Shown here one piece after another: positions 1-64,000 of a stretch of 64,000 nucleotides of DNA (positions within the stretch are counted from its first letter, which is position 1; every line of letters begins with the position of its first letter). The DNA lies in the NCBI GenBank assembly GCA_017438635.1, contig JAFRUZ010000005.1, positions 1-64,000 of the forward strand. The letters are read 5' to 3'. Source of the stretch: Bacilli bacterium. GTDB lineage: Bacteria; Bacillota_I; Bacilli_A; RF39; UBA660. The translations under genes were made by a program, and so were the position numbers. A model generated the notes under the pieces. That model was not told the origin of the DNA and ran no database searches. It saw only the letters and a list, made by a program, of their open reading frames with translations.

Positions 1-235
<235 letters not shown>

Positions 236-308
236 AATCATAATTTGTGATGGTTTTATTTGATGTCATACATTATCTGAGTTTTCAGAGAATTATTTCT
301 CTACTTTT

Positions 309-413
309 CTCAGTGACGATAGCGAAGAGGGTACACCTGGCACCATCCCGAACCCAGAAGTTAAGCTCTTCAGCGCCGAAGATAGTGATTCGCGAAAATA
401 GGACGTTGCTGAG
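309..413 (+). rRNA. 5S rRNA (short form, ~105 nt)
   Basis: The conserved 5S core is present: gacgatagcgaagagg, then cccgaac and gaagttaagctcttcagcgc, ending in the ggacgttgctgag strand that pairs with the 5' ctcagtgacg strand. The region between the gccgaag and taggacg segments is about ten bases shorter than in Bacillus, giving about 105 nt instead of 115-117. Short 5S RNAs are known from Mollicutes. No tRNA follows; a terminator comes directly after. Confidence 0.93.
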
Positions 414-429
414 ATTTTTTTATGCAAAA

Positions 430-459
430 AAAAAGTTCCATTATTTTGGAATTTTTTTA
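430..459 (+). terminator. rho-independent terminator of the rRNA operon
   Basis: A hairpin with arms around ttcca/tggaa, extended by A/T pairs, is followed by a run of seven T. It lies 17 bases after the 5S RNA. Confidence 0.7.
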
Positions 460-469
460 ATATATAAAA

Positions 470-670
470 TTACATAGTACGATATGATTGCATTTGTTTC
501 ATTAAACTTTCAACAGCTTCTTAACCATATTTCATTATATCCACTGTAGATTCAAGTAAAACATCTCTATCAACATTTTCTATCCAATCAGTATCAGTAT
601 CAGCATCTGATTCTCTATTTTCACTTTTTACAAACGCTAATTCTTCAGTGTTATAGCATTGCACATGGAA
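470..670 (-). pseudogene. broken ORF fragment, 66 codons with an in-frame stop
   Basis: On the minus strand one reading frame runs from 670 to a TAA at 472-470. It has no start codon and is interrupted once by an in-frame TAA after the residues DIMKYG; the frame then continues for 16 codons (EAVESLMKQMQSYRTM). The composition is protein-like and acidic (ENRESDADTDTDW). It looks like the remnant 3' part of a decayed gene. The family is not recognised. An alternative is chance open frame in AT-rich spacer, but the amino-acid texture argues against it. Confidence 0.4.
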
Positions 671-686
671 TTACCTACCGAAGAAC

Positions 687-1361
687 TCATAATATTAGAG
701 GGTCTCTAGTGTATTTAGAAGCTTTTGGATAATAACTATAGAATAAATTAATATATTCATTATACTTATTCATATCTATGTTTCCACTTTCTTTATAATT
801 ATTTCTGATGTTTTCAAATTTTTCTAGTAGTTCATCATCCCATAATGAATTAATTCTAGAACCTCTAGTATACATATCTTCTATATTTTTTATACGACAG
901 TATTTTCTTAGCGCTTTTAGTATTTTTCTGTTATAAGAACCATGTTTAATAACTTCACCAGTTTTTAAATCAAACATTACATATGCACTTGTTTTAGCAA
1001 TGTACAAGATTTTTGCTTTCATAGTTGATTCAGAAATTAGTATAATCCCGTAGTAATTTCCTTCAATATTTGCAATAAGTGGAATTGATGAATATCCACT
1101 AGAATTGCTATAGAACAAAGGAAGGTTACTCGTTAAAATTTCAACACTCAAATAATCTACATCTATTATCTCATTAGTTTCTTGAATTTCATTACGATAT
1201 ACAACTTTAGTATATCCCGTTTCAGTTGAATAGTTAAAGCTAAAGATTGGGTTATTTTCAAATAATAATTTAGGATCTTTTGTAAATAATAGAACTCTTT
1301 CATTATTTTCATATATAACAGGAAAATATGCTCCATTATATACAACTTTTTTACACTTCAT
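687..1361 (-). CDS. hypothetical protein (224 aa)
   Basis: I do not recognise this family. The protein is soluble, mixed alpha/beta and Tyr/Asn-rich; there is no signal peptide, membrane segment or clear catalytic motif. The start is placed at the ATG at 1361 because a good ribosome site (gaggtgg) lies five bases upstream; a GTG at 1370 would overlap that site. A TATAAT -10 box on the minus strand (1385-1380) lies just upstream, so the gene is divergent from the T-box leader. A broken ORF lies just downstream on the same strand, so the pair may be a decaying accessory segment next to the rRNA operon. Confidence 0.6.
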   Translation of the reverse strand: MKCKKVVYNGAYFPVIYENNERVLLFTKDPKLLFENNPIFSFNYSTETGYTKVVYRNEIQETNEIIDVDYLSVEILTSNLPLFYSNSSGYSSIPLIANIEGNYYGIILISESTMKAKILYIAKTSAYVMFDLKTGEVIKHGSYNRKILKALRKYCRIKNIEDMYTRGSRINSLWDDELLEKFENIRNNYKESGNIDMNKYNEYINLFYSYYPKASKYTRDPLIL

Positions 1362-1410
1362 TTTATCCACCTCATTAGTATTATAACATAAAAAAAATTT
1401 AAAAAAAGTA

Positions 1411-1439
1411 TTGACATAAAATATATATTATAGTAATAT
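1411..1439 (+). promoter_or_regulatory. sigma-A promoter P1
   Basis: TTGACA (1411-1416), a 17-base spacer, then TAATAT (1434-1439). The predicted RNA starts at about 1446, exactly at the base of the long hairpin at 1446-1500. Confidence 0.6.
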
Positions 1440-1445
1440 GTATAT

Positions 1446-1505
1446 AGGGATTGATTCGTTTGTCTTAAAAGTATAACTTTTAAGATTGAATTAATTCCTA
1501 TTTTT
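1446..1505 (+). ncRNA. long hairpin with T-run; possible short RNA
   Basis: Outer arms agggattgattc / gaattaattcct and inner arms cttaaaagt / aacttttaag make a nearly continuous stem with a small loop, followed by TTTTT at 1501-1505. It starts where promoter P1 would initiate and ends like an intrinsic terminator, so the predicted product is an RNA of about 60 nt. It shares the string agggattgat with the base of T-box stem I at 1564-1573. It may be a relic of a duplicated leader or a small RNA. Confidence 0.35.
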
Positions 1506-1518
1506 GTGCAATAAAAGT

Positions 1519-1547
1519 TTGACAAAAACTACAAAAAATGATAGACT
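1519..1547 (+). promoter_or_regulatory. sigma-A promoter P2 of the T-box leader
   Basis: TTGACA (1519-1524), a 17-base spacer, then TAGACT (1542-1547). Transcription would begin at about 1554, just before stem I of the T-box. Confidence 0.6.
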
Positions 1548-1559
1548 ATGCTTGTACTT

Positions 1560-1752
1560 AAACAGGGATTGATCCTAAGTAGTATTATATTATTTTTATA
1601 GAGAGTTAAGGTTTGGTGGAACTTAACAAATACTATAATATGAAATACAAATCATGAGTTTAATCGGTAACGCGTTATAGTTTAAAGTGTATGATAATTC
1701 ATAAATTAAGGTGGTACCACGGTAATTCGTCCTTTGATTTGTGAATTTTTTT
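1560..1752 (+). promoter_or_regulatory. T-box leader of the B3/4-domain gene
   Basis: The leader has the AGAGAG bulge of stem I (1600-1605), the distal-loop sequence ggtttggtggaa, and the T-box sequence aaggtggtaccacgg (from 1708). The competing terminator pairs aattcataaatt with atttgtgaatt and ends in seven T (to 1752). The bulge UGGU predicts a tRNA with discriminator A73. The specifier is ambiguous: AUA directly follows the GAA motif (as in the serS leader), but UAC sits one base later; Asn AAU is disfavoured by A73. The leader should sense uncharged tRNA and allow read-through into the next gene. Confidence 0.85.
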
Positions 1753-1769
1753 ATTAAGGAGGAAATAAA

Positions 1770-2471
1770 ATGAAATTTATAGTAAGTAAAGATTTTTTTG
1801 AAAAAGTACCAAATGCCTATTTCGGGGTAATTATAGTGAAAGGATTTAACAACAGAGAAGAGAATAAAAAAATTAAAGAAGTTTTCTCAAAAAATATGAG
1901 TGAAGCTTTAGAAAACTTAAAAGATGTAAGAGTAAAAGAAGAAGCATATATCATTCCACACAGAGAAGCATTCAAAGCACTTGATGTAAATCCTAATAAG
2001 TTTATGTGTTCGATTGAAGCGCTTCTTACAAGAATTAGCAAAGGAAAAGAAGTACCAAGTATTAATCCAATTGTAGATTTAGGTAATGCATTATCAGTAA
2101 AGTACAAATTACCAATAGGAATACACGATATTGATAATTTTGATGGAGATATTGAAATAAGAAAAGGAAGATCAACCGATAACTTTGTTCCTTTCGGAGG
2201 AGGAGAAGTAGAACACCCTGAAGAAAATGAATATGTATATGTTTCTGGCAATGAAATAAAAACAAGAAAATGGACTTGGAGACAAGGAGAAAGAAGTAAA
2301 ATAACAGAAACATCCACTAATCTATTTATTCCAATAGATGGATTTGAAGAAAATAAAGATGAGGTACTAAAACTTCAAGAAGAAATGATTTCGTTTTTAA
2401 AAGAAAATTATGATGTAGATATACAATCAGGTTTTGTAGATAAAAATCACACAGAATTTGAATGGCAATAA
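1770..2471 (+). CDS. B3/B4 tRNA-binding/editing domain protein
   Basis: The 233-residue protein matches the stand-alone B3/4 domain family (COG3382 type), related to the editing module of the phenylalanyl-tRNA synthetase beta chain. Typical segments are HREAFKALDVNPNKFM, the SIEALL helix, NPIVDLGNALSVKYKLPIG and the FVPFGGGEVEHP loop. Family members are thought to act on amino acids or mischarged tRNA; the substrate here is unknown. The ribosome site aaggagg precedes the ATG. Control by a T-box is visible directly upstream and fits a role linked to tRNA charging. A bidirectional terminator follows. Confidence 0.85.
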   Translation: MKFIVSKDFFEKVPNAYFGVIIVKGFNNREENKKIKEVFSKNMSEALENLKDVRVKEEAYIIPHREAFKALDVNPNKFMCSIEALLTRISKGKEVPSINPIVDLGNALSVKYKLPIGIHDIDNFDGDIEIRKGRSTDNFVPFGGGEVEHPEENEYVYVSGNEIKTRKWTWRQGERSKITETSTNLFIPIDGFEENKDEVLKLQEEMISFLKENYDVDIQSGFVDKNHTEFEWQ

Positions 2472-2472
2472 A

Positions 2473-2503
2473 AAATAAGAGTTCATTTGAACTCTTATTT
2501 TGT
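2473..2503. terminator. bidirectional terminator
   Basis: Perfect inverted repeat aataagagttca / tgaactcttatt with A and T runs on either side. It lies between the convergent genes ending at 2471 and 2495. Confidence 0.8.
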
Positions 2504-3001
2504 TATGTTTTTACCTTTAAAAAACTCAATTTTTGGAGGAAAAACTCTAATAATAACATATATAGCAACAAGTATCAAAACTCCTAAAAGTGAGAACAAA
2601 GGATTAATTTGTTTGTTAGTACCTATTGCTAAACATATATAGTTACAGAAAAATCCAAAAAAGCACGAGAAGAAGATTGCTATGATATTGACAACTCCAC
2701 TTTCTTTATTAGCAATTAAATCATAACCAAATTTAATAACATACATAACACATACACTAATAAATATATTAAGTAATAAACCAAGAACAAACAGTTTATT
2801 ATTACCTAAAATAATCAGTTCTATTAAAGACCAAACAATATTAGGAATAATTACAATACCAATCCTGTTAAAAGTCGTTTCATCAATTGGTGAAAGAAAT
2901 TTTGTAAGTTTAGTTATAGGAAATAATTCAAAAAGGTGATCAAACACAATTGATAAACCTACAACAAATAAATATCCACTTATAATAAAAAAATAATACA
3001 T
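2495..3001 (-). CDS. hypothetical membrane protein (168 aa)
   Basis: A small integral membrane protein with about five hydrophobic segments (roughly residues 3-22, 45-65, 72-95, 103-128 and 135-155). There is no signal peptide cleavage site and no conserved polar motif that would suggest a transporter family. The start ATG at 3001 follows the ribosome site aggggtg. I do not recognise the family. It stands alone between a terminator and the gene ending at 3095. Confidence 0.6.
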   Translation of the reverse strand: MYYFFIISGYLFVVGLSIVFDHLFELFPITKLTKFLSPIDETTFNRIGIVIIPNIVWSLIELIILGNNKLFVLGLLLNIFISVCVMYVIKFGYDLIANKESGVVNIIAIFFSCFFGFFCNYICLAIGTNKQINPLFSLLGVLILVAIYVIIRVFPPKIEFFKGKNITK

Positions 3002-3094
3002 AACTGCACCCCTTATTCTATTTCATTATATAATAAAACAATTAAATAGTAAAGTAATATAGAATTAAAAAAGATTTATATACACATATAAATC

Positions 3095-3580
3095 TTATCT
3101 TCTATTATTTGTATTAGGTTGATCCCAGTATTTTACATTACCTAATACATCTACATTGTTTTCATAATAAGGAACACATTTTCCATTATCATCAGCAGTT
3201 TCAACATAATCAAAATAGGTTTTGAAATCACCCTTAATTTCTTCTATTCTTGCTTTTGCTTCTTCTAAACTATTAAATGCATCATATGATACCCATCTAC
3301 AAACAGAGTTATCTGCATCATTTTCAACAATCGCTCTAGCATAGTATTTACCTTTTTCTATGTTTATATCTTTTGAACGATCAATTCTATCAAAAAAAGT
3401 ATCATAATCAATAATTTTCTTATCATCGTCGTGTATATAGGAAAATAAAACTCTAATATTTTTCTTAACGTTATTTAACCACTGTGAAGCATCTTCTTTA
3501 CTTGAACAGCTATCATAAGTAAACATTGTATATGTCTTACCAGTTCCTTTATCTTGAACAATTGCTATAGGCCAGTACAT
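3095..3580 (-). CDS. hypothetical protein with internal duplication (161 aa)
   Basis: The family is not recognised. The protein seems to hold two copies of one unit of about 55 residues: copy one begins YWPIAIVQDK and ends FSYIHDDD; copy two begins YYARAIVEND and ends FDYVETADD. Both share the pattern Y-x-x-A-I-V, then S/T-Y-D, an S-x-E-x-A helix, and an aromatic-Y-acidic end. The C-terminal tail is Asn-rich. The ATG at 3580 is preferred to the one at 3586 because the ribosome site gggagg is correctly spaced only for the former. It looks cytoplasmic; no function can be assigned. Confidence 0.6.
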   Translation of the reverse strand: MYWPIAIVQDKGTGKTYTMFTYDSCSSKEDASQWLNNVKKNIRVLFSYIHDDDKKIIDYDTFFDRIDRSKDINIEKGKYYARAIVENDADNSVCRWVSYDAFNSLEEAKARIEEIKGDFKTYFDYVETADDNGKCVPYYENNVDVLGNVKYWDQPNTNNRR

Positions 3581-3638
3581 ATTCATTCCTCCCTATCATT
3601 TACATTATACAATAAATAAAAAAAATAGACAATAACCT

Positions 3639-3666
3639 ATACAAAAAACACTTATATTCATACTAT
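3639..3666 (+). promoter_or_regulatory. possible sigma-E-type promoter of the cotJ operon
   Basis: ATA (3639-3641), 17 bases, then CATACTAT (3659-3666). This resembles the sigma-E pattern ATA-N16-18-CATACANT known for cotJ in Bacillus. The spacing to the ribosome site at about 3672 is tight, so the leader would be very short. Confidence 0.4.
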
Positions 3667-3684
3667 ACATCAGGAGGAAAAAAT

Positions 3685-4116
3685 ATGATGAATGACTATA
3701 TTGACTATTATGGATATATTAATAATTTGAATCAAATGAATAATCAAGTTCAAAATAGTCCTAAAAGTTTTACAGAGCCATATACAGGTTTTATAAGAGG
3801 TAATATGTTTGATAAATTATACAGTAATTATAAAAACTATAAAATACAAGAATTAAATCCCTCGAATGAAAAAGAGTATGCAAAAATGTTATTACAAATG
3901 TATGCTTTTGCAGCTCATGATTTGGGTTTATATCTAGATGTATATCCAAATGATACAAATGCTATCAAACAAAGATATGAATATGTAAGAATGTATAATG
4001 AAGCTTTAAGACAGTATGAAACCAATTATGGACCTATCACCAAAAGCAGTGCTTTATTAGATAAGACGCCATGGGCTTGGGATAGTAAAAAATGGCCATG
4101 GGAGGGGATGAAATAA
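3685..4116 (+). CDS. spore coat CotJA-CotJB fusion
   Basis: Residues 1-50 end in a CotJA-like motif (EPYTGFIRGNMFDKLY). Residues 60-143 are CotJB: the helix QMYAFAAHDLGLYLDVYPND, then the YNEALRQYETNYGP segment and the Trp-rich tail PWAWDSKKWPWEG. In Bacillus and most clostridia these are two separate small proteins of the CotJ coat complex. Here they form one 143-residue frame with no break. The ribosome site aggagg precedes the paired ATGs. The gene overlaps cotJC by one base (TAATG), so the two are translated together in the mother cell during sporulation (inferred from the family). Confidence 0.85.
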   Translation: MMNDYIDYYGYINNLNQMNNQVQNSPKSFTEPYTGFIRGNMFDKLYSNYKNYKIQELNPSNEKEYAKMLLQMYAFAAHDLGLYLDVYPNDTNAIKQRYEYVRMYNEALRQYETNYGPITKSSALLDKTPWAWDSKKWPWEGMK

Positions 4117-4685
4117 TGTGGAAATATGAAAAATCATTACAATATCCTATTAATATCAAAAAAAGAGATCTTAAACTTGCAAAAATAATTGTTACACAGT
4201 ATGGTGGAAGTCAAGGAGAACTTGGAGCTGCTTTAAGATACTTAAATCAAAGATATACCATGCCAGATGAAAAGGGTAAAGCCCTTTTAACAGATATAGG
4301 AACAGAAGAGCTTAATCATGTTGAAATGATAAGTAGCATGCTTTATCAACTGACAAAAGATGCAACACCTGAAGAAATGAAAAGAGCAGGATTAGAAAGC
4401 CATTATGCAGAACACAATAATGCTTTATATCCTACAGATGCTAACGGAGTACCATTTACCATTACATATATATCTACTACAGGAGACCCAGTAGCAGATC
4501 TTATGGAAGACATGGCTGCTGAACAAAAAGCAAGAGCAGTCTATGAAAATCTTATAGATTTGACAGATGATCCTGATGTAATAGGACCACTTCTATGGTT
4601 AAGACAAAGAGAAATAGTACATTTCAGTTTATTTAAGGAATTATATGAGGAATATCTAAAAAAAGGATATAATCAAAAAAAATAA
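4116..4685 (+). CDS. cotJC: spore coat manganese catalase-like protein CotJC
   Basis: The 189-residue protein begins MWKYEKSLQYPINIK, typical of CotJC, a non-haem dimanganese catalase-family coat protein. Candidate metal ligands of the ferritin-like four-helix bundle are Glu35, Glu65, His68, Glu136 and His169 (motifs QGELGA, TEELNHVE, AAEQKA, REIVHF). The ATG at 4116 is chosen over upstream ATGs because of the ribosome site ggagggg and the TAATG overlap with the CotJA-JB gene. It is expected to break down H2O2 or act structurally in the inner coat. Confidence 0.93.
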   Translation: MWKYEKSLQYPINIKKRDLKLAKIIVTQYGGSQGELGAALRYLNQRYTMPDEKGKALLTDIGTEELNHVEMISSMLYQLTKDATPEEMKRAGLESHYAEHNNALYPTDANGVPFTITYISTTGDPVADLMEDMAAEQKARAVYENLIDLTDDPDVIGPLLWLRQREIVHFSLFKELYEEYLKKGYNQKK

Positions 4686-4708
4686 CTTCACATTTGTGAA
4701 GTTATTTC
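4680..4708. terminator. bidirectional terminator
   Basis: Perfect inverted repeat aataacttcaca / tgtgaagttatt flanked by A and T runs, between convergent genes; it overlaps both gene ends. Confidence 0.75.
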
Positions 4709-5079
4709 TCTATAGTAATCAAAAGTTTATTAATACATAAAATAGATATACATATAGAAATCATTAAAAAATTAAAACTGAAATAACTTGTATTACTTAT
4801 AATTGCATAATCTTTTATCAAATAGTATTTATATGCTACAAAAAGAATATAAATATGTAAAAAACATAGTACAAAATTATTAAAAACACTAGATTCCTCA
4901 TTCTTGTTCTTTACAAAAAACATAATAAAAGTAACAACAATATAAACAAGAGATACAATTAAACATATCTTACCAAATTCAAACTTCTCAAAACTAGGGT
5001 ATAATATGATCTCAGCAATGAGAAATATAATAAATGAGATATGTCTAGAATATAACATTGTTTTTTTAAGATTATCCAT
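4702..5079 (-). CDS. hypothetical membrane protein (125 aa)
   Basis: Four hydrophobic segments of about 20 residues (roughly 12-28, 36-54, 67-85 and 99-118) fill this small protein. No catalytic or binding motif is visible and the family is not recognised. The start ATG lies four bases after the stop of the AAA+ gene and no ribosome site is visible, so translation is probably coupled to the upstream gene. This makes the pair a likely operon, with the membrane protein as a possible partner of the ATPase (inference). Confidence 0.55.
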   Translation of the reverse strand: MDNLKKTMLYSRHISFIIFLIAEIILYPSFEKFEFGKICLIVSLVYIVVTFIMFFVKNKNEESSVFNNFVLCFLHIYILFVAYKYYLIKDYAIISNTSYFSFNFLMISICISILCINKLLITIEK

Positions 5080-5083
5080 AATT

Positions 5084-6019
5084 CTAATTTGCAGGAGGAT
5101 TAGTTAACCCTTCATGATCTCTTTTTTCTTCATCTAATAAATCTTTAAATTCTATATCAAATGCTTGCAAGTATTTTTGAATTACATCTGGATATACTGC
5201 TCTAGAATGTTCAATAGCTTTTCTTAGATGAGATACAGTAACTACTTTTTTATTGTCAAATAGCGCTTCAGAAAACGCTTGACTAAACATCGTTATAGGA
5301 ACATCTGGATATCTACCAGCAGTTTCATAAACACGATTATATTCAGTAGTAAGTTCTACTACAAATCTTGCTAGTTTTTCCCAAATAAATGGAGTATAAC
5401 CCATCTTTATACCTGTAGAATGTTCAATACGAGGTATAACTCCAGTAACTATTTTAACAGTCATTTCTTTATCGGGTTCTTCAATATTAATTCTTTGAAA
5501 ACGACGAGTAAATGCTTTATCACGAAGTATATATTTTTCATATTCATCTGATGTAGTAGCACCAATAATCTTTAAATCTCCACGACCAAGACCAGTCTTA
5601 AACATATTGGCAAAGTCAAGTGAAGCTTCACTTGTAGCATTTATCAAAGTATGAATTTCATCTATAAATAAAATATATTTTTCATGACTAAGTATTTCAT
5701 CAATTAAAGTTTGAACGCGAGAATCACCAGTTTCTTTAACAGTGCCCATAAGAGCCTGTGTATCAATTTTTATAATTGTATAACCCTTTAAAGCATCAGG
5801 AACTTCATTTCTTTGAATCAAATAAGCAAGGCCTTCAACAATAGCAGTTTTACCAGTACCAGGTTTACCTGTTAAAATAGCACTTTTATCAGGTGTAAGT
5901 AAAACCAAAGAAAGCTCTTTAATCTCATTTTCTCTTCCAATTGCAGGGTTAACTACATACTCTTGATTAGAAAAATTAACTCCATATTTTTCAATAAAAC
6001 TCTTTTGTCCTTCAGGCAT
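5084..6019 (-). CDS. stand-alone ClpA/ClpB D1-like AAA+ ATPase (311 aa)
   Basis: The protein is one AAA+ module of the Clp/Hsp100 D1 type. It shows the N-linker NPAIGRENEI, Walker A GKPGTGKTA, Walker B ILFIDEIH, the sensor-1 region IIGATTSDEY, and the arginine-finger region KAFTRRFQRI, then a helical C-domain ending near SRAVYPDVIQKYL. Full Clp proteins have an N-domain and a second ATPase (700-850 residues); both are absent here and there is no IGF/IGL loop for ClpP. It is probably a dedicated remodelling ATPase. The small membrane protein downstream is translationally coupled and may anchor it (inference). The ATG has the ribosome site aggagg. Confidence 0.8.
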   Translation of the reverse strand: MPEGQKSFIEKYGVNFSNQEYVVNPAIGRENEIKELSLVLLTPDKSAILTGKPGTGKTAIVEGLAYLIQRNEVPDALKGYTIIKIDTQALMGTVKETGDSRVQTLIDEILSHEKYILFIDEIHTLINATSEASLDFANMFKTGLGRGDLKIIGATTSDEYEKYILRDKAFTRRFQRINIEEPDKEMTVKIVTGVIPRIEHSTGIKMGYTPFIWEKLARFVVELTTEYNRVYETAGRYPDVPITMFSQAFSEALFDNKKVVTVSHLRKAIEHSRAVYPDVIQKYLQAFDIEFKDLLDEEKRDHEGLTNPPAN

Positions 6020-6092
6020 AAAAAAACCTCCTAACGTATATAATTAGTATAAGTTATTTTTATGATTAATACAACATTTACCTCAAAAAACC

Positions 6093-6121
6093 TTGTCAAA
6101 TAGACAATTTTTTGGTAAAAT
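6093..6121 (+). promoter_or_regulatory. promoter of tRNA-His
   Basis: TTGTCA (6093-6098), a 17-base spacer, then TAAAAT (6116-6121). It lies 17 bases before the tRNA. Confidence 0.6.
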
Positions 6122-6137
6122 ATAATAGAACTTTTAT

Positions 6138-6214
6138 GGCGACATTGGTGAAGTGATTAACACGCTGGATTGTGGCTCCAGTATGCGTGGGTTTGATTCC
6201 CACATGTCGCCCCA
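6138..6214 (+). tRNA. tRNA-His (GTG)
   Basis: The acceptor arms gcgacat / atgtcgc pair exactly, with the extra G-1 opposite C73 that marks tRNA-His. The anticodon loop ttGTGgc lies between tgga/tcca arms, and the T arm is gtggg-tttgatt-cccac. CCA is encoded (6212-6214). Confidence 0.97.
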
Positions 6215-6223
6215 TGTGTAAAT

Positions 6224-6256
6224 TACTTATAAACTAAATTAGTTTGTAAGTTTTTT
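6224..6256 (+). terminator. terminator of tRNA-His
   Basis: Hairpin acttataaactaa / ttagtttgtaagt followed by six T. Confidence 0.8.
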
Positions 6257-6263
6257 ATTTTAT

Positions 6264-6288
6264 AACAAAAGACCAACAATGTTGGTCT
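6264..6288 (-). terminator. minus-strand terminator after the 8-codon ORF
   Basis: Hairpin agaccaaca / tgttggtct. Read on the minus strand it is followed by TTTT. It would end a transcript passing through the micro-ORF at 6358-6332. Confidence 0.6.
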
Positions 6289-6331
6289 ATTTATTAGAAA
6301 AAATATTGTTATTAATATGTTTATTATTATT

Positions 6332-6358
6332 TTAATCATTTTTGCTTAATCTATTCAT
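6332..6358 (-). CDS. possible 8-codon micro-ORF (MNRLSKND)
   Basis: ATG at 6358 is preceded on the minus strand by a strong ribosome site (gaggag, 6371-6366) at good spacing and reads MNRLSKND before a TAA. A possible promoter (TTGTTT, 18 bases, TATAAT) lies just upstream and a hairpin terminator lies downstream, so it could form its own transcript of about 100 nt. The predicted RNA start falls almost on the ribosome site, which weakens the promoter call. No function is known; it may instead mark the 5' part of a small RNA. Confidence 0.25.
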   Translation of the reverse strand: MNRLSKND

Positions 6359-6410
6359 ATATCATCTCCTCTACAATTATAGTTTAATCTATCAATCTTA
6401 AACAAAACTG

Positions 6411-6443
6411 AAAAATAAAAAGAATCAAAATTACTTTTGATTC
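6411..6443 (-). terminator. terminator of the two-component operon
   Basis: On the minus strand the perfect hairpin gaatcaaaa / ttttgattc is followed by TTTTT. It overlaps the last codons of the histidine kinase gene. Confidence 0.7.
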
Positions 6444-7660
6444 CATATTACTTTAAAAGTAGTATAACCATTACTAGAATGAGCCGATATTTCTCCATTA
6501 TGTTTTATAACGATATTTTTAGCAATAGCAAGACCTAGTCCATAGTTGTTTGAATTTCTATTTCTTGAAGAATCCACTTTGTAAAATCTTTCAAATATTT
6601 TTTCCTCATCTTCTTTTTTTATAGGTAATCCAGTATTTTTAACTTCTAAGACAATTTGCTTATTCTTTTTATTAAGATTTACTAAAACTTTTCCTTTTGA
6701 AGAACAATGTTTAATGGCATTATCTATTAAAATGCCCATTAACTGAGTAATTAAATCAGGATTACATAGTAATGAAATATCTTGTTCTATATTATATTTT
6801 AATTTTATATTATTATCATAAAATAAACTCTCAAAAGTTAAGATAGAACCCTCTATAATATTTGATAAATTATTTTGAGACATAACTATATCTTGTTCTT
6901 GTTCAGTTTTAGCAAGATCTAATAATTCAGTTACTAATTTAATCATTCTTTCTGACTCATTTCTCATATTTTTAACCCATTTCTCATTTTTGTCATTAAA
7001 ATAAGCATCACTACTGGCAATCATAACCGCTAAAGGAGTCTTTAATTCATGAGAAGCATCAGCAATAAATATCTTTTGTTTTTCAAATGATTTCTTAACA
7101 GGTGTAATAATCCACTGAGTAATAAAATATGTAATAACGGCTATTACTAATTCACAAACAATAAATAATAATAAGTTAAATACTAATTGATCTAATAAAG
7201 CACTATTAAGTTCAGTATTATCCACAATAACTAAAGTATTATCTTCAGTAAATATATAAGAATATTTATTAGTATATAAATTGCCAATATAAAAATTATC
7301 TTTATGATTATTTATTACGCTATCAGCAATATCTTTTACATATTCTTCATCAATTTCATCTTGATTAGTATTATTTATAACACCACCATAATTACCATCA
7401 TCATCCAAAATTACAGTATATACAGTAAAATTCATATAGATTCTTCTTGGATCATCAGGTGTCTTTTTCGAAGGAGAGAAATCAATATCTTTTCTTTCAC
7501 TTTTCCTATCAAAAGTTCTTGGCAGCTTAGTTAATATATCTGAAATAGAATTTTTTCGCTCTACATATGTTCTAGTGGTATAAGTAACAAAAATAATAAG
7601 TGTAAAAGAAGTTAATAATAAGAATATAACCCAAAATACTTTATTCCTTAGTTTTTTCAT
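6431..7660 (-). CDS. sensor histidine kinase
   Basis: A membrane sensor kinase of 409 residues. A first membrane helix (about 8-28) and a second (about 160-182) flank an extracellular sensor region. Then come the dimerisation/phosphoacceptor box DASHELKTPLAV with its His, the N box (LIDNAIKH), the G1 region (EVKNTGLPI), the F box (IFERFYKVD) and the G2 box (GLGLAIAKNI). It should autophosphorylate and pass phosphate to the response regulator encoded just upstream. The ATG at 7660 follows the ribosome site ggaggtg and lies inside the end of the regulator gene (20-base overlap). The signal sensed is unknown. Confidence 0.93.
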   Translation of the reverse strand: MKKLRNKVFWVIFLLLTSFTLIIFVTYTTRTYVERKNSISDILTKLPRTFDRKSERKDIDFSPSKKTPDDPRRIYMNFTVYTVILDDDGNYGGVINNTNQDEIDEEYVKDIADSVINNHKDNFYIGNLYTNKYSYIFTEDNTLVIVDNTELNSALLDQLVFNLLLFIVCELVIAVITYFITQWIITPVKKSFEKQKIFIADASHELKTPLAVMIASSDAYFNDKNEKWVKNMRNESERMIKLVTELLDLAKTEQEQDIVMSQNNLSNIIEGSILTFESLFYDNNIKLKYNIEQDISLLCNPDLITQLMGILIDNAIKHCSSKGKVLVNLNKKNKQIVLEVKNTGLPIKKEDEEKIFERFYKVDSSRNRNSNNYGLGLAIAKNIVIKHNGEISAHSSNGYTTFKVIWNQK

Positions 7661-8336
7661 CAAACACCTCCAGTACATAACCCATATTACGAATAGCTTT
7701 TAAAGTAATTGTTGATTTAACTAACTTTAGTTTTTTTCTAATAAATGAGATATATGCTTCTAAAGTGTTTATATCACATTCTGTTTCATAACCCCATATT
7801 TTAACAAAGAGTTGTTCTTTATCCATAACTATATTAGGATTATTCATAAATAATTCAAGTAGTTGAAACTCTTTTCCAATAATTTTAACTTTATTAACTC
7901 TATCTTTATTAGAAAGTTCCATACTATTAATATTTAAGATGATATCTCCCAGTTCCATGGTATCAGAAGACGAAGTATTGTTCTTTCTAAGTTGAACATT
8001 AACTCTAGCAAGTAACTCTTCCATATGAAAAGGTTTAGTTAAATAATCATCAGCACCACTATTAAAACCTATCATTTTATCGTCAATAGTATTTTTTGCA
8101 GTCAACATCAATATCTTAGAATTAATCTTCTCTTCACGTAATTCCTTTAATATCTCAAAGCCATTCATATGAGGAAGCATAACATCAAGTATTATTAAAT
8201 CATAAATATCAGTTAAGGCTTCATCTAAACCTTCTTCACCATCAGTTCTAATCTCTACACTGTATTTTTTTGATTTTAACATACTAGCTATTGCATCCGC
8301 TAAATTGTATTCATCTTCAATAATTAATATTTTCAT
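7641..8336 (-). CDS. OmpR-family response regulator
   Basis: Residues 1-115 form a receiver domain with the acidic pair IEDE, the phosphoacceptor Asp in LIILDVMLPHMNG, and the Lys of YLTKPF. Residues 130-228 form a winged-helix DNA-binding domain (GKEFQLLELF, LFVKIWGYE, INTLEAYISFIRKKL, IRNMGYVLE). The total of 231 residues is normal for the family. The ribosome site ggtgatg lies upstream. The overlapping histidine kinase gene downstream is its evident partner; the targets are unknown. Confidence 0.95.
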   Translation of the reverse strand: MKILIIEDEYNLADAIASMLKSKKYSVEIRTDGEEGLDEALTDIYDLIILDVMLPHMNGFEILKELREEKINSKILMLTAKNTIDDKMIGFNSGADDYLTKPFHMEELLARVNVQLRKNNTSSSDTMELGDIILNINSMELSNKDRVNKVKIIGKEFQLLELFMNNPNIVMDKEQLFVKIWGYETECDINTLEAYISFIRKKLKLVKSTITLKAIRNMGYVLEVFDEKTKE

Positions 8337-8498
8337 CTAATCATCACCAACTAAAGTTTATATTTAAAAACTTAAATCAAACTGAAATTATATATATTAT
8401 ACCATAGAAAAAAATGATTTTTTTTAAAAAAGTTTGTTATATCAATGGGTTAAAAAAGTATAATATTATGATATAATTACAGTAATGAAGGTGATAAT

Positions 8499-9323
8499 AT
8501 GAAACATTTAGGAACAAAAGAATTAGAAACAAATAGACTAGTATTGAGACAAATGCAAGAAAGTGATGCTGAAGGTATATACAATAGTTTTATTAATGAA
8601 GAAAAGTTTTTATATTATACCAACAAAGAAAAAAGGACTTTTGAGGAAGAAAAAGAATCGTTAAAAGGTATTCAAGAAAAGTATAAAAACAACGAGTATT
8701 ACAACTGGTTAATAACACTAAAGAACAAAACTATTATTGGGTACATTAGTTTTAATGTTGATAACTATAATGAATCAGTAGAATTTAATTATGCTATAGA
8801 TGAAAAACATCAAAATAATGGATATATGACTGAAGCATTACAGAAAATAAAGGATTATGCTCTAAAAGAAATGAATGTTAATAGATTTTATGGTGGCTGT
8901 GAAATAAATAATAAAGCATCACAAAGAGTAATGGAAAAATGTCATCTTTCATTTGAAGGTATTTTAAAGAAACATCTAAAACTAAAAGATGGATATCACA
9001 ATATGTTAGTATATGCATCTGTAAATAATAAACTAAGTGAAAATAGAATAGAAGCAAATGAAGAAAAACTAGATTGCTTATTAAATATAACACAAAGATT
9101 AGAACTAGATTTAAATGAACTAGAAAGGAATCAGAATAAATTTAAAGAATTAAATGATTATTATGGAAGTGAAGATTGGTTTAAAGATTTAGAAGGTAAT
9201 CATAATGGAGTAAAAGCAGGAGTTTTAAGTGAGGATGCAGTATGGAATCTAAACGAAAAAATAATAGATTTAATCAATCAAATAGAAGATATAAAAGATA
9301 ATATTAATAGTGAAAAGGAATAA
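8499..9323 (+). CDS. GNAT N-acetyltransferase fused to a DUF4298 domain
   Basis: Residues 1-175 are a RimJ/RimL-type GNAT domain: the opening TNRLVLRQMQESDAEGIY, strand INDEE-like KTIIGYISFN, and acetyl-CoA motif A DEKHQNNGYMTEAL, followed by FYGGCEINNKASQRVMEK. Residues 183-268 match DUF4298, with the YYGSEDWFKDLE and GVLSEDAVW signatures. The two are usually separate proteins; here they share one frame with a short linker. The acetylated substrate is unknown. The gene has its own AT-rich promoter region (TATAAT boxes at about 8460-8477) and is divergent from the two-component operon. Confidence 0.85.
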   Translation: MKHLGTKELETNRLVLRQMQESDAEGIYNSFINEEKFLYYTNKEKRTFEEEKESLKGIQEKYKNNEYYNWLITLKNKTIIGYISFNVDNYNESVEFNYAIDEKHQNNGYMTEALQKIKDYALKEMNVNRFYGGCEINNKASQRVMEKCHLSFEGILKKHLKLKDGYHNMLVYASVNNKLSENRIEANEEKLDCLLNITQRLELDLNELERNQNKFKELNDYYGSEDWFKDLEGNHNGVKAGVLSEDAVWNLNEKIIDLINQIEDIKDNINSEKE

Positions 9324-9345
9324 TTAAAAAAATAATTTAAAAATC

Positions 9346-9398
9346 TTGACAAGTTTACTTTGCATATAATATAATAAACATGACAAGTTTACTTGTCA
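9346..9398 (+). promoter_or_regulatory. promoter with two operator copies for the DUF6442-XRE operon
   Basis: TTGACA (9346-9351), 18 bases, TATAAT (9370-9375). A perfect palindrome TGACAAGT-TT-ACTTGTCA lies at 9381-9398 over the start of transcription and touches the ribosome site. A second, partly degenerate copy (tgacaagtttactt) lies at 9347-9360 over the -35 box, 34 bases upstream, which places both on one face of the helix. This fits repression by the XRE protein encoded in the same operon. Confidence 0.75.
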
Positions 9399-9408
9399 AG
9401 GAGGAATT

Positions 9409-9738
9409 ATGAAAAAAGAAGATATTTTAAAAGCTAGTAGAAAAGAAAATAAAAATAAGGACTTTGCAGTAATAGAAGTAGAAAACAAAGCAGTTAAGAT
9501 AGGTGCTCTTGGAATGCTTATCCTTGCATCAATTTATTTTTGCTTAGAGATAATCGTCCAAGGAAAAGAAAACTATGGTTTATATTCAATAATAGCCCTA
9601 TACTGTGCAATAGTATATGGATACAAAGGAATTAAAACTAAGAATAAATTTGAAATTATTTGCATGATAATCTGGACTGTAGTAGCTATTCCTTTAATAA
9701 TTACTTATATAAAAGGAATTTTCGCAGGAGCTATTTAA
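9409..9738 (+). CDS. DUF6442-like small membrane protein
   Basis: A 109-residue protein with a charged N-terminus (KKEDILKASRKENKNKD) and three hydrophobic segments (about 33-50, 58-72 and 82-102). The layout matches the DUF6442 family, which commonly sits next to a short XRE repressor in Firmicutes. The function of the family is unknown. It overlaps the XRE gene by one base (TAATG). The ribosome site aaggagg overlaps the operator, so the repressor would block both genes. Confidence 0.75.
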   Translation: MKKEDILKASRKENKNKDFAVIEVENKAVKIGALGMLILASIYFCLEIIVQGKENYGLYSIIALYCAIVYGYKGIKTKNKFEIICMIIWTVVAIPLIITYIKGIFAGAI

Positions 9739-9944
9739 TGGAAGAAAAACTAGTATTAAAAAACAACCTAAAAGAAATAAGAACAAAAAAAGAACTATCT
9801 CAACAAGAGTTAGCAAACATGGTAGGAGTATCCAGAAATACAATAAGTTCAATTGAAACAGGAAAATACTGTCCTACTGCAAAACTAGCACTAGTCATAT
9901 GTATAGCCTTAGATAAAAAGTTTGAAGATTTATTCTATTTCTAA
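9738..9944 (+). CDS. XRE-family repressor (68 aa)
   Basis: The whole protein is one lambda-repressor-like helix-turn-helix domain (IRTKKELSQQELANMVGVSR, then NTISSIETGKYCPTAKLAL, ending ALDKKFEDLFYF). Proteins of this size act as dimers. Its own promoter carries a perfect palindrome and a half-copy, so autorepression is likely. The ATG at 9738 overlaps the stop of the membrane protein gene, indicating coupled translation. The cue that relieves repression is not visible. Confidence 0.9.
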   Translation: MEEKLVLKNNLKEIRTKKELSQQELANMVGVSRNTISSIETGKYCPTAKLALVICIALDKKFEDLFYF

Positions 9945-9956
9945 TAAAAAAAACTG

Positions 9957-9985
9957 TAGACATGTTAATTGCAATATGCTACAAT
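9957..9985 (+). promoter_or_regulatory. promoter of pyrBI
   Basis: TAGACA (9957-9962), 17-base spacer, TACAAT (9980-9985), 19 bases before the pyrB start. The leader is too short for a pyrR-type attenuator, and none is visible. Confidence 0.6.
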
Positions 9986-10004
9986 CTTTTCTAGGAGGTA
10001 GAAT

Positions 10005-10934
10005 ATGAAGAGAGAAAAACTAAAAAATTTAATAGACATAAAAGATTTAAGTGTTAAAGAAATTGACGATTTAATTAAAGTAGCCAACGATATCATTACT
10101 CACAAAGATAAGTATTCTAAAAAATGTGAAGGTAAGATATTGGCTACTTTATTTTTTGAGCCAAGTACTAGAACTAGACTTAGTTTTGAATCTGCTATGT
10201 TAAGACTTGGAGGGAGAGTGTTAGGATTCTCCGATGCAAATTGTAGTTCAACCACAAAAGGTGAAACTTTGGGAGATACTATAGAAACAGTGAGTGGGTA
10301 TGCTGATATTATAGCTATGCGTCATCCCAAAGAAGGTGCTCCAGCAGTGGCTAGTAAAAGAGCATCAATTCCAATTATAAATGCAGGTGATGGTGGTCAT
10401 AATCATCCAACTCAAACATTGACAGATTTGTTAACAATTTCTAGAGAGAAGGGTAGACTAGATAATTTAACTATAGGGTTATGTGGAGATTTAAAATTTG
10501 GAAGAACAATCCATTCAATAATAGGTGCTATGTCAAGATATAAAAACATAAAATTTATTCTAATATCACCAGAAGAATTAAAGCTACCAGATTATACCAT
10601 AACTGAAGTATTAGAAAAGAACAATATAGAATATATAGAAACAAATGACTTAGAAAAATATATGAGTGAACTAGATATTTTATATATGACTAGAGTACAA
10701 AAAGAAAGATTCTTTAATGAAGCAGATTATTTAAGATTAAAAGATTATTACATTCTAAATAAAAAGAAACTTGAAAAAGCAAAAAAAGATTTATGTATAA
10801 TGCATCCACTACCTAGAGTAAGTGAAATAAGTACAGATGTAGATGATGATCCAAGAGCAAAATACTTTGAACAAGCGCATAATGGAGTATATATAAGAAT
10901 GGCTTTAATACTTAAGTTATTGGAGGTAAAATAA
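10005..10934 (+). CDS. pyrB: aspartate carbamoyltransferase catalytic subunit
   Basis: The 309-residue enzyme joins carbamoyl phosphate and aspartate in the second step of pyrimidine synthesis. The carbamoyl-phosphate site [14 protein letters not shown], the IAMRHP segment, [15 protein letters not shown] and the C-terminal MHPLPR are all present. The ribosome site ctaggagg precedes ATG. The regulatory subunit gene pyrI overlaps the last base, so a class B (catalytic plus regulatory) enzyme is expected. No other pyr gene is nearby. Confidence 0.97.
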
Positions 10935-11368
10935 TGAATATAGATACAATAAAAAACGGTTATGTAATAGATCATATTACTGCTGGAAATGCTATAAAAA
11001 TATATAGATTACTAAACTTAGAAAAATTAGACTTAGTAGTAGCACTTATAACAAATGTAAAAAGTAATAAAACAAAAACAAAAGATTTATTAAAAATAGG
11101 AAAATTAATAGATATTGATCTAGATAAAATAGCTTTTATAGATCCAGATGTAACAATAAATATCGTAAAAAACAATAAAATAATCGAAAAGAAGAAATTA
11201 GAATTACCTGAAAGATTAATCAATGTATGTAAATGCAATAATCCAAGATGTATAACATCTACTGAAAGAAATCTTGATCAAATATTTAATTTAACAGATA
11301 AAGAAAACAAAGTATATAGATGTAATTACTGTGAAATGATGTTAGAAAAAGATAAATTTTTATATTAA
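10934..11368 (+). CDS. pyrI: aspartate carbamoyltransferase regulatory subunit
   Basis: The 144-residue protein has the N-terminal nucleotide-binding domain (IKNGYVIDHITAGNA, then LDLVVALITNVKS) and the C-terminal zinc domain with Cys ligands CNNPRC and CNYC that grip PyrB. It should make the enzyme respond to CTP/UTP/ATP. PyrI occurs in enterobacteria and clostridia but is absent from Bacillus, so its presence here is a useful lineage marker. Start overlaps the pyrB stop. Confidence 0.95.
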   Translation: MNIDTIKNGYVIDHITAGNAIKIYRLLNLEKLDLVVALITNVKSNKTKTKDLLKIGKLIDIDLDKIAFIDPDVTINIVKNNKIIEKKKLELPERLINVCKCNNPRCITSTERNLDQIFNLTDKENKVYRCNYCEMMLEKDKFLY

Positions 11369-11394
11369 AAAACTCACATTAAGTGAGTTTTTTT
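11367..11394. terminator. bidirectional terminator after pyrI
   Basis: Hairpin aactcac / gtgagtt with A and T runs, between convergent genes. Confidence 0.8.
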
Positions 11395-12763
11395 ATTCAT
11401 AATAATCATAGTCATAGTATTTATTTATATTATGTTTTAACTTTTTAATATTATCTTTTGAAGTATGAATTTCTGTTGTAAAAGTATAACCATTAGATAT
11501 ATGTTTATTATTAATTTCTTTTATTACATTTCTAATCATATCCATTTTATCTTTAGAATTATAATATATTGATACATGGTTATCATGTATTTCAATTACA
11601 GGTTTATAATACTTTGAGTGTTTAGTAACAATTTTAACATCATTTGAATTAGATTCAATAAAACTAAAACCATAACTATCTTCAATAATCAGATTATCTT
11701 TCATAGAAATAACTTTTTCTTCTTTTACAACAGGGTCTTCCACTATATCAAATTCAGTAGCGGCAATAGCACATATTCCAGAACCTATTCCAAGTACAAT
11801 TAATGAAATAATAAAAGTTATAAATAAAAGTTTTTTCTTAGACTTAGTACTTATAATAAAATGATATAAAATATCTAGAATTATTATATTTACTGCAATA
11901 CAAGATAAAGTAATAAGAAGAGCACCTATAAACATCAAACCAGTTTTTAAGAACATAAATATAAAAGTTAAAACAGTAGCAAAACCAATTAAGTTAAAAC
12001 AAAATCCTAAAGCTATACATACTGCAAATATTTTTATAAATATCAAGAAAAACTTAGCAAGACCTTTAATAAACTTATAACTAGAATGATCTGGATCACG
12101 AATAACTATTCTTTCCTTTTTATCATTCAAAACAATAGTTTTCTTTTTATCTTCTTTCTTATCGTCTATATTATCCTCTTCAGCATCTGTTTCTTCTTTA
12201 ATATCATTTACTGCGATACTATAATAATCTAAATATCTTGTTTTAAAAATATGAAAAACAAGTATTGTACCAAGTACAAAAGAAGCAATAACATAAACAT
12301 CCTTAACAATGTCATATAAAAAGTGTGATACTTTGCCTGGTAGAAATGATAAAACATCAAAAACGATACCACTTGCAACAGAACCAATAATACAGCAGAT
12401 AATATATATGACAAAGATGATAAATGCTAGTTCAAACAAACATTTAATTTTACTTTTAAGCTTCATAGCACCAAACATATCAACAGTTTTAGTAACATAA
12501 CCTAAAAAGTCATCCACATATTTATTAATATTACTATTCTTTTGTCTAGTTTCATTTACATCCTTATAGTCTTGATTCATAAGTTCATCCATATTTAGAT
12601 TAAACATTTTACAAAGAGCAAGCACTTTATCAGTTTCAGGATAGGCAAGACCAGATTCCCATTTTGAAACACTTTGTCTTGACACCCCCAAAGATTCAGC
12701 AAGCTGTTCTTGTGACAGATTATTTTCCTTTCTTATTTTCTTTAAATTTTCTCCTAGATTCAT
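11393..12763 (-). CDS. membrane-bound XRE-family regulator (456 aa)
   Basis: Residues 1-65 form an XRE helix-turn-helix (LKKIRKENNLSQEQLAESLG, then SRQSVSKWESG and YPETDKVLALCKMF). After a linker come about six hydrophobic helices (roughly 107-135, 155-175, 235-258, 262-290, 292-310 and 318-340), split by a charged cytoplasmic loop near 195-225. The last 115 residues are polar, with a repeated beta-strand look (SYGFSFIES, VKIVTKHSKY) as in DUF4097-type modules, and may lie outside the cell. The ATG at 12763 suits the ribosome site better than an upstream TTG. It may couple an envelope signal to gene control (inference). Confidence 0.75.
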   Translation of the reverse strand: MNLGENLKKIRKENNLSQEQLAESLGVSRQSVSKWESGLAYPETDKVLALCKMFNLNMDELMNQDYKDVNETRQKNSNINKYVDDFLGYVTKTVDMFGAMKLKSKIKCLFELAFIIFVIYIICCIIGSVASGIVFDVLSFLPGKVSHFLYDIVKDVYVIASFVLGTILVFHIFKTRYLDYYSIAVNDIKEETDAEEDNIDDKKEDKKKTIVLNDKKERIVIRDPDHSSYKFIKGLAKFFLIFIKIFAVCIALGFCFNLIGFATVLTFIFMFLKTGLMFIGALLITLSCIAVNIIILDILYHFIISTKSKKKLLFITFIISLIVLGIGSGICAIAATEFDIVEDPVVKEEKVISMKDNLIIEDSYGFSFIESNSNDVKIVTKHSKYYKPVIEIHDNHVSIYYNSKDKMDMIRNVIKEINNKHISNGYTFTTEIHTSKDNIKKLKHNINKYYDYDYYE

Positions 12764-12819
12764 AAACAATTTCTCCTTTCATATACAAAAAGTATATAAA
12801 ATAAACCAGTTGCACTCTA

Positions 12820-12834
12820 CCAACTTTCAGTTGT
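12820..12834 (-). promoter_or_regulatory. small palindrome upstream of the membrane XRE gene
   Basis: CAACT-ttc-AGTTG lies about 60 bases upstream of the start, flanked by two gttgca(c/t)ct repeats (12809 and 12852 areas). It may be the operator of the adjacent XRE regulator. Confidence 0.3.
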
Positions 12835-12915
12835 ATTTTGTATATTTTGGGTTGCATCTAATAAAATTATACCATTATATCGCAAAAAATGGTAAAATAA
12901 AGAAGAGGTGTGAAA

Positions 12916-13413
12916 ATGAAAAACAAAATGATACTAATACCTGTATTGATATTAGCAATAGCTATAGGAACAGGTACAATGATATTAATAGATAGTAAAC
13001 ATAGTAGTAATTCAAGATTTAAAAAAGAATATGGTGAAAGTGTTCCGAAAGGAACATCTATAGTTTATTTAACAAATGATGAAATCATAGAGGCTTTTGA
13101 CACAGATGATAAATTAGTTTTTATAGGTAGCCCTTCATCAGACGATACTAAAAAAGCAATTTCAACTCTTTTAACATCAGCAAAGAATAATGGAATTGAT
13201 AAAATATATTATTTTGATGCAACAGAAACTAAAGATAAAACAAATAAAAAACTATTAGAAAGACTAAACAAAAAAGAAATTATTATGCCAACATTATTCT
13301 TAATAAAAGATAAAAAAACAAATGAAATCCAAGAAGGTATAACTAATAATCTACAAGAAAAGTATGACGATATAATGATAGCTTATATTATGTGTACCAC
13401 TCCAGATTGTTAA
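12916..13413 (+). CDS. membrane-anchored thioredoxin-fold protein without CxxC
   Basis: An uncleaved N-terminal anchor (about residues 4-24) is followed by a domain of about 100 residues with thioredoxin-fold order: a DKLVFIGSP strand, a helix starting SSDDTKKAIS, DKIYYFDATE, and a strand with the cis-proline motif IIMPTLFLI. The place of the CxxC pair is taken by SPSSDD, so classical redox activity is not expected. Two Cys occur only in the extreme C-terminus (CTTPDC). The ATG at 12916 is chosen over the GTG at 12910 because of spacing from agaggtg. The likely location is the outer face of the membrane. Confidence 0.65.
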   Translation: MKNKMILIPVLILAIAIGTGTMILIDSKHSSNSRFKKEYGESVPKGTSIVYLTNDEIIEAFDTDDKLVFIGSPSSDDTKKAISTLLTSAKNNGIDKIYYFDATETKDKTNKKLLERLNKKEIIMPTLFLIKDKKTNEIQEGITNNLQEKYDDIMIAYIMCTTPDC

Positions 13414-13459
13414 ATGTATTAAAACTAAAAAAATACGCATATTATCTATAGGAGGTAAT

Positions 13460-13693
13460 ATGAAAAAAAGTAAAATAATGACTACAATGACATCTTTTGC
13501 AATGGGAGCAGTAACAGGTATGATGCTTGCGCCTAAAGAAGGGAAAGAATTAAGAAAAGATGTGAAAGATGGTGCTAACAAAGCACTGAAAAAAGTTAAA
13601 AAAGTAAAAAAAGAAGAATGTGAAATGGTTAAAGGAGTAACTTCAGAAGTAAAAGGCAAAATGAAAGATATTGGTAAAATAGTAGAAGAGTAA
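13460..13693 (+). CDS. YtxH-like small protein
   Basis: The 77-residue protein opens with a short hydrophobic glycine-containing helix (FAMGAVTGMMLAPKEGKELR), the hallmark of the YtxH family, followed by a Lys/Glu-rich amphipathic helix. Family members are general stress-associated proteins of unknown function. It has the ribosome site ataggagg and its own terminator. Confidence 0.75.
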   Translation: MKKSKIMTTMTSFAMGAVTGMMLAPKEGKELRKDVKDGANKALKKVKKVKKEECEMVKGVTSEVKGKMKDIGKIVEE

Positions 13694-13708
13694 TCTTCTT
13701 CTTTTTTT
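13684..13708 (+). terminator. terminator after the YtxH-like gene
   Basis: Hairpin agaaga / tcttct followed by ctttttttt; it overlaps the last codons of the gene. Confidence 0.6.
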
Positions 13709-13742
13709 GCAATTATGTTATAATACAGTTGAAGTGGTGTTT

Positions 13743-14621
13743 ATGGTTTTAATGGTAAGTGGTAGAACAGATATTGTAGCTTTTTACACAGAATGGTTTA
13801 TGAATAGATACAAAGAAGGATTTGTAGACGTAAGAAATCCATTCTATAAAAAAATGGTAAGTAGAATTTATTTTAAAGACGTAGATTTAATCATGTTTTG
13901 CACAAAGAATCCAATACCGCTTCTTCCATACCTAAAAAGTATAAAACATAAAATACTATTTCATATAACTTTAACACCATATCATAAAGATATTGAACCA
14001 AATCTACCACCGAAAGGGAAGATAATTGAAGCAATTAAGGAAGTATCCAAAATAGTAGGTAAGGAAAATGTTTATGTGAGATATGATCCGATTTTTATAA
14101 GTGGTAAATACAGTGTAGCATATCACGTAAAATCATTTGACAATATGTGTAATATGTTGTCAGACTATGTAAAGCACATTATAGTTTCATTCATAGATGA
14201 ATATAAGAATACTGTAAAGAACAAATCTGTGTTAAAATATAGACAAATGTCTGATAAAGACTATGAAATAATTGGGAAATCATTCAGTGAAAGTGCTAGT
14301 AAAAATGATATGACTATACAGACATGTTTTGAAAAAAACACATTGACAGAATACGGCTTCATAGAAAGACAATGCTTGTCAAAAGAACTTGCCTATCAAT
14401 TGACAGGTAAAAAATACAAACTATGGCAGGCTAGAAAATGTGGATGCGTAGAAATGGCCGATATAGGAGCATATAATTCTTGCAAACACTTGTGTAAGTA
14501 CTGTTATGCTAACTTTGATGAAGATAAAATAATAGAAAACTGTAAGAATCATAATCCAAATTCATCTCTATTAATTGGACATTTAAATAAAGATGATGAA
14601 ATAAAAATAAGAAAGGATTGA
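13743..14621 (+). CDS. DUF1848 family protein (radical-SAM-like C-terminus)
   Basis: The protein matches DUF1848: it opens MVSGRTDIVAFYTEWF, has the segment MFCTKNPIPLLPYL, then YVRYDPIFIS, and a C-terminal cysteine cluster (KCGCVEMADIGAYNSC, then KHLCKYCYAN). The cluster suggests an iron-sulfur centre. The family is related to radical-SAM/SPL-like folds, but its reaction is not established. The start at 13743 follows the weak ribosome site agtggtg; the next ATG (13752) is also possible. A TATAAT box lies at about 13720. The small gene at 14626 follows after four bases. Confidence 0.82.
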   Translation: MVLMVSGRTDIVAFYTEWFMNRYKEGFVDVRNPFYKKMVSRIYFKDVDLIMFCTKNPIPLLPYLKSIKHKILFHITLTPYHKDIEPNLPPKGKIIEAIKEVSKIVGKENVYVRYDPIFISGKYSVAYHVKSFDNMCNMLSDYVKHIIVSFIDEYKNTVKNKSVLKYRQMSDKDYEIIGKSFSESASKNDMTIQTCFEKNTLTEYGFIERQCLSKELAYQLTGKKYKLWQARKCGCVEMADIGAYNSCKHLCKYCYANFDEDKIIENCKNHNPNSSLLIGHLNKDDEIKIRKD

Positions 14622-14625
14622 AAAT

Positions 14626-14844
14626 ATGATAATAGATGTAGAAGAATTAAGAGAAGATTTAATTGATTATCTTGGGACAGCTGTATCTTATAACGATGTA
14701 GCCATGATGGATTTAATTGAAGCAGAAAGAGCTAATGATGAGGGTATTGTTAGAATGGCACTTAAACATGGTTTTAATCTAGGAAAATATGAAATAGAAA
14801 AAACAGAAGAGAAAGGAGAGTATTATGGAAGAAAAAAACTGTAA
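14626..14844 (+). CDS. small conserved hypothetical protein (72 aa)
   Basis: An acidic, mostly helical protein (EELREDLIDYLGTAV, then MMDLIEAERANDEGIV and KHGFNLGKYEIE). Similar short proteins occur in many Firmicutes, without a known function. It lies four bases after the DUF1848 gene and overlaps the next Cys-rich ORF by 20 bases, so the three probably form one operon. No membrane segment or motif is present. Confidence 0.7.
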   Translation: MIIDVEELREDLIDYLGTAVSYNDVAMMDLIEAERANDEGIVRMALKHGFNLGKYEIEKTEEKGEYYGRKKL

Positions 14845-14971
14845 TTGTAGTGAAGAATGTACATGCGGATGCCAAGAAGGAAAAGAATGTACTTGCACTG
14901 ATGAAGAATGCAAATGTGGCTGTGAAGAAGGAAAAGAATGTACATGTGATAACAGCGAAGAAGAAAAATAA
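14825..14971 (+). CDS. Cys-rich metallothionein-like peptide (48 aa)
   Basis: ATG at 14825 follows the ribosome site aaaggagag. The peptide has 12 cysteines in 48 residues in CxC and CxCxC arrangements and many Glu. It holds two near-identical units, EECTCGCQEGKECTC and EECKCGCEEGKECTC, 17 residues apart. No hydrophobic core is possible, so folding around metal ions is the likely state. It does not match a metallothionein family I can name. It overlaps the upstream 72-residue gene by 20 bases in another frame and sits 22 bases before the HU-helix gene. Binding of zinc, copper or a similar ion is inference. Confidence 0.75.
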   Translation: MEEKNCNCSEECTCGCQEGKECTCTDEECKCGCEEGKECTCDNSEEEK

Positions 14972-14992
14972 TAAAAAAAAGGAGTAATAATT

Positions 14993-15259
14993 ATGAATAA
15001 AACTGATATTATAAATGAATTAATAAAAAAGACTAATCTTTCAGAAGAAAACTGTTCAAAAATAATTAACAATATAATTGGAGACTCTTCTGTAATTGGA
15101 AAAGGTAATAAAGAAAAAATAGTTGGTAAAATTTCAAAAGAACTAAAAATTTCCAAAGCAGAAGCAGAAAAGATATACGAAATAATTGCAGGTATTCTTG
15201 TTAAAGGTGTAAAAGACAAGATAAAAAACTTATTCAAATCAAAAAAGAGTGATAAATAA
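14993..15259 (+). CDS. small protein with two HU-like helical units (88 aa)
   Basis: Residues 1-30 (MNKTDIINELIKKTNLSEEN...) resemble the dimerisation helices at the N-terminus of HU proteins. Residues 38-72 (NKEKIVGKISKELKISKAEA...) look like a second copy. The beta arms that HU uses to wrap DNA are absent; a basic tail (KDKIKNLFKSKKSDK) ends the protein. Two helix-pair copies could fold together as a pseudo-dimer. DNA binding is uncertain. The ribosome site aaaggag precedes the ATG. Confidence 0.6.
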   Translation: MNKTDIINELIKKTNLSEENCSKIINNIIGDSSVIGKGNKEKIVGKISKELKISKAEAEKIYEIIAGILVKGVKDKIKNLFKSKKSDK

Positions 15260-15273
15260 TTATCACTCTTTTT
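15242..15273 (+). terminator. terminator of the 13743-15259 operon
   Basis: Hairpin aaagagtgata / tatcactcttt followed by T-run; overlaps the last codons of the HU-like gene. Confidence 0.8.
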
Positions 15274-15307
15274 ATTTTAAAAAATATAAAAATATATTAT
15301 CAATCCA

Positions 15308-15336
15308 TTTACTTATATATAACGATATAGTATAAT
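15308..15336 (+). promoter_or_regulatory. promoter of the surface protein gene
   Basis: TTTACT (15308-15313), 17 bases, TATAAT (15331-15336). Downstream, a palindrome TTAAAC-aa-GTTTAA (about 15364-15377) lies in the leader and could be an operator. Confidence 0.5.
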
Positions 15337-15411
15337 TATAAAATAGGGTAACTGTCACAAAACTTAAACAAGTTTAAACCCAAATCAGTATAAAAAAGGT
15401 GGTGATCATAA

Positions 15412-17658
15412 ATGGCAAAATCAAGATACAAAAAGAAAAAAATTACTGTGACAAATGTTTTAGCAGCTGTAGTTGTCTTGGTTGTATCATTTATGACACT
15501 TGGATATTCTGCTTTTCATCAAACAGGATTAATTACTGATACCGGAGCAACAGTTCATGCCGAGCGAGATATAAGAGTGACAGGAGTGACTGTTACAAAT
15601 CCAGTGAGTGGTGCATTATCAAACTATGAAGAATATGAAACAACCTCTATATCTACGGCGCTACAACTCCCTAATAGTGATTCTAAAATGACATATGAAG
15701 TTGAAATAACAAATTTTGGGAACATAGAAATGGGATTACATTCGATTTCAGGACTTCCAAATAATTTAAAATATTCTCTAGATTCTACCAATTATAAACT
15801 AGATGAGATGATATGTGATGATCTTGATGAGACACACTGCACTTTAGCAGCAGTCAAGAAAGTTTATATTACTATAGAATATGATACTAATGGATACAAT
15901 GCTAACAATACAACATATACATTCCAATTAGAATTCACATTTACACAGTTTGATAAAGTAGCACAAATAGGGCAAAGATATTATTCTTCACTTCAAGATG
16001 CGTTAGATAAAGTACCTAAAGATGGGACACAAACGACAGTCATACTTTTGAAAAACAGAAGTGAATCAGTTAAGACATATGCAGGACAAGATATAACTCT
16101 AAACCTTCAAAACAATACTTTAAGAAATAATCCTAATGATGATCTTGGTGGAAACGATAACGTTATAAAAAACTATGGAACACTTCGTATTTCAAATGGA
16201 AGAATTTTTTCCGATGCTACTACAAATGGTGCTGTCAACAACTATGAAAATGCTACTATTTATATAAGTGGTGGACGAATTGAAATGACTGGTGGCAGAC
16301 AAGCTTTATGGAATGACAAAGGGACTGCTTATATTTCAGATAACGCCTATTTAAGTTCAACAACAAATCAAAGATCAACAGTTCAAACAACTGCAGGTGG
16401 TACCATGTATATAACTGGAGGAACAATAATTTCCACCGGAGGAATTGCTTTAAATAATGCTGGTACACTAACAATTGGAACCCAAGGTGGAGAAGTAAGT
16501 ACCGCATCTCCATTATTTAAAGCTTATGGAGATGGTATATCATCAACAGTAAATTTTGCCTATTATGATGGAGTAATAAAAGCAAGAGGAAGTACAATCA
16601 CTGATGCAAGTAAAGCCAATCCTGTCGAATCTGGATATGGTCCAGTAACTTCGTCAGAAACAATAGATGGTCAAGCATATCATGTTACATACTTAGCTAT
16701 TTCTAAGGCAGTAAACTTTCATGCTCAAGGAGGACAAGTTAGTGAATCTGTAAGATATGTTGAAATAGGCCATCAAGTTGGACCTTTACCAACAGCATCA
16801 AGATCAGGATATACATTTGATGGATGGTTTACATCAGCATCTGGTGGAACACAAGTTTCAGCATCATATGTAGTTAATGATACTACACATTTCTATGCAC
16901 ACTGGACTCAAGTAACTGAAGTATGCCAAATAGGACAAACATTATATGCAACCTTATCAGACGCAGTTACAGCAGCAGGAAATAGTACTGTTACGATAGA
17001 AATGATAAAGAATTCATCAGAAGACGTTACAATAACAAGTGGTCAAAATATAACTATTGACCTCGGAGGATACACTCTAACTAATGTTGGTAAGAGACCA
17101 ATAATAACAACCGCTGGAACATTAACAGTAACAAATGGTTCATTTAGTACTGATGCTACACAAGCTGCCATTAATGTTACCGGAGGAACTCTAACAGTAG
17201 ATAGCGTAACAATGTCAGCAACTCAAAGACAAACAATTTATATAACGGGTGGTACTACAGTAATAACTGGAGACACACACTTAACTTCTGCTACATCTGG
17301 TAAACCTAGTGGTTCTAACATGGAAAGAGGTACTATTCAAGTTATATCAGGAACTTTAAGAGTAGAAAGTGGAGAAATAATAGCAACAGCTCAACAAGCA
17401 ATATCAAATGAAGGTACAGTATACATTGGTGTACAAGGTGGAACACTTGATGCTACAAATCCAGTACTTCAAGGCTATGTTAACGGTGTTAAATCTACTG
17501 GAACACTATATTTCTATGATGGAATTATAAAAGGTGGAACAAATGCAGTAAATGGTACTATAACAGGCACAGAAAGAAATATAACTCCGACAGATGGCTC
17601 GGAAACAATTGGTGGAAAAACATACTACACAAAATATCTTGAAGAACCACAACCATAG
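15412..17658 (+). CDS. large exported beta-helix surface protein with an InlB-type repeat
   Basis: A basic start (MAKSRYKKKK) and a hydrophobic segment (about 14-31) mark an exported protein, possibly cleaved after YSAF. Residues 40-180 form an adhesin-like beta domain. Two related blocks follow: each starts with a QIGQ...Y-x-L-x-DA motif and continues into right-handed beta-helix repeats (about 185-420 and 500-720). Between them is a Listeria-Bacteroides (InlB B-type) repeat with the signature SGYTFDGWFTSASGG and THFYAHW. No LPXTG motif, C-terminal anchor or S-layer module is seen; attachment may use the N-terminal segment. Ribosome site ggtggtgat. Role: probable adhesion or surface display (inference). 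Confidence 0.75.
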   Translation: MAKSRYKKKKITVTNVLAAVVVLVVSFMTLGYSAFHQTGLITDTGATVHAERDIRVTGVTVTNPVSGALSNYEEYETTSISTALQLPNSDSKMTYEVEITNFGNIEMGLHSISGLPNNLKYSLDSTNYKLDEMICDDLDETHCTLAAVKKVYITIEYDTNGYNANNTTYTFQLEFTFTQFDKVAQIGQRYYSSLQDALDKVPKDGTQTTVILLKNRSESVKTYAGQDITLNLQNNTLRNNPNDDLGGNDNVIKNYGTLRISNGRIFSDATTNGAVNNYENATIYISGGRIEMTGGRQALWNDKGTAYISDNAYLSSTTNQRSTVQTTAGGTMYITGGTIISTGGIALNNAGTLTIGTQGGEVSTASPLFKAYGDGISSTVNFAYYDGVIKARGSTITDASKANPVESGYGPVTSSETIDGQAYHVTYLAISKAVNFHAQGGQVSESVRYVEIGHQVGPLPTASRSGYTFDGWFTSASGGTQVSASYVVNDTTHFYAHWTQVTEVCQIGQTLYATLSDAVTAAGNSTVTIEMIKNSSEDVTITSGQNITIDLGGYTLTNVGKRPIITTAGTLTVTNGSFSTDATQAAINVTGGTLTVDSVTMSATQRQTIYITGGTTVITGDTHLTSATSGKPSGSNMERGTIQVISGTLRVESGEIIATAQQAISNEGTVYIGVQGGTLDATNPVLQGYVNGVKSTGTLYFYDGIIKGGTNAVNGTITGTERNITPTDGSETIGGKTYYTKYLEEPQP

Positions 17659-17668
17659 TAAAAAACAA

Positions 17669-17701
17669 AATAACCTTTAATATTTAAGGGTTATTTTTTT
17701 A
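17669..17701. terminator. terminator between convergent genes
   Basis: Hairpin aataaccctt-type arms (aataacctttaa / ttaagggttatt) followed by TTTTTTT. Confidence 0.75.
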
Positions 17702-18306
17702 TTCTTTATCTCTATTAAGTTTTCCTCTTGAAGATGTTTTAATTCTCTATACATAGCACTTCTGTCTACTCCTAAATAGTTGGCAAGTTCAGTATAAGTA
17801 TAAGGCAAATAAACATTCTTAGTAATTCTATTTTCTGTTTTTAATTTAAAATACTCAAGCAACTTATTTCTTATTGTTTTTTGAGATAAGAGGTGAATCC
17901 TTTCATTTTTTTCTTTTAATTTATCATAAACAATAAGTAAAAGATTACTTACAAATCTATGATAATAAGAATAGTGATAAAAACTATTGTTAACTATATT
18001 CTCAAAATCAATGATAGTTATTTTTGAATCTTCTAAAGTGATAATGTCATAATCATCATTAGCAATAGGTAAAAACATTGTGCCTAAGATATCATCTTTA
18101 CCGGCTTTTTCAATAATTATTTTTTCTCCATTGTAATTATTTTGGACAATCATTACAGAACCTTCAGAAACTATTCCAATAATGTTTTCACCTTTCATAG
18201 GGGCCAAAATAGTTTTACCACTTTTGAATGTAAAGGTATGTGTTTGTAACAATTTTAATAACTTTCCTTTATTAGTAAGGGATATATCATCAAATAGTTT
18301 TGCCAT
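17677..18306 (-). CDS. Crp/Fnr-family transcription regulator
   Basis: Residues 1-125 form a cyclic-nucleotide-binding-like beta barrel (FKSGKTILAPMKGENIIGIVSEGSVMI is spread over its first strands). Residues 140-209 form a Crp-type winged helix with YTYTELANYLGVDRSAMYRE as the recognition helix region. There are no Cys residues for an Fnr-type iron-sulfur cluster. The gene is divergent from nrdD with a 127-base gap that holds an inverted repeat, so control of anaerobic nucleotide reduction and of itself is the simplest inference. Effector unknown. Confidence 0.85.
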   Translation of the reverse strand: MAKLFDDISLTNKGKLLKLLQTHTFTFKSGKTILAPMKGENIIGIVSEGSVMIVQNNYNGEKIIIEKAGKDDILGTMFLPIANDDYDIITLEDSKITIIDFENIVNNSFYHYSYYHRFVSNLLLIVYDKLKEKNERIHLLSQKTIRNKLLEYFKLKTENRITKNVYLPYTYTELANYLGVDRSAMYRELKHLQEENLIEIKNKKITLKY

Positions 18307-18348
18307 ACTTTACACCTCTAGTAAAAATTATAACTTTTTTTGTAAAGT
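18307..18348. promoter_or_regulatory. inverted repeat in the Crp-nrdD divergent region
   Basis: ACTTTACA (18307-18314) and TGTAAAGT (18341-18348) are exact inverted copies 26 bases apart, directly next to the regulator start. They may be half-sites for the Crp/Fnr protein. The pattern is not the Fnr consensus TTGAT-N4-ATCAA. Confidence 0.35.
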
Positions 18349-18433
18349 GTGGCAAGTGCAACATTATTATTTTTTTATATTATGATATATTTTTACATAG
18401 AGATAATGTCTGAAATAGAAAGAAGGGTGCAAT

Positions 18434-20629
18434 ATGAAAGTAATAAAAAGAGATGGACACATGGTAGATTACTGTCCAGAAAAGATAGAAAACGCTATCC
18501 AAAAAGCAAATATGGAAGTTGATGAAGAAGAACAAGCGTCACCTGTCCAAATTAAGAATATTATAAAGTATATTGAAAAACTTGGTAAAAAAAGAATTTT
18601 AGTAGAAGACATCCAAGATATCATTGAAATGAAATTAATGTCAATTGGTAAATACCAACTTGCCAAAAGATATATAACATATAGATATACTAGAGAATTA
18701 GTAAGAAGAAGCAATACTACTGACTTAGCTATTAAAGAGTTAATAGATGGAGAAAATGAATATTGGAACACTGAAAACTCTAACAAAAATGCTAAAGTAG
18801 TTACTACCCAAAGAGATTACTTAGCAGGAATTACCTCTACTGATATTACTAAACGTTTCTTGCTACCAGAAGATATAGTAAGAGCACATGAAGAAGGGAT
18901 AATTCATTTCCACGATGCTGATTATTTTGCTCAAAATGCTCTTCATAACTGTGATTTAATAAACCTTGAAGATATGCTTCAAAATGGCACAAATATGAAT
19001 GGAGTAATGATTGAAAAACCACATAGATTTTTAACAGCTATGACAATTGCTACTCAGCTAATAACAGCAGTTACATCATCTCAATACGGAGGTGCAACAA
19101 TATCACTTACACATTTAGCACCATTTGTAAGAGATTCATACAATAGATTTATAGATAAATACAAAAAAAGAGGATTTAAAAAAGCAGATTGTGAAAAGTA
19201 TGCTAAAGAAGATCTTCACAAAGAAATAGTAGATGGAGTTCAAACATTTCAATATCAAATAAACTCAATGACAAATACCAATGGACAAGCACCATTCTTA
19301 AGCGTAAACATGTATCTTGGTGAAACAGAAGAGTATAAGGATGAACTTGCTATGATTATTGAAGAATTTTTAAATCAAAGAATCGAAGGAATGAAAAACG
19401 AAAAAGGAGTTTGGATAACACCAGCATTTCCAAAACTCTTATACGTTCTTGAAGAAGACAACATTCATCCAAAAAGCAAATATTACTACTTAACCAAATT
19501 AGCAGCTAAATGTACTGCAAAAAGAATGGTACCAGATTATATATCTGAAAAAGTAATGAAAGAATTAAAGAAAAATGAATATGGAGAAGGGGAATGTTAT
19601 CCTTGTATGGGATGTAGATCATTCTTAACTCCAGATAGATCAATTTCAAGAGGTAATATTGCTCATGCTAAAAACTATGTTGAAGGGAAAGGAAAGTATT
19701 ACGGTAGATTTAATCAAGGTGTAGTAACTATCAATTTACCAGATATAGCACTATCATCAGGAAAGGATATGGATCTATTCTGGAAAATATTTGATGAAAG
19801 ATTAGAACTATGCCATAGAGCACTTCAAATAAGACATAAGAGACTTTCAAAAGCAACAAGTGATGTGGCTCCTATACTATGGCAACATGGTGCACTAGCA
19901 AGATTAGAAAAAGGTGAATCAATACATGAACTATTACATCATGGATATTCAACTATCTCACTAGGATATGCTGGACTTTATGAATGTGTTAAATATATGA
20001 CAGGTCACTCACATACAGATGAAGGAATTGGCTATGATTTTGCTATTAAAGTAATGGAGCATATGAACGATGCTTGTAAAGCATGGAAAGAAGTAGAAGA
20101 TATCGATTATTCAGTATATGGAACACCAATAGAATCAACAACATACAAATTTGCTAAAGGATTAAGAGAAAGATTTGGAAAAATAAAAGGAATTACTGAT
20201 AGAGATTATATAACTAATTCTTATCATGTTCCTGTATTCGAAGAAATAGATGCTTTCACTAAGTTAAAACTTGAATCAGATTTTCAAAAATTATCACCTG
20301 GTGGAGCAATATCATATATAGAAACACCAAACTTAGAAAATAACCTTGAATCAGTTATTGAAATAATAAAGTTTATCTATGATAACATCATGTACGCAGA
20401 ACTTAATACCAAAAGCGATTACTGTCAAGTATGTGGGTTTGATGGAGAAATACTATTAGATGATAATCTTGAATGGTATTGTCCAGAATGTGGTAATAGA
20501 GATCATTCAAAACTAAATGTAGCAAGACGTACATGTGGATATATTGGAACAAATTTCTGGAATAAAGGAAGAACTGAAGAAATAAGAGATAGAGTAATGC
20601 ATATTGACAATAAGGACGATAAAGAATAA
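18434..20629 (+). CDS. nrdD: anaerobic (class III) ribonucleoside-triphosphate reductase
   Basis: The 731-residue enzyme reduces NTPs to dNTPs using a glycyl radical. Residues 1-90 are an ATP-cone (MKVIKRDGHMVDYCPEKIE) for allosteric control. The core holds the NCDLINLEDML region and CYPCMGCRSF. The C-terminus has the zinc site (CQVCGF, then CPECGN) and the glycyl-radical loop RRTCGYIGTNFWNKGR. Its activase gene nrdG overlaps by one base. The enzyme is oxygen-sensitive, so the organism can make DNA precursors without oxygen. Likely regulated by the divergent Crp/Fnr gene. Confidence 0.97.
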   Translation: MKVIKRDGHMVDYCPEKIENAIQKANMEVDEEEQASPVQIKNIIKYIEKLGKKRILVEDIQDIIEMKLMSIGKYQLAKRYITYRYTRELVRRSNTTDLAIKELIDGENEYWNTENSNKNAKVVTTQRDYLAGITSTDITKRFLLPEDIVRAHEEGIIHFHDADYFAQNALHNCDLINLEDMLQNGTNMNGVMIEKPHRFLTAMTIATQLITAVTSSQYGGATISLTHLAPFVRDSYNRFIDKYKKRGFKKADCEKYAKEDLHKEIVDGVQTFQYQINSMTNTNGQAPFLSVNMYLGETEEYKDELAMIIEEFLNQRIEGMKNEKGVWITPAFPKLLYVLEEDNIHPKSKYYYLTKLAAKCTAKRMVPDYISEKVMKELKKNEYGEGECYPCMGCRSFLTPDRSISRGNIAHAKNYVEGKGKYYGRFNQGVVTINLPDIALSSGKDMDLFWKIFDERLELCHRALQIRHKRLSKATSDVAPILWQHGALARLEKGESIHELLHHGYSTISLGYAGLYECVKYMTGHSHTDEGIGYDFAIKVMEHMNDACKAWKEVEDIDYSVYGTPIESTTYKFAKGLRERFGKIKGITDRDYITNSYHVPVFEEIDAFTKLKLESDFQKLSPGGAISYIETPNLENNLESVIEIIKFIYDNIMYAELNTKSDYCQVCGFDGEILLDDNLEWYCPECGNRDHSKLNVARRTCGYIGTNFWNKGRTEEIRDRVMHIDNKDDKE

Positions 20630-21144
20630 TGAATTACAATAAAATAAGAAAAATGGATATTTCAGATGGCCCAGGTGTAAGAGTAAGTATTTTCATGCAA
20701 GGGTGCCAGTTTCACTGTAAAAACTGTTTCAATCCAGAGACATGGGATTTTAATAAAGGAAAAGAATTTACTGAACACACTATAAATAGAGTTCTAGAAC
20801 TTGCAGAAAAGGAATACATCCAAGGTTTATCAATTCTTGGTGGAGAACCAATGCATCCAAAAAATGAAGAAAACACTTTAAAGTTAGCCAAAGCATTTAA
20901 AGAAAAATATCCTAAAAAAGATATATGGATGTGGTCAGGTTTCTTATATGAAGATATTAAAGATAAAGAAATATTTAAATATATAGATGTACTAATAGAT
21001 GGACAATATAAAGATGAATTGCATGACTTTAGATTAAAATACAGAGGTTCATCAAATCAAAGAGTAATAGATATAAAAAAGAGTATAAAAAATAAAAAAA
21101 CATGTTTATTAGATTTAAAGGAGGATTTATGTCTGGAGAAGTAA
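20629..21144 (+). CDS. nrdG: anaerobic ribonucleotide reductase activating enzyme
   Basis: A 171-residue radical-SAM protein. The cluster motif is GCQFHCKNCFN (CxxxCxxC), preceded by DISDGPGVRVSIFMQG and followed by the SAM-binding GGEP segment (SILGGEPMHPKN). It installs the glycyl radical on NrdD. The start overlaps the nrdD stop (TAATG), and the 3' end overlaps dut by 16 bases, so the three genes are translated as one unit. Confidence 0.96.
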   Translation: MNYNKIRKMDISDGPGVRVSIFMQGCQFHCKNCFNPETWDFNKGKEFTEHTINRVLELAEKEYIQGLSILGGEPMHPKNEENTLKLAKAFKEKYPKKDIWMWSGFLYEDIKDKEIFKYIDVLIDGQYKDELHDFRLKYRGSSNQRVIDIKKSIKNKKTCLLDLKEDLCLEK

Positions 21145-21572
21145 AGATAAAAAAACTAGACGAAAGAGCTACAATACCTAGTTATGGTTCAGAATATGCT
21201 GCAGGTTTTGACCTATATGCCATCCTTGACGATGAACTAACTATAAAAAGTCATGAAACAATCCTGGTAAAAACAGGACTTTCTATGGAAATACCAATAG
21301 GATATGCAGGCATGATTTTTGCAAGAAGTGGGTTAGCTACTAAAAAAGGACTTGCTCCTGCTAACAAAGTTGGAGTAGTGGATTCTGACTATAGAGGAGA
21401 AGTTATGGTAGTCCTTCATAATCATTCGAATACCTCTCAAACTATATCAAATGGTGAAAGAATAGCACAAATGGTAATAATGCCATTTTATAAAGCAGAA
21501 TTTACTGTAGTTGATGAACTAAGTAACACAGAAAGAGGATCTGGAGGATTCGGCTCAACAGGAACTAAATAA
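21129..21572 (+). CDS. dut: dUTP diphosphatase
   Basis: The 147-residue trimeric dUTPase has all five motifs: AAGFDLYA, FARSGLA, GVVDSDYRGEV (catalytic Asp/Tyr), GERIAQMVI and RGSGGFGSTG. It converts dUTP to dUMP, keeping uracil out of DNA and feeding thymidylate synthesis. The ATG at 21129 follows a strong ribosome site (aaaggagg) located inside the end of nrdG; longer upstream readings lack such a site. Coupling to nrdDG keeps dNTP production and cleaning together. Confidence 0.96.
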   Translation: MSGEVKIKKLDERATIPSYGSEYAAGFDLYAILDDELTIKSHETILVKTGLSMEIPIGYAGMIFARSGLATKKGLAPANKVGVVDSDYRGEVMVVLHNHSNTSQTISNGERIAQMVIMPFYKAEFTVVDELSNTERGSGGFGSTGTK

Positions 21573-21588
21573 AAAAGTTCCTTTTTTT
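21561..21588 (+). terminator. terminator of nrdDG-dut
   Basis: Hairpin ggaact / agttcc followed by seven T; the first arm is in the end of dut. Confidence 0.75.
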
Positions 21589-21658
21589 ATGACAAAGTGA
21601 TATAATAAACTTGTTTATAAATTATTTGCACAGATTGCAAATGAAAGGGAGTAATATT

Positions 21659-23386
21659 ATGAAAACTATATTTAATAATAGTATCAATAAGAAAAATATC
21701 GGAAAAGAAATAGAAGTATATGGCTGGGTACAAAAAAAGAGAAATCTCGGAGGTTTAATCTTCATTGATCTTCGTGATAGAAGTGGTATAGTTCAACTTG
21801 TTGTAAGACCTGAAAACAAGTTCTATAGTCTTGCAGAAACATTAAAAAATGAATATGTTATCAAAGCAATTGGTAAGGTTGTAGAAAGAGAAAGCAAAAA
21901 TAAAAATATTGCTACTGGAGACATAGAAATTGATGTAACTGATTTGGTACTTTTAAACACTAGTCTTGATATACCATTTACAATAGATGATGAAACTACT
22001 GCTCTTGAAGATACTCGTTTAAAATATAGATATTTAGATTTAAGAAGAAATGCTATTAAAGATAGACTTATTTTAAGAAGTAAAGTATGCTCTGTAATTA
22101 GAAATTATTTAAATGATCACGACTTTATTGAACTTGAAACACCTATTTTATGTAAATCAACTCCAGAAGGTGCTAGAGACTTTCTTGTTCCTTCTCGTAT
22201 GAGTAAGGGTAGTTTCTACGCATTGCCTCAATCTCCTCAAATATTTAAACAACTTTCAATGATTGGAGGACTTGAAAGATATTATCAAATTGCTAGATGT
22301 TTTAGAGATGAGGATTTAAGAGCTGATAGACAACCAGAATTTACTCAACTTGATTTAGAGATGAGTTTCGTAGATGAAGATGACGTAATGACTACAGTTG
22401 AAGGATTAATAGCACATATCTTTAAAGAAATTAAAAATATTAAAATCAAATTACCACTTATGAGAATGAAGTATAATGATGCCATGAGAGATTATGGTTC
22501 TGATAAACCAGATTTAAGATTTGGTATGAAAATAAACGATGTAAATGAAGTATTTAAAAACACAGAGTTTGAAATGTTTAAAAATGCTGAAGAAATAAGC
22601 TGCTTAGTAGTAGAAAACAGTGCTGATAAGTTCTCTAGAAAACAATTAGATTCATTAAGTGAGTTTGTAAAAACATATGGTTTAAAGGGTATATCATATT
22701 TAAAAATAGAAGATGAAACAACAGGTAGCTTAGCAAAAGCTTTAACTGATGATGAAATTAAACAATTAAAGACAGAATTAAAACTAAAGAAAAATGACTT
22801 AGTGTTATTTGGATGTGGAGATTACAATACAGTAAAAATAGGACTTGGAGCATTAAGAGTAAAACTTGGCAAGGATTTAGAGTTATACTCGAAAGATAAA
22901 TTTGCTCTTCTTTGGATAGTAGATTTTCCAGCATTTGAATACAGTGAAGAAGAACAAAGATTTGTAGCTACTCACCATCCATTTACAATGCCTAAAGATG
23001 AAGATGTAGACAAACTAATGACAGATAAAGCAAATTGTTATTCTAAAGCATATGACATTGTTATAAATGGTTATGAAGCAGGAGGAGGATCTATCCGTAT
23101 CCACGATGGAGAAGTACAAAAGAAAATGTTTGAAGCTTTAGAACTTACTGAAGCACAAATAAAAACAAAGTTTGGATTCTTTGTAGATGCTTTAAAATAT
23201 GGAACACCTCCACATGGTGGAATAGCATTTGGACTTGAAAGATGGATAATGATTCTAAGTGGAACTGATAATATTCGTGATGTAATAGCATTCCCAAAAA
23301 CAGCAAGCGGAAATGATTTAATGAGTGAATGCCCTAACTTAGTAGAAAAAGAACAGTTAGATGAATTAGGAATAAAACTAAAATAA
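21659..23386 (+). CDS. aspS: aspartyl-tRNA synthetase
   Basis: The 575-residue class II synthetase has an OB-fold anticodon domain (EVYGWVQKKRNLGGLIFIDLRDRSG split over strands), motif 1 near IELETPILCKSTPEGARDF, motif 2 CFRDEDLRADRQPEFTQLD, a bacterial GAD insertion (about 280-400), and motif 3 GIAFGLERWIMIL. The start ATG at 21659 has the ribosome site aaaggga. No T-box is visible upstream. Whether it also charges tRNA-Asn cannot be told from the sequence alone. A terminator follows. Confidence 0.97.
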   Translation: MKTIFNNSINKKNIGKEIEVYGWVQKKRNLGGLIFIDLRDRSGIVQLVVRPENKFYSLAETLKNEYVIKAIGKVVERESKNKNIATGDIEIDVTDLVLLNTSLDIPFTIDDETTALEDTRLKYRYLDLRRNAIKDRLILRSKVCSVIRNYLNDHDFIELETPILCKSTPEGARDFLVPSRMSKGSFYALPQSPQIFKQLSMIGGLERYYQIARCFRDEDLRADRQPEFTQLDLEMSFVDEDDVMTTVEGLIAHIFKEIKNIKIKLPLMRMKYNDAMRDYGSDKPDLRFGMKINDVNEVFKNTEFEMFKNAEEISCLVVENSADKFSRKQLDSLSEFVKTYGLKGISYLKIEDETTGSLAKALTDDEIKQLKTELKLKKNDLVLFGCGDYNTVKIGLGALRVKLGKDLELYSKDKFALLWIVDFPAFEYSEEEQRFVATHHPFTMPKDEDVDKLMTDKANCYSKAYDIVINGYEAGGGSIRIHDGEVQKKMFEALELTEAQIKTKFGFFVDALKYGTPPHGGIAFGLERWIMILSGTDNIRDVIAFPKTASGNDLMSECPNLVEKEQLDELGIKLK

Positions 23387-23392
23387 TAAAAT

Positions 23393-23424
23393 AAAGATAC
23401 TAATAATGATTAGTATCTTTTTTA
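23393..23424 (+). terminator. terminator of aspS
   Basis: Hairpin aagatacta / tagtatctt followed by TTTTTT. Confidence 0.8.
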
Positions 23425-23492
23425 TTGTAAAAATTGACTTTTTAACGAAAATATGGTATAATTATAGCACATTTTTAAAAGGGGTTTTGGAA

Positions 23493-23963
23493 ATGAAAAA
23501 AGAGATATTATATAGAGTCTTTAGAATTATTTTAGTTATAATTTTTGTAGTATTTTTCTCTATGATAAGAAATAATGTAAAAGCAAGTTATGATAAGGCA
23601 GGAGTAATAATGGATAGTATGCCTGGTTTTACAGTGACACAAGTAGATGACAATATAGATAAAAGTTGTGGTTTAAAAGAAGAACACAGTGTACAAATAA
23701 AGAATGTAATACATAAAAAACAAAATGTCTCATTTGTTTTAAACAATACGAATGATGCCTACCCATATAATTATATGAACTATACTATTATGAAAAATGA
23801 TACAATAGTTAAAAAAGGTATAATTAAAGAAGAAGGGACTTTATATAAAGCAACTATCGATAAGAATGAAGACAGTATATATAAAATAATACTTACAATG
23901 AGTCAAGATGATATAAATGCCTTAGGTGGCATATCAACATATGCAGAATTTACATTTATTTAA
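23493..23963 (+). CDS. exported/membrane-anchored hypothetical protein (156 aa)
   Basis: A basic start (MKKEILYRVFR) and one hydrophobic helix (about 12-30) indicate an anchored or secreted protein. The rest is a small beta-rich domain with a lone Cys (DKSCGLKEEH). I do not recognise the family. The ATG at 23493 is chosen for the ribosome site aggggttttgg; the frame is open further upstream but overlaps the aspS terminator. It has its own -10 box (TATAAT near 23457) and its own terminator. Confidence 0.6.
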   Translation: MKKEILYRVFRIILVIIFVVFFSMIRNNVKASYDKAGVIMDSMPGFTVTQVDDNIDKSCGLKEEHSVQIKNVIHKKQNVSFVLNNTNDAYPYNYMNYTIMKNDTIVKKGIIKEEGTLYKATIDKNEDSIYKIILTMSQDDINALGGISTYAEFTFI

Positions 23964-23990
23964 AGTGATTTGTTAACAAATCACTTTTTA
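23962..23990 (+). terminator. terminator
   Basis: Hairpin aaagtgatttgtt / aacaaatcacttt followed by TT runs. Confidence 0.8.
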
Positions 23991-24017
23991 TGTGGTAATA
24001 TAAATATGGGTGATAAA

Positions 24018-25043
24018 ATGTTTATATTAGAATCGAGCGCATGTACAAGCGCAAATGTACTTGCAACAGTATTATTTTTTAAAAAACTAATTGAGATTAT
24101 GTGTATAATAGTACCAATAATTTTAGTATTATTAGTATCTATTGATTTTGCTAAAGCTGTAATAGCAAACGATGAAAATCAAATGAAAAAAGCACAAAGT
24201 TTAGCAATAAGGAGAATGATATATGGAGTTGTTATTTTCTTTGTGCCTACAATAGTAACTGCTACATTTGGACTAATCGAGGGTCAAGATGTAACTAAAT
24301 CATGTTTTGGTAACGCTACAGATGAAGTAGTTACAGCATTAAAACAAATTGAAGATGAAAAACTAGAACTACGTGAAGGAGAACTAGAAGAGTTAATTGA
24401 AGCTGCAAGAGAAAACCAATTAGCACTAGATGCTAAGTTTGAAGAGATTAGAAATCAAGCGGGAAGTAGTAGTAATATTCCTAGTGGCTCTACTGATGAT
24501 TCAGTATCAGCGGTAGCTAGTAAAATTTTAGCATCTGCTGACAAAATAGCTCATGGTTTAGAAACTAATCACTTTAAATATGTATATTCTAGTAAATATA
24601 AATCATATACAGCAGCAGTGAAAGCAGGATATCGCAAAACTAATTGTGCACAATATGTTGTTTGGACATACATAGACGCTGGGGTAATGGCTCCTGGTAA
24701 TTCATTCTTCTTCAAAAAAGGGAAATATGGTTCTGCTTCCTCTAAAAAGACATTAAAAAAACTTGAAAACGCCGGCAGAATAAAAATATATTATGGAGTT
24801 AATAAAAAACTAAAAACCTTAATTGAGAGTGGTCAAGTAAAACCTGGTGATGCACTAGCTAATATAGACCAAACTCATACATTCATATATGCAGGTAAGA
24901 AGAACGGAACATATACTTTCTATACTGTAGGTACAAATGGAAAAGATGGATTTAAGTATAATGAAGTATATAGAACTGATCTTCATACTAAATATGGAAA
25001 TAAAACTATTGTAACTGTAATAAGACCATTAAAAGCAAGTTAA
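24018..25043 (+). CDS. membrane protein with an NlpC/P60-like cysteine peptidase domain
   Basis: The N-terminus has two membrane helices (about 15-45 and 65-85, the second near IYGVVIFFVPTIVTATFG), an arrangement seen in conjugation-pilin-like proteins. A Glu-rich coiled region follows (about 110-145). The C-terminal 170 residues look like an NlpC/P60-type fold: the nucleophile region RKTNCAQYVVWTYIDAG, then PGDALAN and the His strand QTHTFIYAG. Such domains cut peptidoglycan stem peptides; the active site would sit outside the cell. The ATG at 24018 fits the ribosome site gggtga; one at 24006 is possible. Confidence 0.65.
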   Translation: MFILESSACTSANVLATVLFFKKLIEIMCIIVPIILVLLVSIDFAKAVIANDENQMKKAQSLAIRRMIYGVVIFFVPTIVTATFGLIEGQDVTKSCFGNATDEVVTALKQIEDEKLELREGELEELIEAARENQLALDAKFEEIRNQAGSSSNIPSGSTDDSVSAVASKILASADKIAHGLETNHFKYVYSSKYKSYTAAVKAGYRKTNCAQYVVWTYIDAGVMAPGNSFFFKKGKYGSASSKKTLKKLENAGRIKIYYGVNKKLKTLIESGQVKPGDALANIDQTHTFIYAGKKNGTYTFYTVGTNGKDGFKYNEVYRTDLHTKYGNKTIVTVIRPLKAS

Positions 25044-25055
25044 GAAGGTGATACT

Positions 25056-25970
25056 GTGAAAAAAATAAGTGATCTTATAGAAAAAAGAGAAGACCATTTA
25101 AAAGAAAGATTCTTAGAACAACTAAATAATGAAACCTTCAGAAGTATTGTAGATAAATTAAAAATTGATCAAAAAGAACTCTATAAGTACACTTCAAGCA
25201 TAGAAAATTCAGCGTGCGAAGTTGAAAATTGCATGAAATGTAATTGTTTATCAGAATGTAAAAATGAAGTAAGTGGATACTGTAATTTACCAGAAGTAGA
25301 TGGAGAAGGTATTACTTTCTCATATAAGGCATGTAGATATAAGAAAAAAGATATAGAAAAAAACAAGTATAAAGAAAATCTTAATTTATTTGATGTTCCA
25401 ACAGTATTAAAGGAAGCCAAAATAAAAGATATATATACAGATGATGATTCTAGAACAGAAGCTATTAAATATATTTTAAATTATATAGAAAATTACAAAG
25501 ATAAAGATTTAAAAGGATTATATTTACATGGTAATTTTGGCACTGGAAAAACATATCTAATTGCATCACTATTTAACGAGTTAGCTAAAAAAGGTGAAAA
25601 AAGTGCTATCATATATTTTCCAGAATTTTTAAGATCATTAAAAGCATCATTTAAGAATAGTGATCCAGAAGAAGCTACTTTTAGTGATAAATACGAATAT
25701 ATAAAAAGAATACCTTATCTTTTAATAGATGATATTGGAGCAGAAAATGTAACTGCTTGGGGTAGGGATGAAATATTAGGAACTCTACTTCAATATCGTG
25801 CTAATGAAAACTTACCAACATTTTTTACTTCTAATTTAAACATTGAAGAACTTGAAAACAATCTTGCAGTTACTAAAGATAAGAGTGATAAAGTAAAAGC
25901 AAGAAGAATAATAGAAAGAGTAAAACTATTAACAAACGATATTGAAATAATTGGTAAAAATAGAAGATAG
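25056..25970 (+). CDS. dnaI: primosomal helicase loader DnaI
   Basis: The 304-residue AAA+ protein loads the replicative helicase at the origin and restarted forks. The N-terminal domain carries a Cys cluster (C54, C59, C62, C64, C68, C76) that probably binds zinc, as in Bacillus DnaI. The ATPase has Walker A HGNFGTGKTYL, Walker B YLLIDDIGAEN and the sensor TFFTSNLNIEEL. Its partner DnaB (Bsu) is encoded at 41991-43265. The pair is typical of Bacilli and their wall-less relatives. Confidence 0.93.
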   Translation: MKKISDLIEKREDHLKERFLEQLNNETFRSIVDKLKIDQKELYKYTSSIENSACEVENCMKCNCLSECKNEVSGYCNLPEVDGEGITFSYKACRYKKKDIEKNKYKENLNLFDVPTVLKEAKIKDIYTDDDSRTEAIKYILNYIENYKDKDLKGLYLHGNFGTGKTYLIASLFNELAKKGEKSAIIYFPEFLRSLKASFKNSDPEEATFSDKYEYIKRIPYLLIDDIGAENVTAWGRDEILGTLLQYRANENLPTFFTSNLNIEELENNLAVTKDKSDKVKARRIIERVKLLTNDIEIIGKNRR

Positions 25971-26013
25971 TTTACAAAATAAAAAAAGTTTGTTAAAATA
26001 AGCATAGAAATTC

Positions 26014-26193
26014 AAAGAAGAGACAAGTAATAAAAAATAACTTATTTTAGAGAGTCAGGAATGGTGAAAACTGATATAAGTAATTTTTATGAATCTACTC
26101 TTTAAGAAGGGATTTTCCCCGGTATAAACCGTTATCAAATTAAGTAAAATAAAGGATGGCACCGTGCATTAAGCACTCCTTAAGTGTTATTCT
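26014..26193 (+). promoter_or_regulatory. T-box leader, Ser specifier
   Basis: Stem I shows the AGUA/GAA specifier loop with codon TCT (26094-26096, Ser), the AGAGAG bulge (26049-26054) and the loop ggaatggtgaaaa. The T-box ggatggcaccgtg (from about 26153) has UGGC, predicting a tRNA with G73, as in tRNA-Ser; both signals agree. The terminator ends gtgttattcttttttt (to about 26199). Uncharged tRNA-Ser should turn on the DUF1653 gene and serS. Confidence 0.93.
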
Positions 26194-26216
26194 TTTTTTC
26201 GTTTTAAGGAGGTAAT

Positions 26217-26468
26217 ATGAGAAAGATAAAACTTAATCACATATATAGACACTTTAAAGGTGATTTATATTTGACAATTGATATAGCAAGGCATAGTGAA
26301 ACAGATGAAGAACTAGTAATATATAGACACTTATACGGAGATTTATCACTATGTGCTAGACCACTTGATATGTTTCTCTCAGAAGTAGATAAAGAAAAGT
26401 ATCCAAATGTAAAACAAAAATATAGATTTGAAGAAATAGAAATAGAAAAAGGAGAGATAAAGTTATGA
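26217..26468 (+). CDS. DUF1653 domain protein (83 aa)
   Basis: The small protein carries the DUF1653 signature: [32 protein letters not shown] and [11 protein letters not shown]. The function of the family is unknown. It is the first gene behind the Ser T-box and overlaps serS by four bases, so it is made when serine-charged tRNA is scarce. This suggests a link to serine metabolism or to SerRS (inference). Ribosome site aaggagg. Confidence 0.88.
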
Positions 26469-27751
26469 TAGACATTAAACTAATAAGAGAAAACAAAGAT
26501 TTAGTAAAGGAAAATATAAAGAAAAAATTTCAAGATAAAAAACTGCCTTTAGTAGATGAAGTATTTGACTTAGACCAAAAAACAAGAAGCATAAAACAAG
26601 AAGGAGACAGTCTTAGAAATGAAAGAAAACTAAAAAGTGAAGAAATAGGTTCTTTAATGAGAGATAAACAAATAGAAAAAGCAAATGATATTAAAGAAGA
26701 AGTAACAAAGCTAAACGACAGAATAAAAGAACTTGAAGATGAAGAAGAAAAAATAAATAAAAGAATCAAAGAGATAATGATGACTATTCCTAATATAATT
26801 GATTCATCTGTACCAATTGGAGAAGATGATACTAAAAATGTAGAGTTAGAAAAATATGGAGAACCTAAAGTACCAGATTATGAAATTCCATACCACGCTG
26901 ACATACTTGAAAGCATTAATGGATTAGACAAGGTAAGTAGTGGACGTACAACTGGAGCAGGATTCTATTACTTAATGGGTGATGCTGCAAGACTTGTTAC
27001 CGCTATGATTAATTATGGTAGAGATTATATGATAGATAAAGGATTTACATATTGTATACCACCATTTATGCTTAGAGAAGAAGCAATAGACAAAGTAATG
27101 TCTTTTGAAGAAAGAGATGCCATGGTGTATAAAATTGAAGGAGAAGATTTATTCTTAATAGGTACTAGTGAACATTCTATGATTGCTAAGTATATGGGGC
27201 AAATACTAAAAAAAGAAAGCCTACCTGTTACTATGACTTCATACTCTCCATGCTTTAGAAAAGAAGTTGGAGCACACGGAATAGAAGAACGTGGAATCTA
27301 TAGAGTACATCAATTTGAAAAACAAGAAATGATAGTTATTTGTGAGCCAGAAGAAAGTATGGATTGGTACGATAAAATGTGGAAATATACAGTTGAAATA
27401 TTTAATAATATGAATATACCAGTAAGAACACTTGAATGTTGCTCTGGAGATCTTGCAGACTTAAAAGTAAAAGCAGTAGATGTAGAGGCATGGAGCCCAA
27501 GACAAAAATCATATTATGAAGTAGGATCTTGTTCAACCTTGGGAGATGCTCAAGCAAGAAGATTAGGAATCAGAGTAAAAGGAGAAAACGGTAATTATCA
27601 TCCACATACTCTTAATAATACTGTACTTGCTTCAACAAGAGCACTTATAGCCTTAATAGAAAACAATTACAATGAAGATGGAAGTATAACAATTCCAGAA
27701 GTGTTAAGACCATATATGGGAAATAAAGAAAAAATAGTAAAAGTAAAATAA
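26465..27751 (+). CDS. serS: seryl-tRNA synthetase
   Basis: The 428-residue class II enzyme starts with the long antiparallel coiled-coil arm (about residues 28-105) that grips the variable arm of tRNA-Ser. The catalytic core has the [10 protein letters not shown] region, motif 2 [23 protein letters not shown], written here as its two halves [11 protein letters not shown] and RGIYRVHQF, and motif 3 [22 protein letters not shown] overlap with the DUF1653 gene. It is controlled by the Ser T-box leader. Confidence 0.97.
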
Positions 27752-27762
27752 GAGGTGTTTTT

Positions 27763-28518
27763 ATGAAGTATTGTGAAAACTGTGGAACAAAATTAGATAA
27801 AAATGATTCGCATTGTCCAAAATGTGATAAAAAAGAAGATACTCCTGTAGTAAAAGAAGATAAAAAAGAACATAAAAATGAAGGATTAGGAACTGCCTCA
27901 ATGGTAATAGGTATAGTATCACTAGTCCTATCATTACTAATTAGTGTATTAGTTTTTCCTCTTGCTTTAGTAGGTTTAATTTTAGGAATTGTTAATAAAG
28001 CTCAAAATGGCAAGAAAGTATCAGGTATAATTCTAAATGGAATTGCCATGTTATTATCAGCAATTGTCTTCATTGCACTGATAACATTTCTAACAGTATA
28101 TGTTACCAAAGATTTAAATGATAATCACGAAAAATATAGTGAATATATTCCAAGTGTCATAGAAGAAGAAAGTTTGATAGGAAGATGGAATTGCAAAAAG
28201 ACTGATAAAATTGCAGATAAAGATTATGAATTATCAGTAGTAATAAACGATAATGACACATTTAGTATGTATGATAGTAAAGAGTCAAAGAATTATATCG
28301 AAGGAGAATATCAATATAGAAAAGAAGCATTTGGATCGATAATTAAAACAAAAAGAATGTATATTTTACATCTTAATGGTGAAAAAGAATATGTAAGTGG
28401 CAAATATGTAGTAGATAACAATAGAAAATATGAAATGATAGTTACTAACATAAAAGGTAAACTACATGCAGTATTATATAATGATAATAGTGATATAAAC
28501 TATTATTGTAATAAGTAG
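27763..28518 (+). CDS. zinc-ribbon membrane protein with a DUF4190-like region
   Basis: Residues 1-25 form a zinc ribbon with two CxxC pairs (YCENCGTKL and HCPKC). A charged linker leads to two membrane helices with the DUF4190 texture (MVIGIVSLVLSLLIS, then GLILGIVNKAQNGKKVSGIILN). The last 110 residues are a soluble domain beginning LIGRWNCKKTDK, resembling lipocalin-like 'response to stress' folds. The cytoplasmic ribbon and outside domain suggest a sensor or scaffold. Function unknown. It lies 11 bases after serS and ends at a terminator, so it may share the T-box control. Confidence 0.75.
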   Translation: MKYCENCGTKLDKNDSHCPKCDKKEDTPVVKEDKKEHKNEGLGTASMVIGIVSLVLSLLISVLVFPLALVGLILGIVNKAQNGKKVSGIILNGIAMLLSAIVFIALITFLTVYVTKDLNDNHEKYSEYIPSVIEEESLIGRWNCKKTDKIADKDYELSVVINDNDTFSMYDSKESKNYIEGEYQYRKEAFGSIIKTKRMYILHLNGEKEYVSGKYVVDNNRKYEMIVTNIKGKLHAVLYNDNSDINYYCNK

Positions 28519-28535
28519 CAAATGCTACTTTTTTA
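28514..28535 (+). terminator. terminator
   Basis: Hairpin agtagc / gctact followed by TTTTTT; overlaps the stop codon. Confidence 0.75.
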
Positions 28536-28591
28536 TTTTTTTGATAGCAAAAATATATATTTTTTGATAAAATAAAAAAAGGTGTTGTATT

Positions 28592-31138
28592 ATGAAAAGA
28601 AGCGAAGTAGATAGAACAAAATTATCACCAATGATGACTCAGTATATGAGTATCAAAGATAAATATGAAGATACAATAATCTTTTATAGACTCGGTGATT
28701 TCTATGAAATGTTTTTTGAAGATGCCATAATAGGATCAAAAGAATTAGAACTTGCTTTAACAGGAAGAAATGCTGGTCTTGAAGAAAGAGTTCCTATGTG
28801 TGGTATTCCTTTTCATGCCTATGAAACATATCTACAAAAGCTTGTAGAAAAAGGTTATAAAGTAGCAATATGTGAACAATTAACTCCTCCAGGTAAAGGA
28901 GTAGTAGAACGTGGTATTACAGAAGTAGTAACAAAAGGAACACTTATGAGTAATTCATCACTTGATGAAAAAAGTAATAATTATATAGGAAGTATATATG
29001 ATTTTGAACATTGCTATGCCTTAAGTTATGCCGATATATCTACAGGATCTTTTCATACAGAACTAATTAATTATGACAAAGAAAAAATAGTAAATGAAGT
29101 ATTAAGATTAGAATTAAAAGAAGTAATTGTAAACTCTAAAATAGATAGAGAAATTATCAGTATACTAAGAGATAATTACGGTATTTTAGTGTCAATTAGT
29201 AATGATTTATCAGAAAATTACAATTACATTTACGAGGACTTAGAAGACCAAAGATTAATTACATCGGTAAAACATTTACTATATTATATTGAGGATACAA
29301 AAAAAGGAGATCTATCACATCTTCAAAAAGTAATCCACAATAAGAAAATGGATACTTTAAACTTAGATATCCATACAAAAAGAAATCTGGAACTTACTGA
29401 AACGCTTAGATTAAAAGAAAGAGCATATTCACTTCTTTGGTTCTTAGACAAAACAAAAACAGCAATGGGTTCTAGAACGTTAAAAGAATATATTGAAAAT
29501 CCTTTAATAAATAAAGAACAAATCTTAAGAAGACAAAACTTAATATCTACATTTTTAACAGAGTTTATTTATAAAGAAGAATTAAGAGAGCTTTTAAACA
29601 ATGTATATGACCTAGAAAGATTATCAGGTAGAATAGCATATGGAAATGTAAATGGTAGAGATTTAATTTGGCTAAAAAACTCATTAAGTACACTTCCTGA
29701 AATAAAAAAAATACTAGATAATATAAACTATGACAAATCTTTTGACACTTTAGAAGATCTTCATGATTTACTTGAAAAATCTATAAAAGAGGATCCTCCA
29801 ATATATATAAAAGAAGGAAATATCATAAAAGAAGGGTATAATGAAGAACTAGATAATCTAAGAAAACTATCAAGTGGTGGTAAAGATTTTATTCTTCAAA
29901 TAGAACAAGAAGAAAAAGAACGTACTGGAATTAAAAACTTAAGAGTAGGATATAACAGAGTATTTGGTTATTATATAGAAATAAGTAAAGGACAAACAGG
30001 AAATGTAAAAGAAGAATTTGGTTATGAAAGAAAACAAACACTAGCAAATGCTGAAAGATTTATAACTCCAAAACTTAAAGAACAAGAAGATCTTATTTTA
30101 AATGCTGAAGATAAAATAATAAATTTAGAATACGAATTATTTACAAATATTAGAGAGGAAACAAAAAAATATATTTCAAAAATCCAAGAAGCAGCAGCTG
30201 TATTAAGTGAATTAGATGTAATTTTATCACTTGCGGTAGTTGCTGAATCAAATGATTTTGTAAAACCTGAAATAACAGACAAACATAGCATCTTAATAAA
30301 AGATGGAAGACATCCTGTTGTAGAAGTAGTATCAAAAAAAGACTATGTTCCAAATGATGTAGTAATGGATGAAAAAACAAATATATTATTAATTACAGGT
30401 CCAAACATGAGTGGTAAATCTACTTACATGAGAATGCTTGCTATATGTGTGATACTAAATCAAATAGGATCATTTGTTCCATGTAAAAAAGCAGTATTAC
30501 CAATATTTGATAATATCTTTACAAGAATTGGAGCAAGTGATGACTTAGTAAGTGGTGAAAGTACTTTCATGGTAGAGATGAAAGAAGCAAATTATGCAGT
30601 GTCAAATGCTACCAAAGATAGTTTAATTTTATTTGATGAATTAGGAAGAGGTACCGCTACATATGATGGTATGAGTCTAGCACAATCAATCCTAGAATAC
30701 ATACACGATAATATAAAAGCAAAAACATTATTCTCGACACATTATCATGAATTAACATCATTAGAACAAAACTTAAGAAATTTAAAAAATGTTCATGTAA
30801 GTGCAAAAGAAGAAGACGAAAGAATAGTATTTTTACATAAAGTAAAAGATGGTGCAGTAGATAAGAGTTATGGTATCCATGTAGCATCACTTGTTAACTT
30901 ACCTAATTCAGTAATAACAAGAGCAAGAGAAATACTAGATATTTATGAAAAGAAAGAAACGAAGAAAGAAGTGTATACACAAACAAGTTTATTCTTAGAT
31001 TTTGAACCTAAAAAAGAAAACGAAATAGAAGAAAAAATAAAGAAAATAAATACACTTGAAATAACTCCAATAGAAGCATTAAATATAATAGATAATCTAA
31101 AAAAAGAAATATTAAATAAAGAAAAAGAAGAAAAATAG
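28592..31138 (+). CDS. mutS: DNA mismatch repair protein MutS
   Basis: The 848-residue protein recognises mispaired bases. The N-terminal domain holds the Phe-x-Glu wedge (RLGDFYEMFFED). The core and clamp follow (about 250-560). The ATPase has Walker A GPNMSGKSTYMRM, the signature SGESTFMVEM, Walker B ILFDELGRGT and the H-loop STHYHEL. A short C-terminal tail remains. No mutL follows; the next gene is rsmI, nine bases later. Ribosome site aaaggtg. Confidence 0.97.
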   Translation: MKRSEVDRTKLSPMMTQYMSIKDKYEDTIIFYRLGDFYEMFFEDAIIGSKELELALTGRNAGLEERVPMCGIPFHAYETYLQKLVEKGYKVAICEQLTPPGKGVVERGITEVVTKGTLMSNSSLDEKSNNYIGSIYDFEHCYALSYADISTGSFHTELINYDKEKIVNEVLRLELKEVIVNSKIDREIISILRDNYGILVSISNDLSENYNYIYEDLEDQRLITSVKHLLYYIEDTKKGDLSHLQKVIHNKKMDTLNLDIHTKRNLELTETLRLKERAYSLLWFLDKTKTAMGSRTLKEYIENPLINKEQILRRQNLISTFLTEFIYKEELRELLNNVYDLERLSGRIAYGNVNGRDLIWLKNSLSTLPEIKKILDNINYDKSFDTLEDLHDLLEKSIKEDPPIYIKEGNIIKEGYNEELDNLRKLSSGGKDFILQIEQEEKERTGIKNLRVGYNRVFGYYIEISKGQTGNVKEEFGYERKQTLANAERFITPKLKEQEDLILNAEDKIINLEYELFTNIREETKKYISKIQEAAAVLSELDVILSLAVVAESNDFVKPEITDKHSILIKDGRHPVVEVVSKKDYVPNDVVMDEKTNILLITGPNMSGKSTYMRMLAICVILNQIGSFVPCKKAVLPIFDNIFTRIGASDDLVSGESTFMVEMKEANYAVSNATKDSLILFDELGRGTATYDGMSLAQSILEYIHDNIKAKTLFSTHYHELTSLEQNLRNLKNVHVSAKEEDERIVFLHKVKDGAVDKSYGIHVASLVNLPNSVITRAREILDIYEKKETKKEVYTQTSLFLDFEPKKENEIEEKIKKINTLEITPIEALNIIDNLKKEILNKEKEEK

Positions 31139-31146
31139 GTGATAAC

Positions 31147-31998
31147 ATGGGAACTTTATATGTAGTAGCAACTCCAATAGGAAATTTATCTGATATGACT
31201 GAAAGAGCTATTAAAACATTAACAGAAGTGGATTATATCCTTTGTGAAGATACTAGAAATAGTATCAAATTACTAAACCATTTTAATATAAAAAACAAAC
31301 TAATAGCTTATCATAAATTTAATGAACAAGAAAAAGTAAATAGTATAATAAAAGACTTAAAAGAAGGAAAAAATATAGCATTAATATCTGATGCTGGAAC
31401 ACCTTGTATAAGTGATCCAGGTAGTATTATAGTAAAACAAGCAAAAGAAAATAAAATAAATGTAATTGGTATCGGAGGTATATCTGCCTCTATTACAGCA
31501 TTATCTATAAGTGGCCTTCATACAACAAGTTTTACATTTTATGGTTTCTTTCCAAGAGAAAAAAAAGAACAAGATAAAATTATAGAAGAAATAAATAACT
31601 CAAAAGTAAAAACATTTATCTTTTATGAATCACCAAAAAGAATAATAAAGACATTAGAATTGTTAAAAGAAGAAATACCAAATTTAAAAATAAGTGTTTC
31701 AAAAGAATTAACAAAACTTCATGAAAAAAACTTTTATGGAGATATAAATAAAGTACTAAAAGAATTAAAAAATGATGATAAAACTACATCTGGAGAGTAT
31801 ACATTTATTATAGAAAAAGAAGAAACAAAAGAAGACAAAGAACAAAGTGTTTCAGTAGAATCACAATTAATAGATTTAATTATAAAAAATAATATTACTA
31901 TAAAAGATGCTATAGATAAACTAAATAAAGAAAATAAAAATTTATCTAAAAAAGAAATATATAATGCAAGTTTGAACTTAAAAAACATACTTAAATGA
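31147..31998 (+). CDS. rsmI: 16S rRNA (cytidine(1402)-2'-O)-methyltransferase
   Basis: This 283-residue tetrapyrrole-methylase-fold enzyme methylates C1402 in the decoding centre of 16S rRNA using SAM. Motifs: LYVVATPIGNLSDMTERA, CEDTRNS, LISDAGTPCISDPG, FYGFFPREKKEQ and FYESPKRI. A Lys/Glu-rich C-terminal extension (about 225-283) forms the usual helical tail. The ribosome site aggtgat overlaps the mutS stop region. Confidence 0.96.
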   Translation: MGTLYVVATPIGNLSDMTERAIKTLTEVDYILCEDTRNSIKLLNHFNIKNKLIAYHKFNEQEKVNSIIKDLKEGKNIALISDAGTPCISDPGSIIVKQAKENKINVIGIGGISASITALSISGLHTTSFTFYGFFPREKKEQDKIIEEINNSKVKTFIFYESPKRIIKTLELLKEEIPNLKISVSKELTKLHEKNFYGDINKVLKELKNDDKTTSGEYTFIIEKEETKEDKEQSVSVESQLIDLIIKNNITIKDAIDKLNKENKNLSKKEIYNASLNLKNILK

Positions 31999-32003
31999 AT
32001 ATA

Positions 32004-32043
32004 AAAACTCTTTTTATATCAATACAGATATGAAAGGAGTTTT
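32004..32043 (+). promoter_or_regulatory. hairpin covering the sigG ribosome site
   Basis: AAAACTC and GAGTTTT, plus an inner ATATC / GATAT pair, fold a stem that includes the GGAG of the sigG ribosome site (aaaggag). It lacks a good T-run outside the stem, so it looks more like a translational block than a terminator. Confidence 0.4.
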
Positions 32044-32046
32044 ATT

Positions 32047-32808
32047 ATGGCAAAACACAAAGTAGAAATAACAGGAATAAATACAAGTGAAATAGAAGTT
32101 TTATCTCAAGAAGAAATGGAAGAATTATTTAAAAAGAAAGATAAAGAATCTAGAGAAAGATTAATAAATGGTAATTTAAAATTAGTTCTTTCTATTTTAA
32201 AAAGATTTAATAAAAAAGATGAAAATATGGATGACCTATTTCAAGTAGGATGTATAGGATTAGTAAAAGCAATAGATAATTTTGATTTATCTTATGGAGT
32301 AAAATTTTCAACATATTGCGTGCCCATGGTTCTTGGAGAAGTAAGACGTTATTTAAGAGATAATAATAGTATTAGAATAAGTAGAAGTATAAAAGATATT
32401 GCTTATAAAGTAATAAAATTAAAAGATGAATTAACAGTAAAAAATGGAAGAGAACCAACAGATAAAGAACTGGCGGATATCCTCGGTATAGAAGAAAGAG
32501 ATATTATAGTAGCTATGGATGCTTTAAAACCACCAGTAAGTCTTTTTGAACCAATATATAATGATGGAGGAGACACAATATATCTATTTGATCAAGTTGC
32601 AGATCAAAAAGAGAACAAAGATTTAAATCTTCGCTTAGCAGTAGATAAAGCAGTTAAAAGCTTATCAGAAAGAGAACAATTTATTTTAGATCAAAGATTT
32701 GTAATAGGAAAAACACAAAATGAAATAGCGGAGGAAATAGGTATAAGTCAAGCTCAAATATCGAGGTTAGAAAAAAGTGCACTACAAAGAGTTAGAAAAC
32801 AATTATAA
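32047..32808 (+). CDS. sigG: sporulation sigma factor SigG
   Basis: The 253-residue protein directs transcription in the forespore after engulfment. The opening HKVEITGINTSEIEVLS is specific for SigG. Region 2 has DDLFQVGCIGLVKAIDNFDL and FSTYCVPMVLGEVRRYLRDN; region 3 has REPTDKELADILGI; region 4 has SEREQFILDQRF and TQNEIAEEIGISQAQISRLE. The upstream spoIIR/sigE genes are not in the window. A hairpin may hide the ribosome site. Its presence is strong evidence for endospore formation. Confidence 0.94.
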   Translation: MAKHKVEITGINTSEIEVLSQEEMEELFKKKDKESRERLINGNLKLVLSILKRFNKKDENMDDLFQVGCIGLVKAIDNFDLSYGVKFSTYCVPMVLGEVRRYLRDNNSIRISRSIKDIAYKVIKLKDELTVKNGREPTDKELADILGIEERDIIVAMDALKPPVSLFEPIYNDGGDTIYLFDQVADQKENKDLNLRLAVDKAVKSLSEREQFILDQRFVIGKTQNEIAEEIGISQAQISRLEKSALQRVRKQL

Positions 32809-32865
32809 AAAAATAAGAAATGCCATATATGTGGTATAATAAAAATGCAATAAGGAGGAAAAAGA

Positions 32866-34287
32866 ATGAAAAGAATAGTGTTTATATTAATGATTATACT
32901 AATAGGATTTATTGGAATAAATAGTGTTAAAGCAGATGAAAACTATGGATTATGGGTAAATGGAGAAGAATTTACAAGTGAAAAAACTACAATTGATTGT
33001 GGTGAAGGAACTGCTACATATATTCCATCAACAAATACTTTAACTCTTAATAATGCAACAATTTCTAAAGATGAATATCATGGAATCAATTATTCAAAAC
33101 TTGAAACACTAACTATTATTCTTAATGGAGAAAACACAATCTCTTCTACGAGATATGGAGTTTATTCAAGATATAATATAATAGTACAAGGAACTGGATC
33201 ATTAATCATAAATGCTGATGATTTAGGCATTGAAGCATATGATGGAGAAGGCGAATGGCATAATGTTATCATTAAAAGTGGAGAAATAACAATTTCTTCA
33301 GAAAATTTATTAGATTGTGAAAAATTAGTACTTGATGATTACGAAGGTAAAATAATGCAAGGACGTTATTTAGACGGGACCAATGCTGATGTAGTTTCAA
33401 AAGAAAGAGTATTAAAATGGCCAGAAGATCTTCAAACATGTACTGAATGTGATTTTAAATATCTAAAACTAGGCAATTTTGAAACATATCCAATTGAAAA
33501 CATAGCAACACCTAAAAACTATATTTTATCAACTCCAAGTGAAGCTTTCTCAGGAGAAAAAATAAGAATTGAAGGTGGAATGGAAGATGCAAATTATGTA
33601 AGATTATATATTATGAATAATGCCCAAGTTTTAAATGAATTTGATGAAGACATTTCTGAAGAGTTAAATTATGATTCTAATACTAAAGAATTCATAATGC
33701 CAAACCATAAAGTTGTAATAAACGCAAGTTTTACAAAAAATTTTAAGTTAGTACCAAAAACATTTAAAGCAGAATTATACGGTTACAAAAGTATAAAACT
33801 ATCATGGGATTTTGTTCCTGGTATAAGAAATTATCAAGTTTATTATAAAAAAGGAACAGAAAAAAATTATACATTATTGTCGAATTTAAATTATAAAGAT
33901 GCTTTGAAGAGAATATTAACAGCTGGGACAAAGTATACATTTAAAATAGTACCTGTTGGAACGATAAAAGAAAATAAAGTCTTAAGTGATTCATATAAAA
34001 CAATTACTATTTATACTTTAAAGAAAATGAATATACCAACAGTAAAAAAATATAATAGTAAAAAAGTACAAGTAAAATGGACTAAAGTAAATGGCGCCAC
34101 AAAATATCAAATAGCAAGATCATTGTACAAAAATAAGAATTACAGTATTGTTAAAACTGTAGGTAGTGGGTATATAGGATTTAAGCTTAATACAAAAGCA
34201 AATAAAACATATTACTATAAAGTAAGAGCTTGTAATGGTAATATATGTGCTCCATGGAGTAATTATAAGTCATTTAAATTAAAGTAA
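32866..34287 (+). CDS. secreted FN3 protein, paralogue 1 (473 aa)
   Basis: A signal peptide (about residues 1-24, ending INSVKA) leads to a module beginning YGLWVNGEEFTSEKTTI and running through LTLNNATI beta-helix-like strands. After a middle region come two fibronectin type III-like domains (about 305-385 and 390-473). The last domain, with NSKKVQVKWTKVNGATKYQI and KTYYYKVRAC, is nearly the same in the two genes downstream. There is no LPXTG or membrane anchor. Own promoter (TATAAT near 32835) and ribosome site aaggagg. Probable cell-surface or secreted binding protein (inference). Confidence 0.7.
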   Translation: MKRIVFILMIILIGFIGINSVKADENYGLWVNGEEFTSEKTTIDCGEGTATYIPSTNTLTLNNATISKDEYHGINYSKLETLTIILNGENTISSTRYGVYSRYNIIVQGTGSLIINADDLGIEAYDGEGEWHNVIIKSGEITISSENLLDCEKLVLDDYEGKIMQGRYLDGTNADVVSKERVLKWPEDLQTCTECDFKYLKLGNFETYPIENIATPKNYILSTPSEAFSGEKIRIEGGMEDANYVRLYIMNNAQVLNEFDEDISEELNYDSNTKEFIMPNHKVVINASFTKNFKLVPKTFKAELYGYKSIKLSWDFVPGIRNYQVYYKKGTEKNYTLLSNLNYKDALKRILTAGTKYTFKIVPVGTIKENKVLSDSYKTITIYTLKKMNIPTVKKYNSKKVQVKWTKVNGATKYQIARSLYKNKNYSIVKTVGSGYIGFKLNTKANKTYYYKVRACNGNICAPWSNYKSFKLK

Positions 34288-34291
34288 TAGA

Positions 34292-34321
34292 AAAAGATTA
34301 ATTAAAAAATTAATCTTTTTT
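34292..34321 (+). terminator. terminator
   Basis: Hairpin aaaagattaatt / aattaatctttt followed by T-run. Confidence 0.8.
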
Positions 34322-34363
34322 ATTTCCTATAACAAAAAAATAATATATATGATATAATCAAAA

Positions 34364-34405
34364 TAGATAATAAAGTATTATCAATAATATAGGAAGGTGG
34401 TGAAA
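34364..34405 (+). promoter_or_regulatory. conserved leader element, copy 1
   Basis: tagataataaagtattatca can fold a short hairpin (gataat/attatc) and is followed by aataatataggaaggtggtgaaa. Nearly the same sequence lies at 35785-35826 before the next paralogue. A TATAAT box lies at about 34352. The aggtggtg looks like a ribosome site but no long ORF starts there; the real gene starts 35-50 bases further on with its own site. Confidence 0.5.
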
Positions 34406-34439
34406 CTCCAAAAAATAAAATAAAAAAAGGAGGAGAAAT

Positions 34440-35708
34440 ATGAAAATAAAAAGATTATTGTTTTTATTGTTAATAACAGTAATAGGATTCTTAGGAATAA
34501 ACAGTGTAAAAGCAGATGAATTATCAAGATTATATTTAAAAAATTATGGAATGGAACAAAACGGAGATACATATCTTTACTGGTATTGGTTCCCAGAAGC
34601 AAAAGATGATGGAAATGGTAATACTATATATGAGTTAGCACCAGAAAATATTGTGTCATATAATATTTATAGGAAAGCTTCAGCAGATTTCGAGTACCAA
34701 AAAATTGCCTCTATGACTGCTACAGAATATGATACAAGTTATGGAGATACTGGTTTAAATACTAGTGACGTATATACTTACTATGTCGAAGCAGTATTAG
34801 ATGATGAAAGTACAATAACATCATATCCAGTAAAAACAAATGGTGAAAAAGTATGTCCAAATGGAAAATATACAATTATGTGGGCAGCAGAACCAATGGC
34901 AGAATTACTTAATAGTGATTTACCAACAGAAGGTTGTGCAGGAGAATATATAAGTGTTTATGCAAACATGAATTCATTTGCATACGATTTAGTATCTGCA
35001 ACATTTATAGAAAACAAAGAAGAAGGATTAAATATAACAGATGAAGTAGGATTTGACACCTCTAGTAACTATGGATCTAATATGGGAAGTCATGTTTTCA
35101 AAATGCCTAGTGAAGATTTATACATTCGTCTAACATTTAACAAAGTTTATAATGAAAAACCTGCAAAAATAGCTTTAAAATTAACAGATTACAGAAGTAT
35201 AAGACTATCATGGAGTAGTTGTGAACAAGCAGATGGATACTATGTATATATAAAATATGGTACTAATAATTATTTTCTAAAAGGAACAACAACAAAGACA
35301 TATATAGATCTTAAAAACTTGAACACTGGACAAAAAGTATACTTAAAAGTAGTACCATATGCAATGATAAATAGATTCTCTGGTGGCATTCCAGTGAAAG
35401 TATCTAGCAAATCTTATGTTTCAACTTACACATATACCTTAAAGAAAATGAACACACCAACAATAAAAAAATATAACAGTAAAAAAGTGCAAGTAAAATG
35501 GACAAAAGTAAATGGTGCAACAAAATATCAAATAGCAAGATCATTATATAAAACTAAAAATTACAGTGTTGTTAAAACTGTAGGTAGTGGTTATGTAGGA
35601 TTTAAACTTAATGCTACAAAGAATAAAACTTATTACTATAAAGTAAGAGCTTGTAAGGGTAACATATGTGGTCCATGGAGTAATTATAAATCGTTTAAAC
35701 TAAAATAA
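34440..35708 (+). CDS. secreted FN3 protein, paralogue 2 (422 aa)
   Basis: The signal peptide (residues 1-25, ending NSVKA) is close to that of paralogue 1. The N-terminal module differs: it is FN3-like (SYNIYRKASADFEYQKIAS) in place of the LWVNGEEF module. A middle region has GCAGEYISVYANMN. Two C-terminal FN3-like domains follow (about 240-320 and 330-422); the final one is almost identical in the three proteins (KVQVKWTKVNGATKYQI). No anchor motif. It probably arose by duplication with exchange of the N-terminal part. Confidence 0.7.
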   Translation: MKIKRLLFLLLITVIGFLGINSVKADELSRLYLKNYGMEQNGDTYLYWYWFPEAKDDGNGNTIYELAPENIVSYNIYRKASADFEYQKIASMTATEYDTSYGDTGLNTSDVYTYYVEAVLDDESTITSYPVKTNGEKVCPNGKYTIMWAAEPMAELLNSDLPTEGCAGEYISVYANMNSFAYDLVSATFIENKEEGLNITDEVGFDTSSNYGSNMGSHVFKMPSEDLYIRLTFNKVYNEKPAKIALKLTDYRSIRLSWSSCEQADGYYVYIKYGTNNYFLKGTTTKTYIDLKNLNTGQKVYLKVVPYAMINRFSGGIPVKVSSKSYVSTYTYTLKKMNTPTIKKYNSKKVQVKWTKVNGATKYQIARSLYKTKNYSVVKTVGSGYVGFKLNATKNKTYYYKVRACKGNICGPWSNYKSFKLK

Positions 35709-35714
35709 TAGAAA

Positions 35715-35742
35715 GAAGATTGATTAAAAGATCAATCTTTTT
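35715..35742 (+). terminator. terminator
   Basis: Hairpin aagattgat / atcaatctt followed by TTTTTT. Confidence 0.8.
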
Positions 35743-35784
35743 TATTTTTTTATAAAAAAAACAATATGTATGCTATAATAAAAC

Positions 35785-35826
35785 TAGATAATAAGCATTA
35801 TCAATAATAATAGGAAGGTGGTGAAA
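35785..35826 (+). promoter_or_regulatory. conserved leader element, copy 2
   Basis: tagataataagcattatca, then aataataataggaaggtggtgaaa, matches copy 1 at 34364-34405 with compensating loop change. A TATAAT box is at about 35774. The gene start lies about 47 bases further on. Confidence 0.5.
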
Positions 35827-35872
35827 AGAATTCACTTCAAAAATAAAAAAATAAGAAAGAAGGGATAATAAT

Positions 35873-37765
35873 ATGAAAATAAGAAATTTATTATTTATAC
35901 TAGCAATTGCATTAATAGGATTTATAGGAATAAATAATGTTAATGCTGAAGAAAATTACAGATTATGGGTAAACGGAGAAGAATTTACAAGTGAAAAAAC
36001 TACTATTAATTGCGGAGAAGGTACTGCTACATATGTTCCAGAAACAAACACTTTAACACTTAATAATGCTACTATTACAAATGGTGATGAAAGTGGTTAT
36101 GAAATTGACGGAGAAATGTATACTGCCAAAACAGCAATACATTTTCAAAGTAATTATGAACTAACTGGAAATGAAGTGTTATACGATCTAGATAACGATT
36201 TTAGTAGTATATATGAAACACTAAAAATAGTTTTAGTAGGTACAAATGTAATAAGAACAGATTTCTATCCTATTAAAATTGAAAACGCTAATCTTATAAT
36301 CGAAGGAACAGGATCATTAAATATTAAATTAAATCCAGATTCAGAATTGCAAAATTTATATGATGTAGAAGACAATGAAAATATAACTGTTGACGGAAAC
36401 TTAACAATCAAAGATGTAACATTAACTATTGAAAGTGAAAATGAAAGTTTTAAAAGTACAGAATATTCTACTTGTCTCGGAGCATTTGGATTAACAAAAT
36501 TTGATAATGCAACCATTACAATGACTGGAGTATTTGCAGGTGGTATTGATATCAAAAATGCATCACTAGAAATAAAAGATTCTACTGTAACAGTTAAATC
36601 AGCTAACATTGAAGCAGTAGAAAATTATGAATATGAATATGATTATGAATGGGGTGGACCAATTGCCATAGCAAGTACAGCAGTTACAATAACTGGAGAA
36701 TCAGATGTTACTATCAAAGGATTTGTCAGAGGAATTGCCGTTCCTAATATTCGTGTTCTAGCAATAGAAAGCGGTAATATTGATATCAGTAGCGTAGAAA
36801 ATGCATTAATTGGTTCACTAAATGTAAATAACTATGAAGGAAAAATGATGGCAACTTGGAGTATGGATGGTTCAAATGCTGATTTTGTAACAAAAAATGA
36901 TCTAATACAAAATGCAGAATGGTATAGTTTAATAAAAATGGGTGACTTTGAAACATATAAAATAACCAATCAATCACCAAATCAAATATTAGAAATGCCA
37001 ACAGAAGCTTTCGAAGGAGAACTTATCATCTTCTATCAATGGCTTTATTACTACAATATCAATAGTATTACAATATTAAATGCCAACACAAATGAAGATG
37101 TTACTAGTGAAGTATTAGTAGAACATGAATATTATGATTTTGTATTTAGAATGCCAGCATACCCAATCAAAGTTAGAGCAGATATTACAATAACATACGA
37201 TACACAATTAAAATCTTTAACTTCAACGCTTACTAAATACAATGCAGTTAAATTAACTTGGTCAATAGATAGTTTATATGATTATGCAGATGGATATAAT
37301 GTATACTTTAAAAAATCTACAGATACAAAATGGACTAAAATAGGATGGACTGCGAAAAAAACTTATACTAAAACTGGACTAGCTCAAGGAGTTAAATATA
37401 ACTTTAAAGTAGTACCAATTCTTAGAATGCCAGTAAATGAAAAAGATATCATAGTTATCGAAAGCACAAAATATAAATTAATAAATCGTTATACATTAAA
37501 GAAGATGAATACACCAACAGTAACAAAATATAATAGTAAACAAGTAAGAGTAAAATGGACTAAAGTAAATGGTGCTACTAAATATCAAATAGCAAGATCA
37601 GTATACAAAACTAAAAATTATAAAACGATAAAAACAGTAGGTAGTGGTTACATTGGATATAAAATAGATACAAAAGCAAATAAAACATATTATTACAAGG
37701 TAAGAGCTTGTAGTGGAGATGTATGTGCTCCATGGAGCGACTATAAAATGTTTAGATTAAAATAA
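35873..37765 (+). CDS. secreted FN3 protein, paralogue 3 (630 aa)
   Basis: Signal peptide (about 1-25, ending NNVNA), then the same LWVNGEEFTSEKTTI module as paralogue 1 extended by a long beta-helix region with repeating patterns such as LTIKDVTLTIESEN, ATITMTGVFAGGID and AVTITGESDVTIKG (about 80-320). Two C-terminal FN3-like domains complete it, the last nearly identical to the other paralogues. No wall anchor. It is the largest of the array. Function is likely surface interaction with glycans or host material (inference). Confidence 0.7.
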   Translation: MKIRNLLFILAIALIGFIGINNVNAEENYRLWVNGEEFTSEKTTINCGEGTATYVPETNTLTLNNATITNGDESGYEIDGEMYTAKTAIHFQSNYELTGNEVLYDLDNDFSSIYETLKIVLVGTNVIRTDFYPIKIENANLIIEGTGSLNIKLNPDSELQNLYDVEDNENITVDGNLTIKDVTLTIESENESFKSTEYSTCLGAFGLTKFDNATITMTGVFAGGIDIKNASLEIKDSTVTVKSANIEAVENYEYEYDYEWGGPIAIASTAVTITGESDVTIKGFVRGIAVPNIRVLAIESGNIDISSVENALIGSLNVNNYEGKMMATWSMDGSNADFVTKNDLIQNAEWYSLIKMGDFETYKITNQSPNQILEMPTEAFEGELIIFYQWLYYYNINSITILNANTNEDVTSEVLVEHEYYDFVFRMPAYPIKVRADITITYDTQLKSLTSTLTKYNAVKLTWSIDSLYDYADGYNVYFKKSTDTKWTKIGWTAKKTYTKTGLAQGVKYNFKVVPILRMPVNEKDIIVIESTKYKLINRYTLKKMNTPTVTKYNSKQVRVKWTKVNGATKYQIARSVYKTKNYKTIKTVGSGYIGYKIDTKANKTYYYKVRACSGDVCAPWSDYKMFRLK

Positions 37766-37767
37766 AA

Positions 37768-37788
37768 GGAACAACAGTTCCTTTTTTT
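37768..37788 (+). terminator. terminator
   Basis: Hairpin ggaac-aaca-gttcc followed by seven T. Confidence 0.75.
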
Positions 37789-37838
37789 GACAAAAAAACT
37801 AATAAATAGTAATATAATAGTGGTTTGGGAGTGATGAT

Positions 37839-40340
37839 ATGAAAAAGTATTCAAAACAAGATTACATAAATATTATTATAATTATTGCTTCTTTTTTTGC
37901 TATTTTTATATTCACAATACTATATAATGGTACATCATATGCCTCTAAAATAGATTTTTCATATCAACACTATATGATACCAGAGTATTTTAGAAAATTA
38001 TTTTATGAAACAAAACAACTTTTCCCATCATATGCTTTTAACTTAGGAATGGGTCAAAATATATATAACTTTTCATATTATGGATTACTAAGTCCTACAG
38101 TTTTATTATCTTATTTATTACCGTTTATAAAAATGAAAATCTATATACAAATAGTAACTATTATTCTATATCTAATAAGTATATTTTTATGTTATACATG
38201 GATAGGTAATAAAGTTGAGAATAAAAGAATTAGATTTATTTCAACATTTTTATATGCAATGTCAGGGCCACTTATATTACACACTCATAGACATATCATG
38301 TTTATAAACTATATGCCTTTTCTATTCATGGGATTATTTGGTATAGAAAGATATATAAAAGAGCGAAAACCAGTTCTTCTAATTATATCTAATTTATTAA
38401 TAATAACATCTAGTTATTTCTTTAGTGTTCCAACTTTAATAATGATATTTATATATGCAATATATTTATACATAGAAAACAATAAAAAAATAAAAATAAA
38501 AGAGTTTATAAAAACTCATCTAATTACTGCATGGTATTTTATAATCCCAGTATTGATAAGTGGAGTACTATTATTACCAAGTCTTAAGGCTATTTTAGAT
38601 AACAGGTATAAAGAGGCAGCAAAAAAATCTCTTTTGTCATACTTAATACCAAAAGTATCGTTTGACAATGTCTTATATACTAGCTATTCAATGGGCTTAA
38701 CCGCTATTTTGATAGTATCAATTATTCATTTAATAATTAAAAAGAATAAAGCTAATAGATTTCTATCAATAGTATTTACCTGCTTACTATGCCTACCAAT
38801 TGTTAATTATACATTAAATGGATTTATGTATTTAAATGGTAAAGTATTTATACCTTTTATACCACTAGGGTTATTACTTATATCAATAACATTAAAAGAT
38901 TTTATTATTGATAAAGAAAAAGTAAGCAAACTTCTAATTGCTTTAACAATCATAATAAGTATCCTAGGATGCATAAAATATCATTTAAGTATTATTTATA
39001 TTATTGACATATTATCAGTTCTTATTGGGCTATTTATTGGTCAAAAATACAATAAGAATATCTTAATTATAATATTAATTATTGTTAGTACATTTAATTG
39101 TGTAAGATTAAGTATATGTGATGATTTTAATAAACTATCGGTAGCTGCTAATCAATATGATTCAAATATAAAAGAACTACTAAGTGATAATGGTACAAGT
39201 ATTTATAGAACGGTAGATTTAACTAATAAATCATTTAATTCAAATAACATAAGAAGTATTAATGAATACAAAACAACTATGTATTCATCAGTTACTAATA
39301 AATACTATAAAGACTTTTATTGGAATACTTTTGATACAGATAATCCAAATAGAAATGACGCTATTTTTAGTGATATCAGTAATCCGTTATTTAACATATA
39401 TTTTGGAAACAAGTACTTAGTGGGAGACAGTGCTCCAATAGGATACGTACTTGTTACAAATAAAAATGGAATTAATTTATATAAAAATAATAATGTCTTT
39501 AGCATAGGATATGCTACTGATAAACTTATGAGTAAAGAAGAGTTTGAAAAACTTGAATATCCATATAGTATTGAAGCGCTTCTAAAGTATACAATTGTAG
39601 ATAAAGATATTGATTCAGAATACAAATCTGATCTAAAGAAAATGCGCATAAAAAATTCATTTAATAAACAAATTGAGGGAGATTATGAACTCGATTTAGA
39701 GGAAGATGAGGATTACACTGTAAAGTCCCTAAAAGACTTAGAAGGTAAAATAGTAATAATTAAATTTGATATGAATTATTCACAAAGCTGTGAAGAAGGA
39801 GACACATATATAACAATAAATGGTGTCAAAAATGTCTTAACGTGTAAAAGTTGGAAATATCATAATAACAACTATAGTTTTACTTATGTAATATCAGAAC
39901 CTAATAAAGTTAATATTGAAGTAGAAGAAGGAAAATATGATATCAGTGATGTAGAAATATATGCAATTGATTATGATGAAATAAAGAATATTAAAAGTAC
40001 TCATGATGAATTCATTATAGACTCTGCAAAAGGGGACATTATAAAGGGCCATATTAACGTACAAAATGAAGGATACTTTTCTCTTTCAATTCCTTATGAT
40101 AAAGGTTATAATATATATGTTGATGGAAAGAAGACCAATTATGAGAAAGTTAACAAATCATTTATAGGATTTAGAATTGATTTAGGTGATCATAACATAA
40201 TGATAAAATACACTGCACCTTGGTTAAAAATTGGCAAAATAACATCAATAATAGGGTTGTGCTTATTAACAGTTACAATTGTATTTAATAAAGGAGTAAA
40301 AAGACATGAAAAAAATATCAATGATAGTACCTTGTTATAA
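37839..40340 (+). CDS. YfhO-family membrane glycosyltransferase
   Basis: The 833-residue protein has about twelve membrane helices (10-400 and a final one near 800-820) and a large outside domain (about 430-790). The first loop has the GT-C-like texture of YfhO: KIDFSYQHYMIPEYFRKLF, then FNLGMGQNIYNFSYYGLLSP. In B. subtilis and S. aureus, YfhO moves a sugar from undecaprenyl phosphate to teichoic acid outside the cell. The GT2 and GtrA genes overlap directly downstream, completing the set. Confidence 0.88.
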   Translation: MKKYSKQDYINIIIIIASFFAIFIFTILYNGTSYASKIDFSYQHYMIPEYFRKLFYETKQLFPSYAFNLGMGQNIYNFSYYGLLSPTVLLSYLLPFIKMKIYIQIVTIILYLISIFLCYTWIGNKVENKRIRFISTFLYAMSGPLILHTHRHIMFINYMPFLFMGLFGIERYIKERKPVLLIISNLLIITSSYFFSVPTLIMIFIYAIYLYIENNKKIKIKEFIKTHLITAWYFIIPVLISGVLLLPSLKAILDNRYKEAAKKSLLSYLIPKVSFDNVLYTSYSMGLTAILIVSIIHLIIKKNKANRFLSIVFTCLLCLPIVNYTLNGFMYLNGKVFIPFIPLGLLLISITLKDFIIDKEKVSKLLIALTIIISILGCIKYHLSIIYIIDILSVLIGLFIGQKYNKNILIIILIIVSTFNCVRLSICDDFNKLSVAANQYDSNIKELLSDNGTSIYRTVDLTNKSFNSNNIRSINEYKTTMYSSVTNKYYKDFYWNTFDTDNPNRNDAIFSDISNPLFNIYFGNKYLVGDSAPIGYVLVTNKNGINLYKNNNVFSIGYATDKLMSKEEFEKLEYPYSIEALLKYTIVDKDIDSEYKSDLKKMRIKNSFNKQIEGDYELDLEEDEDYTVKSLKDLEGKIVIIKFDMNYSQSCEEGDTYITINGVKNVLTCKSWKYHNNNYSFTYVISEPNKVNIEVEEGKYDISDVEIYAIDYDEIKNIKSTHDEFIIDSAKGDIIKGHINVQNEGYFSLSIPYDKGYNIYVDGKKTNYEKVNKSFIGFRIDLGDHNIMIKYTAPWLKIGKITSIIGLCLLTVTIVFNKGVKRHEKNINDSTLL

Positions 40341-41247
40341 TGAAGAAGGTAATGTAAAACTATTTTTTGAAGATGCTATAAAAACATATAAAAATAACAA
40401 AAAATATGAAATAGAGCTTATATTTATAGATGATGGATCATATGATAATACTTTAAATGAATTAAGAGAAATAGCCAAAACCAAAGAATGCAAAGTAAAA
40501 GTATTATCCTTTTCTAGAAATTTTGGTAAAGAATCAGTTATTTATGCAGGATTAAAATCAGCAACTGGAGATTATACTGTATTAATAGATGCTGATATGC
40601 AACAACCACCTCATCTTACTTTAAAAATGGCTGAAATTCTTGATGCAAAAAAAGAAGTAGACTGTGTTTGCTATTATCAAGCGAAAAGAATTGAAAGTAA
40701 ATTGATGAGTAAGATAAAAGGATCCTTTTACAAAACAATGAATAAATTATCAGATGTTGAATTAAAACAAGGTGCAAGTGATTTCAGAATGTTTAGAATA
40801 AATGTAAAAGAAGCACTTCTATCTTTAGAAGAACGTTGTAGATTTACAAAGGGTATCTTCTCTTGGGTAGGATTTAATACAACTTATTTACCATATACTC
40901 CTGAAAAAAGAGCACATGGTTTTTCAAAGTGGAATCCATACAAACTATTTAAGTATGGTATGGAAGGTATCATTTCTTTTTCTACCAAGCCATTAAAACT
41001 AGCAACTTTTTTAGGACTATTTTTATCAATTTTATCAGGAATATATTTATTAATAGTTTTAATTCAAAAAATCTTTATAGGAAGAGGAATACCTGGATAT
41101 CCTACCATTGCAAATTTAATAATACTACTTGGCGGTATACAATTATTCTGCTTAGGTATAATTGGGGAATATATAGCTAAGATATATATGGAAACCAAAG
41201 ATAGACCAATATACATAATAAAGGAAGAAATATCTAATGATAAATAG
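40306..41247 (+). CDS. GT2 family polyprenyl-phosphate glycosyltransferase (CsbB/GtrB type)
   Basis: The 313-residue protein has a GT-A domain (SMIVPCYNEEGNV, LIFIDDGSYDNT, the DxD-like LIDADMQQPP, and the acceptor region GASDFRMF) and two C-terminal membrane helices (about 232-255 and 266-290). Members load a sugar from a UDP-sugar onto undecaprenyl phosphate on the inner face of the membrane. It overlaps the end of the YfhO gene by 35 bases and the start of the GtrA gene by 11, so the three are co-translated. The sugar cannot be told; GlcNAc is the known case in relatives. Confidence 0.92.
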   Translation: MKKISMIVPCYNEEGNVKLFFEDAIKTYKNNKKYEIELIFIDDGSYDNTLNELREIAKTKECKVKVLSFSRNFGKESVIYAGLKSATGDYTVLIDADMQQPPHLTLKMAEILDAKKEVDCVCYYQAKRIESKLMSKIKGSFYKTMNKLSDVELKQGASDFRMFRINVKEALLSLEERCRFTKGIFSWVGFNTTYLPYTPEKRAHGFSKWNPYKLFKYGMEGIISFSTKPLKLATFLGLFLSILSGIYLLIVLIQKIFIGRGIPGYPTIANLIILLGGIQLFCLGIIGEYIAKIYMETKDRPIYIIKEEISNDK

Positions 41248-41668
41248 AATAACAGAATTGTATAAAAAATATAAAGAGATAATTAACTATGTAATTGTTG
41301 GAGGCTGTACGACAGTAGTAAGTATTGCATCATTTTATATAGTAAGATTCTTTATCCTTACAAAAGATAATCAATTACACATTCAAATAGCAACTATTAT
41401 ATCTTGGATTCTTGCAGTACTTTTTGCTTTCTTTGCTAATAAAAAATATGTATTTGAGTCAAAGAAAAAAGGTAAAGGGCTTCTGTTAGAAATGATTAAA
41501 TTCTTTCTATCTAGACTGACAACACTTTTAATAGAAATGATTAGTATGTGGATTCTTACAAGCCCACTTAGTATAAATGATAGAATAGCTAAAATTCTAG
41601 TACAGTTCATTATACTAGTTTTAAACTATTTATTTAGTAAATTATTTGTCTTTAAAAAGCATACTTAG
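41237..41668 (+). CDS. GtrA-family membrane protein
   Basis: The 143-residue protein has four membrane helices and the GtrA start INYVIVGGCTTVVSIASFYIV, with the family motif FFANKKYVF in the second loop. GtrA proteins are thought to flip the undecaprenyl-phosphate sugar across the membrane between the GT2 and the YfhO-type transferase. The terminator overlaps its stop codon. Confidence 0.9.
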   Translation: MINRITELYKKYKEIINYVIVGGCTTVVSIASFYIVRFFILTKDNQLHIQIATIISWILAVLFAFFANKKYVFESKKKGKGLLLEMIKFFLSRLTTLLIEMISMWILTSPLSINDRIAKILVQFIILVLNYLFSKLFVFKKHT

Positions 41669-41680
41669 TATGTTTTTTTT
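41656..41680 (+). terminator. terminator of the glycosylation operon
   Basis: Hairpin agcatact / agtatgtt with eight T. Confidence 0.7.
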
Positions 41681-41710
41681 CTTTTATCATAGATTTAAAT
41701 AGGTGATACT

Positions 41711-41932
41711 ATGAGACTATCAGAACTACAGTATAAAGATATAGTAAACTTAGAAGGTAAAAAAATAGGAAATATTATTGATGTAAAAATAGATAGAACA
41801 GGAAAACTCATTTCATTAGTAGTAGAAGAAAGTAAAAAGTTTATAAGATTAAAATCAAGTGATTCAGAAAGAGAAATACCTTGGGATAGAATTGAAAGAA
41901 TTGGTGAAGATGTAATACTTGTCAAATTATAA
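41711..41932 (+). CDS. YlmC/YmxH-family sporulation protein (PRC barrel)
   Basis: The 73-residue protein is a single PRC-barrel: MRLSELQYKDIVNLEGKKIG, then a beta-rich stretch ending in IPWDRIERIGEDVILV. The YlmC/YmxH family is linked to sporulation in Firmicutes, with no defined biochemical role. Ribosome site aggtgat. It sits 59 bases before dnaB. Confidence 0.85.
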   Translation: MRLSELQYKDIVNLEGKKIGNIIDVKIDRTGKLISLVVEESKKFIRLKSSDSEREIPWDRIERIGEDVILVKL

Positions 41933-41990
41933 ATTAATCTTTTTCTTTTTTATTCTTTTTATCTATAGTATAATAAAAATGGTGATTGAT

Positions 41991-43265
41991 ATGGTTTTAC
42001 CTGCAGATAGTTATATAGTAGTTAATAAAAGTATTATTACTGAACAAGATAAAAAGATATTAGTAGATCTATACCAACCTATAATTGGTAACAAAGCTGT
42101 GTCTTTATATCTAACTCTTTTAAATGATCTTGATAAGAGTAGTGTAATAACCGAAGAATTTACTCATCACCATTTATTAAGTGTCATGCAAACTTCTCTT
42201 GAAGAAATAACTCAAACTAGAGAACGTTTGGAAGCAGTAGGCCTTTTAAAAACATATTTAAAAAAAGGGCCAATCAGCAACTATGTATATGTTTTATATG
42301 GCCCTGTATCTGCAAATGAATTTTTGAATCATCCAATTCTAAATATTGTACTATACAATAATATAGGAAAAACAGAATATAAAAAAATAATAGAAAATTA
42401 TAAACTTCCTAGAGTAACTTTAAAAGATTATGAAGATATATCTTCTTCATTTGATGAAGTGTTTACAACAGTACCTGTAAGTTCATTTTTCAATAACGAA
42501 GATATAATAGCCAAAAATAAAGGAGAAATAATATTCAAAAACACTATTGACTTCGAGCTTTTAATCTCAGGATTAGATACAAAAATAATTAATGAAAAAG
42601 CATTTAATAAAGATACAAAGAGTCTAATCAATAATTTATGCTTTTTGTATAATATAGACGTTATAACAATGCAAGGACTAATAAAAACTTGTATCAATGA
42701 AAAAGGAACGATAGATAAAGATTCACTTAGAAAGGCTGCTAGAAACTTTTATCAATTTGAAAATAGCGGTAATCTTCCTACATTAATTCATTCCTCACAA
42801 CCAGAACATTTAAAAACACCTACTGGAGATGTTTCTCCAAAAGGTAAGATGATCTATACTTTTGAAAATACTAATCCATATCAATTCTTAAAAAGTAAGT
42901 ATAAAAATGGTAAAGTAGTTACCCGTGATTTGCAACTTATAGAAAGTCTTCTTTTAGATTTAAAACTATCTCCTGGAGTAGTTAATGTTTTATTAGATTA
43001 TGTATTAAGAGTAAATAATAAACAGTTAAATAGAAAGTATATTGAAACTATTGGTAGTCATTGGAAGAGATTAGGAATAGAAACAGTTCCTGAAGCCATG
43101 GATGCTTGTATCAAAGAACATAAAAAAGCAAAAAAGAATAATCCAAGTACTAAGAAAACAACTGAAGAAAAAGTACCAGATTGGTTTAATCAAAACATAG
43201 AAAGTAAAAAAATATCTGAACAAGAACAACAAGCCTTGGAGGATTTAATAAATAATTATAAATAA
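41991..43265 (+). CDS. dnaB: replication initiation/helicase-loading protein DnaB (Bacillus type)
   Basis: The 424-residue protein has the opening MVLPADSYIVVNKSIITEQDKKILVDLYQP (shown in part), a winged-helix DnaD-like domain N1 (about 1-150) and a C-terminal DDBH2-type domain (about 290-390, VTRDLQLIESLLLDLKLSPGVVN). It works with DnaI to load the helicase at the membrane-bound origin. The ATG at 41991 follows the ribosome site ggtga; the frame is open upstream but that stretch (hydrophobic, over a T-rich promoter zone) is not coding. The TATAAT box at about 41969 fits this. Confidence 0.88.
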   Translation: MVLPADSYIVVNKSIITEQDKKILVDLYQPIIGNKAVSLYLTLLNDLDKSSVITEEFTHHHLLSVMQTSLEEITQTRERLEAVGLLKTYLKKGPISNYVYVLYGPVSANEFLNHPILNIVLYNNIGKTEYKKIIENYKLPRVTLKDYEDISSSFDEVFTTVPVSSFFNNEDIIAKNKGEIIFKNTIDFELLISGLDTKIINEKAFNKDTKSLINNLCFLYNIDVITMQGLIKTCINEKGTIDKDSLRKAARNFYQFENSGNLPTLIHSSQPEHLKTPTGDVSPKGKMIYTFENTNPYQFLKSKYKNGKVVTRDLQLIESLLLDLKLSPGVVNVLLDYVLRVNNKQLNRKYIETIGSHWKRLGIETVPEAMDACIKEHKKAKKNNPSTKKTTEEKVPDWFNQNIESKKISEQEQQALEDLINNYK

Positions 43266-43313
43266 AAAAGCTTAGGTTATTTACATTTATAACCTAGGCT
43301 TTCTATTTTTTTC
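43266..43313. terminator. bidirectional terminator
   Basis: Long inverted repeat aagc-taggttat / ataaccta-gctt with A and T tails between convergent genes; it covers the end of the lipoprotein gene. Confidence 0.8.
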
Positions 43314-43681
43314 TTAGCATCATTTTTTGAATCATTTCTACCAACAAGTATTTTATCTTCTTGAGTAGAATTGTTTTTGTTAAAATCATATTTTACTTTT
43401 AAAGTAATATTATCAGAATTATTTCCCATTCTAGCCAGCTTTTCAGCTATTAGAGTACTGTATTCTTCAGCCTTAGAATGATAATATAGTTCTGCCTCTG
43501 GTGCAAGAGGAGAGAACATCATTTTATCTTTAAAACTATATGTCGAAGGTTTATGGCTTTTAAAATGTACTACAACAGTAGAAGAATAATTGTCAGTATT
43601 TATTTTACATTTTAATTTATTTGCACAACCAGTCAATGCTACGACTGCCATTAATAGTATTACTAATTTCATTCTTTTCAT
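43277..43681 (-). CDS. small lipoprotein (134 aa)
   Basis: A type II signal peptide (MKRMKLVILLMAVVALTGC) carries the lipobox LTGC, so Cys19 should be lipid-modified and the protein held at the outer face of the membrane. The mature part starts ANKLKCKIN and is a small alpha/beta domain with a second Cys pair (Cys25 region and the C-terminal GYKCK). The family is not recognised. It is on the opposite strand to its neighbours with its own ribosome site (aaggtgat). Confidence 0.8.
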   Translation of the reverse strand: MKRMKLVILLMAVVALTGCANKLKCKINTDNYSSTVVVHFKSHKPSTYSFKDKMMFSPLAPEAELYYHSKAEEYSTLIAEKLARMGNNSDNITLKVKYDFNKNNSTQEDKILVGRNDSKNDAKKKIESLGYKCK

Positions 43682-43828
43682 TATACATCACCTTAATTTA
43701 TTTTAATATAATAATGGCATTTGTGCAACTAAAGAGCATATCTTTTTTGTCATATATTGTCTAATTATGTGTAAAATGTTATAATTTTTTTGTGAATTAA
43801 TTTACAAATTATAAAAAAGAGGTGCTTT

Positions 43829-44404
43829 ATGAAAGAAGAAATAATAAAAACATATGATAAAGCAAGTAATGATTATGGATATAATAGTAACTCATTACAC
43901 AAATTAGGATTAGATGCTAGAAAATTAGAAGAAGCAGCAACTAAACAAATTTTAGAAGTCTTAAGCTTAACTAATTATGATGTTATATATACAAGCGGTA
44001 ATGCAGAAAGTTATACTACTCTTGTAAATAATATAAAGGGAAGTATTTTAACAGATAATAAAGAAATATTAGAAATATGTAAAGAAAAAAACATAGATAT
44101 AAGAAACAAAGATAATGTAGATAAAAATACATTTATATCAGTAGAAGATGAAAACTTTTATAATGGTAAAGTTGATCACATAAATATAGATTTAAATAAA
44201 AAATATAGTGACCTAAACAAATATGATTTTATAACTATTGAAGATGATATTCCTTTCTTTGGAATACTTATAAAAAAGAAAAATATAGACTTAAAAAATC
44301 TAATTCATGGTGGAAAGAGCACGACTAAATATAGAAGTGGTACTAGTGTCACACCACTAATAGCAAGTTTTGCAAAACTAGTTAAATTAAAGTATAAAAA
44401 ATAG
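43829..44404 (+). CDS. shrunken cysteine desulfurase-like protein without PLP lysine
   Basis: Residues 18-60 match the start of NifS/IscS enzymes (NSNSLHKLGLDARKLEEAA, then DVIYTSGNAESYTTLV). Residues 140-180 match their C-terminal part (FFGILIKKKNIDLKNLIHGG, then KYRSGTSVTPLIASFAK), including the IHGG...RSGT substrate loop. The 191-residue length is half that of a desulfurase (about 390). The central PLP region, with the conserved His, Asp and the SxHK lysine, is missing or replaced by FITIEDDIPFFG. PLP chemistry is therefore not expected. It has a good ribosome site (aagaggtg) and intact frame, so it is probably expressed. Confidence 0.75.
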   Translation: MKEEIIKTYDKASNDYGYNSNSLHKLGLDARKLEEAATKQILEVLSLTNYDVIYTSGNAESYTTLVNNIKGSILTDNKEILEICKEKNIDIRNKDNVDKNTFISVEDENFYNGKVDHINIDLNKKYSDLNKYDFITIEDDIPFFGILIKKKNIDLKNLIHGGKSTTKYRSGTSVTPLIASFAKLVKLKYKK

Positions 44405-44436
44405 AAGACAAATGCTGTAAATATTGTCTTCTTTTT
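44404..44436 (+). terminator. terminator
   Basis: Hairpin gaagacaa(t) / attgtcttc followed by TTTTT. Confidence 0.75.
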
Positions 44437-44483
44437 ATTGCAAACAAGTGTTTGTATGATATAATGATTATAGGAGTGATAAT

Positions 44484-45035
44484 ATGTATGCATATATAAA
44501 AGGAATAGTTACAGAACAAACCTCAAATCAAATAATATTAGAAACAAACCAAATAGGTTATGAGATAAATGTGCCAAATCCATACGCTTATGAAGAGAAT
44601 AAAGAAGTAAAAGTTTATTTATATGAACACATAAGAGAAGATGAACATACTTTATATGGATTTAAGAGTATAGAAGAAAAAGAATTATTTCTAAAACTTA
44701 TAGATGTAAAAGGATTAGGCCCTAAAATGGCAATACCTATGTTAGCAACAGGATCAATAAATGGAATAATAGATGCAATAGAAAGGGAAAACATTCTTTA
44801 TTTAAAAAAATTCCCTAAAATTGGAGAAAAAGTTGCTAAACAAATAATCTTAGACTTAAAAGGCAAGTTAAATACTACTGGAGTAGTAGAAGATAATCCA
44901 AAAGAAGAATTAATTGAAGTTTTAAAAGGATTAGGATACAAAGAAAAAGATTACAAAGGAATAATAAACAAAGTAGATTCTTCCTTAGAAGTAGAAGAAC
45001 AAGTAAAAGAAGCATTAAAACTATTATTGAGGTGA
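44484..45035 (+). CDS. ruvA: Holliday junction branch migration protein RuvA
   Basis: The 183-residue protein binds four-way junctions as a tetramer. The OB-fold domain opens MYAYIKGIVTEQ; two helix-hairpin-helix motifs follow (LIDVKGLGPKMAIPML and LKKFPKIGEKVAKQIILDL). The C-terminal domain III (about 138-183) contacts RuvB. Ribosome site aggagtg. The usual next gene ruvB is separated here by tdk. Confidence 0.96.
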   Translation: MYAYIKGIVTEQTSNQIILETNQIGYEINVPNPYAYEENKEVKVYLYEHIREDEHTLYGFKSIEEKELFLKLIDVKGLGPKMAIPMLATGSINGIIDAIERENILYLKKFPKIGEKVAKQIILDLKGKLNTTGVVEDNPKEELIEVLKGLGYKEKDYKGIINKVDSSLEVEEQVKEALKLLLR

Positions 45036-45039
45036 TACT

Positions 45040-45657
45040 ATGGCTAAAATGCATTTTAAATATGCAAGCATGAATTCAGGAAAAAGTATTGACTTAATTA
45101 GAACCGCTCATAACTATGAAGAGAATGGCTATAAAGTATTAATAATGAAACCTGCAGTAGATACCAAAGGAGAAGATTATATAACTTCTAGAATAGGTCT
45201 ATCAAGGAAAGTAGATGAGTTATTACTTTATTCTGATGATATAATTAAAAAGTTAGAAAACAAGTTAAAAGATATTTCTTGTATTTTAATAGATGAAGCT
45301 CAGTTTTTATCTATAAAACAAGTAGATGACCTATTTTTGATATCAAAAGCATGTGATATACCTGTAATATGTTATGGGCTTAGAACCAACTTTAAAATGG
45401 AAAGCTTTGCAGGTAGTAAAAGATTACTTGAACTATCCGATATTTTGGAAGGTATTTCAACTTTATGTAATTGTGGAGAAATAGCAAGATATGTAGGAAG
45501 AAAAGTAGGAAATAAATATGTGAAAGATGGAGAAGAAATAGTTATTGATGGTACGGAAAATATAACTTATGTACCATTATGTGGCAAGTGCTATTTAGAG
45601 AGAGTTTGTAAAATAAATTTAAAAGATGTTAAAAAACGACTAATAAAGGAGGACTAA
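45040..45657 (+). CDS. tdk: thymidine kinase
   Basis: The 205-residue type II enzyme phosphorylates thymidine with ATP in the salvage pathway. P-loop [14 protein letters not shown], Walker B-like [11 protein letters not shown], the lasso region and the zinc site (NCG near residue 148, CGKC near 187) are present. It starts four bases after ruvA and ends one base before ruvB, so it sits as an insert within the ruvAB pair. Ribosome site gaggtgat. Confidence 0.95.
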
Positions 45658-45658
45658 C

Positions 45659-46633
45659 ATGGAAGATAAAGAATATGAACAAACAATAAGGCCAAGGCTT
45701 ATTGATGAATACATTGGTCAAACTGAAGTAAAAGAAAACATGAAAGTATTTATTGAAGCCGCTAAAATAAGAGGTGAAGCACTAGATCATGTGCTTTTAT
45801 ATGGGCCTCCAGGATTAGGTAAAACAACTATGGCATACATAATAGCCAATGAACTTAACGTAAATATCAAAACTGCAAGTGGGCCTTCCATAGAAAAAAG
45901 TGGTGATCTTGCAGCAGTGCTTTCTTCACTTGAACCTGGAGATGTTTTGTTTATAGACGAAATTCACAGAATGCCTAGATTTATTGAAGAAATACTTTAT
46001 CCAGCCATGGAAGATTTTACTTTAGATATAATCATAGGAACTGAAGGATCCACTAGAAATATAAAAATAGATCTTCCACCATTTACACTTGTTGGAGCAA
46101 CTACTAAAGCTGGCGATTTAACATCACCACTAAGAGATAGATTTGGAATAGTAAATAAACTTCAATACTATACAGAAGAAGAATTAACTAAGATAGTAAA
46201 AAGAACAAGTAAAGTATTAGAAACAGAAATAGATGATGAAGCTGCTAAAGAACTGGCAATACGTAGTAGAGGTACTCCAAGAATAGCTAATAAACTATTC
46301 CGAAGAGTAAGAGATTTTGCATTAGTTGAAGGTAAAAGTACTATTGATCTTGAAGTAACACAAAAAGCATTAGATAGATTAAAAATAGATAAAATAGGGC
46401 TTGATGAAACAGATAAAGAACTACTTTTAACAATTATAGAAAAGTTTAATGGTGGTCCTGTAGGAATAGATACATTAGCAACTTCTGTAGGAGAAGAAGT
46501 GTCAACTATTGAAGATATGTATGAACCATATTTAATTCAAATAGGAATGCTTAAAAGAACTTCAAGAGGAAGAATAGCTACACCAAAAGCATATGAGTAT
46601 TTTAAGAAAACAAAACAAGGGACATTATTATGA
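45659..46633 (+). CDS. ruvB: Holliday junction DNA helicase RuvB
   Basis: The 324-residue AAA+ motor drives branch migration. Motifs: [12 protein letters not shown], Walker [15 protein letters not shown], Walker [11 protein letters not shown], the sensor 1 VGATTKAG, the arginine finger PLRDRFGIV, and the C-terminal winged helix ([19 protein letters not shown]). The ribosome site aaggagg overlaps the tdk end. The next gene begins in the ruvB stop (ATGA). Confidence 0.97.
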
Positions 46634-47268
46634 AAATAGAAATAAATGGTATAGTATATCCTATTGAAATAACATATAAAAACAATAAGAATATGTATCT
46701 TAGGATTAAAGATGGTCCAAGAATAGAAATAACTGCTCCAATGAGAACACCAAGTAGAACTATAAATAAGTTTATAGAAGAAAACATTGATCATATAGCA
46801 AAAAATGTTATAAAAAAAGAGCAATTAAAGAATAAAAAAAGTGGTAAATTTGAGTATTTAGGGCACTATTATGATATTCTATATACCGGTAAATATGGAA
46901 TAACATTAACAGATACAGTAGCATACATAGGACAAAATACAAATATTGATAATTGGTACAAAAAAGAAGCAAAAGAAATGTTTAAAGAGTATTATGATGA
47001 ATGTTTTAAATATTTTAGAGAAGCAAATCTAAAACCAGATTTAAAAATAAGAAAGATGAAGAGCAAATGGGGAGTTTGTAATGTAACAAATAATACAATA
47101 ACTCTAAATCAAGAACTAATAAAGCTAGAACCTGCTTGCTTAGAGTATGTAATATTTCACGAACTATCCCATTTGAAACATCCAAATCATTCAAAAGATT
47201 TTTGGAGTCTTGTAGAAAAGTATGTTCCAAATTATAAACAAATAAGAAAAAGCATGAAGAATGTGTAA
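46630..47268 (+). CDS. YgjP/SprT-like zinc metallopeptidase domain protein
   Basis: The 212-residue protein matches the YgjP (DUF45) family. The N-terminal half has [20 protein letters not shown]; the C-terminal half has [10 protein letters not shown], then [12 protein letters not shown] and the zinc motif [19 protein letters not shown] (HExxH type with a further His). It is probably a metal-dependent peptidase or a nuclease-associated domain; substrates are unknown. Four-base overlap with ruvB suggests shared expression. Confidence 0.88.
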
Positions 47269-47279
47269 GGAGAAATAAT

Positions 47280-48287
47280 ATGAAATTAAAAGAACTATTG
47301 ATATCTTTAGGATATACAGAAGAAGATTATGAAATAATAAGAAATGCTTTCCCTATGTCAACTCTCAAAGAAGAAACTTTATATAAAAATGTTAAAAGAA
47401 ATTATGATTTTTTAATATCATTAGGCTATAGTAAAGAAGAAATAATCAAAATGACTAAGAATTCTCCTCAAATATATGCCTACTCGGTAGAAAATATTAA
47501 ACAAAAGTTAGAAGACATGATATCATTAGGCTATAGTAAAGAAGAAGTAATCAAAATGACTAAGAGTGTTCATCATATATATAGCAACTCGATAGAAAAT
47601 ATTAAACAAAAACTAGAAGACATGATATTGTTAGGTTACAGTAAAGAAGAAGTAATCAAAATGACGAAAATCCTTCCTCAAATATATGGCATATCAATAG
47701 AAAATATTAAACAAAAGCTAGAAGACATGATATTGTTAGGTTACAGTAAAGAAGAAGTAATTAAAATGACTAAGAATAAACCAGCAATATATAGTTACTC
47801 GATAGAAAATATTAAACAAAAACTAGAAGACATGATAGCGTTAGGATACAGCAAGGAAGAAGCAATCCAAATGACAAAGAGTCTTCCGTCAATATATAGC
47901 ATATCGATAGAAAATATTAAACAAAAACTAGAACACATAGTATTGTTAGGTTATAGCAAAGAAGAAGCAATCCAAATGACGAAGAGTCTTCCTCAGATAT
48001 ATGGCTACTCAATAGAAAATATTAAACAAAAGATAGATTTTTATGATTCAATCAACATGCATGATTTAGCGGTAATTCATCCAAAACTGTTAATGCAAAG
48101 TACAGCTTTAAGTTACGCTAGATATATGTTTTATAAAGAAAAAGGAATTGACATTAACATGGACAATTATATAAAACTATTTATGAACAGTAAAAAATTT
48201 GAAAAACAATATGGACTAACTAAAGAAGAATTGCTGAAAAAAAATGACAATAACAAAACATTAGAAGAGAGAGGAATAGCAAAGTGA
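47280..48287 (+). CDS. mTERF-like helical repeat protein (335 aa)
   Basis: Six exact-length 35-residue units (residues 42-251) share the pattern LEDMIxLGYSKEEVIKMTK, then xxPxIYxxSIENIKQK, with a diverged unit before (KELLISLGYTEEDY) and partial ones after. The pattern hydrophobic-LG-[YF]-S-x-E-x-[VI] with a Pro-hydrophobic turn and a following S-x-E-x-[IL] helix is that of the mTERF motif, known from eukaryotic organelle nucleic-acid-binding proteins that form a left-handed superhelix. DNA or RNA binding here is inference. It lies 11 bases after the YgjP gene and overlaps the next gene by four bases. Confidence 0.75.
   Translation: MKLKELLISLGYTEEDYEIIRNAFPMSTLKEETLYKNVKRNYDFLISLGYSKEEIIKMTKNSPQIYAYSVENIKQKLEDMISLGYSKEEVIKMTKSVHHIYSNSIENIKQKLEDMILLGYSKEEVIKMTKILPQIYGISIENIKQKLEDMILLGYSKEEVIKMTKNKPAIYSYSIENIKQKLEDMIALGYSKEEAIQMTKSLPSIYSISIENIKQKLEHIVLLGYSKEEAIQMTKSLPQIYGYSIENIKQKIDFYDSINMHDLAVIHPKLLMQSTALSYARYMFYKEKGIDINMDNYIKLFMNSKKFEKQYGLTKEELLKKNDNNKTLEERGIAK
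47403..48032 (+). repeat. six in-frame 105-bp tandem repeats
   Basis: Six units of exactly 105 bases encode the 35-residue repeats. Units are highly similar in DNA (shared core atagaaaatattaaacaa at each unit end), so they arose by recent tandem duplication and may vary in number between strains. Confidence 0.9.
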
Positions 48288-48679
48288 TAGAATTATATAA
48301 TCTCGGAATAAGTGAAGAAACAATAAAAAATATGTTAGAAGTTGAGCCAAGTATAAAAGAGTTGTCAAAAAAAGAAATAAAAGAAAAAATAGTATTATTA
48401 CAAGAACTAAATTGTTCTAATAATCAAATATTATGTATAATAAGCAGCAATCCACAATATTTAAATAAGACAAAAAATGAGATAATAGAATTAATTAAAA
48501 CACTATCAGATTATGGTTTTACACCATTGAATATACTATTTGATTCCAATCCATATATATTAAACTTGGAACCATCTGAAATAAACAATTATATAGAAAA
48601 CAGAAAGAATAATGGTGAATCTTTAGAAGATATTATAGATGATTTAGATTCCAATCCATATCTATTTAGTGAAATGTAA
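48284..48679 (+). CDS. second mTERF-like protein (131 aa)
   Basis: Three diverged units with the same motif: LYNLGISEETIKNMLEVEP, then LLQELNCSNNQILCIISSNP and LSDYGFTPLNILFDSNP, each followed by a short [YI]-hydrophobic stretch and a helix (LSKKEIKEKI, KTKNEIIELI, LEPSEINNYI). The order helix-turn-Pro-helix matches mTERF repeats more closely than the upstream array does. It overlaps the 335-residue gene by four bases (ATGA type GTGATAG), so both are co-translated. Function unknown. Confidence 0.7.
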   Translation: MIELYNLGISEETIKNMLEVEPSIKELSKKEIKEKIVLLQELNCSNNQILCIISSNPQYLNKTKNEIIELIKTLSDYGFTPLNILFDSNPYILNLEPSEINNYIENRKNNGESLEDIIDDLDSNPYLFSEM

Positions 48680-48820
48680 AAGTCTAAAAAATAAATAAGG
48701 TAGACAATAAAATAAAACAAGATAAAATGCATCTAATAAACAAAGCTAAAAAATTAAAATGAGTTTGCTTTATATTTATAAGTGCTATAATAAATGAGAA
48801 TTCATATAGAGGTGATTAAC

Positions 48821-49294
48821 ATGTCTAATATAAAAAAAGAATTAACTTCATTTGAAGAATACATTAAAATAAACATGAAAGCTATAAAAATGAGAAATAT
48901 AAAACACAAGTATTACTCTGAAATAGCAAGTCATGATTATGATGATTATACAGTAGAAGAATTTTTAACTTTATGCAAGATTAATAGAATGGAAGAACTT
49001 GGAGTAATTAATGAATCAGTTTCGAGTAAATTAAAAGAACTAATTGATATAAAAATGCAAGTTGATGATTTAATTGGAGAAGAAGCTAGAAAAGTTTTAT
49101 ACTATAATTCGAGTGCTCCTAATTATTTAAAAGATCTTCATAAAATGTCTGAAGCAATTAACAACAAACTAAAAAAATATCATTTAACTATGGGTGATAT
49201 TAGTTTTGTAGATATGCTAGATGCTACTATAAAAGTAGAAAATAACAAAGAGTATACAAAAGATCAAAACGTCAGAACAAAAAGAATTGATTAG
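48821..49294 (+). CDS. hypothetical protein (157 aa)
   Basis: A soluble, mostly helical, charged protein (MSNIKKELTSFEEYIKINMK shown in part) with no signal or membrane segment. I do not recognise the family. The ATG at 48821 follows the ribosome site agaggtgat; upstream in-frame starts lack one. A promoter-like TATAAT (48786-48791) precedes it. It ends 8 bases before the RNA methyltransferase gene, so co-expression is likely. Confidence 0.6.
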   Translation: MSNIKKELTSFEEYIKINMKAIKMRNIKHKYYSEIASHDYDDYTVEEFLTLCKINRMEELGVINESVSSKLKELIDIKMQVDDLIGEEARKVLYYNSSAPNYLKDLHKMSEAINNKLKKYHLTMGDISFVDMLDATIKVENNKEYTKDQNVRTKRID

Positions 49295-49302
49295 GAGGTA
49301 CT

Positions 49303-50028
49303 ATGTTGATAACTAGTGTTGACAATAAAAAAATAAAAGACATTGTAAAATTAAAACAAAAAAAATATAGAGATTCTGAAAACAAATTCATCATAGAAAC
49401 AGAAAACTTAATAAAAGAAGCTTATATTGAAGGAGCACTTGAAGAAGTATATATCTTAGAGAATGAAAAATTATCTTTTGATATAGATTGTCCTATCTAT
49501 TATGTATCAGAATCTGTAATGAACAAAATAAAAGATATAAAAACATCTAAATATCTTGGAATATGTGCAAAAAAAGATAGTAAAGAGTACATAGGAAAAA
49601 GATATTTAATGTTAGATAAAGTATCTGATCCAGGTAATCTTGGTACAATAATAAGAAGCGCAGTAGCATTTAACATAGATACACTTATACTATCAGAGGA
49701 TTCTTGTGATGCATATAACGATAAAACCATAAGAGCTACTGAAGGAGCATTATTTAGATTAAACATTATTAGAGAACCTTTGGAAGAATCACTAAATAAT
49801 TTACAAAAACTAAACATTAATATATATGGTACTGATGTAATAAAAGGAGATAGCGTAAATACCGTAAATAAAGAAAATTTCTGTATCATCATGGGTAATG
49901 AAGGTTCTGGAATAAGTGATAAAGTTAAAAAAAGAATAAATAACTATATTCACTTAGATACAAATAATGTAGAAAGCCTCAATGTAGCGGTAGCTACTAG
50001 TATTATTCTATATGAATTAGACAAATAG
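49303..50028 (+). CDS. TrmH/SpoU-family RNA 2'-O-methyltransferase
   Basis: The 241-residue protein has an N-terminal substrate-binding domain (KLKQKKYRDSENKFIIE) and a SPOUT domain with the deep-knot motifs: motif 1 DPGNLGTIIRSAVAF, motif 2 IIMGNEGSGISD and motif 3 HLDTNNVESLNVAVATSIILYE. It should methylate a ribose in rRNA or tRNA using SAM; the site is not predictable. Ribosome site ttaggagg. Confidence 0.93.
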   Translation: MLITSVDNKKIKDIVKLKQKKYRDSENKFIIETENLIKEAYIEGALEEVYILENEKLSFDIDCPIYYVSESVMNKIKDIKTSKYLGICAKKDSKEYIGKRYLMLDKVSDPGNLGTIIRSAVAFNIDTLILSEDSCDAYNDKTIRATEGALFRLNIIREPLEESLNNLQKLNINIYGTDVIKGDSVNTVNKENFCIIMGNEGSGISDKVKKRINNYIHLDTNNVESLNVAVATSIILYELDK

Positions 50029-50090
50029 TAATAAAACCTAGGTAATATATATTTTTATGTAAATAATATATATGAGGAGGTTTTTTTATT

Positions 50091-50144
50091 ATGAAAAAAT
50101 TTAATAATATATCTCCATTTAATCGACATAAAACTGACATATAA
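50091..50144 (+). CDS. possible 17-residue small ORF
   Basis: ATG at 50091 reads MKKFNNISPFNRHKTDI and stops at 50144. A strong ribosome site (gaggagg, 50074-50080) lies 10 bases upstream, slightly far. The same stretch can be read as a sigma-H-like promoter (AGGAGGT, 11 bases, GAAA) for the STAS gene, as spoIIA is sigma-H-dependent in Bacillus. The two readings compete, so this call is weak. Confidence 0.3.
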   Translation: MKKFNNISPFNRHKTDI

Positions 50145-50175
50145 CTTGATATAGTTTTAAAAAAGGAGAAAGAAA

Positions 50176-50514
50176 ATGCTAGATATAGATATGAAATTTA
50201 AACATGGAATACTAATAGTTAGATTAAAAGGAATACTAGATGGAGATACTATTACTATGTTCACAAACGATTTAGAAGAAGTTATTAAAAACAATGGAGT
50301 AAAATATGTTCTCTTAAATCTAAAACAACTAAAATACATAGATAACTATGGATTAAAAGCAATAAAAAATAGTTATAAAAGAATAAAAAATAATAATGGA
50401 AAACTCATAATATGTGGAATAGATAGGTTGTTTAAAAATAATCAAATACTTGACGATAGTCTTTATCAAGTAAATGAAGAAGTAACAGCATATGAACTTA
50501 TATATGAAAGATAA
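50176..50514 (+). CDS. STAS-domain protein, SpoIIAA-like anti-sigma antagonist
   Basis: The 112-residue protein is a STAS domain (GILIVRLKGILDGDTITMF, then VLLNLKQLKYIDNYGLKAI). SpoIIAA/RsbV proteins have DSSG where the second Ser is phosphorylated by the anti-sigma kinase; here the site reads D56-N57-Y58-G59. A Ser-phosphorylation switch is thus not possible in the usual way. The gene overlaps the sigma factor gene, as in spoIIA operons, but no SpoIIAB gene lies between. It may bind a distant anti-sigma factor constantly (inference). Ribosome site aaaggaga. Confidence 0.75.
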   Translation: MLDIDMKFKHGILIVRLKGILDGDTITMFTNDLEEVIKNNGVKYVLLNLKQLKYIDNYGLKAIKNSYKRIKNNNGKLIICGIDRLFKNNQILDDSLYQVNEEVTAYELIYER

Positions 50515-51151
50515 AGCTACAGTTTTATTAGAAAATGAAAGTATAGTCTATTCCATCATAAACAAATATACATATTACTTTGATAAAGATGATCTCTATC
50601 AAGTAGGAATGATAGGACTAATGGATGCTTATGAACACTATAAAGGTGACAAAAACACAAAGTTTTCTTCATTTGCCTATTTTTATGTTTTAGGAAAAGT
50701 AAAAGAATATATTAGAAATTCAAATATGATAAAAACAAGTAAAGAATTAGTAAAACTAAACTCATCGATAGAAAAAGCAAGAGATTATCTAACCCAAAGA
50801 ATAGGGCGTATTCCTACAGATGATGACATTGCTCTATTTTTAGAAATAGATATTGAACATCTTCGGCAGGCCAAAGAGGCCAATAGTTTAATAATGAGTT
50901 TAGAAGAGAATAGTGAAGAAATAAATTTATACAGTAAAATAGGTTATGAAGAAAAACTATATAGAGAAGACATATTAGACTTAAAAAAAGAGTTAAACAA
51001 ACTGAATGAGTACGATCAAAACATTATAAAAAAAAGATATGAGGAGGGATTAACTCAAAGTGAACTTTCACAAGAATTAGGAATTAATCAAGTAAAAGTA
51101 TCAAGAAAGGAGAAAGAAATATTAACAAGATTAAGAACAAGACTAATGTAG
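50504..51151 (+). CDS. sigma-70 family sigma factor, SigF/SigB-like group
   Basis: About 215 residues with region 2 (DKDDLYQVGMIGLMDAYEHY, then KFSSFAYFYVLGKVKEYIRN), region 3 (GRIPTDDDIALFLEID) and region 4 (LNEYDQNIIKKRYEEG, TQSELSQELGINQVKVSRKE). It is diverged from SigF and SigG; the FSTYAVP motif is FSSFAYF. No ribosome site is visible; the start overlaps the STAS gene end, so it is made by translational coupling (the ATG at 50492 is an alternative). By position it could be the SigF-equivalent of this lineage, but sequence alone does not settle it. Confidence 0.8.
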   Translation: MKDKATVLLENESIVYSIINKYTYYFDKDDLYQVGMIGLMDAYEHYKGDKNTKFSSFAYFYVLGKVKEYIRNSNMIKTSKELVKLNSSIEKARDYLTQRIGRIPTDDDIALFLEIDIEHLRQAKEANSLIMSLEENSEEINLYSKIGYEEKLYREDILDLKKELNKLNEYDQNIIKKRYEEGLTQSELSQELGINQVKVSRKEKEILTRLRTRLM

Positions 51152-51162
51152 TCTTGTTTTTA
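51138..51162 (+). terminator. terminator of the STAS-sigma operon
   Basis: Hairpin caagact / agtcttg followed by TTTT; overlaps the sigma gene end. Confidence 0.7.
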
Positions 51163-51204
51163 GTTTATTAAAAAGTATATAATAGTTTATAGTGAGGTGT
51201 TATT

Positions 51205-51798
51205 ATGACAAAAAAAATAGAATTAATTAACAAAAGTATTGGAGCGGCTTTATTAATCTCTTTAGGAGACTATGCTCTATTAAAACTAGGATTACCTTTG
51301 GGTCCAGTACTATTCTCTTTAGGATTACTTGGAGTATGTTACATGGGTCAAAACTTATTTACAGGTAAATGTGGTTTTTTAATTGAAGACAAGATAAAAC
51401 CAATAGATTTATTAATAATACTATTAGTAAACTTAATCGCAGGATATTTATTTGGATTGGTTTTTTCAATAACTGATCCTGAAGTACTAAAAAATGCTAT
51501 AACAAAAGTAAAAACATGGGATGTATCATTAGCATTCTTTATTAAATCTATACTATGTGGTGTAATTATGTATATAGCAGTGTTTATGTATAGAAAAGGA
51601 ACACCACTTGGTATAATATTTGGAATACCTTTATTTATATTCTGTGGTTTTCAACACTGTATTGCTAACATTATAACAATGGGAGTTGCTAGAACTTGGC
51701 ATACTTCAATACTAATTTGTATAGTAGGTAACTTTATAGGTTCACTATTTATGTGGTATGTGTCAAAAGATGTAAAACTAAATAAGAAGAAAAAATAA
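51205..51798 (+). CDS. formate/nitrite transporter (FNT) family channel
   Basis: The 197-residue membrane protein has six helices and is shorter than FocA/NirC (about 270). FNT marks are QNLFTGKCG in the first half and FCGFQHCIANIITMGVA in the second, corresponding to the LTG loop and the conserved GFEHxxANM with the central His. The pore should carry small monocarboxylates such as formate, nitrite or lactate, or HS-; the substrate is uncertain. Own promoter (TATAAT near 51178) and ribosome site gaggtg. Confidence 0.78.
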   Translation: MTKKIELINKSIGAALLISLGDYALLKLGLPLGPVLFSLGLLGVCYMGQNLFTGKCGFLIEDKIKPIDLLIILLVNLIAGYLFGLVFSITDPEVLKNAITKVKTWDVSLAFFIKSILCGVIMYIAVFMYRKGTPLGIIFGIPLFIFCGFQHCIANIITMGVARTWHTSILICIVGNFIGSLFMWYVSKDVKLNKKKK

Positions 51799-51807
51799 GG
51801 AGGAGTT

Positions 51808-52290
51808 ATGGAACTATTAGATTTGTATGACGAAAAAGGTAACAAGTTAAACAAAACAGTAGAACGTGGTAAACATCCTTATGACGGTTATATACTTTTA
51901 AGTATTGTTTTTATTAAAAATACAAAAGGAGAGTATTTAATCCAAAAAACAAGTAAAGAAAAAGATTTTAAATATGCAACTACTGGAGGTCATGTTACAA
52001 CAGGAGAAACTGCTCTTAGTTGTATTATAAGAGAACTAGAAGAAGAAATTGGTTTAAAGGTTAATGAAGAAGAGTTAAGGTTTATTTGTTTGGATTCATT
52101 TCCTAAAAAACTATGCCTTTTTAGTGTCTATTTCTTAGAAAAAGATATAAATATAGATGAATTAACTCTTCAAAAAGAAGAAGTGGAATTTATAAAATGG
52201 ATGTCTAAAGATGAAATACTAAATCTTATTGAAACAAATGAATTTAAAGAATCACATGCACATTTATTTCAAAAGTATATTATGGAGTAG
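51808..52290 (+). CDS. NUDIX hydrolase (IDI-like, 160 aa)
   Basis: The protein begins MELLDLYDEKGNKLNKTVERG, the N-terminal region typical of IPP-isomerase-like NUDIX proteins. The NUDIX box is GGHVTTGE, then RELEEEIGL, with the full G-x5-E-x7-REUXEEXGU pattern. The substrate is a nucleoside diphosphate linked to something; it cannot be named. It starts 10 bases after the FNT gene and lies four bases before a GNAT gene, in a run of nucleotide-sanitising genes. Ribosome site aaggagg. Confidence 0.88.
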   Translation: MELLDLYDEKGNKLNKTVERGKHPYDGYILLSIVFIKNTKGEYLIQKTSKEKDFKYATTGGHVTTGETALSCIIRELEEEIGLKVNEEELRFICLDSFPKKLCLFSVYFLEKDINIDELTLQKEEVEFIKWMSKDEILNLIETNEFKESHAHLFQKYIME

Positions 52291-52293
52291 TTT

Positions 52294-52719
52294 ATGAAAA
52301 TAATAGAATATGAAGATAAGTATCGTGATGATATGATATTTATGGTATTAAATGCTAAAAATGCTTTAGGAAGAATACCTAGATTAAATGAGGATTTATT
52401 AGATATAAAAACCAATTATACTGATAAAAAACAACCATTTTGGTTAGCTATAGATGAATTTGATAGAGTAATAGGGTGTATTGGAACAAAAATAAAAGAA
52501 GATGGTAATTTATACTTATCACACTTATATATAAGCCCCAATTTGAAAAGACATGGTGTAGGAAGCAAACTATTAGAAATAGCAGAACAGTCTGCCAAAG
52601 AAAGAAACTACAAAGAAATACATGTTCATTTAGGAAAGGATTATTTAGAAAGCCATATTTTTTATCCAAAAAAAGGTTATAAAGAATATAAAGAATTATA
52701 TATGAAAAAAACATTATAA
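52294..52719 (+). CDS. GNAT family N-acetyltransferase (141 aa)
   Basis: A single GNAT domain. Visible parts are the strand DRVIGCIGTKI, the strand GNLYLSHLYISP, and the acetyl-CoA motif LKRHGVGSKLLEIAE, then NYKEIHVHLG and FYPKKGYKEY. The substrate is unknown. The gene is in the NUDIX-Ham1 run with tight spacing (three bases after the previous stop), so it belongs to the same operon. Confidence 0.88.
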   Translation: MKIIEYEDKYRDDMIFMVLNAKNALGRIPRLNEDLLDIKTNYTDKKQPFWLAIDEFDRVIGCIGTKIKEDGNLYLSHLYISPNLKRHGVGSKLLEIAEQSAKERNYKEIHVHLGKDYLESHIFYPKKGYKEYKELYMKKTL

Positions 52720-52728
52720 GGAGGGCGT

Positions 52729-53355
52729 ATGAAAGAAGTATTATTTGCAACAGGAAATCAAAGTAAAATAAATAGATTTAAACAAAAACTAGAAAAAAAT
52801 GATATTAAGCTACTATCTTTAAAAGATCTAAATATAGATCTAGATATTGAAGAAAATGGTAAAACTGCAATAGAAAATGCGCTTATAAAAGCAAGAGCAT
52901 ACTATAATGAATTACACATACCAGTAATTGGAATGGACGATACACTATACTTAGAAAATGTTCCAGAAGAATATCAACCAGGTTTATATGTAAGAAGAGT
53001 AAATGGTAAAGTATTAACAGATGAAGAAATGATAAACCATTATATCAGTTTAGTAAATAAATATGGAGAAAGTGGAAAACTATATTGCAAATGGGTATAT
53101 GGAATGGCTGTGATAAATGAAAACGGTAAAGAAAACACATATTCATGGAGTAAGGATGATTTTTATATAGTAAACATCCCCTCAGAAAAAAGACATGATG
53201 GTTATCCCTTAAACTCAATATCAAAATATAAAAAAATAGATAAATATTTCACTGATGTAACAGAGGAAGACAAAGAAAGCCTAAAAGTAAATGAAGATCA
53301 TGTTATAGATTTTATCGTAACAAGTATCAATAACAAAAAAAATAGAAACAGGTGA
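52729..53355 (+). CDS. RdgB/HAM1-like non-canonical purine NTP pyrophosphatase
   Basis: The 208-residue protein opens VLFATGNQSKINRFKQKL, the nucleotide-binding motif of the HAM1/ITPase family (TGNxxK), and has the metal-binding VIGMDDTLYLENVPEEY. The C-terminal SEKRHDGYPLNSI matches the family end motif. Canonical enzymes remove ITP/XTP/dITP; the diverged sequence (GMDDTL in place of AEDSGL) may mean changed specificity. Ribosome site aggagg. Followed by two NUDIX genes. Confidence 0.82.
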   Translation: MKEVLFATGNQSKINRFKQKLEKNDIKLLSLKDLNIDLDIEENGKTAIENALIKARAYYNELHIPVIGMDDTLYLENVPEEYQPGLYVRRVNGKVLTDEEMINHYISLVNKYGESGKLYCKWVYGMAVINENGKENTYSWSKDDFYIVNIPSEKRHDGYPLNSISKYKKIDKYFTDVTEEDKESLKVNEDHVIDFIVTSINNKKNRNR

Positions 53356-53366
53356 GAAAAATCATT

Positions 53367-53882
53367 ATGAAAAACATAATTTATAACAAAGAAAAACTAA
53401 CTGAAAAAGAAATAGACGAAACAGTAATCAGAGTAAAAGCCTTAATTATAAATAGTAAGGATGAAATACTGCTAGGATATGCTTATAAAACATATCAATT
53501 CCCAGGAGGACATCTTGAAGGAAAAGAAACACTTGAAGAAGCTTTAAAAAGAGAAGTACGAGAAGAAACAGGAATAGAAATAGACAATAAGAATATACAA
53601 CCATTTGAAAAGATTACATATTATAGCAGCAATTATAGGGATACAGGGTTGAATAGAAAAAATGAGATATACTATTATTTAATTAAAACTGATGAAAAAC
53701 CAAATTATAATAACTTAAATTTAGATGAAAGAGAAATAAAAGGTAACTATGAATTAAAATATATTTCTATCGAAAACATAGAAAAAGTTTTAATAAATAG
53801 TATACCAGATCGCTCTATAAATAAAATTATTGTAGAAGAAATGATGGAGGTCTTAAATGAATTTAAAAAAAATTATAGATAA
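53367..53882 (+). CDS. NUDIX hydrolase (171 aa)
   Basis: The NUDIX box is FPGGHLEGKETLEEALKREV, then REETGIEI, complete with the catalytic Glu residues. N-terminal strands RVKALIINSKDEILLGY bind the nucleotide. The C-terminal part (ELKYISIENIEKVL) is as in MutT/NudL-type proteins. The start at 53367 is preferred, though a GTG at 53352 overlaps the previous stop. It overlaps the next NUDIX gene by 26 bases. Substrate unknown. Confidence 0.87.
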   Translation: MKNIIYNKEKLTEKEIDETVIRVKALIINSKDEILLGYAYKTYQFPGGHLEGKETLEEALKREVREETGIEIDNKNIQPFEKITYYSSNYRDTGLNRKNEIYYYLIKTDEKPNYNNLNLDEREIKGNYELKYISIENIEKVLINSIPDRSINKIIVEEMMEVLNEFKKNYR

Positions 53883-54345
53883 AAATGGTAATGAAATAAT
53901 AATGCATACTCATATTGGAGTATATGGATTAGTAATAGAAGATGACAGAATTCTCTTAATAGATAAAGTAACTGGCCCTTACGATGGGTTATTAGATTTA
54001 CCTGGAGGTTCATTTGAATTTGGTGAAACACCTGAAGAAGCACTAGAAAGAGAGTTTAAAGAAGAAGTAGGCATAGATTTAAAAGAATATGAGCTATTTC
54101 ATACAGGTTCTGTTATAGCAGATTGGAACTATAAAAATAAATTAATAAAAGTTCATCATATTGGAATATTCTATAAAATAAATAAATATGAAGGAAAAAT
54201 AAAAGAAAGTATAGAATTAGATAAACAAAATGATGATTCTCTTGGGGCAACTTTCCATAGTATAAAGGATTTAAAAAAGAAAAATCTTTCATTGATAACT
54301 ATTTTAGAATTAGAAAAATTAGGTTATAATATAAGCGAAGATTAG
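53857..54345 (+). CDS. NUDIX hydrolase (162 aa)
   Basis: The third NUDIX protein in the run. The domain has the box LPGGSFEFGETPEEALEREF, then KEEVGIDL. The first strand IGVYGLVIEDDRILLIDKV resembles MutT-like ADP-ribose or (d)NTP pyrophosphatases. It starts inside the previous gene with the ribosome site ggaggt. The gene ends 66 bases before argS. Substrate cannot be named. Confidence 0.88.
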   Translation: MNLKKIIDKNGNEIIMHTHIGVYGLVIEDDRILLIDKVTGPYDGLLDLPGGSFEFGETPEEALEREFKEEVGIDLKEYELFHTGSVIADWNYKNKLIKVHHIGIFYKINKYEGKIKESIELDKQNDDSLGATFHSIKDLKKKNLSLITILELEKLGYNISED

Positions 54346-54355
54346 CATTAAGTAA

Positions 54356-54384
54356 TTGACACACAATACTTTTTATGGTATGAT
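54356..54384 (+). promoter_or_regulatory. promoter of argS
   Basis: TTGACA (54356-54361), 17 bases, TATGAT (54379-54384). No T-box leader; the start codon is 28 bases on. Confidence 0.7.
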
Positions 54385-54411
54385 ACAGCAAATTAAAAGG
54401 GTGATGCAAAT

Positions 54412-56097
54412 ATGATTAATTTTAAAGAAAAAATAAAAGAATTAATATTAGAAATATCAAATGATATTGGGGACATTCAAGTAGTAAGACCTCCAAAAGA
54501 AGAAATGGGAGATTTTTGTGTTCCATGCTTTAATTTAAATATCGAAGGATTAAATAATCCTCACGAAAAAGCAGAATACTTAAAAGATAAAATAAAATTA
54601 GATGAAAAACTTATTTCAGATATGTCTGTTATAGGACCATATTTAAATTTTAAAGTTAATAAATCAGCTATGGCAGAAACTACTATTAATGAAATATTAT
54701 CAAAAAAAGAAAAATATGGGTCATCAGAAGAAGGAGTAGGCAAAGATTTATTAATAGAACATACTTCAATAAATCCAAATGCTTCACCTCATATTGGAAG
54801 AACAAGAAATAGTTTAATTGGAGATTTCTTAGTCAATTTATTCACATTCCAAGGCTATAAAGTAGAAAAGCACTATCTTATAAACGATATTGGAAAACAA
54901 ATTGCAATGCTACTAATTGGGGTTGAAGAAAAAACAGACGATTTATCAAACGTAACATTTAATGATATGTTATCAATTTATATAGATATTAATCAAAAAG
55001 CTAAAGAAGACCCTAGTATAGAACAAAAAGCATTTAATTATTTAAACAAACTAGAAAGTGGAGATAAAGAAGTAATTCAAAAATTTAAACAATTAACAGA
55101 TATTTGTGTCGAAGGCCAAAAAGCAATTTTTGATAAAATGAACATATCATGGGATGTTTTCACTCATGAATCTGACTTTGTATATGAAAAGACTACTGAA
55201 GTAGTTTTAGATAAATTAAAAAAATTAGGTAAGTTAAAAGAAGATGAAAACAAAAGATATTATGTTGATTTATCAGGATATAATATACCTACTAAAAATC
55301 CAGTTTTAGTTTTAACTAGAGAGGATAAAACATCTTTATATCCTTTAAGGGATATTGCTTATACATTATATAAAGAAGAGTTAAATTCTGAAAACAATTA
55401 CATAGTACTTGGAGAAGATCAAGAAGTTTACATGAAACAAATAGCAGCCGTAATGGACATTATGGGTTATAATGCTCCGAAATTGGTATCATATAATTTT
55501 GTACTTTTAAATGGTGGTAAAATGGCCACTAGAGAAGGTAAGGTAGTTCTTCTTGAAGATTTCATTAATGAAATGAAAGAAAGAATAAAAGAAGGATTTG
55601 ATGAAAGAAATAGTCAATATGATGATGAAAAAGTATCATCTATTGCGGCTTCTTGTATAAAGTATAATATGCTTAATGTTAATAGAAAAAGAGATGTTAA
55701 TTTTAATTTAGATGATGCAGTTAACTTCCAAGGAGATTCTGCTATGTATTTACTTTATAATTATGCAAGAATTTATTCTATTCTAGACAAATGTGAACAA
55801 GAACTAAATACAGATAAAGTAATATTTAAAGAAGAAATAGAACATTCATTAATCTCACATTTATATGACTTCAGTGAAGTAATAAAAAATGCTTGTAAAA
55901 ATGAAGAATCAATTGGATTAACTAATTATTTACATGAATTAGCACAAAAATTCTCTAAATACTACAATATGGTGCCAATTCTAAAAGAAGAAGATGAAGA
56001 GTTAAAAACATCAAGAATAAAACTATTACAAAGTATTAAAATAGTATTAGAAAATGGTATGAATATATTAGGTATTAAACCAGTTGAAAAATTATAA
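54412..56097 (+). CDS. argS: arginyl-tRNA synthetase
   Basis: The 561-residue class I enzyme has the N-terminal Add1 domain (about 1-85), the HIGH motif as SPHIGRTRNSLIGDFL, the segment YLINDIGKQIAMLL, the MATREGKVVLLEDFI region that replaces KMSKS (typical for ArgRS, which often lacks a full KMSKS), and a C-terminal anticodon-binding helical domain ending GMNILGIKPVEKL. It charges tRNA-Arg. Ribosome site agggtgat. Confidence 0.96.
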   Translation: MINFKEKIKELILEISNDIGDIQVVRPPKEEMGDFCVPCFNLNIEGLNNPHEKAEYLKDKIKLDEKLISDMSVIGPYLNFKVNKSAMAETTINEILSKKEKYGSSEEGVGKDLLIEHTSINPNASPHIGRTRNSLIGDFLVNLFTFQGYKVEKHYLINDIGKQIAMLLIGVEEKTDDLSNVTFNDMLSIYIDINQKAKEDPSIEQKAFNYLNKLESGDKEVIQKFKQLTDICVEGQKAIFDKMNISWDVFTHESDFVYEKTTEVVLDKLKKLGKLKEDENKRYYVDLSGYNIPTKNPVLVLTREDKTSLYPLRDIAYTLYKEELNSENNYIVLGEDQEVYMKQIAAVMDIMGYNAPKLVSYNFVLLNGGKMATREGKVVLLEDFINEMKERIKEGFDERNSQYDDEKVSSIAASCIKYNMLNVNRKRDVNFNLDDAVNFQGDSAMYLLYNYARIYSILDKCEQELNTDKVIFKEEIEHSLISHLYDFSEVIKNACKNEESIGLTNYLHELAQKFSKYYNMVPILKEEDEELKTSRIKLLQSIKIVLENGMNILGIKPVEKL

Positions 56098-56102
56098 AAA
56101 TA

Positions 56103-56131
56103 AAAAAGCCATTCAAATGAATGGCTTTTTC
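56103..56131. terminator. bidirectional terminator
   Basis: Perfect inverted repeat aaaaagccattca / tgaatggcttttt between convergent genes. Confidence 0.85.
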
Positions 56132-56908
56132 TTATGATCCAGTACTACAGTATTTTCTAAGACCAAAATTAAATATAAATTTACTTATAAAAAACATAAT
56201 TATTGTAAGTATTGGCATAAATACATATAAAATATTATCTGTCCTTCCAGTTAAATAATCTATTGGATAATAATTAACAAGTGTCACAGGAATAAAAATA
56301 GTAAAGAATACTCTAACAGCCTTTTTATATATTCCCATAGGATACTGACATACTTGTCTTGTACCATTAGTAATAATATTAACAGCTTCAAGTCCTTGAA
56401 TAGTTACAAAACATATTGTGGCTCCAATAATAAATATTGAAAAGATTACCACCATACAACCAATCACCATTAAAACAAGTAATAAGAGTTTATAAAATGT
56501 AAAATGACTAATTATTTTTATAGAACTATAAATAAATATAAATAATGATACAAGAACTCTTCCTATTTTTTCATAACATATATCAGTTCCACATATTTGA
56601 ATAAATAAATTTGCAGGTCTAATTAATAGTATATCAAAATTACCATTTATTATTATATGTGAGAAATGATCAAATCCTCTTGCAAACAATTCTATTAAAG
56701 AAAAACCAAGCCATAGGGTAGAAAACCCAAGTAATAATTCATATGAATTGTAAATATCAAGAAGTTTAAACTTTAAAAATAAAGCATAAACTGTAAATAA
56801 TTCTACAAACATAGCTAAAGTTTGTGAAATAATAGTCATTATAAATGAAGACTTGTACTCTAAACTTATTTTTAAATGAAGTGATAAATAATTCAAAAAT
56901 AGTTTCAT
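56132..56908 (-). CDS. ABC-2 type exporter permease (COG3694 type)
   Basis: The 258-residue protein has six membrane helices (start KLFLNYLSLHLKISLEYKSSF) and the family segment GFDHFSHIIINGNFDILLIRP. With the two upstream genes it forms the known pair of unlike ABC-2 permeases (COG3694 and COG4587) served by a COG4586 ATPase. The exported substrate is unknown. Last gene of the minus-strand operon, one base after the previous stop. Confidence 0.88.
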   Translation of the reverse strand: MKLFLNYLSLHLKISLEYKSSFIMTIISQTLAMFVELFTVYALFLKFKLLDIYNSYELLLGFSTLWLGFSLIELFARGFDHFSHIIINGNFDILLIRPANLFIQICGTDICYEKIGRVLVSLFIFIYSSIKIISHFTFYKLLLLVLMVIGCMVVIFSIFIIGATICFVTIQGLEAVNIITNGTRQVCQYPMGIYKKAVRVFFTIFIPVTLVNYYPIDYLTGRTDNILYVFMPILTIIMFFISKFIFNFGLRKYCSTGS

Positions 56909-56909
56909 T

Positions 56910-57710
56910 TTATCCGCCTTGTATCGATACCTTTCTTAAAGCTATTTTCATTAATAATTTACCAATTGCAACTAATATTATTATCCAAATTATTTGAAGA
57001 CCAATACTTTTTAAACCATATTCTATTCCAATATTTCCAGAGTATAATCTCTGTGATAAATCACTTATTAATCTAAATGGTAAATACTCCGTAATACTTA
57101 GAATAATTATAGGTAAGAGTGGAAGTGGAATATCAAGTCCTGAAAGAAGTGCTCCCACTGTACTGACAATACTTGTAATACCTTTATCTTGATATGTAAA
57201 AAAACTAATTGTTTGGACAATCATAACAATAGATACTATAATTATTGTTCCTAAGAACAAAGCTATTAAAAATAGAACAAATGCTTCTATAGAAATAGGT
57301 AAAGTTAGATTATATGGTTTAGGTAAAAGAAATGCAAAAACTAACACAGGTAAACATCTTAAAAAACATGCTGCATATCGTTTAGATAAATGCTTTAAAA
57401 ACCACCACCAATATAAATCATATGGTCTACATAATTCATATGCAACAGCACCATTTTTAATTTGATCCATTATTTGATTATCTCTTAAAACAAATATTAT
57501 TAGTGAAAAGAAAGCTTGATTAAGCCAAACATAACACATAAGTTCTTTAAAATTAATAGTATCAACGCTAGCATGATTATAAAATGCTTGAAAAACAAAA
57601 GCGTATAATATTCCCCAAAAGAACTGTGTAGCAAGTCCTGCAAGTGCTGCTTCTTTATATTGCAGTCCTACTAAGAGTTCACTTTTGAAATAAGAGATAT
57701 ATGGTTTCAT
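56910..57710 (-). CDS. ABC-2 type exporter permease (COG4587 type)
   Basis: The 266-residue membrane protein has six helices. Its start KPYISYFKSELLVGLQYKEAALAGLATQFFWG (shown in part here as QYKEAALAGL) and segment IKNGAVAYELCRPYDLY match the COG4587 family. It overlaps the ATPase gene by four bases (ATGA type) and is followed after one base by the second permease. It should form a heterodimer with that protein. Confidence 0.88.
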   Translation of the reverse strand: MKPYISYFKSELLVGLQYKEAALAGLATQFFWGILYAFVFQAFYNHASVDTINFKELMCYVWLNQAFFSLIIFVLRDNQIMDQIKNGAVAYELCRPYDLYWWWFLKHLSKRYAACFLRCLPVLVFAFLLPKPYNLTLPISIEAFVLFLIALFLGTIIIVSIVMIVQTISFFTYQDKGITSIVSTVGALLSGLDIPLPLLPIIILSITEYLPFRLISDLSQRLYSGNIGIEYGLKSIGLQIIWIIILVAIGKLLMKIALRKVSIQGG

Positions 57711-58690
57711 AAATCATATTCTTCATAAAGTTTTATTATAATATCATCGATATTATCACTTAAGACATTAACATCTTCAATTTCACATACTTTAGAATAC
57801 TCTCTAATTATATTAGAAATATTATTGTTCTCAAGATTGACATTTAATAAAACTTTATTATTATTTTTCTCTAAAACTGTAACATCTTTTATTTTAGGAA
57901 TACTCTCTAATTTCTTATGTATTATCTCAACTTTCTTTTCTTTACTGAATTTTTTCTTGATGTTATTAAGTGTACCATCATATAGCTTTTTTCCATGACC
58001 AATTACTATAACTCTATTAGTAAGAGCTTCGATATCATTCATATCATGACTAGTTAATATGATAGTCACTTTTTTCTTTTTGTTTATTTCTTTGATGAAT
58101 TTCCTTACTGCAGCCTTAGATATTGCATCTAATCCAATAGTAGGCTCATCTAAAAATAAAATTTTAGGATTGTGAAGTAATGATGCGGCAATTTCGCAGC
58201 GCATTCTCTGTCCCAGACTAAGTTGCCTAACTGGCATTTTTAAAAAATCTTTTAAACTAAGAAGTTCTACAAGTTCATCTTTTGTTTTTTGATATTCTTT
58301 ATCTTTTATTTTATAAATATCTTTTAAAAGAAGAAAAGAATCTTCCACAGGTATATCCCACCATAGTTGGCTCTTTTGTCCAAAGACCACTCCTATATTC
58401 TTGACATATTTAACTCTGTCATTAAATGGATTAAGTTTATCTACTACAATAGTACCACTATCAGGTTTTAGAATTCCCGTAAGCATTTTTATAGTAGTAG
58501 ATTTCCCAGCGCCATTTGGGCCTATGTAAGCAACAATTTCACCTTTTTTTATTTCAAATGAAATGTCATCTACCGCTTTAATCTCTTTATAATTTCTTTT
58601 AATTAGGGATTTAAAAGCATTTATAAGGCCACTATCTCTTTGTAACACCTTAAATGTTTTATTTAAGTTTTTAACAACAATAAAACTCAT
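57707..58690 (-). CDS. ABC transporter ATP-binding protein (COG4586 type)
   Basis: The 327-residue ATPase has Walker A YIGPNGAGKSTTIKML, Q-loop VVFGQKSQLWWD, signature LSLGQRMRCEIAASLL, Walker B ILFLDEPTIGLD and the H-loop LTSHDMND. The C-terminal extension (about 235-327) is typical of the family. The ATG at 58690 follows aggagg; the frame is open further upstream but that stretch lies over promoter and leader. It drives the two permeases in the same operon. Confidence 0.93.
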   Translation of the reverse strand: MSFIVVKNLNKTFKVLQRDSGLINAFKSLIKRNYKEIKAVDDISFEIKKGEIVAYIGPNGAGKSTTIKMLTGILKPDSGTIVVDKLNPFNDRVKYVKNIGVVFGQKSQLWWDIPVEDSFLLLKDIYKIKDKEYQKTKDELVELLSLKDFLKMPVRQLSLGQRMRCEIAASLLHNPKILFLDEPTIGLDAISKAAVRKFIKEINKKKKVTIILTSHDMNDIEALTNRVIVIGHGKKLYDGTLNNIKKKFSKEKKVEIIHKKLESIPKIKDVTVLEKNNNKVLLNVNLENNNISNIIREYSKVCEIEDVNVLSDNIDDIIIKLYEEYDL

Positions 58691-58775
58691 ACTTCCTCCT
58701 AATCTGACATTCAAAAAAACTAAGGGACTAAATCTATCCTCCTTTCCTACAACACAAAAAACCACATTTCCATGT

Positions 58776-58803
58776 AGTATACCCTTATCATGCATCAATG
58801 CAA
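58776..58803 (-). promoter_or_regulatory. promoter of the ABC operon
   Basis: On the minus strand TTGCAT (58803-58798), 16 bases, TATACT (58781-58776). The leader to the ATG is about 80 bases and holds a small stem (ctacat-ggaa-atgtgg) followed by TTTTTT close to the predicted RNA start. Confidence 0.5.
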
Positions 58804-58874
58804 AAATTTTTCAAAACGTCAAAATTAATAATACAACACATTTTTTTATTTTGCAAGAAAAAATAAAAAAAATG

Positions 58875-58903
58875 TTGACAAATGTGGAAAAAAGGTGTAA
58901 TGT
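58875..58903 (+). promoter_or_regulatory. promoter of the 36-residue mini-gene
   Basis: TTGACA (58875-58880), 17 bases, TAATGT (58898-58903). The RNA would start about 25 bases before the ATG. Confidence 0.6.
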
Positions 58904-58934
58904 TACTATCAATAAATTGAAAAGAGGTGGGTGT

Positions 58935-59045
58935 ATGAGAAAATCTATTAATAAATTAGATTACGATTTTTACATTAAAACACTAATTCGCCCTTTATCA
59001 AGATTTGATAAATTTTATTTAATGTCTAAAAATGATGCTAAGTAG
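58935..59045 (+). CDS. 36-residue basic small protein
   Basis: ATG at 58935 has a good ribosome site (gaggtgg, 5 bases spacing) and its own promoter; the 3' end overlaps a terminator hairpin. It reads MRKSINKLDYDFYIK, then TLIRPLSRFDKFYLMSKNDAK (split here), with many Lys/Arg and aromatic residues, so it may form an amphipathic helix. There is no known family. The stand-alone promoter-ORF-terminator layout suggests a true small protein. The frame is open further upstream but lacks a ribosome site there and covers the promoter. Confidence 0.55.
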   Translation: MRKSINKLDYDFYIKTLIRPLSRFDKFYLMSKNDAK

Positions 59046-59073
59046 CCCATCGGGGCATAGTGTCATTTTTTTT
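59028..59073 (+). terminator. terminator overlapping the mini-gene end
   Basis: Imperfect hairpin of aaatgatgcta...gccc with gggg-catagtgtcattt, then eight T. The first arm encodes the last residues of the small protein. Confidence 0.6.
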
Positions 59074-59093
59074 ATTATAAAAAAGGAGGGTAT

Positions 59094-60536
59094 ATGGAAG
59101 TAGAAGAATTAAAAGAAAGATTATTTAACAACCTAAGTAATTATACACAAGAAGAAAAAACTGAAATAGAAAAAGCTTATGAATTAGCAAAAAATCTTCA
59201 TAGTAAACAGTATAGACAAAGTGGTGAACCATACATAACACATCCTATTGAAGTAGCTATAATTCTTTCAGAAATGAAAGCTGATAAAGACACTATTTGT
59301 GCTGGATTGTTACATGATACAGTAGAAGATACCGACATAACATTAAATGAAATAGAAAAAATGTTTAATAAAGATGTAGCTATTCTAGTAGATGGAGTAA
59401 CGAAAATAAGTAAATTAAACTTTTCTAGCAAACAAGACAGAAGTTTAGCAAATACTAGAAAAATAATTGCCAGTTTAACAGAAGATGTAAGGATAATCAT
59501 TGTAAAGTTAGCAGATCGTCTTCACAATATGAGGACTTTACAATATAAAACAGAATTTAAGCAAAAAGAAAATGCTCTAGAGACTATGGAAATATTTGTG
59601 CCACTTGCATACTATATTGGGGCTTATAGAATCAAAAATGAACTTGAAGATCTATCACTTAAATATTTAAAACCAGAAGAGTACAAAAAAGCAGAAGAAA
59701 CACATCTAATGGTCCAAGAAGACAGTAAAAAGTGCCTTGAAGAAATGTTATTTAATATACATACAATACTAAATGACAATAATATTCCCAATGAAATAAA
59801 ATCAAGGACAAAAAACATTTATGGTTTATACAAAAAACTAAGTGAAGGTAATAAACTTGAAGATATACATGATCTATTATCATTAAAAATAATGGTAGAT
59901 GAAATAAATAGTTGTTATTTAACCTTAGGTCTAGTACATAGCAAGTATAATCCGATAAATTATAGATTTAAAGACTATATTTGTAATCCAAAGACTAATA
60001 TGTACCAATCACTTCACACAACAGTTTTTGGAGAAGATGATAGATTAGTTCAAACACAAATAAGAACATTTGATATGGACGAAATAGCATCATATGGATT
60101 AACGTCTTACTGGCATCAAAATAAAGATGCTGCCAGAGAAAAAATGCAACATGATTTAAAGGAAAAGTATCAGTTTTTTAAATCATTAACAGAAATAAAT
60201 ACAACTTTTGGAGATAATCAAGAGTTTATCACTCAAATAAAAAGGGAATTATTCACAGACAAAATATATGTATATACGACAAAAGGAGACGTAATAGAAT
60301 TGCCAATAGGGGCAACACCTATAGACTTTGCTTATAGAATACATACTGATATTGGTAATTCAATGATTGGTGCAATCGTAAATGATGATAAAGTATCCAT
60401 ATACGATGAATTACATAATAAAGATAGAGTAAGAATCATAACCAGCAGTGTAAGTATGGGACCAGGAAAAGATTGGGAAGAAAATGCTAAAACAACGAAT
60501 GCTAAAAAGAAAATAAGAGAATTTAATAGAAAGTAG
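59094..60536 (+). CDS. RelA/SpoT homologue (RSH), short form
   Basis: The 480-residue protein has an HD hydrolase domain (YITHPIEVAIIL, LLHDTVEDTD, LADRLHNMRTL), a synthetase domain (KSRTKNIYGLYKKL, RFKDYI, NMYQSLHTTV) and a TGS domain (about 385-450, IYVYTTKGDVIELPIGATPIDFAYRIHTD). It ends there: the helical, Cys-rich and ACT domains of long RSH (about 730 residues) are missing. The catalytic Glu of the synthetase (EIQIRT in relatives, E323 in Rel_Seq) appears as Gln320 in VQTQIRT, and the Arg of the DLLxxR segment is Lys (DLLSLKIMV). Hydrolase residues look intact. It may thus mainly degrade (p)ppGpp (inference). Confidence 0.88.
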   Translation: MEVEELKERLFNNLSNYTQEEKTEIEKAYELAKNLHSKQYRQSGEPYITHPIEVAIILSEMKADKDTICAGLLHDTVEDTDITLNEIEKMFNKDVAILVDGVTKISKLNFSSKQDRSLANTRKIIASLTEDVRIIIVKLADRLHNMRTLQYKTEFKQKENALETMEIFVPLAYYIGAYRIKNELEDLSLKYLKPEEYKKAEETHLMVQEDSKKCLEEMLFNIHTILNDNNIPNEIKSRTKNIYGLYKKLSEGNKLEDIHDLLSLKIMVDEINSCYLTLGLVHSKYNPINYRFKDYICNPKTNMYQSLHTTVFGEDDRLVQTQIRTFDMDEIASYGLTSYWHQNKDAAREKMQHDLKEKYQFFKSLTEINTTFGDNQEFITQIKRELFTDKIYVYTTKGDVIELPIGATPIDFAYRIHTDIGNSMIGAIVNDDKVSIYDELHNKDRVRIITSSVSMGPGKDWEENAKTTNAKKKIREFNRK

Positions 60537-60546
60537 GGGGTACCTA

Positions 60547-61815
60547 GTGAAAAGATTATGTGATGAATTAAACGTTGATAAAAGTATAAAAAAAGTAAAT
60601 GCTACTAGCATAGAAGATGCAATAATAAAAACTTATAGTTGCAATGAGTATAACTTTTATCTAAATTCTGAATTAATAGATGTTAATAATAGATTTAGAA
60701 TATTTAATTTCAATGGTATAGATTATATATGTAAAAAATCAAATCTTAAAGATACAAAAAATGAGATTAAACTAGCATCAAAAGCACAATCTCTTATCGA
60801 CAATACTAAAGTTGATAATTATACTGTTAAAGTCATTATGCCTAAAGTTTTTGAAATTGATGGTGATTGTTACATAGTAACAGAGTTTAAGGGTGATAGT
60901 TTACAAGAGTTATCATATCATAATGCTAATACAAAACTATTTACAGAAGAAACACTTTTCAATATTTTAGATAGACTTATGAAAGTAGGTATAGTATATA
61001 GAGGTTTTTTACCTAGAAATACTATTTTAAAAGACAATGTTATCTATTTGCTTGATTGGGAAGACACCATACTTTTTCCAAATGTTAATGAAACAGGTAT
61101 TAACATATTGTGGTTAACAAATTTTTTATTAAATTGGAGTTATTTGTATGATGCATCAATACTTAAAAATAAAATAAAGACTAGTAATATTACATTTAAA
61201 GAAGAACCAGATTTATTAAAATATGAAATAAAATTTGCTTCATGGGCAAAACTTTCGTTACATAAAAAAAGACTAAGAAAGAAAATAATAGATACAGTTT
61301 TATTTGCAGAAAAAAAATTATCTCACAATTATAAAGAAGAATTTGCTATAATGCCAAATGGTATGGCCCATTTAGTCTCTGATTTATTTAATTCAGACAT
61401 AGACGTTTTATTTGACATATCTAGTTTCGTCATAAGGCAAAACAATGAAGAAAAGTATTATGAAGCAATAAGATTTTTAAGTTCTTTAATCATAAAACAG
61501 TATTATGATCACAAAAATATCCATAAATACGCATTGATAATTATTTTAATGATTTTTGAACTAGCCTCAAAAGAGAATATTAATAGTATTACAATACCTA
61601 AAAAATTTATAAGCGAAGATGAATTCATTAATAACAAAAGTATTATGTCTTTCAAGTTAGTAAAAGAATATCTATATAAATCTCATAAAAGTTTTGAAAA
61701 ACAATTAGAAATAACAATTGGGAATTTAATTAAAAATTATAATGGCACTACAGTAAAGACAGAAAACATAAGTGACTTAGCAAATTATTTGTTATCTTTT
61801 AAAGAAGAGGATTGA
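60547..61815 (+). CDS. kinase-fold protein (APH/choline-kinase-like), catalytic Asp replaced
   Basis: The 422-residue protein starts at a GTG with ribosome site aggggg. An APH-like N-lobe has the strand YICKKSN (Lys63/64), the helix Glu73 (KNEIKLASKAQ) and the hinge YIVTEFKGDSL. The catalytic loop reads YRGFLPRNTIL, where active APH-type enzymes have HGDLxxxN: Gly, Leu and Asn are kept but His is Arg and the catalytic Asp is Phe153. The metal-binding Asp is kept (LLDWEDTIL). So it looks like a pseudokinase or unusual ATP-binding protein. Residues 200-422 are an all-helical domain that I do not recognise. First gene of a tight cluster of four. Confidence 0.6.
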   Translation: MKRLCDELNVDKSIKKVNATSIEDAIIKTYSCNEYNFYLNSELIDVNNRFRIFNFNGIDYICKKSNLKDTKNEIKLASKAQSLIDNTKVDNYTVKVIMPKVFEIDGDCYIVTEFKGDSLQELSYHNANTKLFTEETLFNILDRLMKVGIVYRGFLPRNTILKDNVIYLLDWEDTILFPNVNETGINILWLTNFLLNWSYLYDASILKNKIKTSNITFKEEPDLLKYEIKFASWAKLSLHKKRLRKKIIDTVLFAEKKLSHNYKEEFAIMPNGMAHLVSDLFNSDIDVLFDISSFVIRQNNEEKYYEAIRFLSSLIIKQYYDHKNIHKYALIIILMIFELASKENINSITIPKKFISEDEFINNKSIMSFKLVKEYLYKSHKSFEKQLEITIGNLIKNYNGTTVKTENISDLANYLLSFKEED

Positions 61816-61819
61816 TAAT

Positions 61820-62206
61820 ATGAGTGAAATAATATATAAAGATAAGTATTTTCAAGTAGTACAAACAGAGGAATACCCAAATGTTCCAGGTTGCTACACA
61901 ATTATAGAAGTTGACAATGATATAAGCGCAGATAAAACTAAATCTTTAGCAGTTTTAGAGAAAAAAATAAGGGATAAATTAGCAGAGCTAAACATTGATT
62001 TAGTAGGAATATATAAACAAGAAAAAGAAAATAACTTAAATGTAATAATTATTCCTTATCATATTGATAGGCTTCAAGAATTAAATATTAATCCAGATGA
62101 GTATCAACCATATATAGAAAAGTATTTAACTAGTTACGACAATGATAATAGTAATAAAGCTATTTATTATGCTAAAGAAATGAAGGAACATTTAGAAAAG
62201 AGTTGA
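61820..62206 (+). CDS. HIT-like-fold protein (128 aa), motif degenerate
   Basis: The start IIYKDKYFQVVQTEEYPNVPG, then CYTIIEVDND, resembles the first strands of HIT-domain proteins (acidic D-x-x-[FY]-x-[VA], then PG and a strand). The middle is a helix (KKIRDKLAELNIDL) and a strand LNVIIIPYHIDR; the family triad HxHxHxx is reduced to a single His (IIPYHID). The protein is similar in layout to the next gene. Lies five bases after the kinase-fold gene. An AMP-lyase or transferase activity is unlikely; a binding role is inference. Confidence 0.45.
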   Translation: MSEIIYKDKYFQVVQTEEYPNVPGCYTIIEVDNDISADKTKSLAVLEKKIRDKLAELNIDLVGIYKQEKENNLNVIIIPYHIDRLQELNINPDEYQPYIEKYLTSYDNDNSNKAIYYAKEMKEHLEKS

Positions 62207-62212
62207 TAAATA

Positions 62213-62824
62213 ATGAAAAATTTAATTGGAAGCAAAATAGAAGTATATTCTTTAAATGAACTGCCGAAAGCGCCTGAGGATTTAAAATATTTTGCCTGTA
62301 TCGGTGGAAATAAAAACTATGAATGTTTTTTAGAATCTAGAAGTTTATCAAGAGCACAGTTTATGAAAAAATATGAAAATGAAGTAGATATTTGCCATAA
62401 ACCGATCTATGAAGATGAAAATTTAATTATACGACAAGATGCTCAGTATCCATTACCAGGTTTTTACATCATTGCTACAAAAACAGGGAAAAGAACAATA
62501 GCCGATATAGATACTAATTTATATCAAAAGGGTATGGAATATGCATTTTTAATCAAAACCATTTTACAAGAGAGTTTCAAGATTAAAAAAGTATATATAT
62601 ACTATGATGAGCACTATCATAAACCATCTTCTGTACACTTTTGGGTCATGCCAATATATGAAGATGTATTAAATGAGAATAATTTAAAAGCTACGATATT
62701 TAGCAATGATATATGGAAATACTTAGATCTGTTCGAATTCAAAGATACAAAAGAAGAAATATATAAAATAAATGAAGAAATGAAAAAAATAATAAATAAG
62801 GGAGTGAATGAATATGAACGTTAA
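62213..62824 (+). CDS. HIT-like-fold protein (203 aa), partial motif
   Basis: After an N-terminal region of about 65 residues, a HIT-like core begins at IYEDENLIIRQDAQYPLPGFY, written here in part as YPLPGFYIIATK, with a helix (YQKGMEYAFLIKTIL) and the strands VYIYYDEHYHKP and SSVHFWVMPIYED. The family signature HxHxHxx appears as HFWVMP: the first His is kept, the second is Trp. An HYH pair lies just before it. This is close to a nucleotide-binding HIT protein but not a standard one. It overlaps the decarboxylase gene by 11 bases. Confidence 0.5.
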   Translation: MKNLIGSKIEVYSLNELPKAPEDLKYFACIGGNKNYECFLESRSLSRAQFMKKYENEVDICHKPIYEDENLIIRQDAQYPLPGFYIIATKTGKRTIADIDTNLYQKGMEYAFLIKTILQESFKIKKVYIYYDEHYHKPSSVHFWVMPIYEDVLNENNLKATIFSNDIWKYLDLFEFKDTKEEIYKINEEMKKIINKGVNEYER

Positions 62825-64000
62825 TAAATACTTTTCTAAAAATAAAGACGAAAGTATTAAACAAATTAATAACATTCTTGACACATTAAATAAAAATGTA
62901 AAAACAAAAATAACAAATGATGAAAAACCAATACTAGATGGGGGCGTAAAACTATATAATAAGTTTTTAAAGGATAAACATATTCCTCAAGAACCTAGAA
63001 ATATCAAAAGTGTACTTTCTGACTTTTCAAATTATTTTGAAAGAAGTGTTATTTGGGAAAACCCAGGTACTATGATAAATATCACACCTCCTGCAAATAT
63101 TCCAAGTATAGCAACTGCATTTTATGCTTCACTATTTAATCCGAATTTTGCACAAGATGAACCATCTGGTTATCTGATGACTACAGAATTATTAGTTTCA
63201 AAATATTTGTCAGAATTGTGTGAATGGGATATTAAAAAATCAAGAGGTATATTTACTTTTGGAGGAAAAGGAACTAATCTATATGCTGTAAAAACAGGTA
63301 TTAAAAAAGCTATTCCAAATGTAATTGAAGAGGGAATTACTGGCAAAGAAATAGTAGTTTTCTCTAATGAAAAATCACATCCTTGTCACCGTGAAGTTTG
63401 TGATTGGTTAGGTTTAGGTAAAAATGCATGTCATAGATTATCAGTTGATGAAAATGGTCAAGTAAATTTAGAGTTACTTGAAAAAGACTTAAGGAAAGCA
63501 TTAGATGAAGGAAAAATAATAGGATGTATAATCTTGAATGGTGGAACTACTAACGAAATAATTGTTGACCCAATAAAACCTGTATATGAACTTAGAAATA
63601 AACTAGTAAAAGAGTATAAATTAGACTATATTCCTCATATACACATTGATGCAGTAATCGGTTGGGTCTGGTTAATGTTTAAAAACTACGACTATAATAA
63701 AAATGCTTTAAAAATGACAGAAACAGAATACAAAAAGATACATTCATTATGCAAAAAAATATCAGAAGTAAAATATGCTGATTCTTTTGGAGCAGATTTT
63801 CATAAAACAGGTTTCTGTCCATATGTATCTAGTATATATATGGCAAAAAACTACGATGATGTAATGAAATTAGGCAATAAAACAGATAAAGGTGTTGAAA
63901 ACTTAAGTTTCGGAGAGTATTCACCATTTGAATACACTTTAGAGTTAACTAGATCATGTGTTGGCCCTGTAGCGGCATATACAGCACTAGAAACTTTTGG
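62814..64000 (+). CDS. group II PLP-dependent decarboxylase-like enzyme (partial, runs off the end)
   Basis: The start ATG at 62814 overlaps the previous gene and has the ribosome site gggagtg. At least 395 residues are visible. The fold matches glutamate/tyrosine/DOPA-type decarboxylases: GIFTFGGKGTNLYAVK (substrate and PLP-phosphate loop), the Asp279 of HIHIDAVIGW that holds the PLP ring, and the Schiff-base Lys331 of SFGADFHKTGF. Members make amines or act on non-amino-acid substrates. The substrate here is not predictable. Last gene seen of the cluster with the kinase-fold and HIT-like genes; the 3' end is outside. Confidence 0.8.
   Translation, partial: MNVNKYFSKNKDESIKQINNILDTLNKNVKTKITNDEKPILDGGVKLYNKFLKDKHIPQEPRNIKSVLSDFSNYFERSVIWENPGTMINITPPANIPSIATAFYASLFNPNFAQDEPSGYLMTTELLVSKYLSELCEWDIKKSRGIFTFGGKGTNLYAVKTGIKKAIPNVIEEGITGKEIVVFSNEKSHPCHREVCDWLGLGKNACHRLSVDENGQVNLELLEKDLRKALDEGKIIGCIILNGGTTNEIIVDPIKPVYELRNKLVKEYKLDYIPHIHIDAVIGWVWLMFKNYDYNKNALKMTETEYKKIHSLCKKISEVKYADSFGADFHKTGFCPYVSSIYMAKNYDDVMKLGNKTDKGVENLSFGEYSPFEYTLELTRSCVGPVAAYTALETF

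What the first reader, a model, noticed from the sequence alone, without database searches (positions are those of the whole stretch)
47280..48679. Two co-translated bacterial mTERF-like repeat proteins
Two adjacent genes overlapping by four bases encode helical repeats with the mTERF pattern. The first has six near-identical 35-residue units; the second has three diverged ones. mTERF proteins are best known from eukaryotic organelles, where they bind nucleic acids to control transcription, translation or ribosome assembly. A tandem, recently amplified bacterial version next to ruvAB-type DNA repair genes would be unusual and might be a programmable or scaffold-type nucleic-acid binder.
Basis: partly seen in the sequence, partly recalled or inferred. 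Interest (0 to 1): 0.78.

Follow-up and report, generated by a model that had tools for sequence, protein, structure and literature searches.

The report
Bacterial mTERF (pTERF) DNA-binder cassette
A gut bacterium carries a recently acquired pair of genes for a DNA-binding repeat protein of the kind otherwise known from mitochondria and chloroplasts, whose repeats differ mainly at the residues that would read the DNA, plus a small acidic partner; such proteins were shown in 2024 to bind specific DNA sequences, but the partner and the multi-gene arrays appear undescribed.

Summary
Window 47280-48287 (335 aa) holds six 35-residue units; 48284-48679 (131 aa) overlaps it by four bases. Both match Pfam mTERF (E 4.7e-33 and 3.7e-11). 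Both AlphaFold models (mean pLDDT 92) have human MTERF1, MTERF3 and MTERF4 as best solved-structure matches. The ruvAB link is incidental: four congeners have the same locus without the cassette. Bacterial mTERF proteins are not new: Hu et al. 2024 (PMC11417379) named them pTERF and showed sequence-specific DNA binding for two.

What I add: (1) sampled mTERF genes in this phylum fall in one family of uncultured gut Bacilli, patchily present; (2) the long, basic gene (median pI 8.9) recurs with a conserved acidic partner (pI 4.5), one partner plus one to about fifteen long genes; (3) among near-identical repeats, amino-acid change concentrates at positions 20, 21, 23, 26 and 27; 20 and 23 correspond to MTERF1 base-reading residues R162, R202 and R350; (4) in one set of same-site orthologues these positions are fully conserved.

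Most likely a horizontally gained, sequence-specific DNA-binding roadblock or regulator with an acidic modulator. The partner's function and the native target are inferred.

The parts
47280..48287 (+). Long mTERF/pTERF-type tandem repeat protein, 335 aa, pI 8.5
   Evidence: ORF; PF02536 E=4.7e-33; AlphaFold2 mean pLDDT 91.9; Foldseek best matches MTERF1 with TM about 0.64-0.66, and MTERF3 with target TM 0.72
47280..47402 (+). N-terminal cap of the long protein (residues 1-41)
   Evidence: Conserved start in alignments A1 and A4; helices in the model
47403..48032 (+). Six 35-aa / 105-bp repeat units (residues 42-251). Variable positions in each unit: 20, 21, 23, 26, 27
   Evidence: TRF 5.9 x 105 bp; unit register; variability
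48033..48254 (+). C-terminal cap (PKLLMQSTALSYARY...LFMNSKKFEKQYG). Conserved in the family and aligned with the C-terminal segment of human MTERF1
   Evidence: Invariant L271, R281, L300, F307 in A1; aligned to MTERF1 in the profile search
48284..48679 (+). Short acidic mTERF-like partner protein, 131 aa, pI 4.3, GTG start, 4-base overlap with the long gene
   Evidence: ORF; PF02536 E=3.7e-11; conserved family A2/A5; model mean pLDDT 91.9 with mTERF best matches
48284..48287 (+). GTGA start/stop overlap, suggests translational coupling
   Evidence: Sequence; overlaps of 1 to 17 bases recur in relatives
46630..47268 (+). YgjP-like metallopeptidase gene, left flank of the insertion (not part of the cassette)
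   Evidence: PF01863 E=2.4e-45; syntenic in four congeners
48794..50028 (+). Right flank: 166-aa ORF and a 241-aa ORF that reads as a TrmH-type RNA methyltransferase (family name from reading, not scanned). In congeners one of these follows YgjP directly
   Evidence: tblastn synteny in G001-G004

Best explanation
The window holds a horizontally gained pTERF cassette. The long protein is a left-handed mTERF superhelix that follows the major groove of double-stranded DNA. The residues around the turn proline of each 35-aa repeat (positions 20, 21 and 23, with 26 and 27) read bases, so the string of repeats sets the target sequence. Repeat duplication and divergence at those positions retarget it. 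The bound protein most likely acts as a roadblock or repressor/terminator on DNA, as MTERF1 does. The co-translated small acidic mTERF-like protein most likely binds the basic long protein and controls its loading on DNA, as a groove competitor, an end cap or a chaperone. Status of steps: fold, family, cassette, gain at this locus and the pattern of variable positions are shown here computationally; sequence-specific DNA binding is shown in the literature for two pTERFs, not for this protein; the roadblock role and the partner's role are inferred.
For: Family: PF02536; the homologue profile matches PDB MTERF1 at E=1.6e-23 over 275 columns including the C-terminal cap. Fold: the best solved-structure matches are MTERF1/3/4 and the ciliate mS93. 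DNA reading: in 72 pairs of repeats at least 80% identical in DNA, from 20 proteins, amino-acid-changing differences are most frequent at positions 20, 27, 23, 21, 26 (pN/pS about 0.8-1.2, overall 0.41; each in the top six in 84-99% of bootstraps). MTERF1 base-reading residues R162, R202, R350 and R251 (PMC4705650) fall at positions 20, 23, 23 and 31; permutation p=0.007 for 20/23/31 and 0.003 for 20/23. In three same-site orthologues (97-98.5% DNA identity) the five variable positions are 25/25 identical, while between paralogues they are about 28% identical against about 59% for the scaffold. pTERF1 binds ACTNNNAGTC with Kd 1.87 nM and pTERF2 binds another motif. Partner: 25 of the fetched loci hold both a long and a short gene, mostly directly adjacent. 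Gain: empty locus in four congeners.
Against: No DNA-binding data exist for this protein, and residues at positions 20 and 23 here are mostly small or polar (N, S, I / Q, H, A, S) rather than the arginines of MTERF1. Position 31 (R251 in MTERF1) is not hypervariable. pN/pS at the variable sites is about 1, so relaxed constraint cannot be told from positive selection. The profile also matches a designed 35-residue toroid (E about 5e-12), so sequence score alone does not prove common ancestry with eukaryotic mTERFs. Hu et al. report that the classical mTERF proline pattern was not seen in pTERF1, whereas P22 is 87% conserved here. Several long genes have no recognisable short partner. Groove electrostatics were not computed.
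Confidence: 0.7

Rival explanations
1. The long protein binds RNA (rRNA, tRNA or mRNA) rather than double-stranded DNA, like MTERF3/4 and several plant mTERFs, and acts in ribosome assembly or RNA processing.
For: MTERF3, MTERF4 and the ciliate mitoribosomal protein mS93 are among the best fold matches. Some cassettes adjoin RNA-related genes such as pheS, rnpA, RNase Y and a poly(A)/CCA polymerase.
Against: Both tested pTERFs bind specific double-stranded DNA motifs. Patchy presence and rapid turnover do not suit a core RNA function. Neighbours are not conserved.
Confidence: 0.15
2. A protein-binding scaffold: the variable surface recognises proteins, for example phage or host proteins, as designed and natural helical repeats do.
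For: Helical repeat scaffolds commonly bind proteins, and variable positions in a concave surface are also typical of ankyrin-type binders (general knowledge). Variable residues are not strongly basic.
Against: Variable positions coincide with MTERF1 base-reading positions. Long proteins are basic (median pI 8.9). Tested relatives bind DNA.
Confidence: 0.1
3. A selfish or decaying repeat gene with little function; the repeat amplification is neutral.
For: Patchy presence, absent in four congeners; A+T-rich tandem repeats expand easily (general knowledge).
Against: Overall pN/pS 0.41 among near-identical repeats, with the scaffold conserved. Same-site orthologues keep all variable positions. 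The two-gene arrangement recurs at many loci.
Confidence: 0.05

Closest known systems
pTERF (prokaryotic mTERF-like proteins; Hu et al. 2024, PMC11417379)
   Same: Tandem three-helix mTERF-type repeats, 3-11 units, found in metagenome-assembled mostly Bacillota genomes; different repeat arrays bind different DNA sequences
   Different: The main text describes no acidic partner gene, operon structure, multi-gene arrays, gain/loss or mapping of variable positions onto MTERF1 (terms absent). Direct sequence comparison with pTERF1 could not be made because its letters are not in the text held
Human MTERF1 (PDB 3MVA and mutants)
   Same: Predicted superhelix of mTERF motifs, conserved turn proline, C-terminal segment; variable positions match its base-reading residues
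   Different: Bacterial, no organelle, tandem near-identical 35-aa units, few arginines at the reading positions, paired with an acidic small protein
TAL effectors and the TALE-like protein BurrH
   Same: Modular repeats on a DNA superhelix with variable residues at the turn after a helix; weak Foldseek matches directly behind the mTERFs (BurrH with DNA E=1.7e-3; dHax3 E about 7e-3)
   Different: Low TM-scores (0.32-0.37), no sequence match in the solved-structure search up to E=10, three-helix rather than two-helix units, no secretion context seen; works alike at most, not a member

Membership tests
mTERF family (PF02536) | Significant match to the curated mTERF profile | tested here: met
   114.9 and 43.0 bits against a cut-off of 23.1; all 18 long and 19 short homologues match
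mTERF family (PF02536) | Repeats of about 30-35 aa with three helices and a conserved turn proline, stacked into an mTERF superhelix | tested here: met
   P22 87% conserved over 360 units; predicted three helices per unit; Foldseek best matches are mTERFs. Predicted, not solved
mTERF family (PF02536) | Binds nucleic acid | not testable with these tools
   Known for MTERF1/3 and two pTERFs; not assayed for this protein
mTERF family (PF02536) | Eukaryotic, nucleus-encoded, organelle-targeted (as the literature describes it) | tested here: not met
   Gene lies in a bacterial gene row. This is a statement of distribution rather than a defining property, already revised by the pTERF report
pTERF family (Hu et al. 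2024) | Tandem mTERF-annotated repeats, 3-11 units, in mostly Bacillota metagenome-assembled genomes | tested here: met
   Six units; genome 0.9 Mb in 18 contigs; named carriers of close relatives are uncultured Bacilli, Candidatus Onthousia and Candidatus Aphodocola
pTERF family (Hu et al. 2024) | Sequence homology to pTERF1/pTERF2 | not testable with these tools
   Sequences are not in the main text; supplements were not available
pTERF family (Hu et al. 2024) | Sequence-specific double-stranded DNA binding | not testable with these tools
   Shown for pTERF1 and pTERF2 only
TALE / TALE-like repeats | Homologous repeats with a di-residue specificity code | tested here: not met
   No sequence hit among solved structures at E<=10 and low TM-scores. 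Analogy only
TPR / SEL1-like repeats | Profile match to TPR or SEL1 families | tested here: not met
   None among the Pfam matches at E<=1 for either protein and none among the listed fold matches

The most novel reading that the evidence does not exclude
pTERF cassettes are an evolving repertoire of programmable DNA-targeting proteins in one family of gut Bacilli: one constant acidic partner serves a changing set of one to about fifteen long reader proteins, which are gained, lost and replaced between close relatives. They would silence or block specific DNA, perhaps of phages, plasmids or other mobile elements, without a nuclease, and the residues at positions 20/21/23/26/27 would form a readable code.
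Probability: 0.15. Interest if true: 0.9.

Novelty: new variant of a known kind. Interest (0 to 1): 0.6.

Why it matters
Reviews still describe mTERF proteins as eukaryotic, and one experimental paper found DNA-binding bacterial ones. This work turns a handful of proteins into a lineage-wide system with a constant acidic partner, arrays, turnover between close relatives, and a short list of positions predicted to set DNA specificity. That makes a code for mTERF-type DNA recognition directly testable from natural variation: many near-identical repeats differ mainly at the proposed reading positions. If the partner controls DNA loading, it could also serve as a switch for engineered pTERF tools.

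Tried and rejected
Link to ruvAB repair: rejected; the locus is empty of the cassette in four congeners and neighbours differ elsewhere. Secondary Pfam hits (RuvA_C, UBA and others): no separate domain; they cover short pieces of the repeat, no single stretch passes on its own, and mTERF outscores them. Phage or plasmid origin: no match of the long protein in 50,697 phage or 72,556 plasmid records; no relative of the long or short protein confirmed in viral contigs. Known defence system: no convincing PADLOC match. RNA element: no Rfam match in 46000-50000. Own promoter or terminator: scan not above shuffled background, so no claim. Insertion mechanism: no target-site repeat could be recognised at the junctions. 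An ~125-aa neighbour of the long gene in L051/L059 was tested as a hidden partner: no Pfam match.

Full report
OBSERVATION. The long gene (47280-48287, 335 aa) and the short gene (48284-48679, 131 aa) overlap by GTGA. The long gene contains 5.9 copies of a 105-bp unit, the only strong tandem array of the window. Pfam mTERF matches both at E=4.7e-33 and 3.7e-11. The repeats inflate the first score, but the short protein has no recent repeats and still matches well.

WHAT IT IS. A profile built from 18 homologues matches human MTERF1 in the PDB at E=1.6e-23, from the first repeats through the C-terminal cap, and also MTERF3, MTERF4 and the ciliate mitoribosomal protein mS93. A profile of the short family matches the same proteins. 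AlphaFold2 models of both (mean pLDDT 91.9 each) have MTERF1, MTERF3 and MTERF4 as best solved-structure matches. One caution: a designed 35-residue toroid also scores E about 5e-12 by sequence, so common ancestry with eukaryotic mTERFs is likely but not proven.

DISTRIBUTION. PF02536 was found in 53 of 385 genomes of the order (41 above the curated cut-off), in 3 of 395 of the class and in 2 of 392 of the phylum. All positives belong to the window's own family (the sets overlap). Named carriers of close relatives are uncultured Bacilli, some filed as Clostridia or Tenericutes, and Candidatus Onthousia and Aphodocola. Many copies lie at contig ends, so these counts are lower bounds. Within the genus only the window's genome has it, out of five, with three of the others over 90% complete.

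GAIN AT THIS LOCUS. In congeners G001 and G003 (RuvB 95-96% identical) the order is ruvB, YgjP-like, 166-aa ORF, trmH-like; in G002 and G004 it is ruvB, YgjP-like, trmH-like. None has the cassette there or elsewhere. One gain is simpler than several losses. No insertion-site repeat was recognised. The ruvAB neighbourhood therefore says nothing about function. Elsewhere cassettes sit beside pheS, rnhC, recO, recD2, rnpA, RNase Y and other housekeeping genes.

CASSETTE STRUCTURE. Across the fetched loci, a short acidic mTERF-like gene of about 125-145 aa repeatedly adjoins one or more long genes, often with overlaps of 1 to 17 bases; 25 loci hold both kinds. Arrangements seen include long-short, long-long-short, long-long-long-short, long-short-long and short-long. 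One genome (G865, Bacilli RGIG8542 from a water deer caecum, L100/L135-L137) carries 15 long genes and one short gene on three contigs that look like one broken array; joining them is inference. Not every long gene has a recognisable short partner. Long proteins have median pI 8.9 and short ones 4.5.

WHERE THE REPEATS VARY. Numbering the unit from LEDM (1) to K35, entropy over 360 units is highest at 20 and 23. Among near-identical repeats within one protein (72 pairs, 20 proteins), amino-acid-changing differences are most frequent at 20, 27, 23, 21 and 26 while the scaffold is conserved (overall pN/pS 0.41). In the MTERF1-DNA structure the motif prolines line the major groove, and R162, R202, R251, R350 and R387 contact bases (PMC4705650). 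By the proline register the first four are positions 20, 23, 31 and 23. The coincidence has permutation p of 0.003 to 0.007; position 31 is not hypervariable. Between paralogues the five variable positions are about 28% identical against about 59% for the scaffold. In three same-site orthologues they are all conserved (25 of 25), and in one more orthologous pair they are more conserved than the scaffold (74% against 64%). At that same site the neighbouring long gene has been replaced (73% DNA identity) next to a 97% identical one. This is what specificity-determining positions with a retained target per orthologue should look like. The pN/pS values near 1 do not separate relaxed constraint from positive selection.

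PRIOR ART. Hu et al. 2024 (PMC11417379) found pTERF1 in a ruminant gut genome, showed binding to ACTNNNAGTC with Kd 1.87 nM, found a different motif for pTERF2, and suggested reprogrammability. The window protein is very likely a pTERF; their sequences are not in the held text, so direct identity was not tested. The main text contains none of the terms operon, neighboring gene, gene cluster, acidic or horizontal, so the partner, arrays, gain/loss and position mapping seem new, as far as this library shows.

MECHANISM. Most likely the long protein wraps double-stranded DNA in the major groove and reads it through the turn residues of each repeat, acting as a roadblock, repressor or terminator. 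The acidic partner most likely controls loading. Binding to DNA is supported by relatives; the roadblock role and partner role are inference. A defence function is possible but has no direct support: no phage or plasmid copies, no PADLOC match, and housekeeping rather than defence-type neighbours where scanned.

VERDICT. A real, well-supported mTERF-type pair; an already-known protein kind (pTERF) in an apparently undescribed two-component, expandable cassette.

Noticed in passing
L035 3921-4358 (-) and 1356-3905 (-) (G000 contig C5); also L064, L073, L081, L063: The same genome has a third mTERF gene (145 aa) directly beside an 849-aa protein with an N-terminal HNH-type motif and tandem repeats. 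The pair recurs in G013, G236 and G255; a reverse search with the HNH part found it only in 4 of 288 order genomes, all mTERF carriers. Looks like a separate mTERF-plus-nuclease element.
   Followed up: partly
L161 / G255 contig C96 9244-11070: A further HNH protein of this kind with near-identical tandem repeats runs off the contig end; no mTERF gene is visible directly upstream in the piece read.
   Followed up: no
L135, L136, L137 (G865, Bacilli RGIG8542): Apparent array of 15 long mTERF genes plus one short gene on three contigs, 39 mTERF matches in one 1.5 Mb genome.
   Followed up: partly
window 48794-49294: 166-aa ORF after the cassette has a sub-threshold ArdA (antirestriction) match (E=0.0043, 18.1 bits against 27); present in two nearer congeners, absent at the syntenic place in two others.
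   Followed up: no
window 43829-44404: 191-aa ORF matching only the N-terminal part of class-V aminotransferases, possibly a truncated NifS-like gene.
   Followed up: no
L038 8014-8913 versus L042 7743-8639: Two genomes share a 97% identical long gene while the adjacent long gene at the same place is only 73% identical, suggesting replacement of single long genes within a cassette.
   Followed up: partly

Follow-up and report, generated by a model that had tools for sequence, protein, structure and literature searches.

A viperin-like radical SAM gene and a single-histidine HIT gene recur together in uncultured gut Bacillota, often beside matched aminoacyl-tRNA synthetases: a possible pathway to a nucleotide-derived synthetase inhibitor

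The window analysed here, a stretch of 64,000 nucleotides, ends within a run of closely spaced genes on the forward strand. A short RSH gene (59094..60536; 480 aa, with HD, RelA_SpoT and TGS domains and the motifs HDTVED, RFKD and YQSLHT) is followed by genes for a kinase-like protein (60547..61815), two related proteins, HIT1 (61820..62206) and HIT2 (62213..62824), and a group II PLP decarboxylase (62814..64000), which runs off the window and ends at contig position 64478. The successive gaps from RSH to the decarboxylase are 10, 4, 6 and -11 bp, in agreement with the tight or overlapping packing behind RSH described in the initial annotation, which had presented these four genes as a terminal cluster. 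The genes are real, but they are just the front part of a longer operon. The contig carrying the window (G000:C14, G000 being the window genome) is 91373 bases long, and past position 64000 it continues with an HD protein (HD phosphohydrolase; contig 64462-65205), a viperin-like radical SAM gene (65214-66083), a gene for a tyrosyl-tRNA synthetase, TyrRS1 (66146-67414), a T-box (67471-67660) and a second such gene, TyrRS2 (67701-68897). The decarboxylase and HD genes are spaced by -17 bp, HD and the radical SAM gene by 8 bp, and the radical SAM gene and TyrRS1 by 62 bp. A promoter-like sequence is present in these 62 bp, from a scan in which such matches were no commoner than in shuffles, so that TyrRS1 may also be expressed alone. 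The window genome, which is 79.6% complete, also encodes a second, full-length RSH on its contig 2.

Just 5' of RSH lies a leader ORF of 36 aa with a ribosome-binding site (58935..59045, forward strand), and its end falls inside a terminator-like hairpin with a T run on the same strand (59031..59073; folding energy -14.6), a candidate attenuator. A scripted survey covered 24 RSH loci, comprising 21 of about 34 short-frame matches and three loci from other searches. A terminator was present at most 60 nt before the short RSH in 19 of these, and a terminator plus leader ORF in 18, as compared with 4 and 1, respectively, of 70 control genes whose gaps are 120 bp or longer; the other three control terminators coincide with Rfam T-boxes. 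The leader ORFs are rich in cysteine (35 of 585 residues across 18 leaders), a level reached by 0 of 5000 random small-ORF sets. Tyrosine enrichment in the leader ORF of the window was not significant (p 0.30), and the Rfam matches below the gathering score in the leader region of RSH included none that was credible. Asparagine is enriched in the leader of G338 (p 0.001, uncorrected for the testing of about 20 leaders), which we treat as a lead only. Genes for peptidases of family S66, to which the microcin C immunity protein MccF belongs, follow three other short RSH genes on their 3' side and give a further hint of synthetase inhibition, and a 354-aa AsnRS-like protein is encoded behind a short RSH in G001. 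Attenuation as a means of controlling resistance genes is described for B. subtilis (PMC9226507).

Both HIT-like proteins had been annotated as carrying broken triads, which is accurate for HIT1 and in need of revision for HIT2. HIT1, a relative of HIT2, has lost all three triad histidines, with Asn74 in place of the central one. HIT2 lacks the full HxHxHxx triad and instead has the pattern [SNC]xHxW, in which the central histidine alone, His142, is kept; all 11 of 11 homologues keep this residue, Trp144 and Glu133 without exception, and the outer triad positions, Ser140 and Trp144 in the window, are Ser/Asn (or Cys) and Trp across the family. HIT2 scores 15 bits against the Pfam HIT model (cut-off 21.5), and no Pfam family exceeds its cut-off. 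Structure prediction, proposed earlier as a check on the HIT assignment, bore it out: the HIT2 model (pLDDT 85) has the HIT fold (Foldseek E 1.7e-5; structural alignment Z 13.2, rmsd 2.7, 119 aligned), and its top VIA-align match is Ap4A phosphorylase at Z 13.2, tied with other HIT proteins. In MccH, mutation of the central histidine to asparagine is reported to abolish activity (PMC7157772), and since HIT1 has asparagine at that position, HIT1 is by analogy predicted to be inactive, and HIT2 possibly active. HIT2 was found in 5 of 243 family genomes counting the window genome, with the copies in G183 and G251 looking like general HIT proteins, and its profile matched 3 of 395 class genomes on the same count, weakly in G554. 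In a check for mobile origin, HIT2 was not found in viral contigs, plasmids or phages.

The radical SAM enzyme carries the CX3CX2C motif (CFLNCPGC at 24) and matches the PADLOC pVip models at 76.6 and 61.9 bits. Against NCBIfam viperin models, the window copy reaches 27.9 bits with TIGR04278 (cut-off 450) and the G195 copy 70.4 bits with NF038283 (cut-off 180). Other radical SAM models outscore the viperin models for the window copy, TIGR04053 first and likewise below cut-off, and a PDB sequence search places PqqE first and viperins next. The structure model of the family representative from locus L041 (pLDDT 84) resembles viperins most closely (Z 27.4, rmsd 2.1, 246 aligned), with SuiB the next family (Z 23.0). 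Two lysines of mouse viperin (220 and 247), which presumably bind triphosphate, align to Cys168 and Gln198 in alignments read by eye; if that role holds, the enzyme probably acts on something other than a plain NTP. The radical SAM profile matched 6 of 386 genomes counting the window genome; the matches in G024 and G255 are remoter relatives, and no HIT2 was seen in the stretch read there.

A HIT2 alignment used to scan contigs of other genomes identified ten further loci (L041-L050), where a single-sequence query had returned nothing. All ten are in metagenome-assembled genomes titled as Bacilli, Clostridia or Erysipelotrichaceae, with isolate names suggesting animal gut wherever readable. 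The radical SAM gene adjoins HIT2 in all ten and shares its operon in the window, so that the two occur together in 11 of 11 loci. An aminoacyl-tRNA synthetase gene lies within 200 bp of this pair in eight of the eleven: AsnRS in four (L041, L045, L046 and L049), PheRS in three (L043, with alpha cut by the contig start, L044 and L047) and TyrRS1 in the window. L048 stops just after the radical SAM gene, and its genome holds part of a cluster-type AsnRS at a contig end; L042 has no synthetase but a lone PheRS of housekeeping type, about 4.5 kb from the pair; and L050 has the pair without any synthetase. Companions in some loci include NT5C-type HAD, S51 peptidase, nucleoside phosphorylase and HAD genes, the NT5C-type HAD being fused to HIT2 in L048 and L049. 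RSH precedes the core in L041 and L048, and none is beside it in the stretch covered for L042-L047, L049 and L050. No tRNA genes were found in the eight loci scanned.

The recurring core is thus HIT2, the radical SAM enzyme and a synthetase, and the decarboxylase is absent from all ten other loci. The suggestion that two inactive nucleotide-fold proteins regulate one PLP enzyme is not supported by this comparison, and neither the decarboxylase nor the kinase-like protein has a defined role in the core. The decarboxylase itself is as first described, matching PF00282 (2.8e-12) with Lys331 and Asp279 intact (numbered from the ATG at 62814), and it was found in 5 of 98 genomes counting the window genome. 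For the kinase-like protein, the proposed kinase/APH-like lobe is consistent with weak sequence matches (NCBIfam Bud32, 9e-4; PDB-sequence kinase alignment, E 0.007), and the catalytic aspartate is indeed lost, but the HRDxKxxN alignment places Gly153 at that position and not phenylalanine, which is residue 154; Asn158 and Asp170 are present. The same loss is seen in its sole full homologue, in G031, and the protein occurs in 3 of 243 family genomes counting the window genome, with G174 a weak partial match. G031 is also the one other genome in which the kinase-like protein, the decarboxylase and TyrRS were seen together. It has the same flanks, RSH and TyrRS1-TyrRS2, but what they enclose differs (transketolase, HAD, decarboxylase, carbamoyltransferase, a 343-aa protein that matches no Pfam family, ROK kinase and the kinase-like protein), so that it carries the TyrRS pair without HIT2 or radical SAM. 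The contents of the window and G031 indicate that the decarboxylase, kinase-like protein and TyrRS pair behave as one module and HIT1-HIT2-HD-radical SAM another. Absence of the gene order from every relative had been named in the initial annotation as grounds for refutation; the exact four-gene order of the window end was indeed not found in relatives, but its modules recur.

The best pointer to function comes from the matched spare synthetases. The synthetase adjacent to the pair is a second copy in seven of eight loci, including all four of Asn type and all three of Phe type; the eighth, the TyrRS of the window, could be a second copy or the housekeeping one, as its genome is incomplete. 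AsnRS is present in two copies in G338, G056, G727 and G728 (one a fragment), three in G195, of which two are in a single operon, and one in G000. PheS is present in two copies in G730 (one a fragment), G731 and G732, and one in G729, G733 and G056. TyrRS copies number two in G000, G018 and G003, three in G031 and G021, and one in G040, G732, G733 and each of five Asn-type genomes (G728 counted); G729 and G730 have one each, in two frames, and G731 has one plus a weak match. No third TyrRS was found in the 79.6% complete window genome and both copies sit in the cluster, so one of them may be the housekeeping enzyme. In phylogenetic trees, cluster AsnRS (5 rows) separates from housekeeping AsnRS (6), cluster PheS (2 rows) from the rest (6) and the TyrRS1/2 type (8 rows) from other TyrRS (12), each with support 100/100, the Tyr and Phe trees carrying a long-branch warning from the tree tool. 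The cluster enzymes have their full length, with 463-468 aa for AsnRS, 422 aa for TyrRS1 and, in L044 and L047, both subunits of PheRS. The T-box between TyrRS1 and TyrRS2 scores 107 bits in the window genome and 94.2 bits in G031, and its specifier, read by eye, is the Tyr codon UAC in both. For the window itself the evidence is less strong than for the Asn and Phe types, since its genome is incomplete and the TyrRS pair is also seen without the core. A wider rule, that any synthetase near RSH or PLP genes is of this kind, was rejected, as the MetRS of G039 and LeuRS of G058 are single copies; G032 has two MetRS.

Insensitive second synthetase copies are established in albomycin, mupirocin and indolmycin producers (PMC9437257), where an extra divergent copy of one synthetase similarly lies beside the operon; in contrast, the same core here goes with three synthetase types. 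Together with the matched spare copies, this points to a synthetase inhibitor with self-resistance through a copy of the target. Starting from the observed gene content, the folds of HIT2 and of the radical SAM representative, the synthetase clades, the T-box and the leader with its terminator, we tentatively propose, as a reading somewhat short of probable, that the operon makes a nucleotide-derived inhibitor of this kind. The window end would then fall within the front half of an operon for a small molecule. The viperin-like enzyme would modify a nucleotide, HIT2 would handle the modified nucleotide through His142 as a nucleotidyl transferase or hydrolase with HIT1 as an inactive partner, the HD protein (elsewhere the NT5C-type HAD) would remove phosphate, and the decarboxylase would supply an amine in the window variant. 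The product may mimic an aminoacyl-adenylate and inhibit one synthetase, that for Tyr here and for Asn or Phe in sister operons, with the extra synthetase serving as the producer's insensitive copy. TyrRS2, behind its Tyr T-box, would rise with uncharged tRNA-Tyr, and the leader attenuator would turn the operon on upon translation stalling. The HIT fold, the viperin-like neighbour and the nucleotidases of sister operons support the suggestion in the initial annotation of an undescribed pathway with nucleotide ligands, and our literature search found no description of this gene combination. The closest parallel is with the microcin C-type peptide-nucleotide antibiotics (PMC7157772), in which the HIT protein MccH is described as conferring immunity to an aminoacyl-nucleotide antibiotic; shared features are a HIT protein with altered triad and upstream glutamate and a cluster linked to synthetase inhibition. 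Unlike those systems, no MccB-type adenylyltransferase or precursor peptide was seen here, and a viperin-like radical SAM enzyme is present instead. HIT2 also departs from the MccH clade motif given in that source (ExxxxxHxHxKxx), with Glu133 one residue farther away, the first histidine lost and Trp for Lys.

The direct adjacency of synthetase and core could also mean that the synthetase is itself biosynthetic, activating Tyr, Asn or Phe as aminoacyl-AMP or aminoacyl-tRNA for HIT2 and the radical SAM enzyme to act on the intermediate. The AsnRS-like protein of G001 would fit such a role, and synthetase-like proteins that help to make bioactive molecules are described (PMC9437257). We consider this unlikely, given that a pure amino-acid activator would not need the full length that the cluster enzymes retain, and that the operon in G195 holds two AsnRS copies. 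The leader ORF with terminator that precedes 18 of the 24 short RSH genes, the T-box 5' of TyrRS2 and the tied top match of HIT2 to Ap4A phosphorylase would also fit a translation-stress operon, with a leader-controlled RSH and a spare synthetase, in which the HIT, HD and nucleotidase proteins act on alarmones ((p)ppGpp, Ap4A) and the radical SAM enzyme makes or removes a signal nucleotide. However, most sister core loci are not behind RSH, and the decarboxylase, carbamoyltransferase and transketolase of the window and G031 variants look biosynthetic, making such an operon an improbable explanation.

Two known systems share some components with the cluster. Prokaryotic viperins (pVip) have the same radical SAM motif and fold, and the PADLOC matches would be compatible with an anti-phage system with accessory genes. 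In contrast to these, the enzyme here falls far under the curated viperin cut-offs, has Cys and Gln for two viperin lysines and keeps other gene company; PADLOC gave no further system match except weak HD matches to Cas10 and Cas3, and the matched synthetase genes would be left unexplained, so that an anti-phage role seems very unlikely. It is hardly more credible that the operon serves tyramine-type decarboxylation of amino acids like the clusters of Enterococcus, of which that of E. durans is described as containing tyrS (PMC3315439). A PLP decarboxylase does lie near TyrRS in the window operon and G031, but it belongs to another subfamily (35.5 bits against the enterococcal tyrosine decarboxylase model, cut-off 905), no amino-acid antiporter was recognised among downstream ORFs to about 77 kb of the contig, and the core has additional enzymes and occurs elsewhere without a decarboxylase.

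Returning to the inhibitor pathway, it is possible, although at present doubtful, that uncultured gut Bacillota use these operons to make nucleotide natural products of a new class. A viperin-like enzyme and a single-histidine HIT protein would be the shared core, the matched synthetase (Tyr, Asn or Phe) would name the enzyme attacked, and leader attenuators and T-boxes would tie expression to translation stalling. The HIT2-radical SAM pair is a short marker usable for searches. Short RSH genes behind leader-ORF attenuators would connect translation stalling with (p)ppGpp control in a way that is open to test. If the proposal is true, the spare synthetase would name the target ahead of any chemistry, which is rare for clusters of uncultured gut bacteria, here with genomes of about 1 Mb; AsnRS, PheRS and TyrRS would be natural antibiotic targets, and the viperin-like enzyme would gain a place in small-molecule biosynthesis.

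The short RSH genes are preceded by a leader ORF and a terminator in 18 of 24 loci, positions 58935-59073 of the window being among these sites, and the leader ORFs are Cys-rich in composition. In many members of the family, the short RSH is a second RSH, present together with a full-length RSH. Leader-like small ORFs that lack a terminator also lie 5' of the NT5C-type HAD gene in three HIT2-radical SAM loci from other genomes (L045, L046 and L049), and a CS[CS]-rich stretch, read by eye, is common to RSH leaders and some of these small ORFs.

Beyond TyrRS2, the window's contig (G000:C14) continues with a CYTH-like protein (68941-69513), whose Pfam score falls just short of the cut-off, followed by a pair of ABC transporter genes (about 69743-73200); together these possibly contribute triphosphatase and export functions. 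A separate locus, L027 (G183:C8, 4934-6349, minus strand), carries three HIT-like genes in tandem, whose triad variants were read by eye as HLHIW, VHYH and HFHVQ.

A YcaO protein, with a Pfam match, and a C39-like peptidase protein are encoded behind the short RSH of L074 (G031:C34), and by eye the layout of L078 (G010:C21) resembles this arrangement. The operons behind other short RSH genes, namely L072 and L073 (G001) and L078 (G010), are variable, their content including S66 peptidases, radical SAM proteins, a PfkB kinase, a glutamine-synthetase-like protein and a 354-aa AsnRS-like protein. The site that follows the short RSH may be a hotspot for islands.
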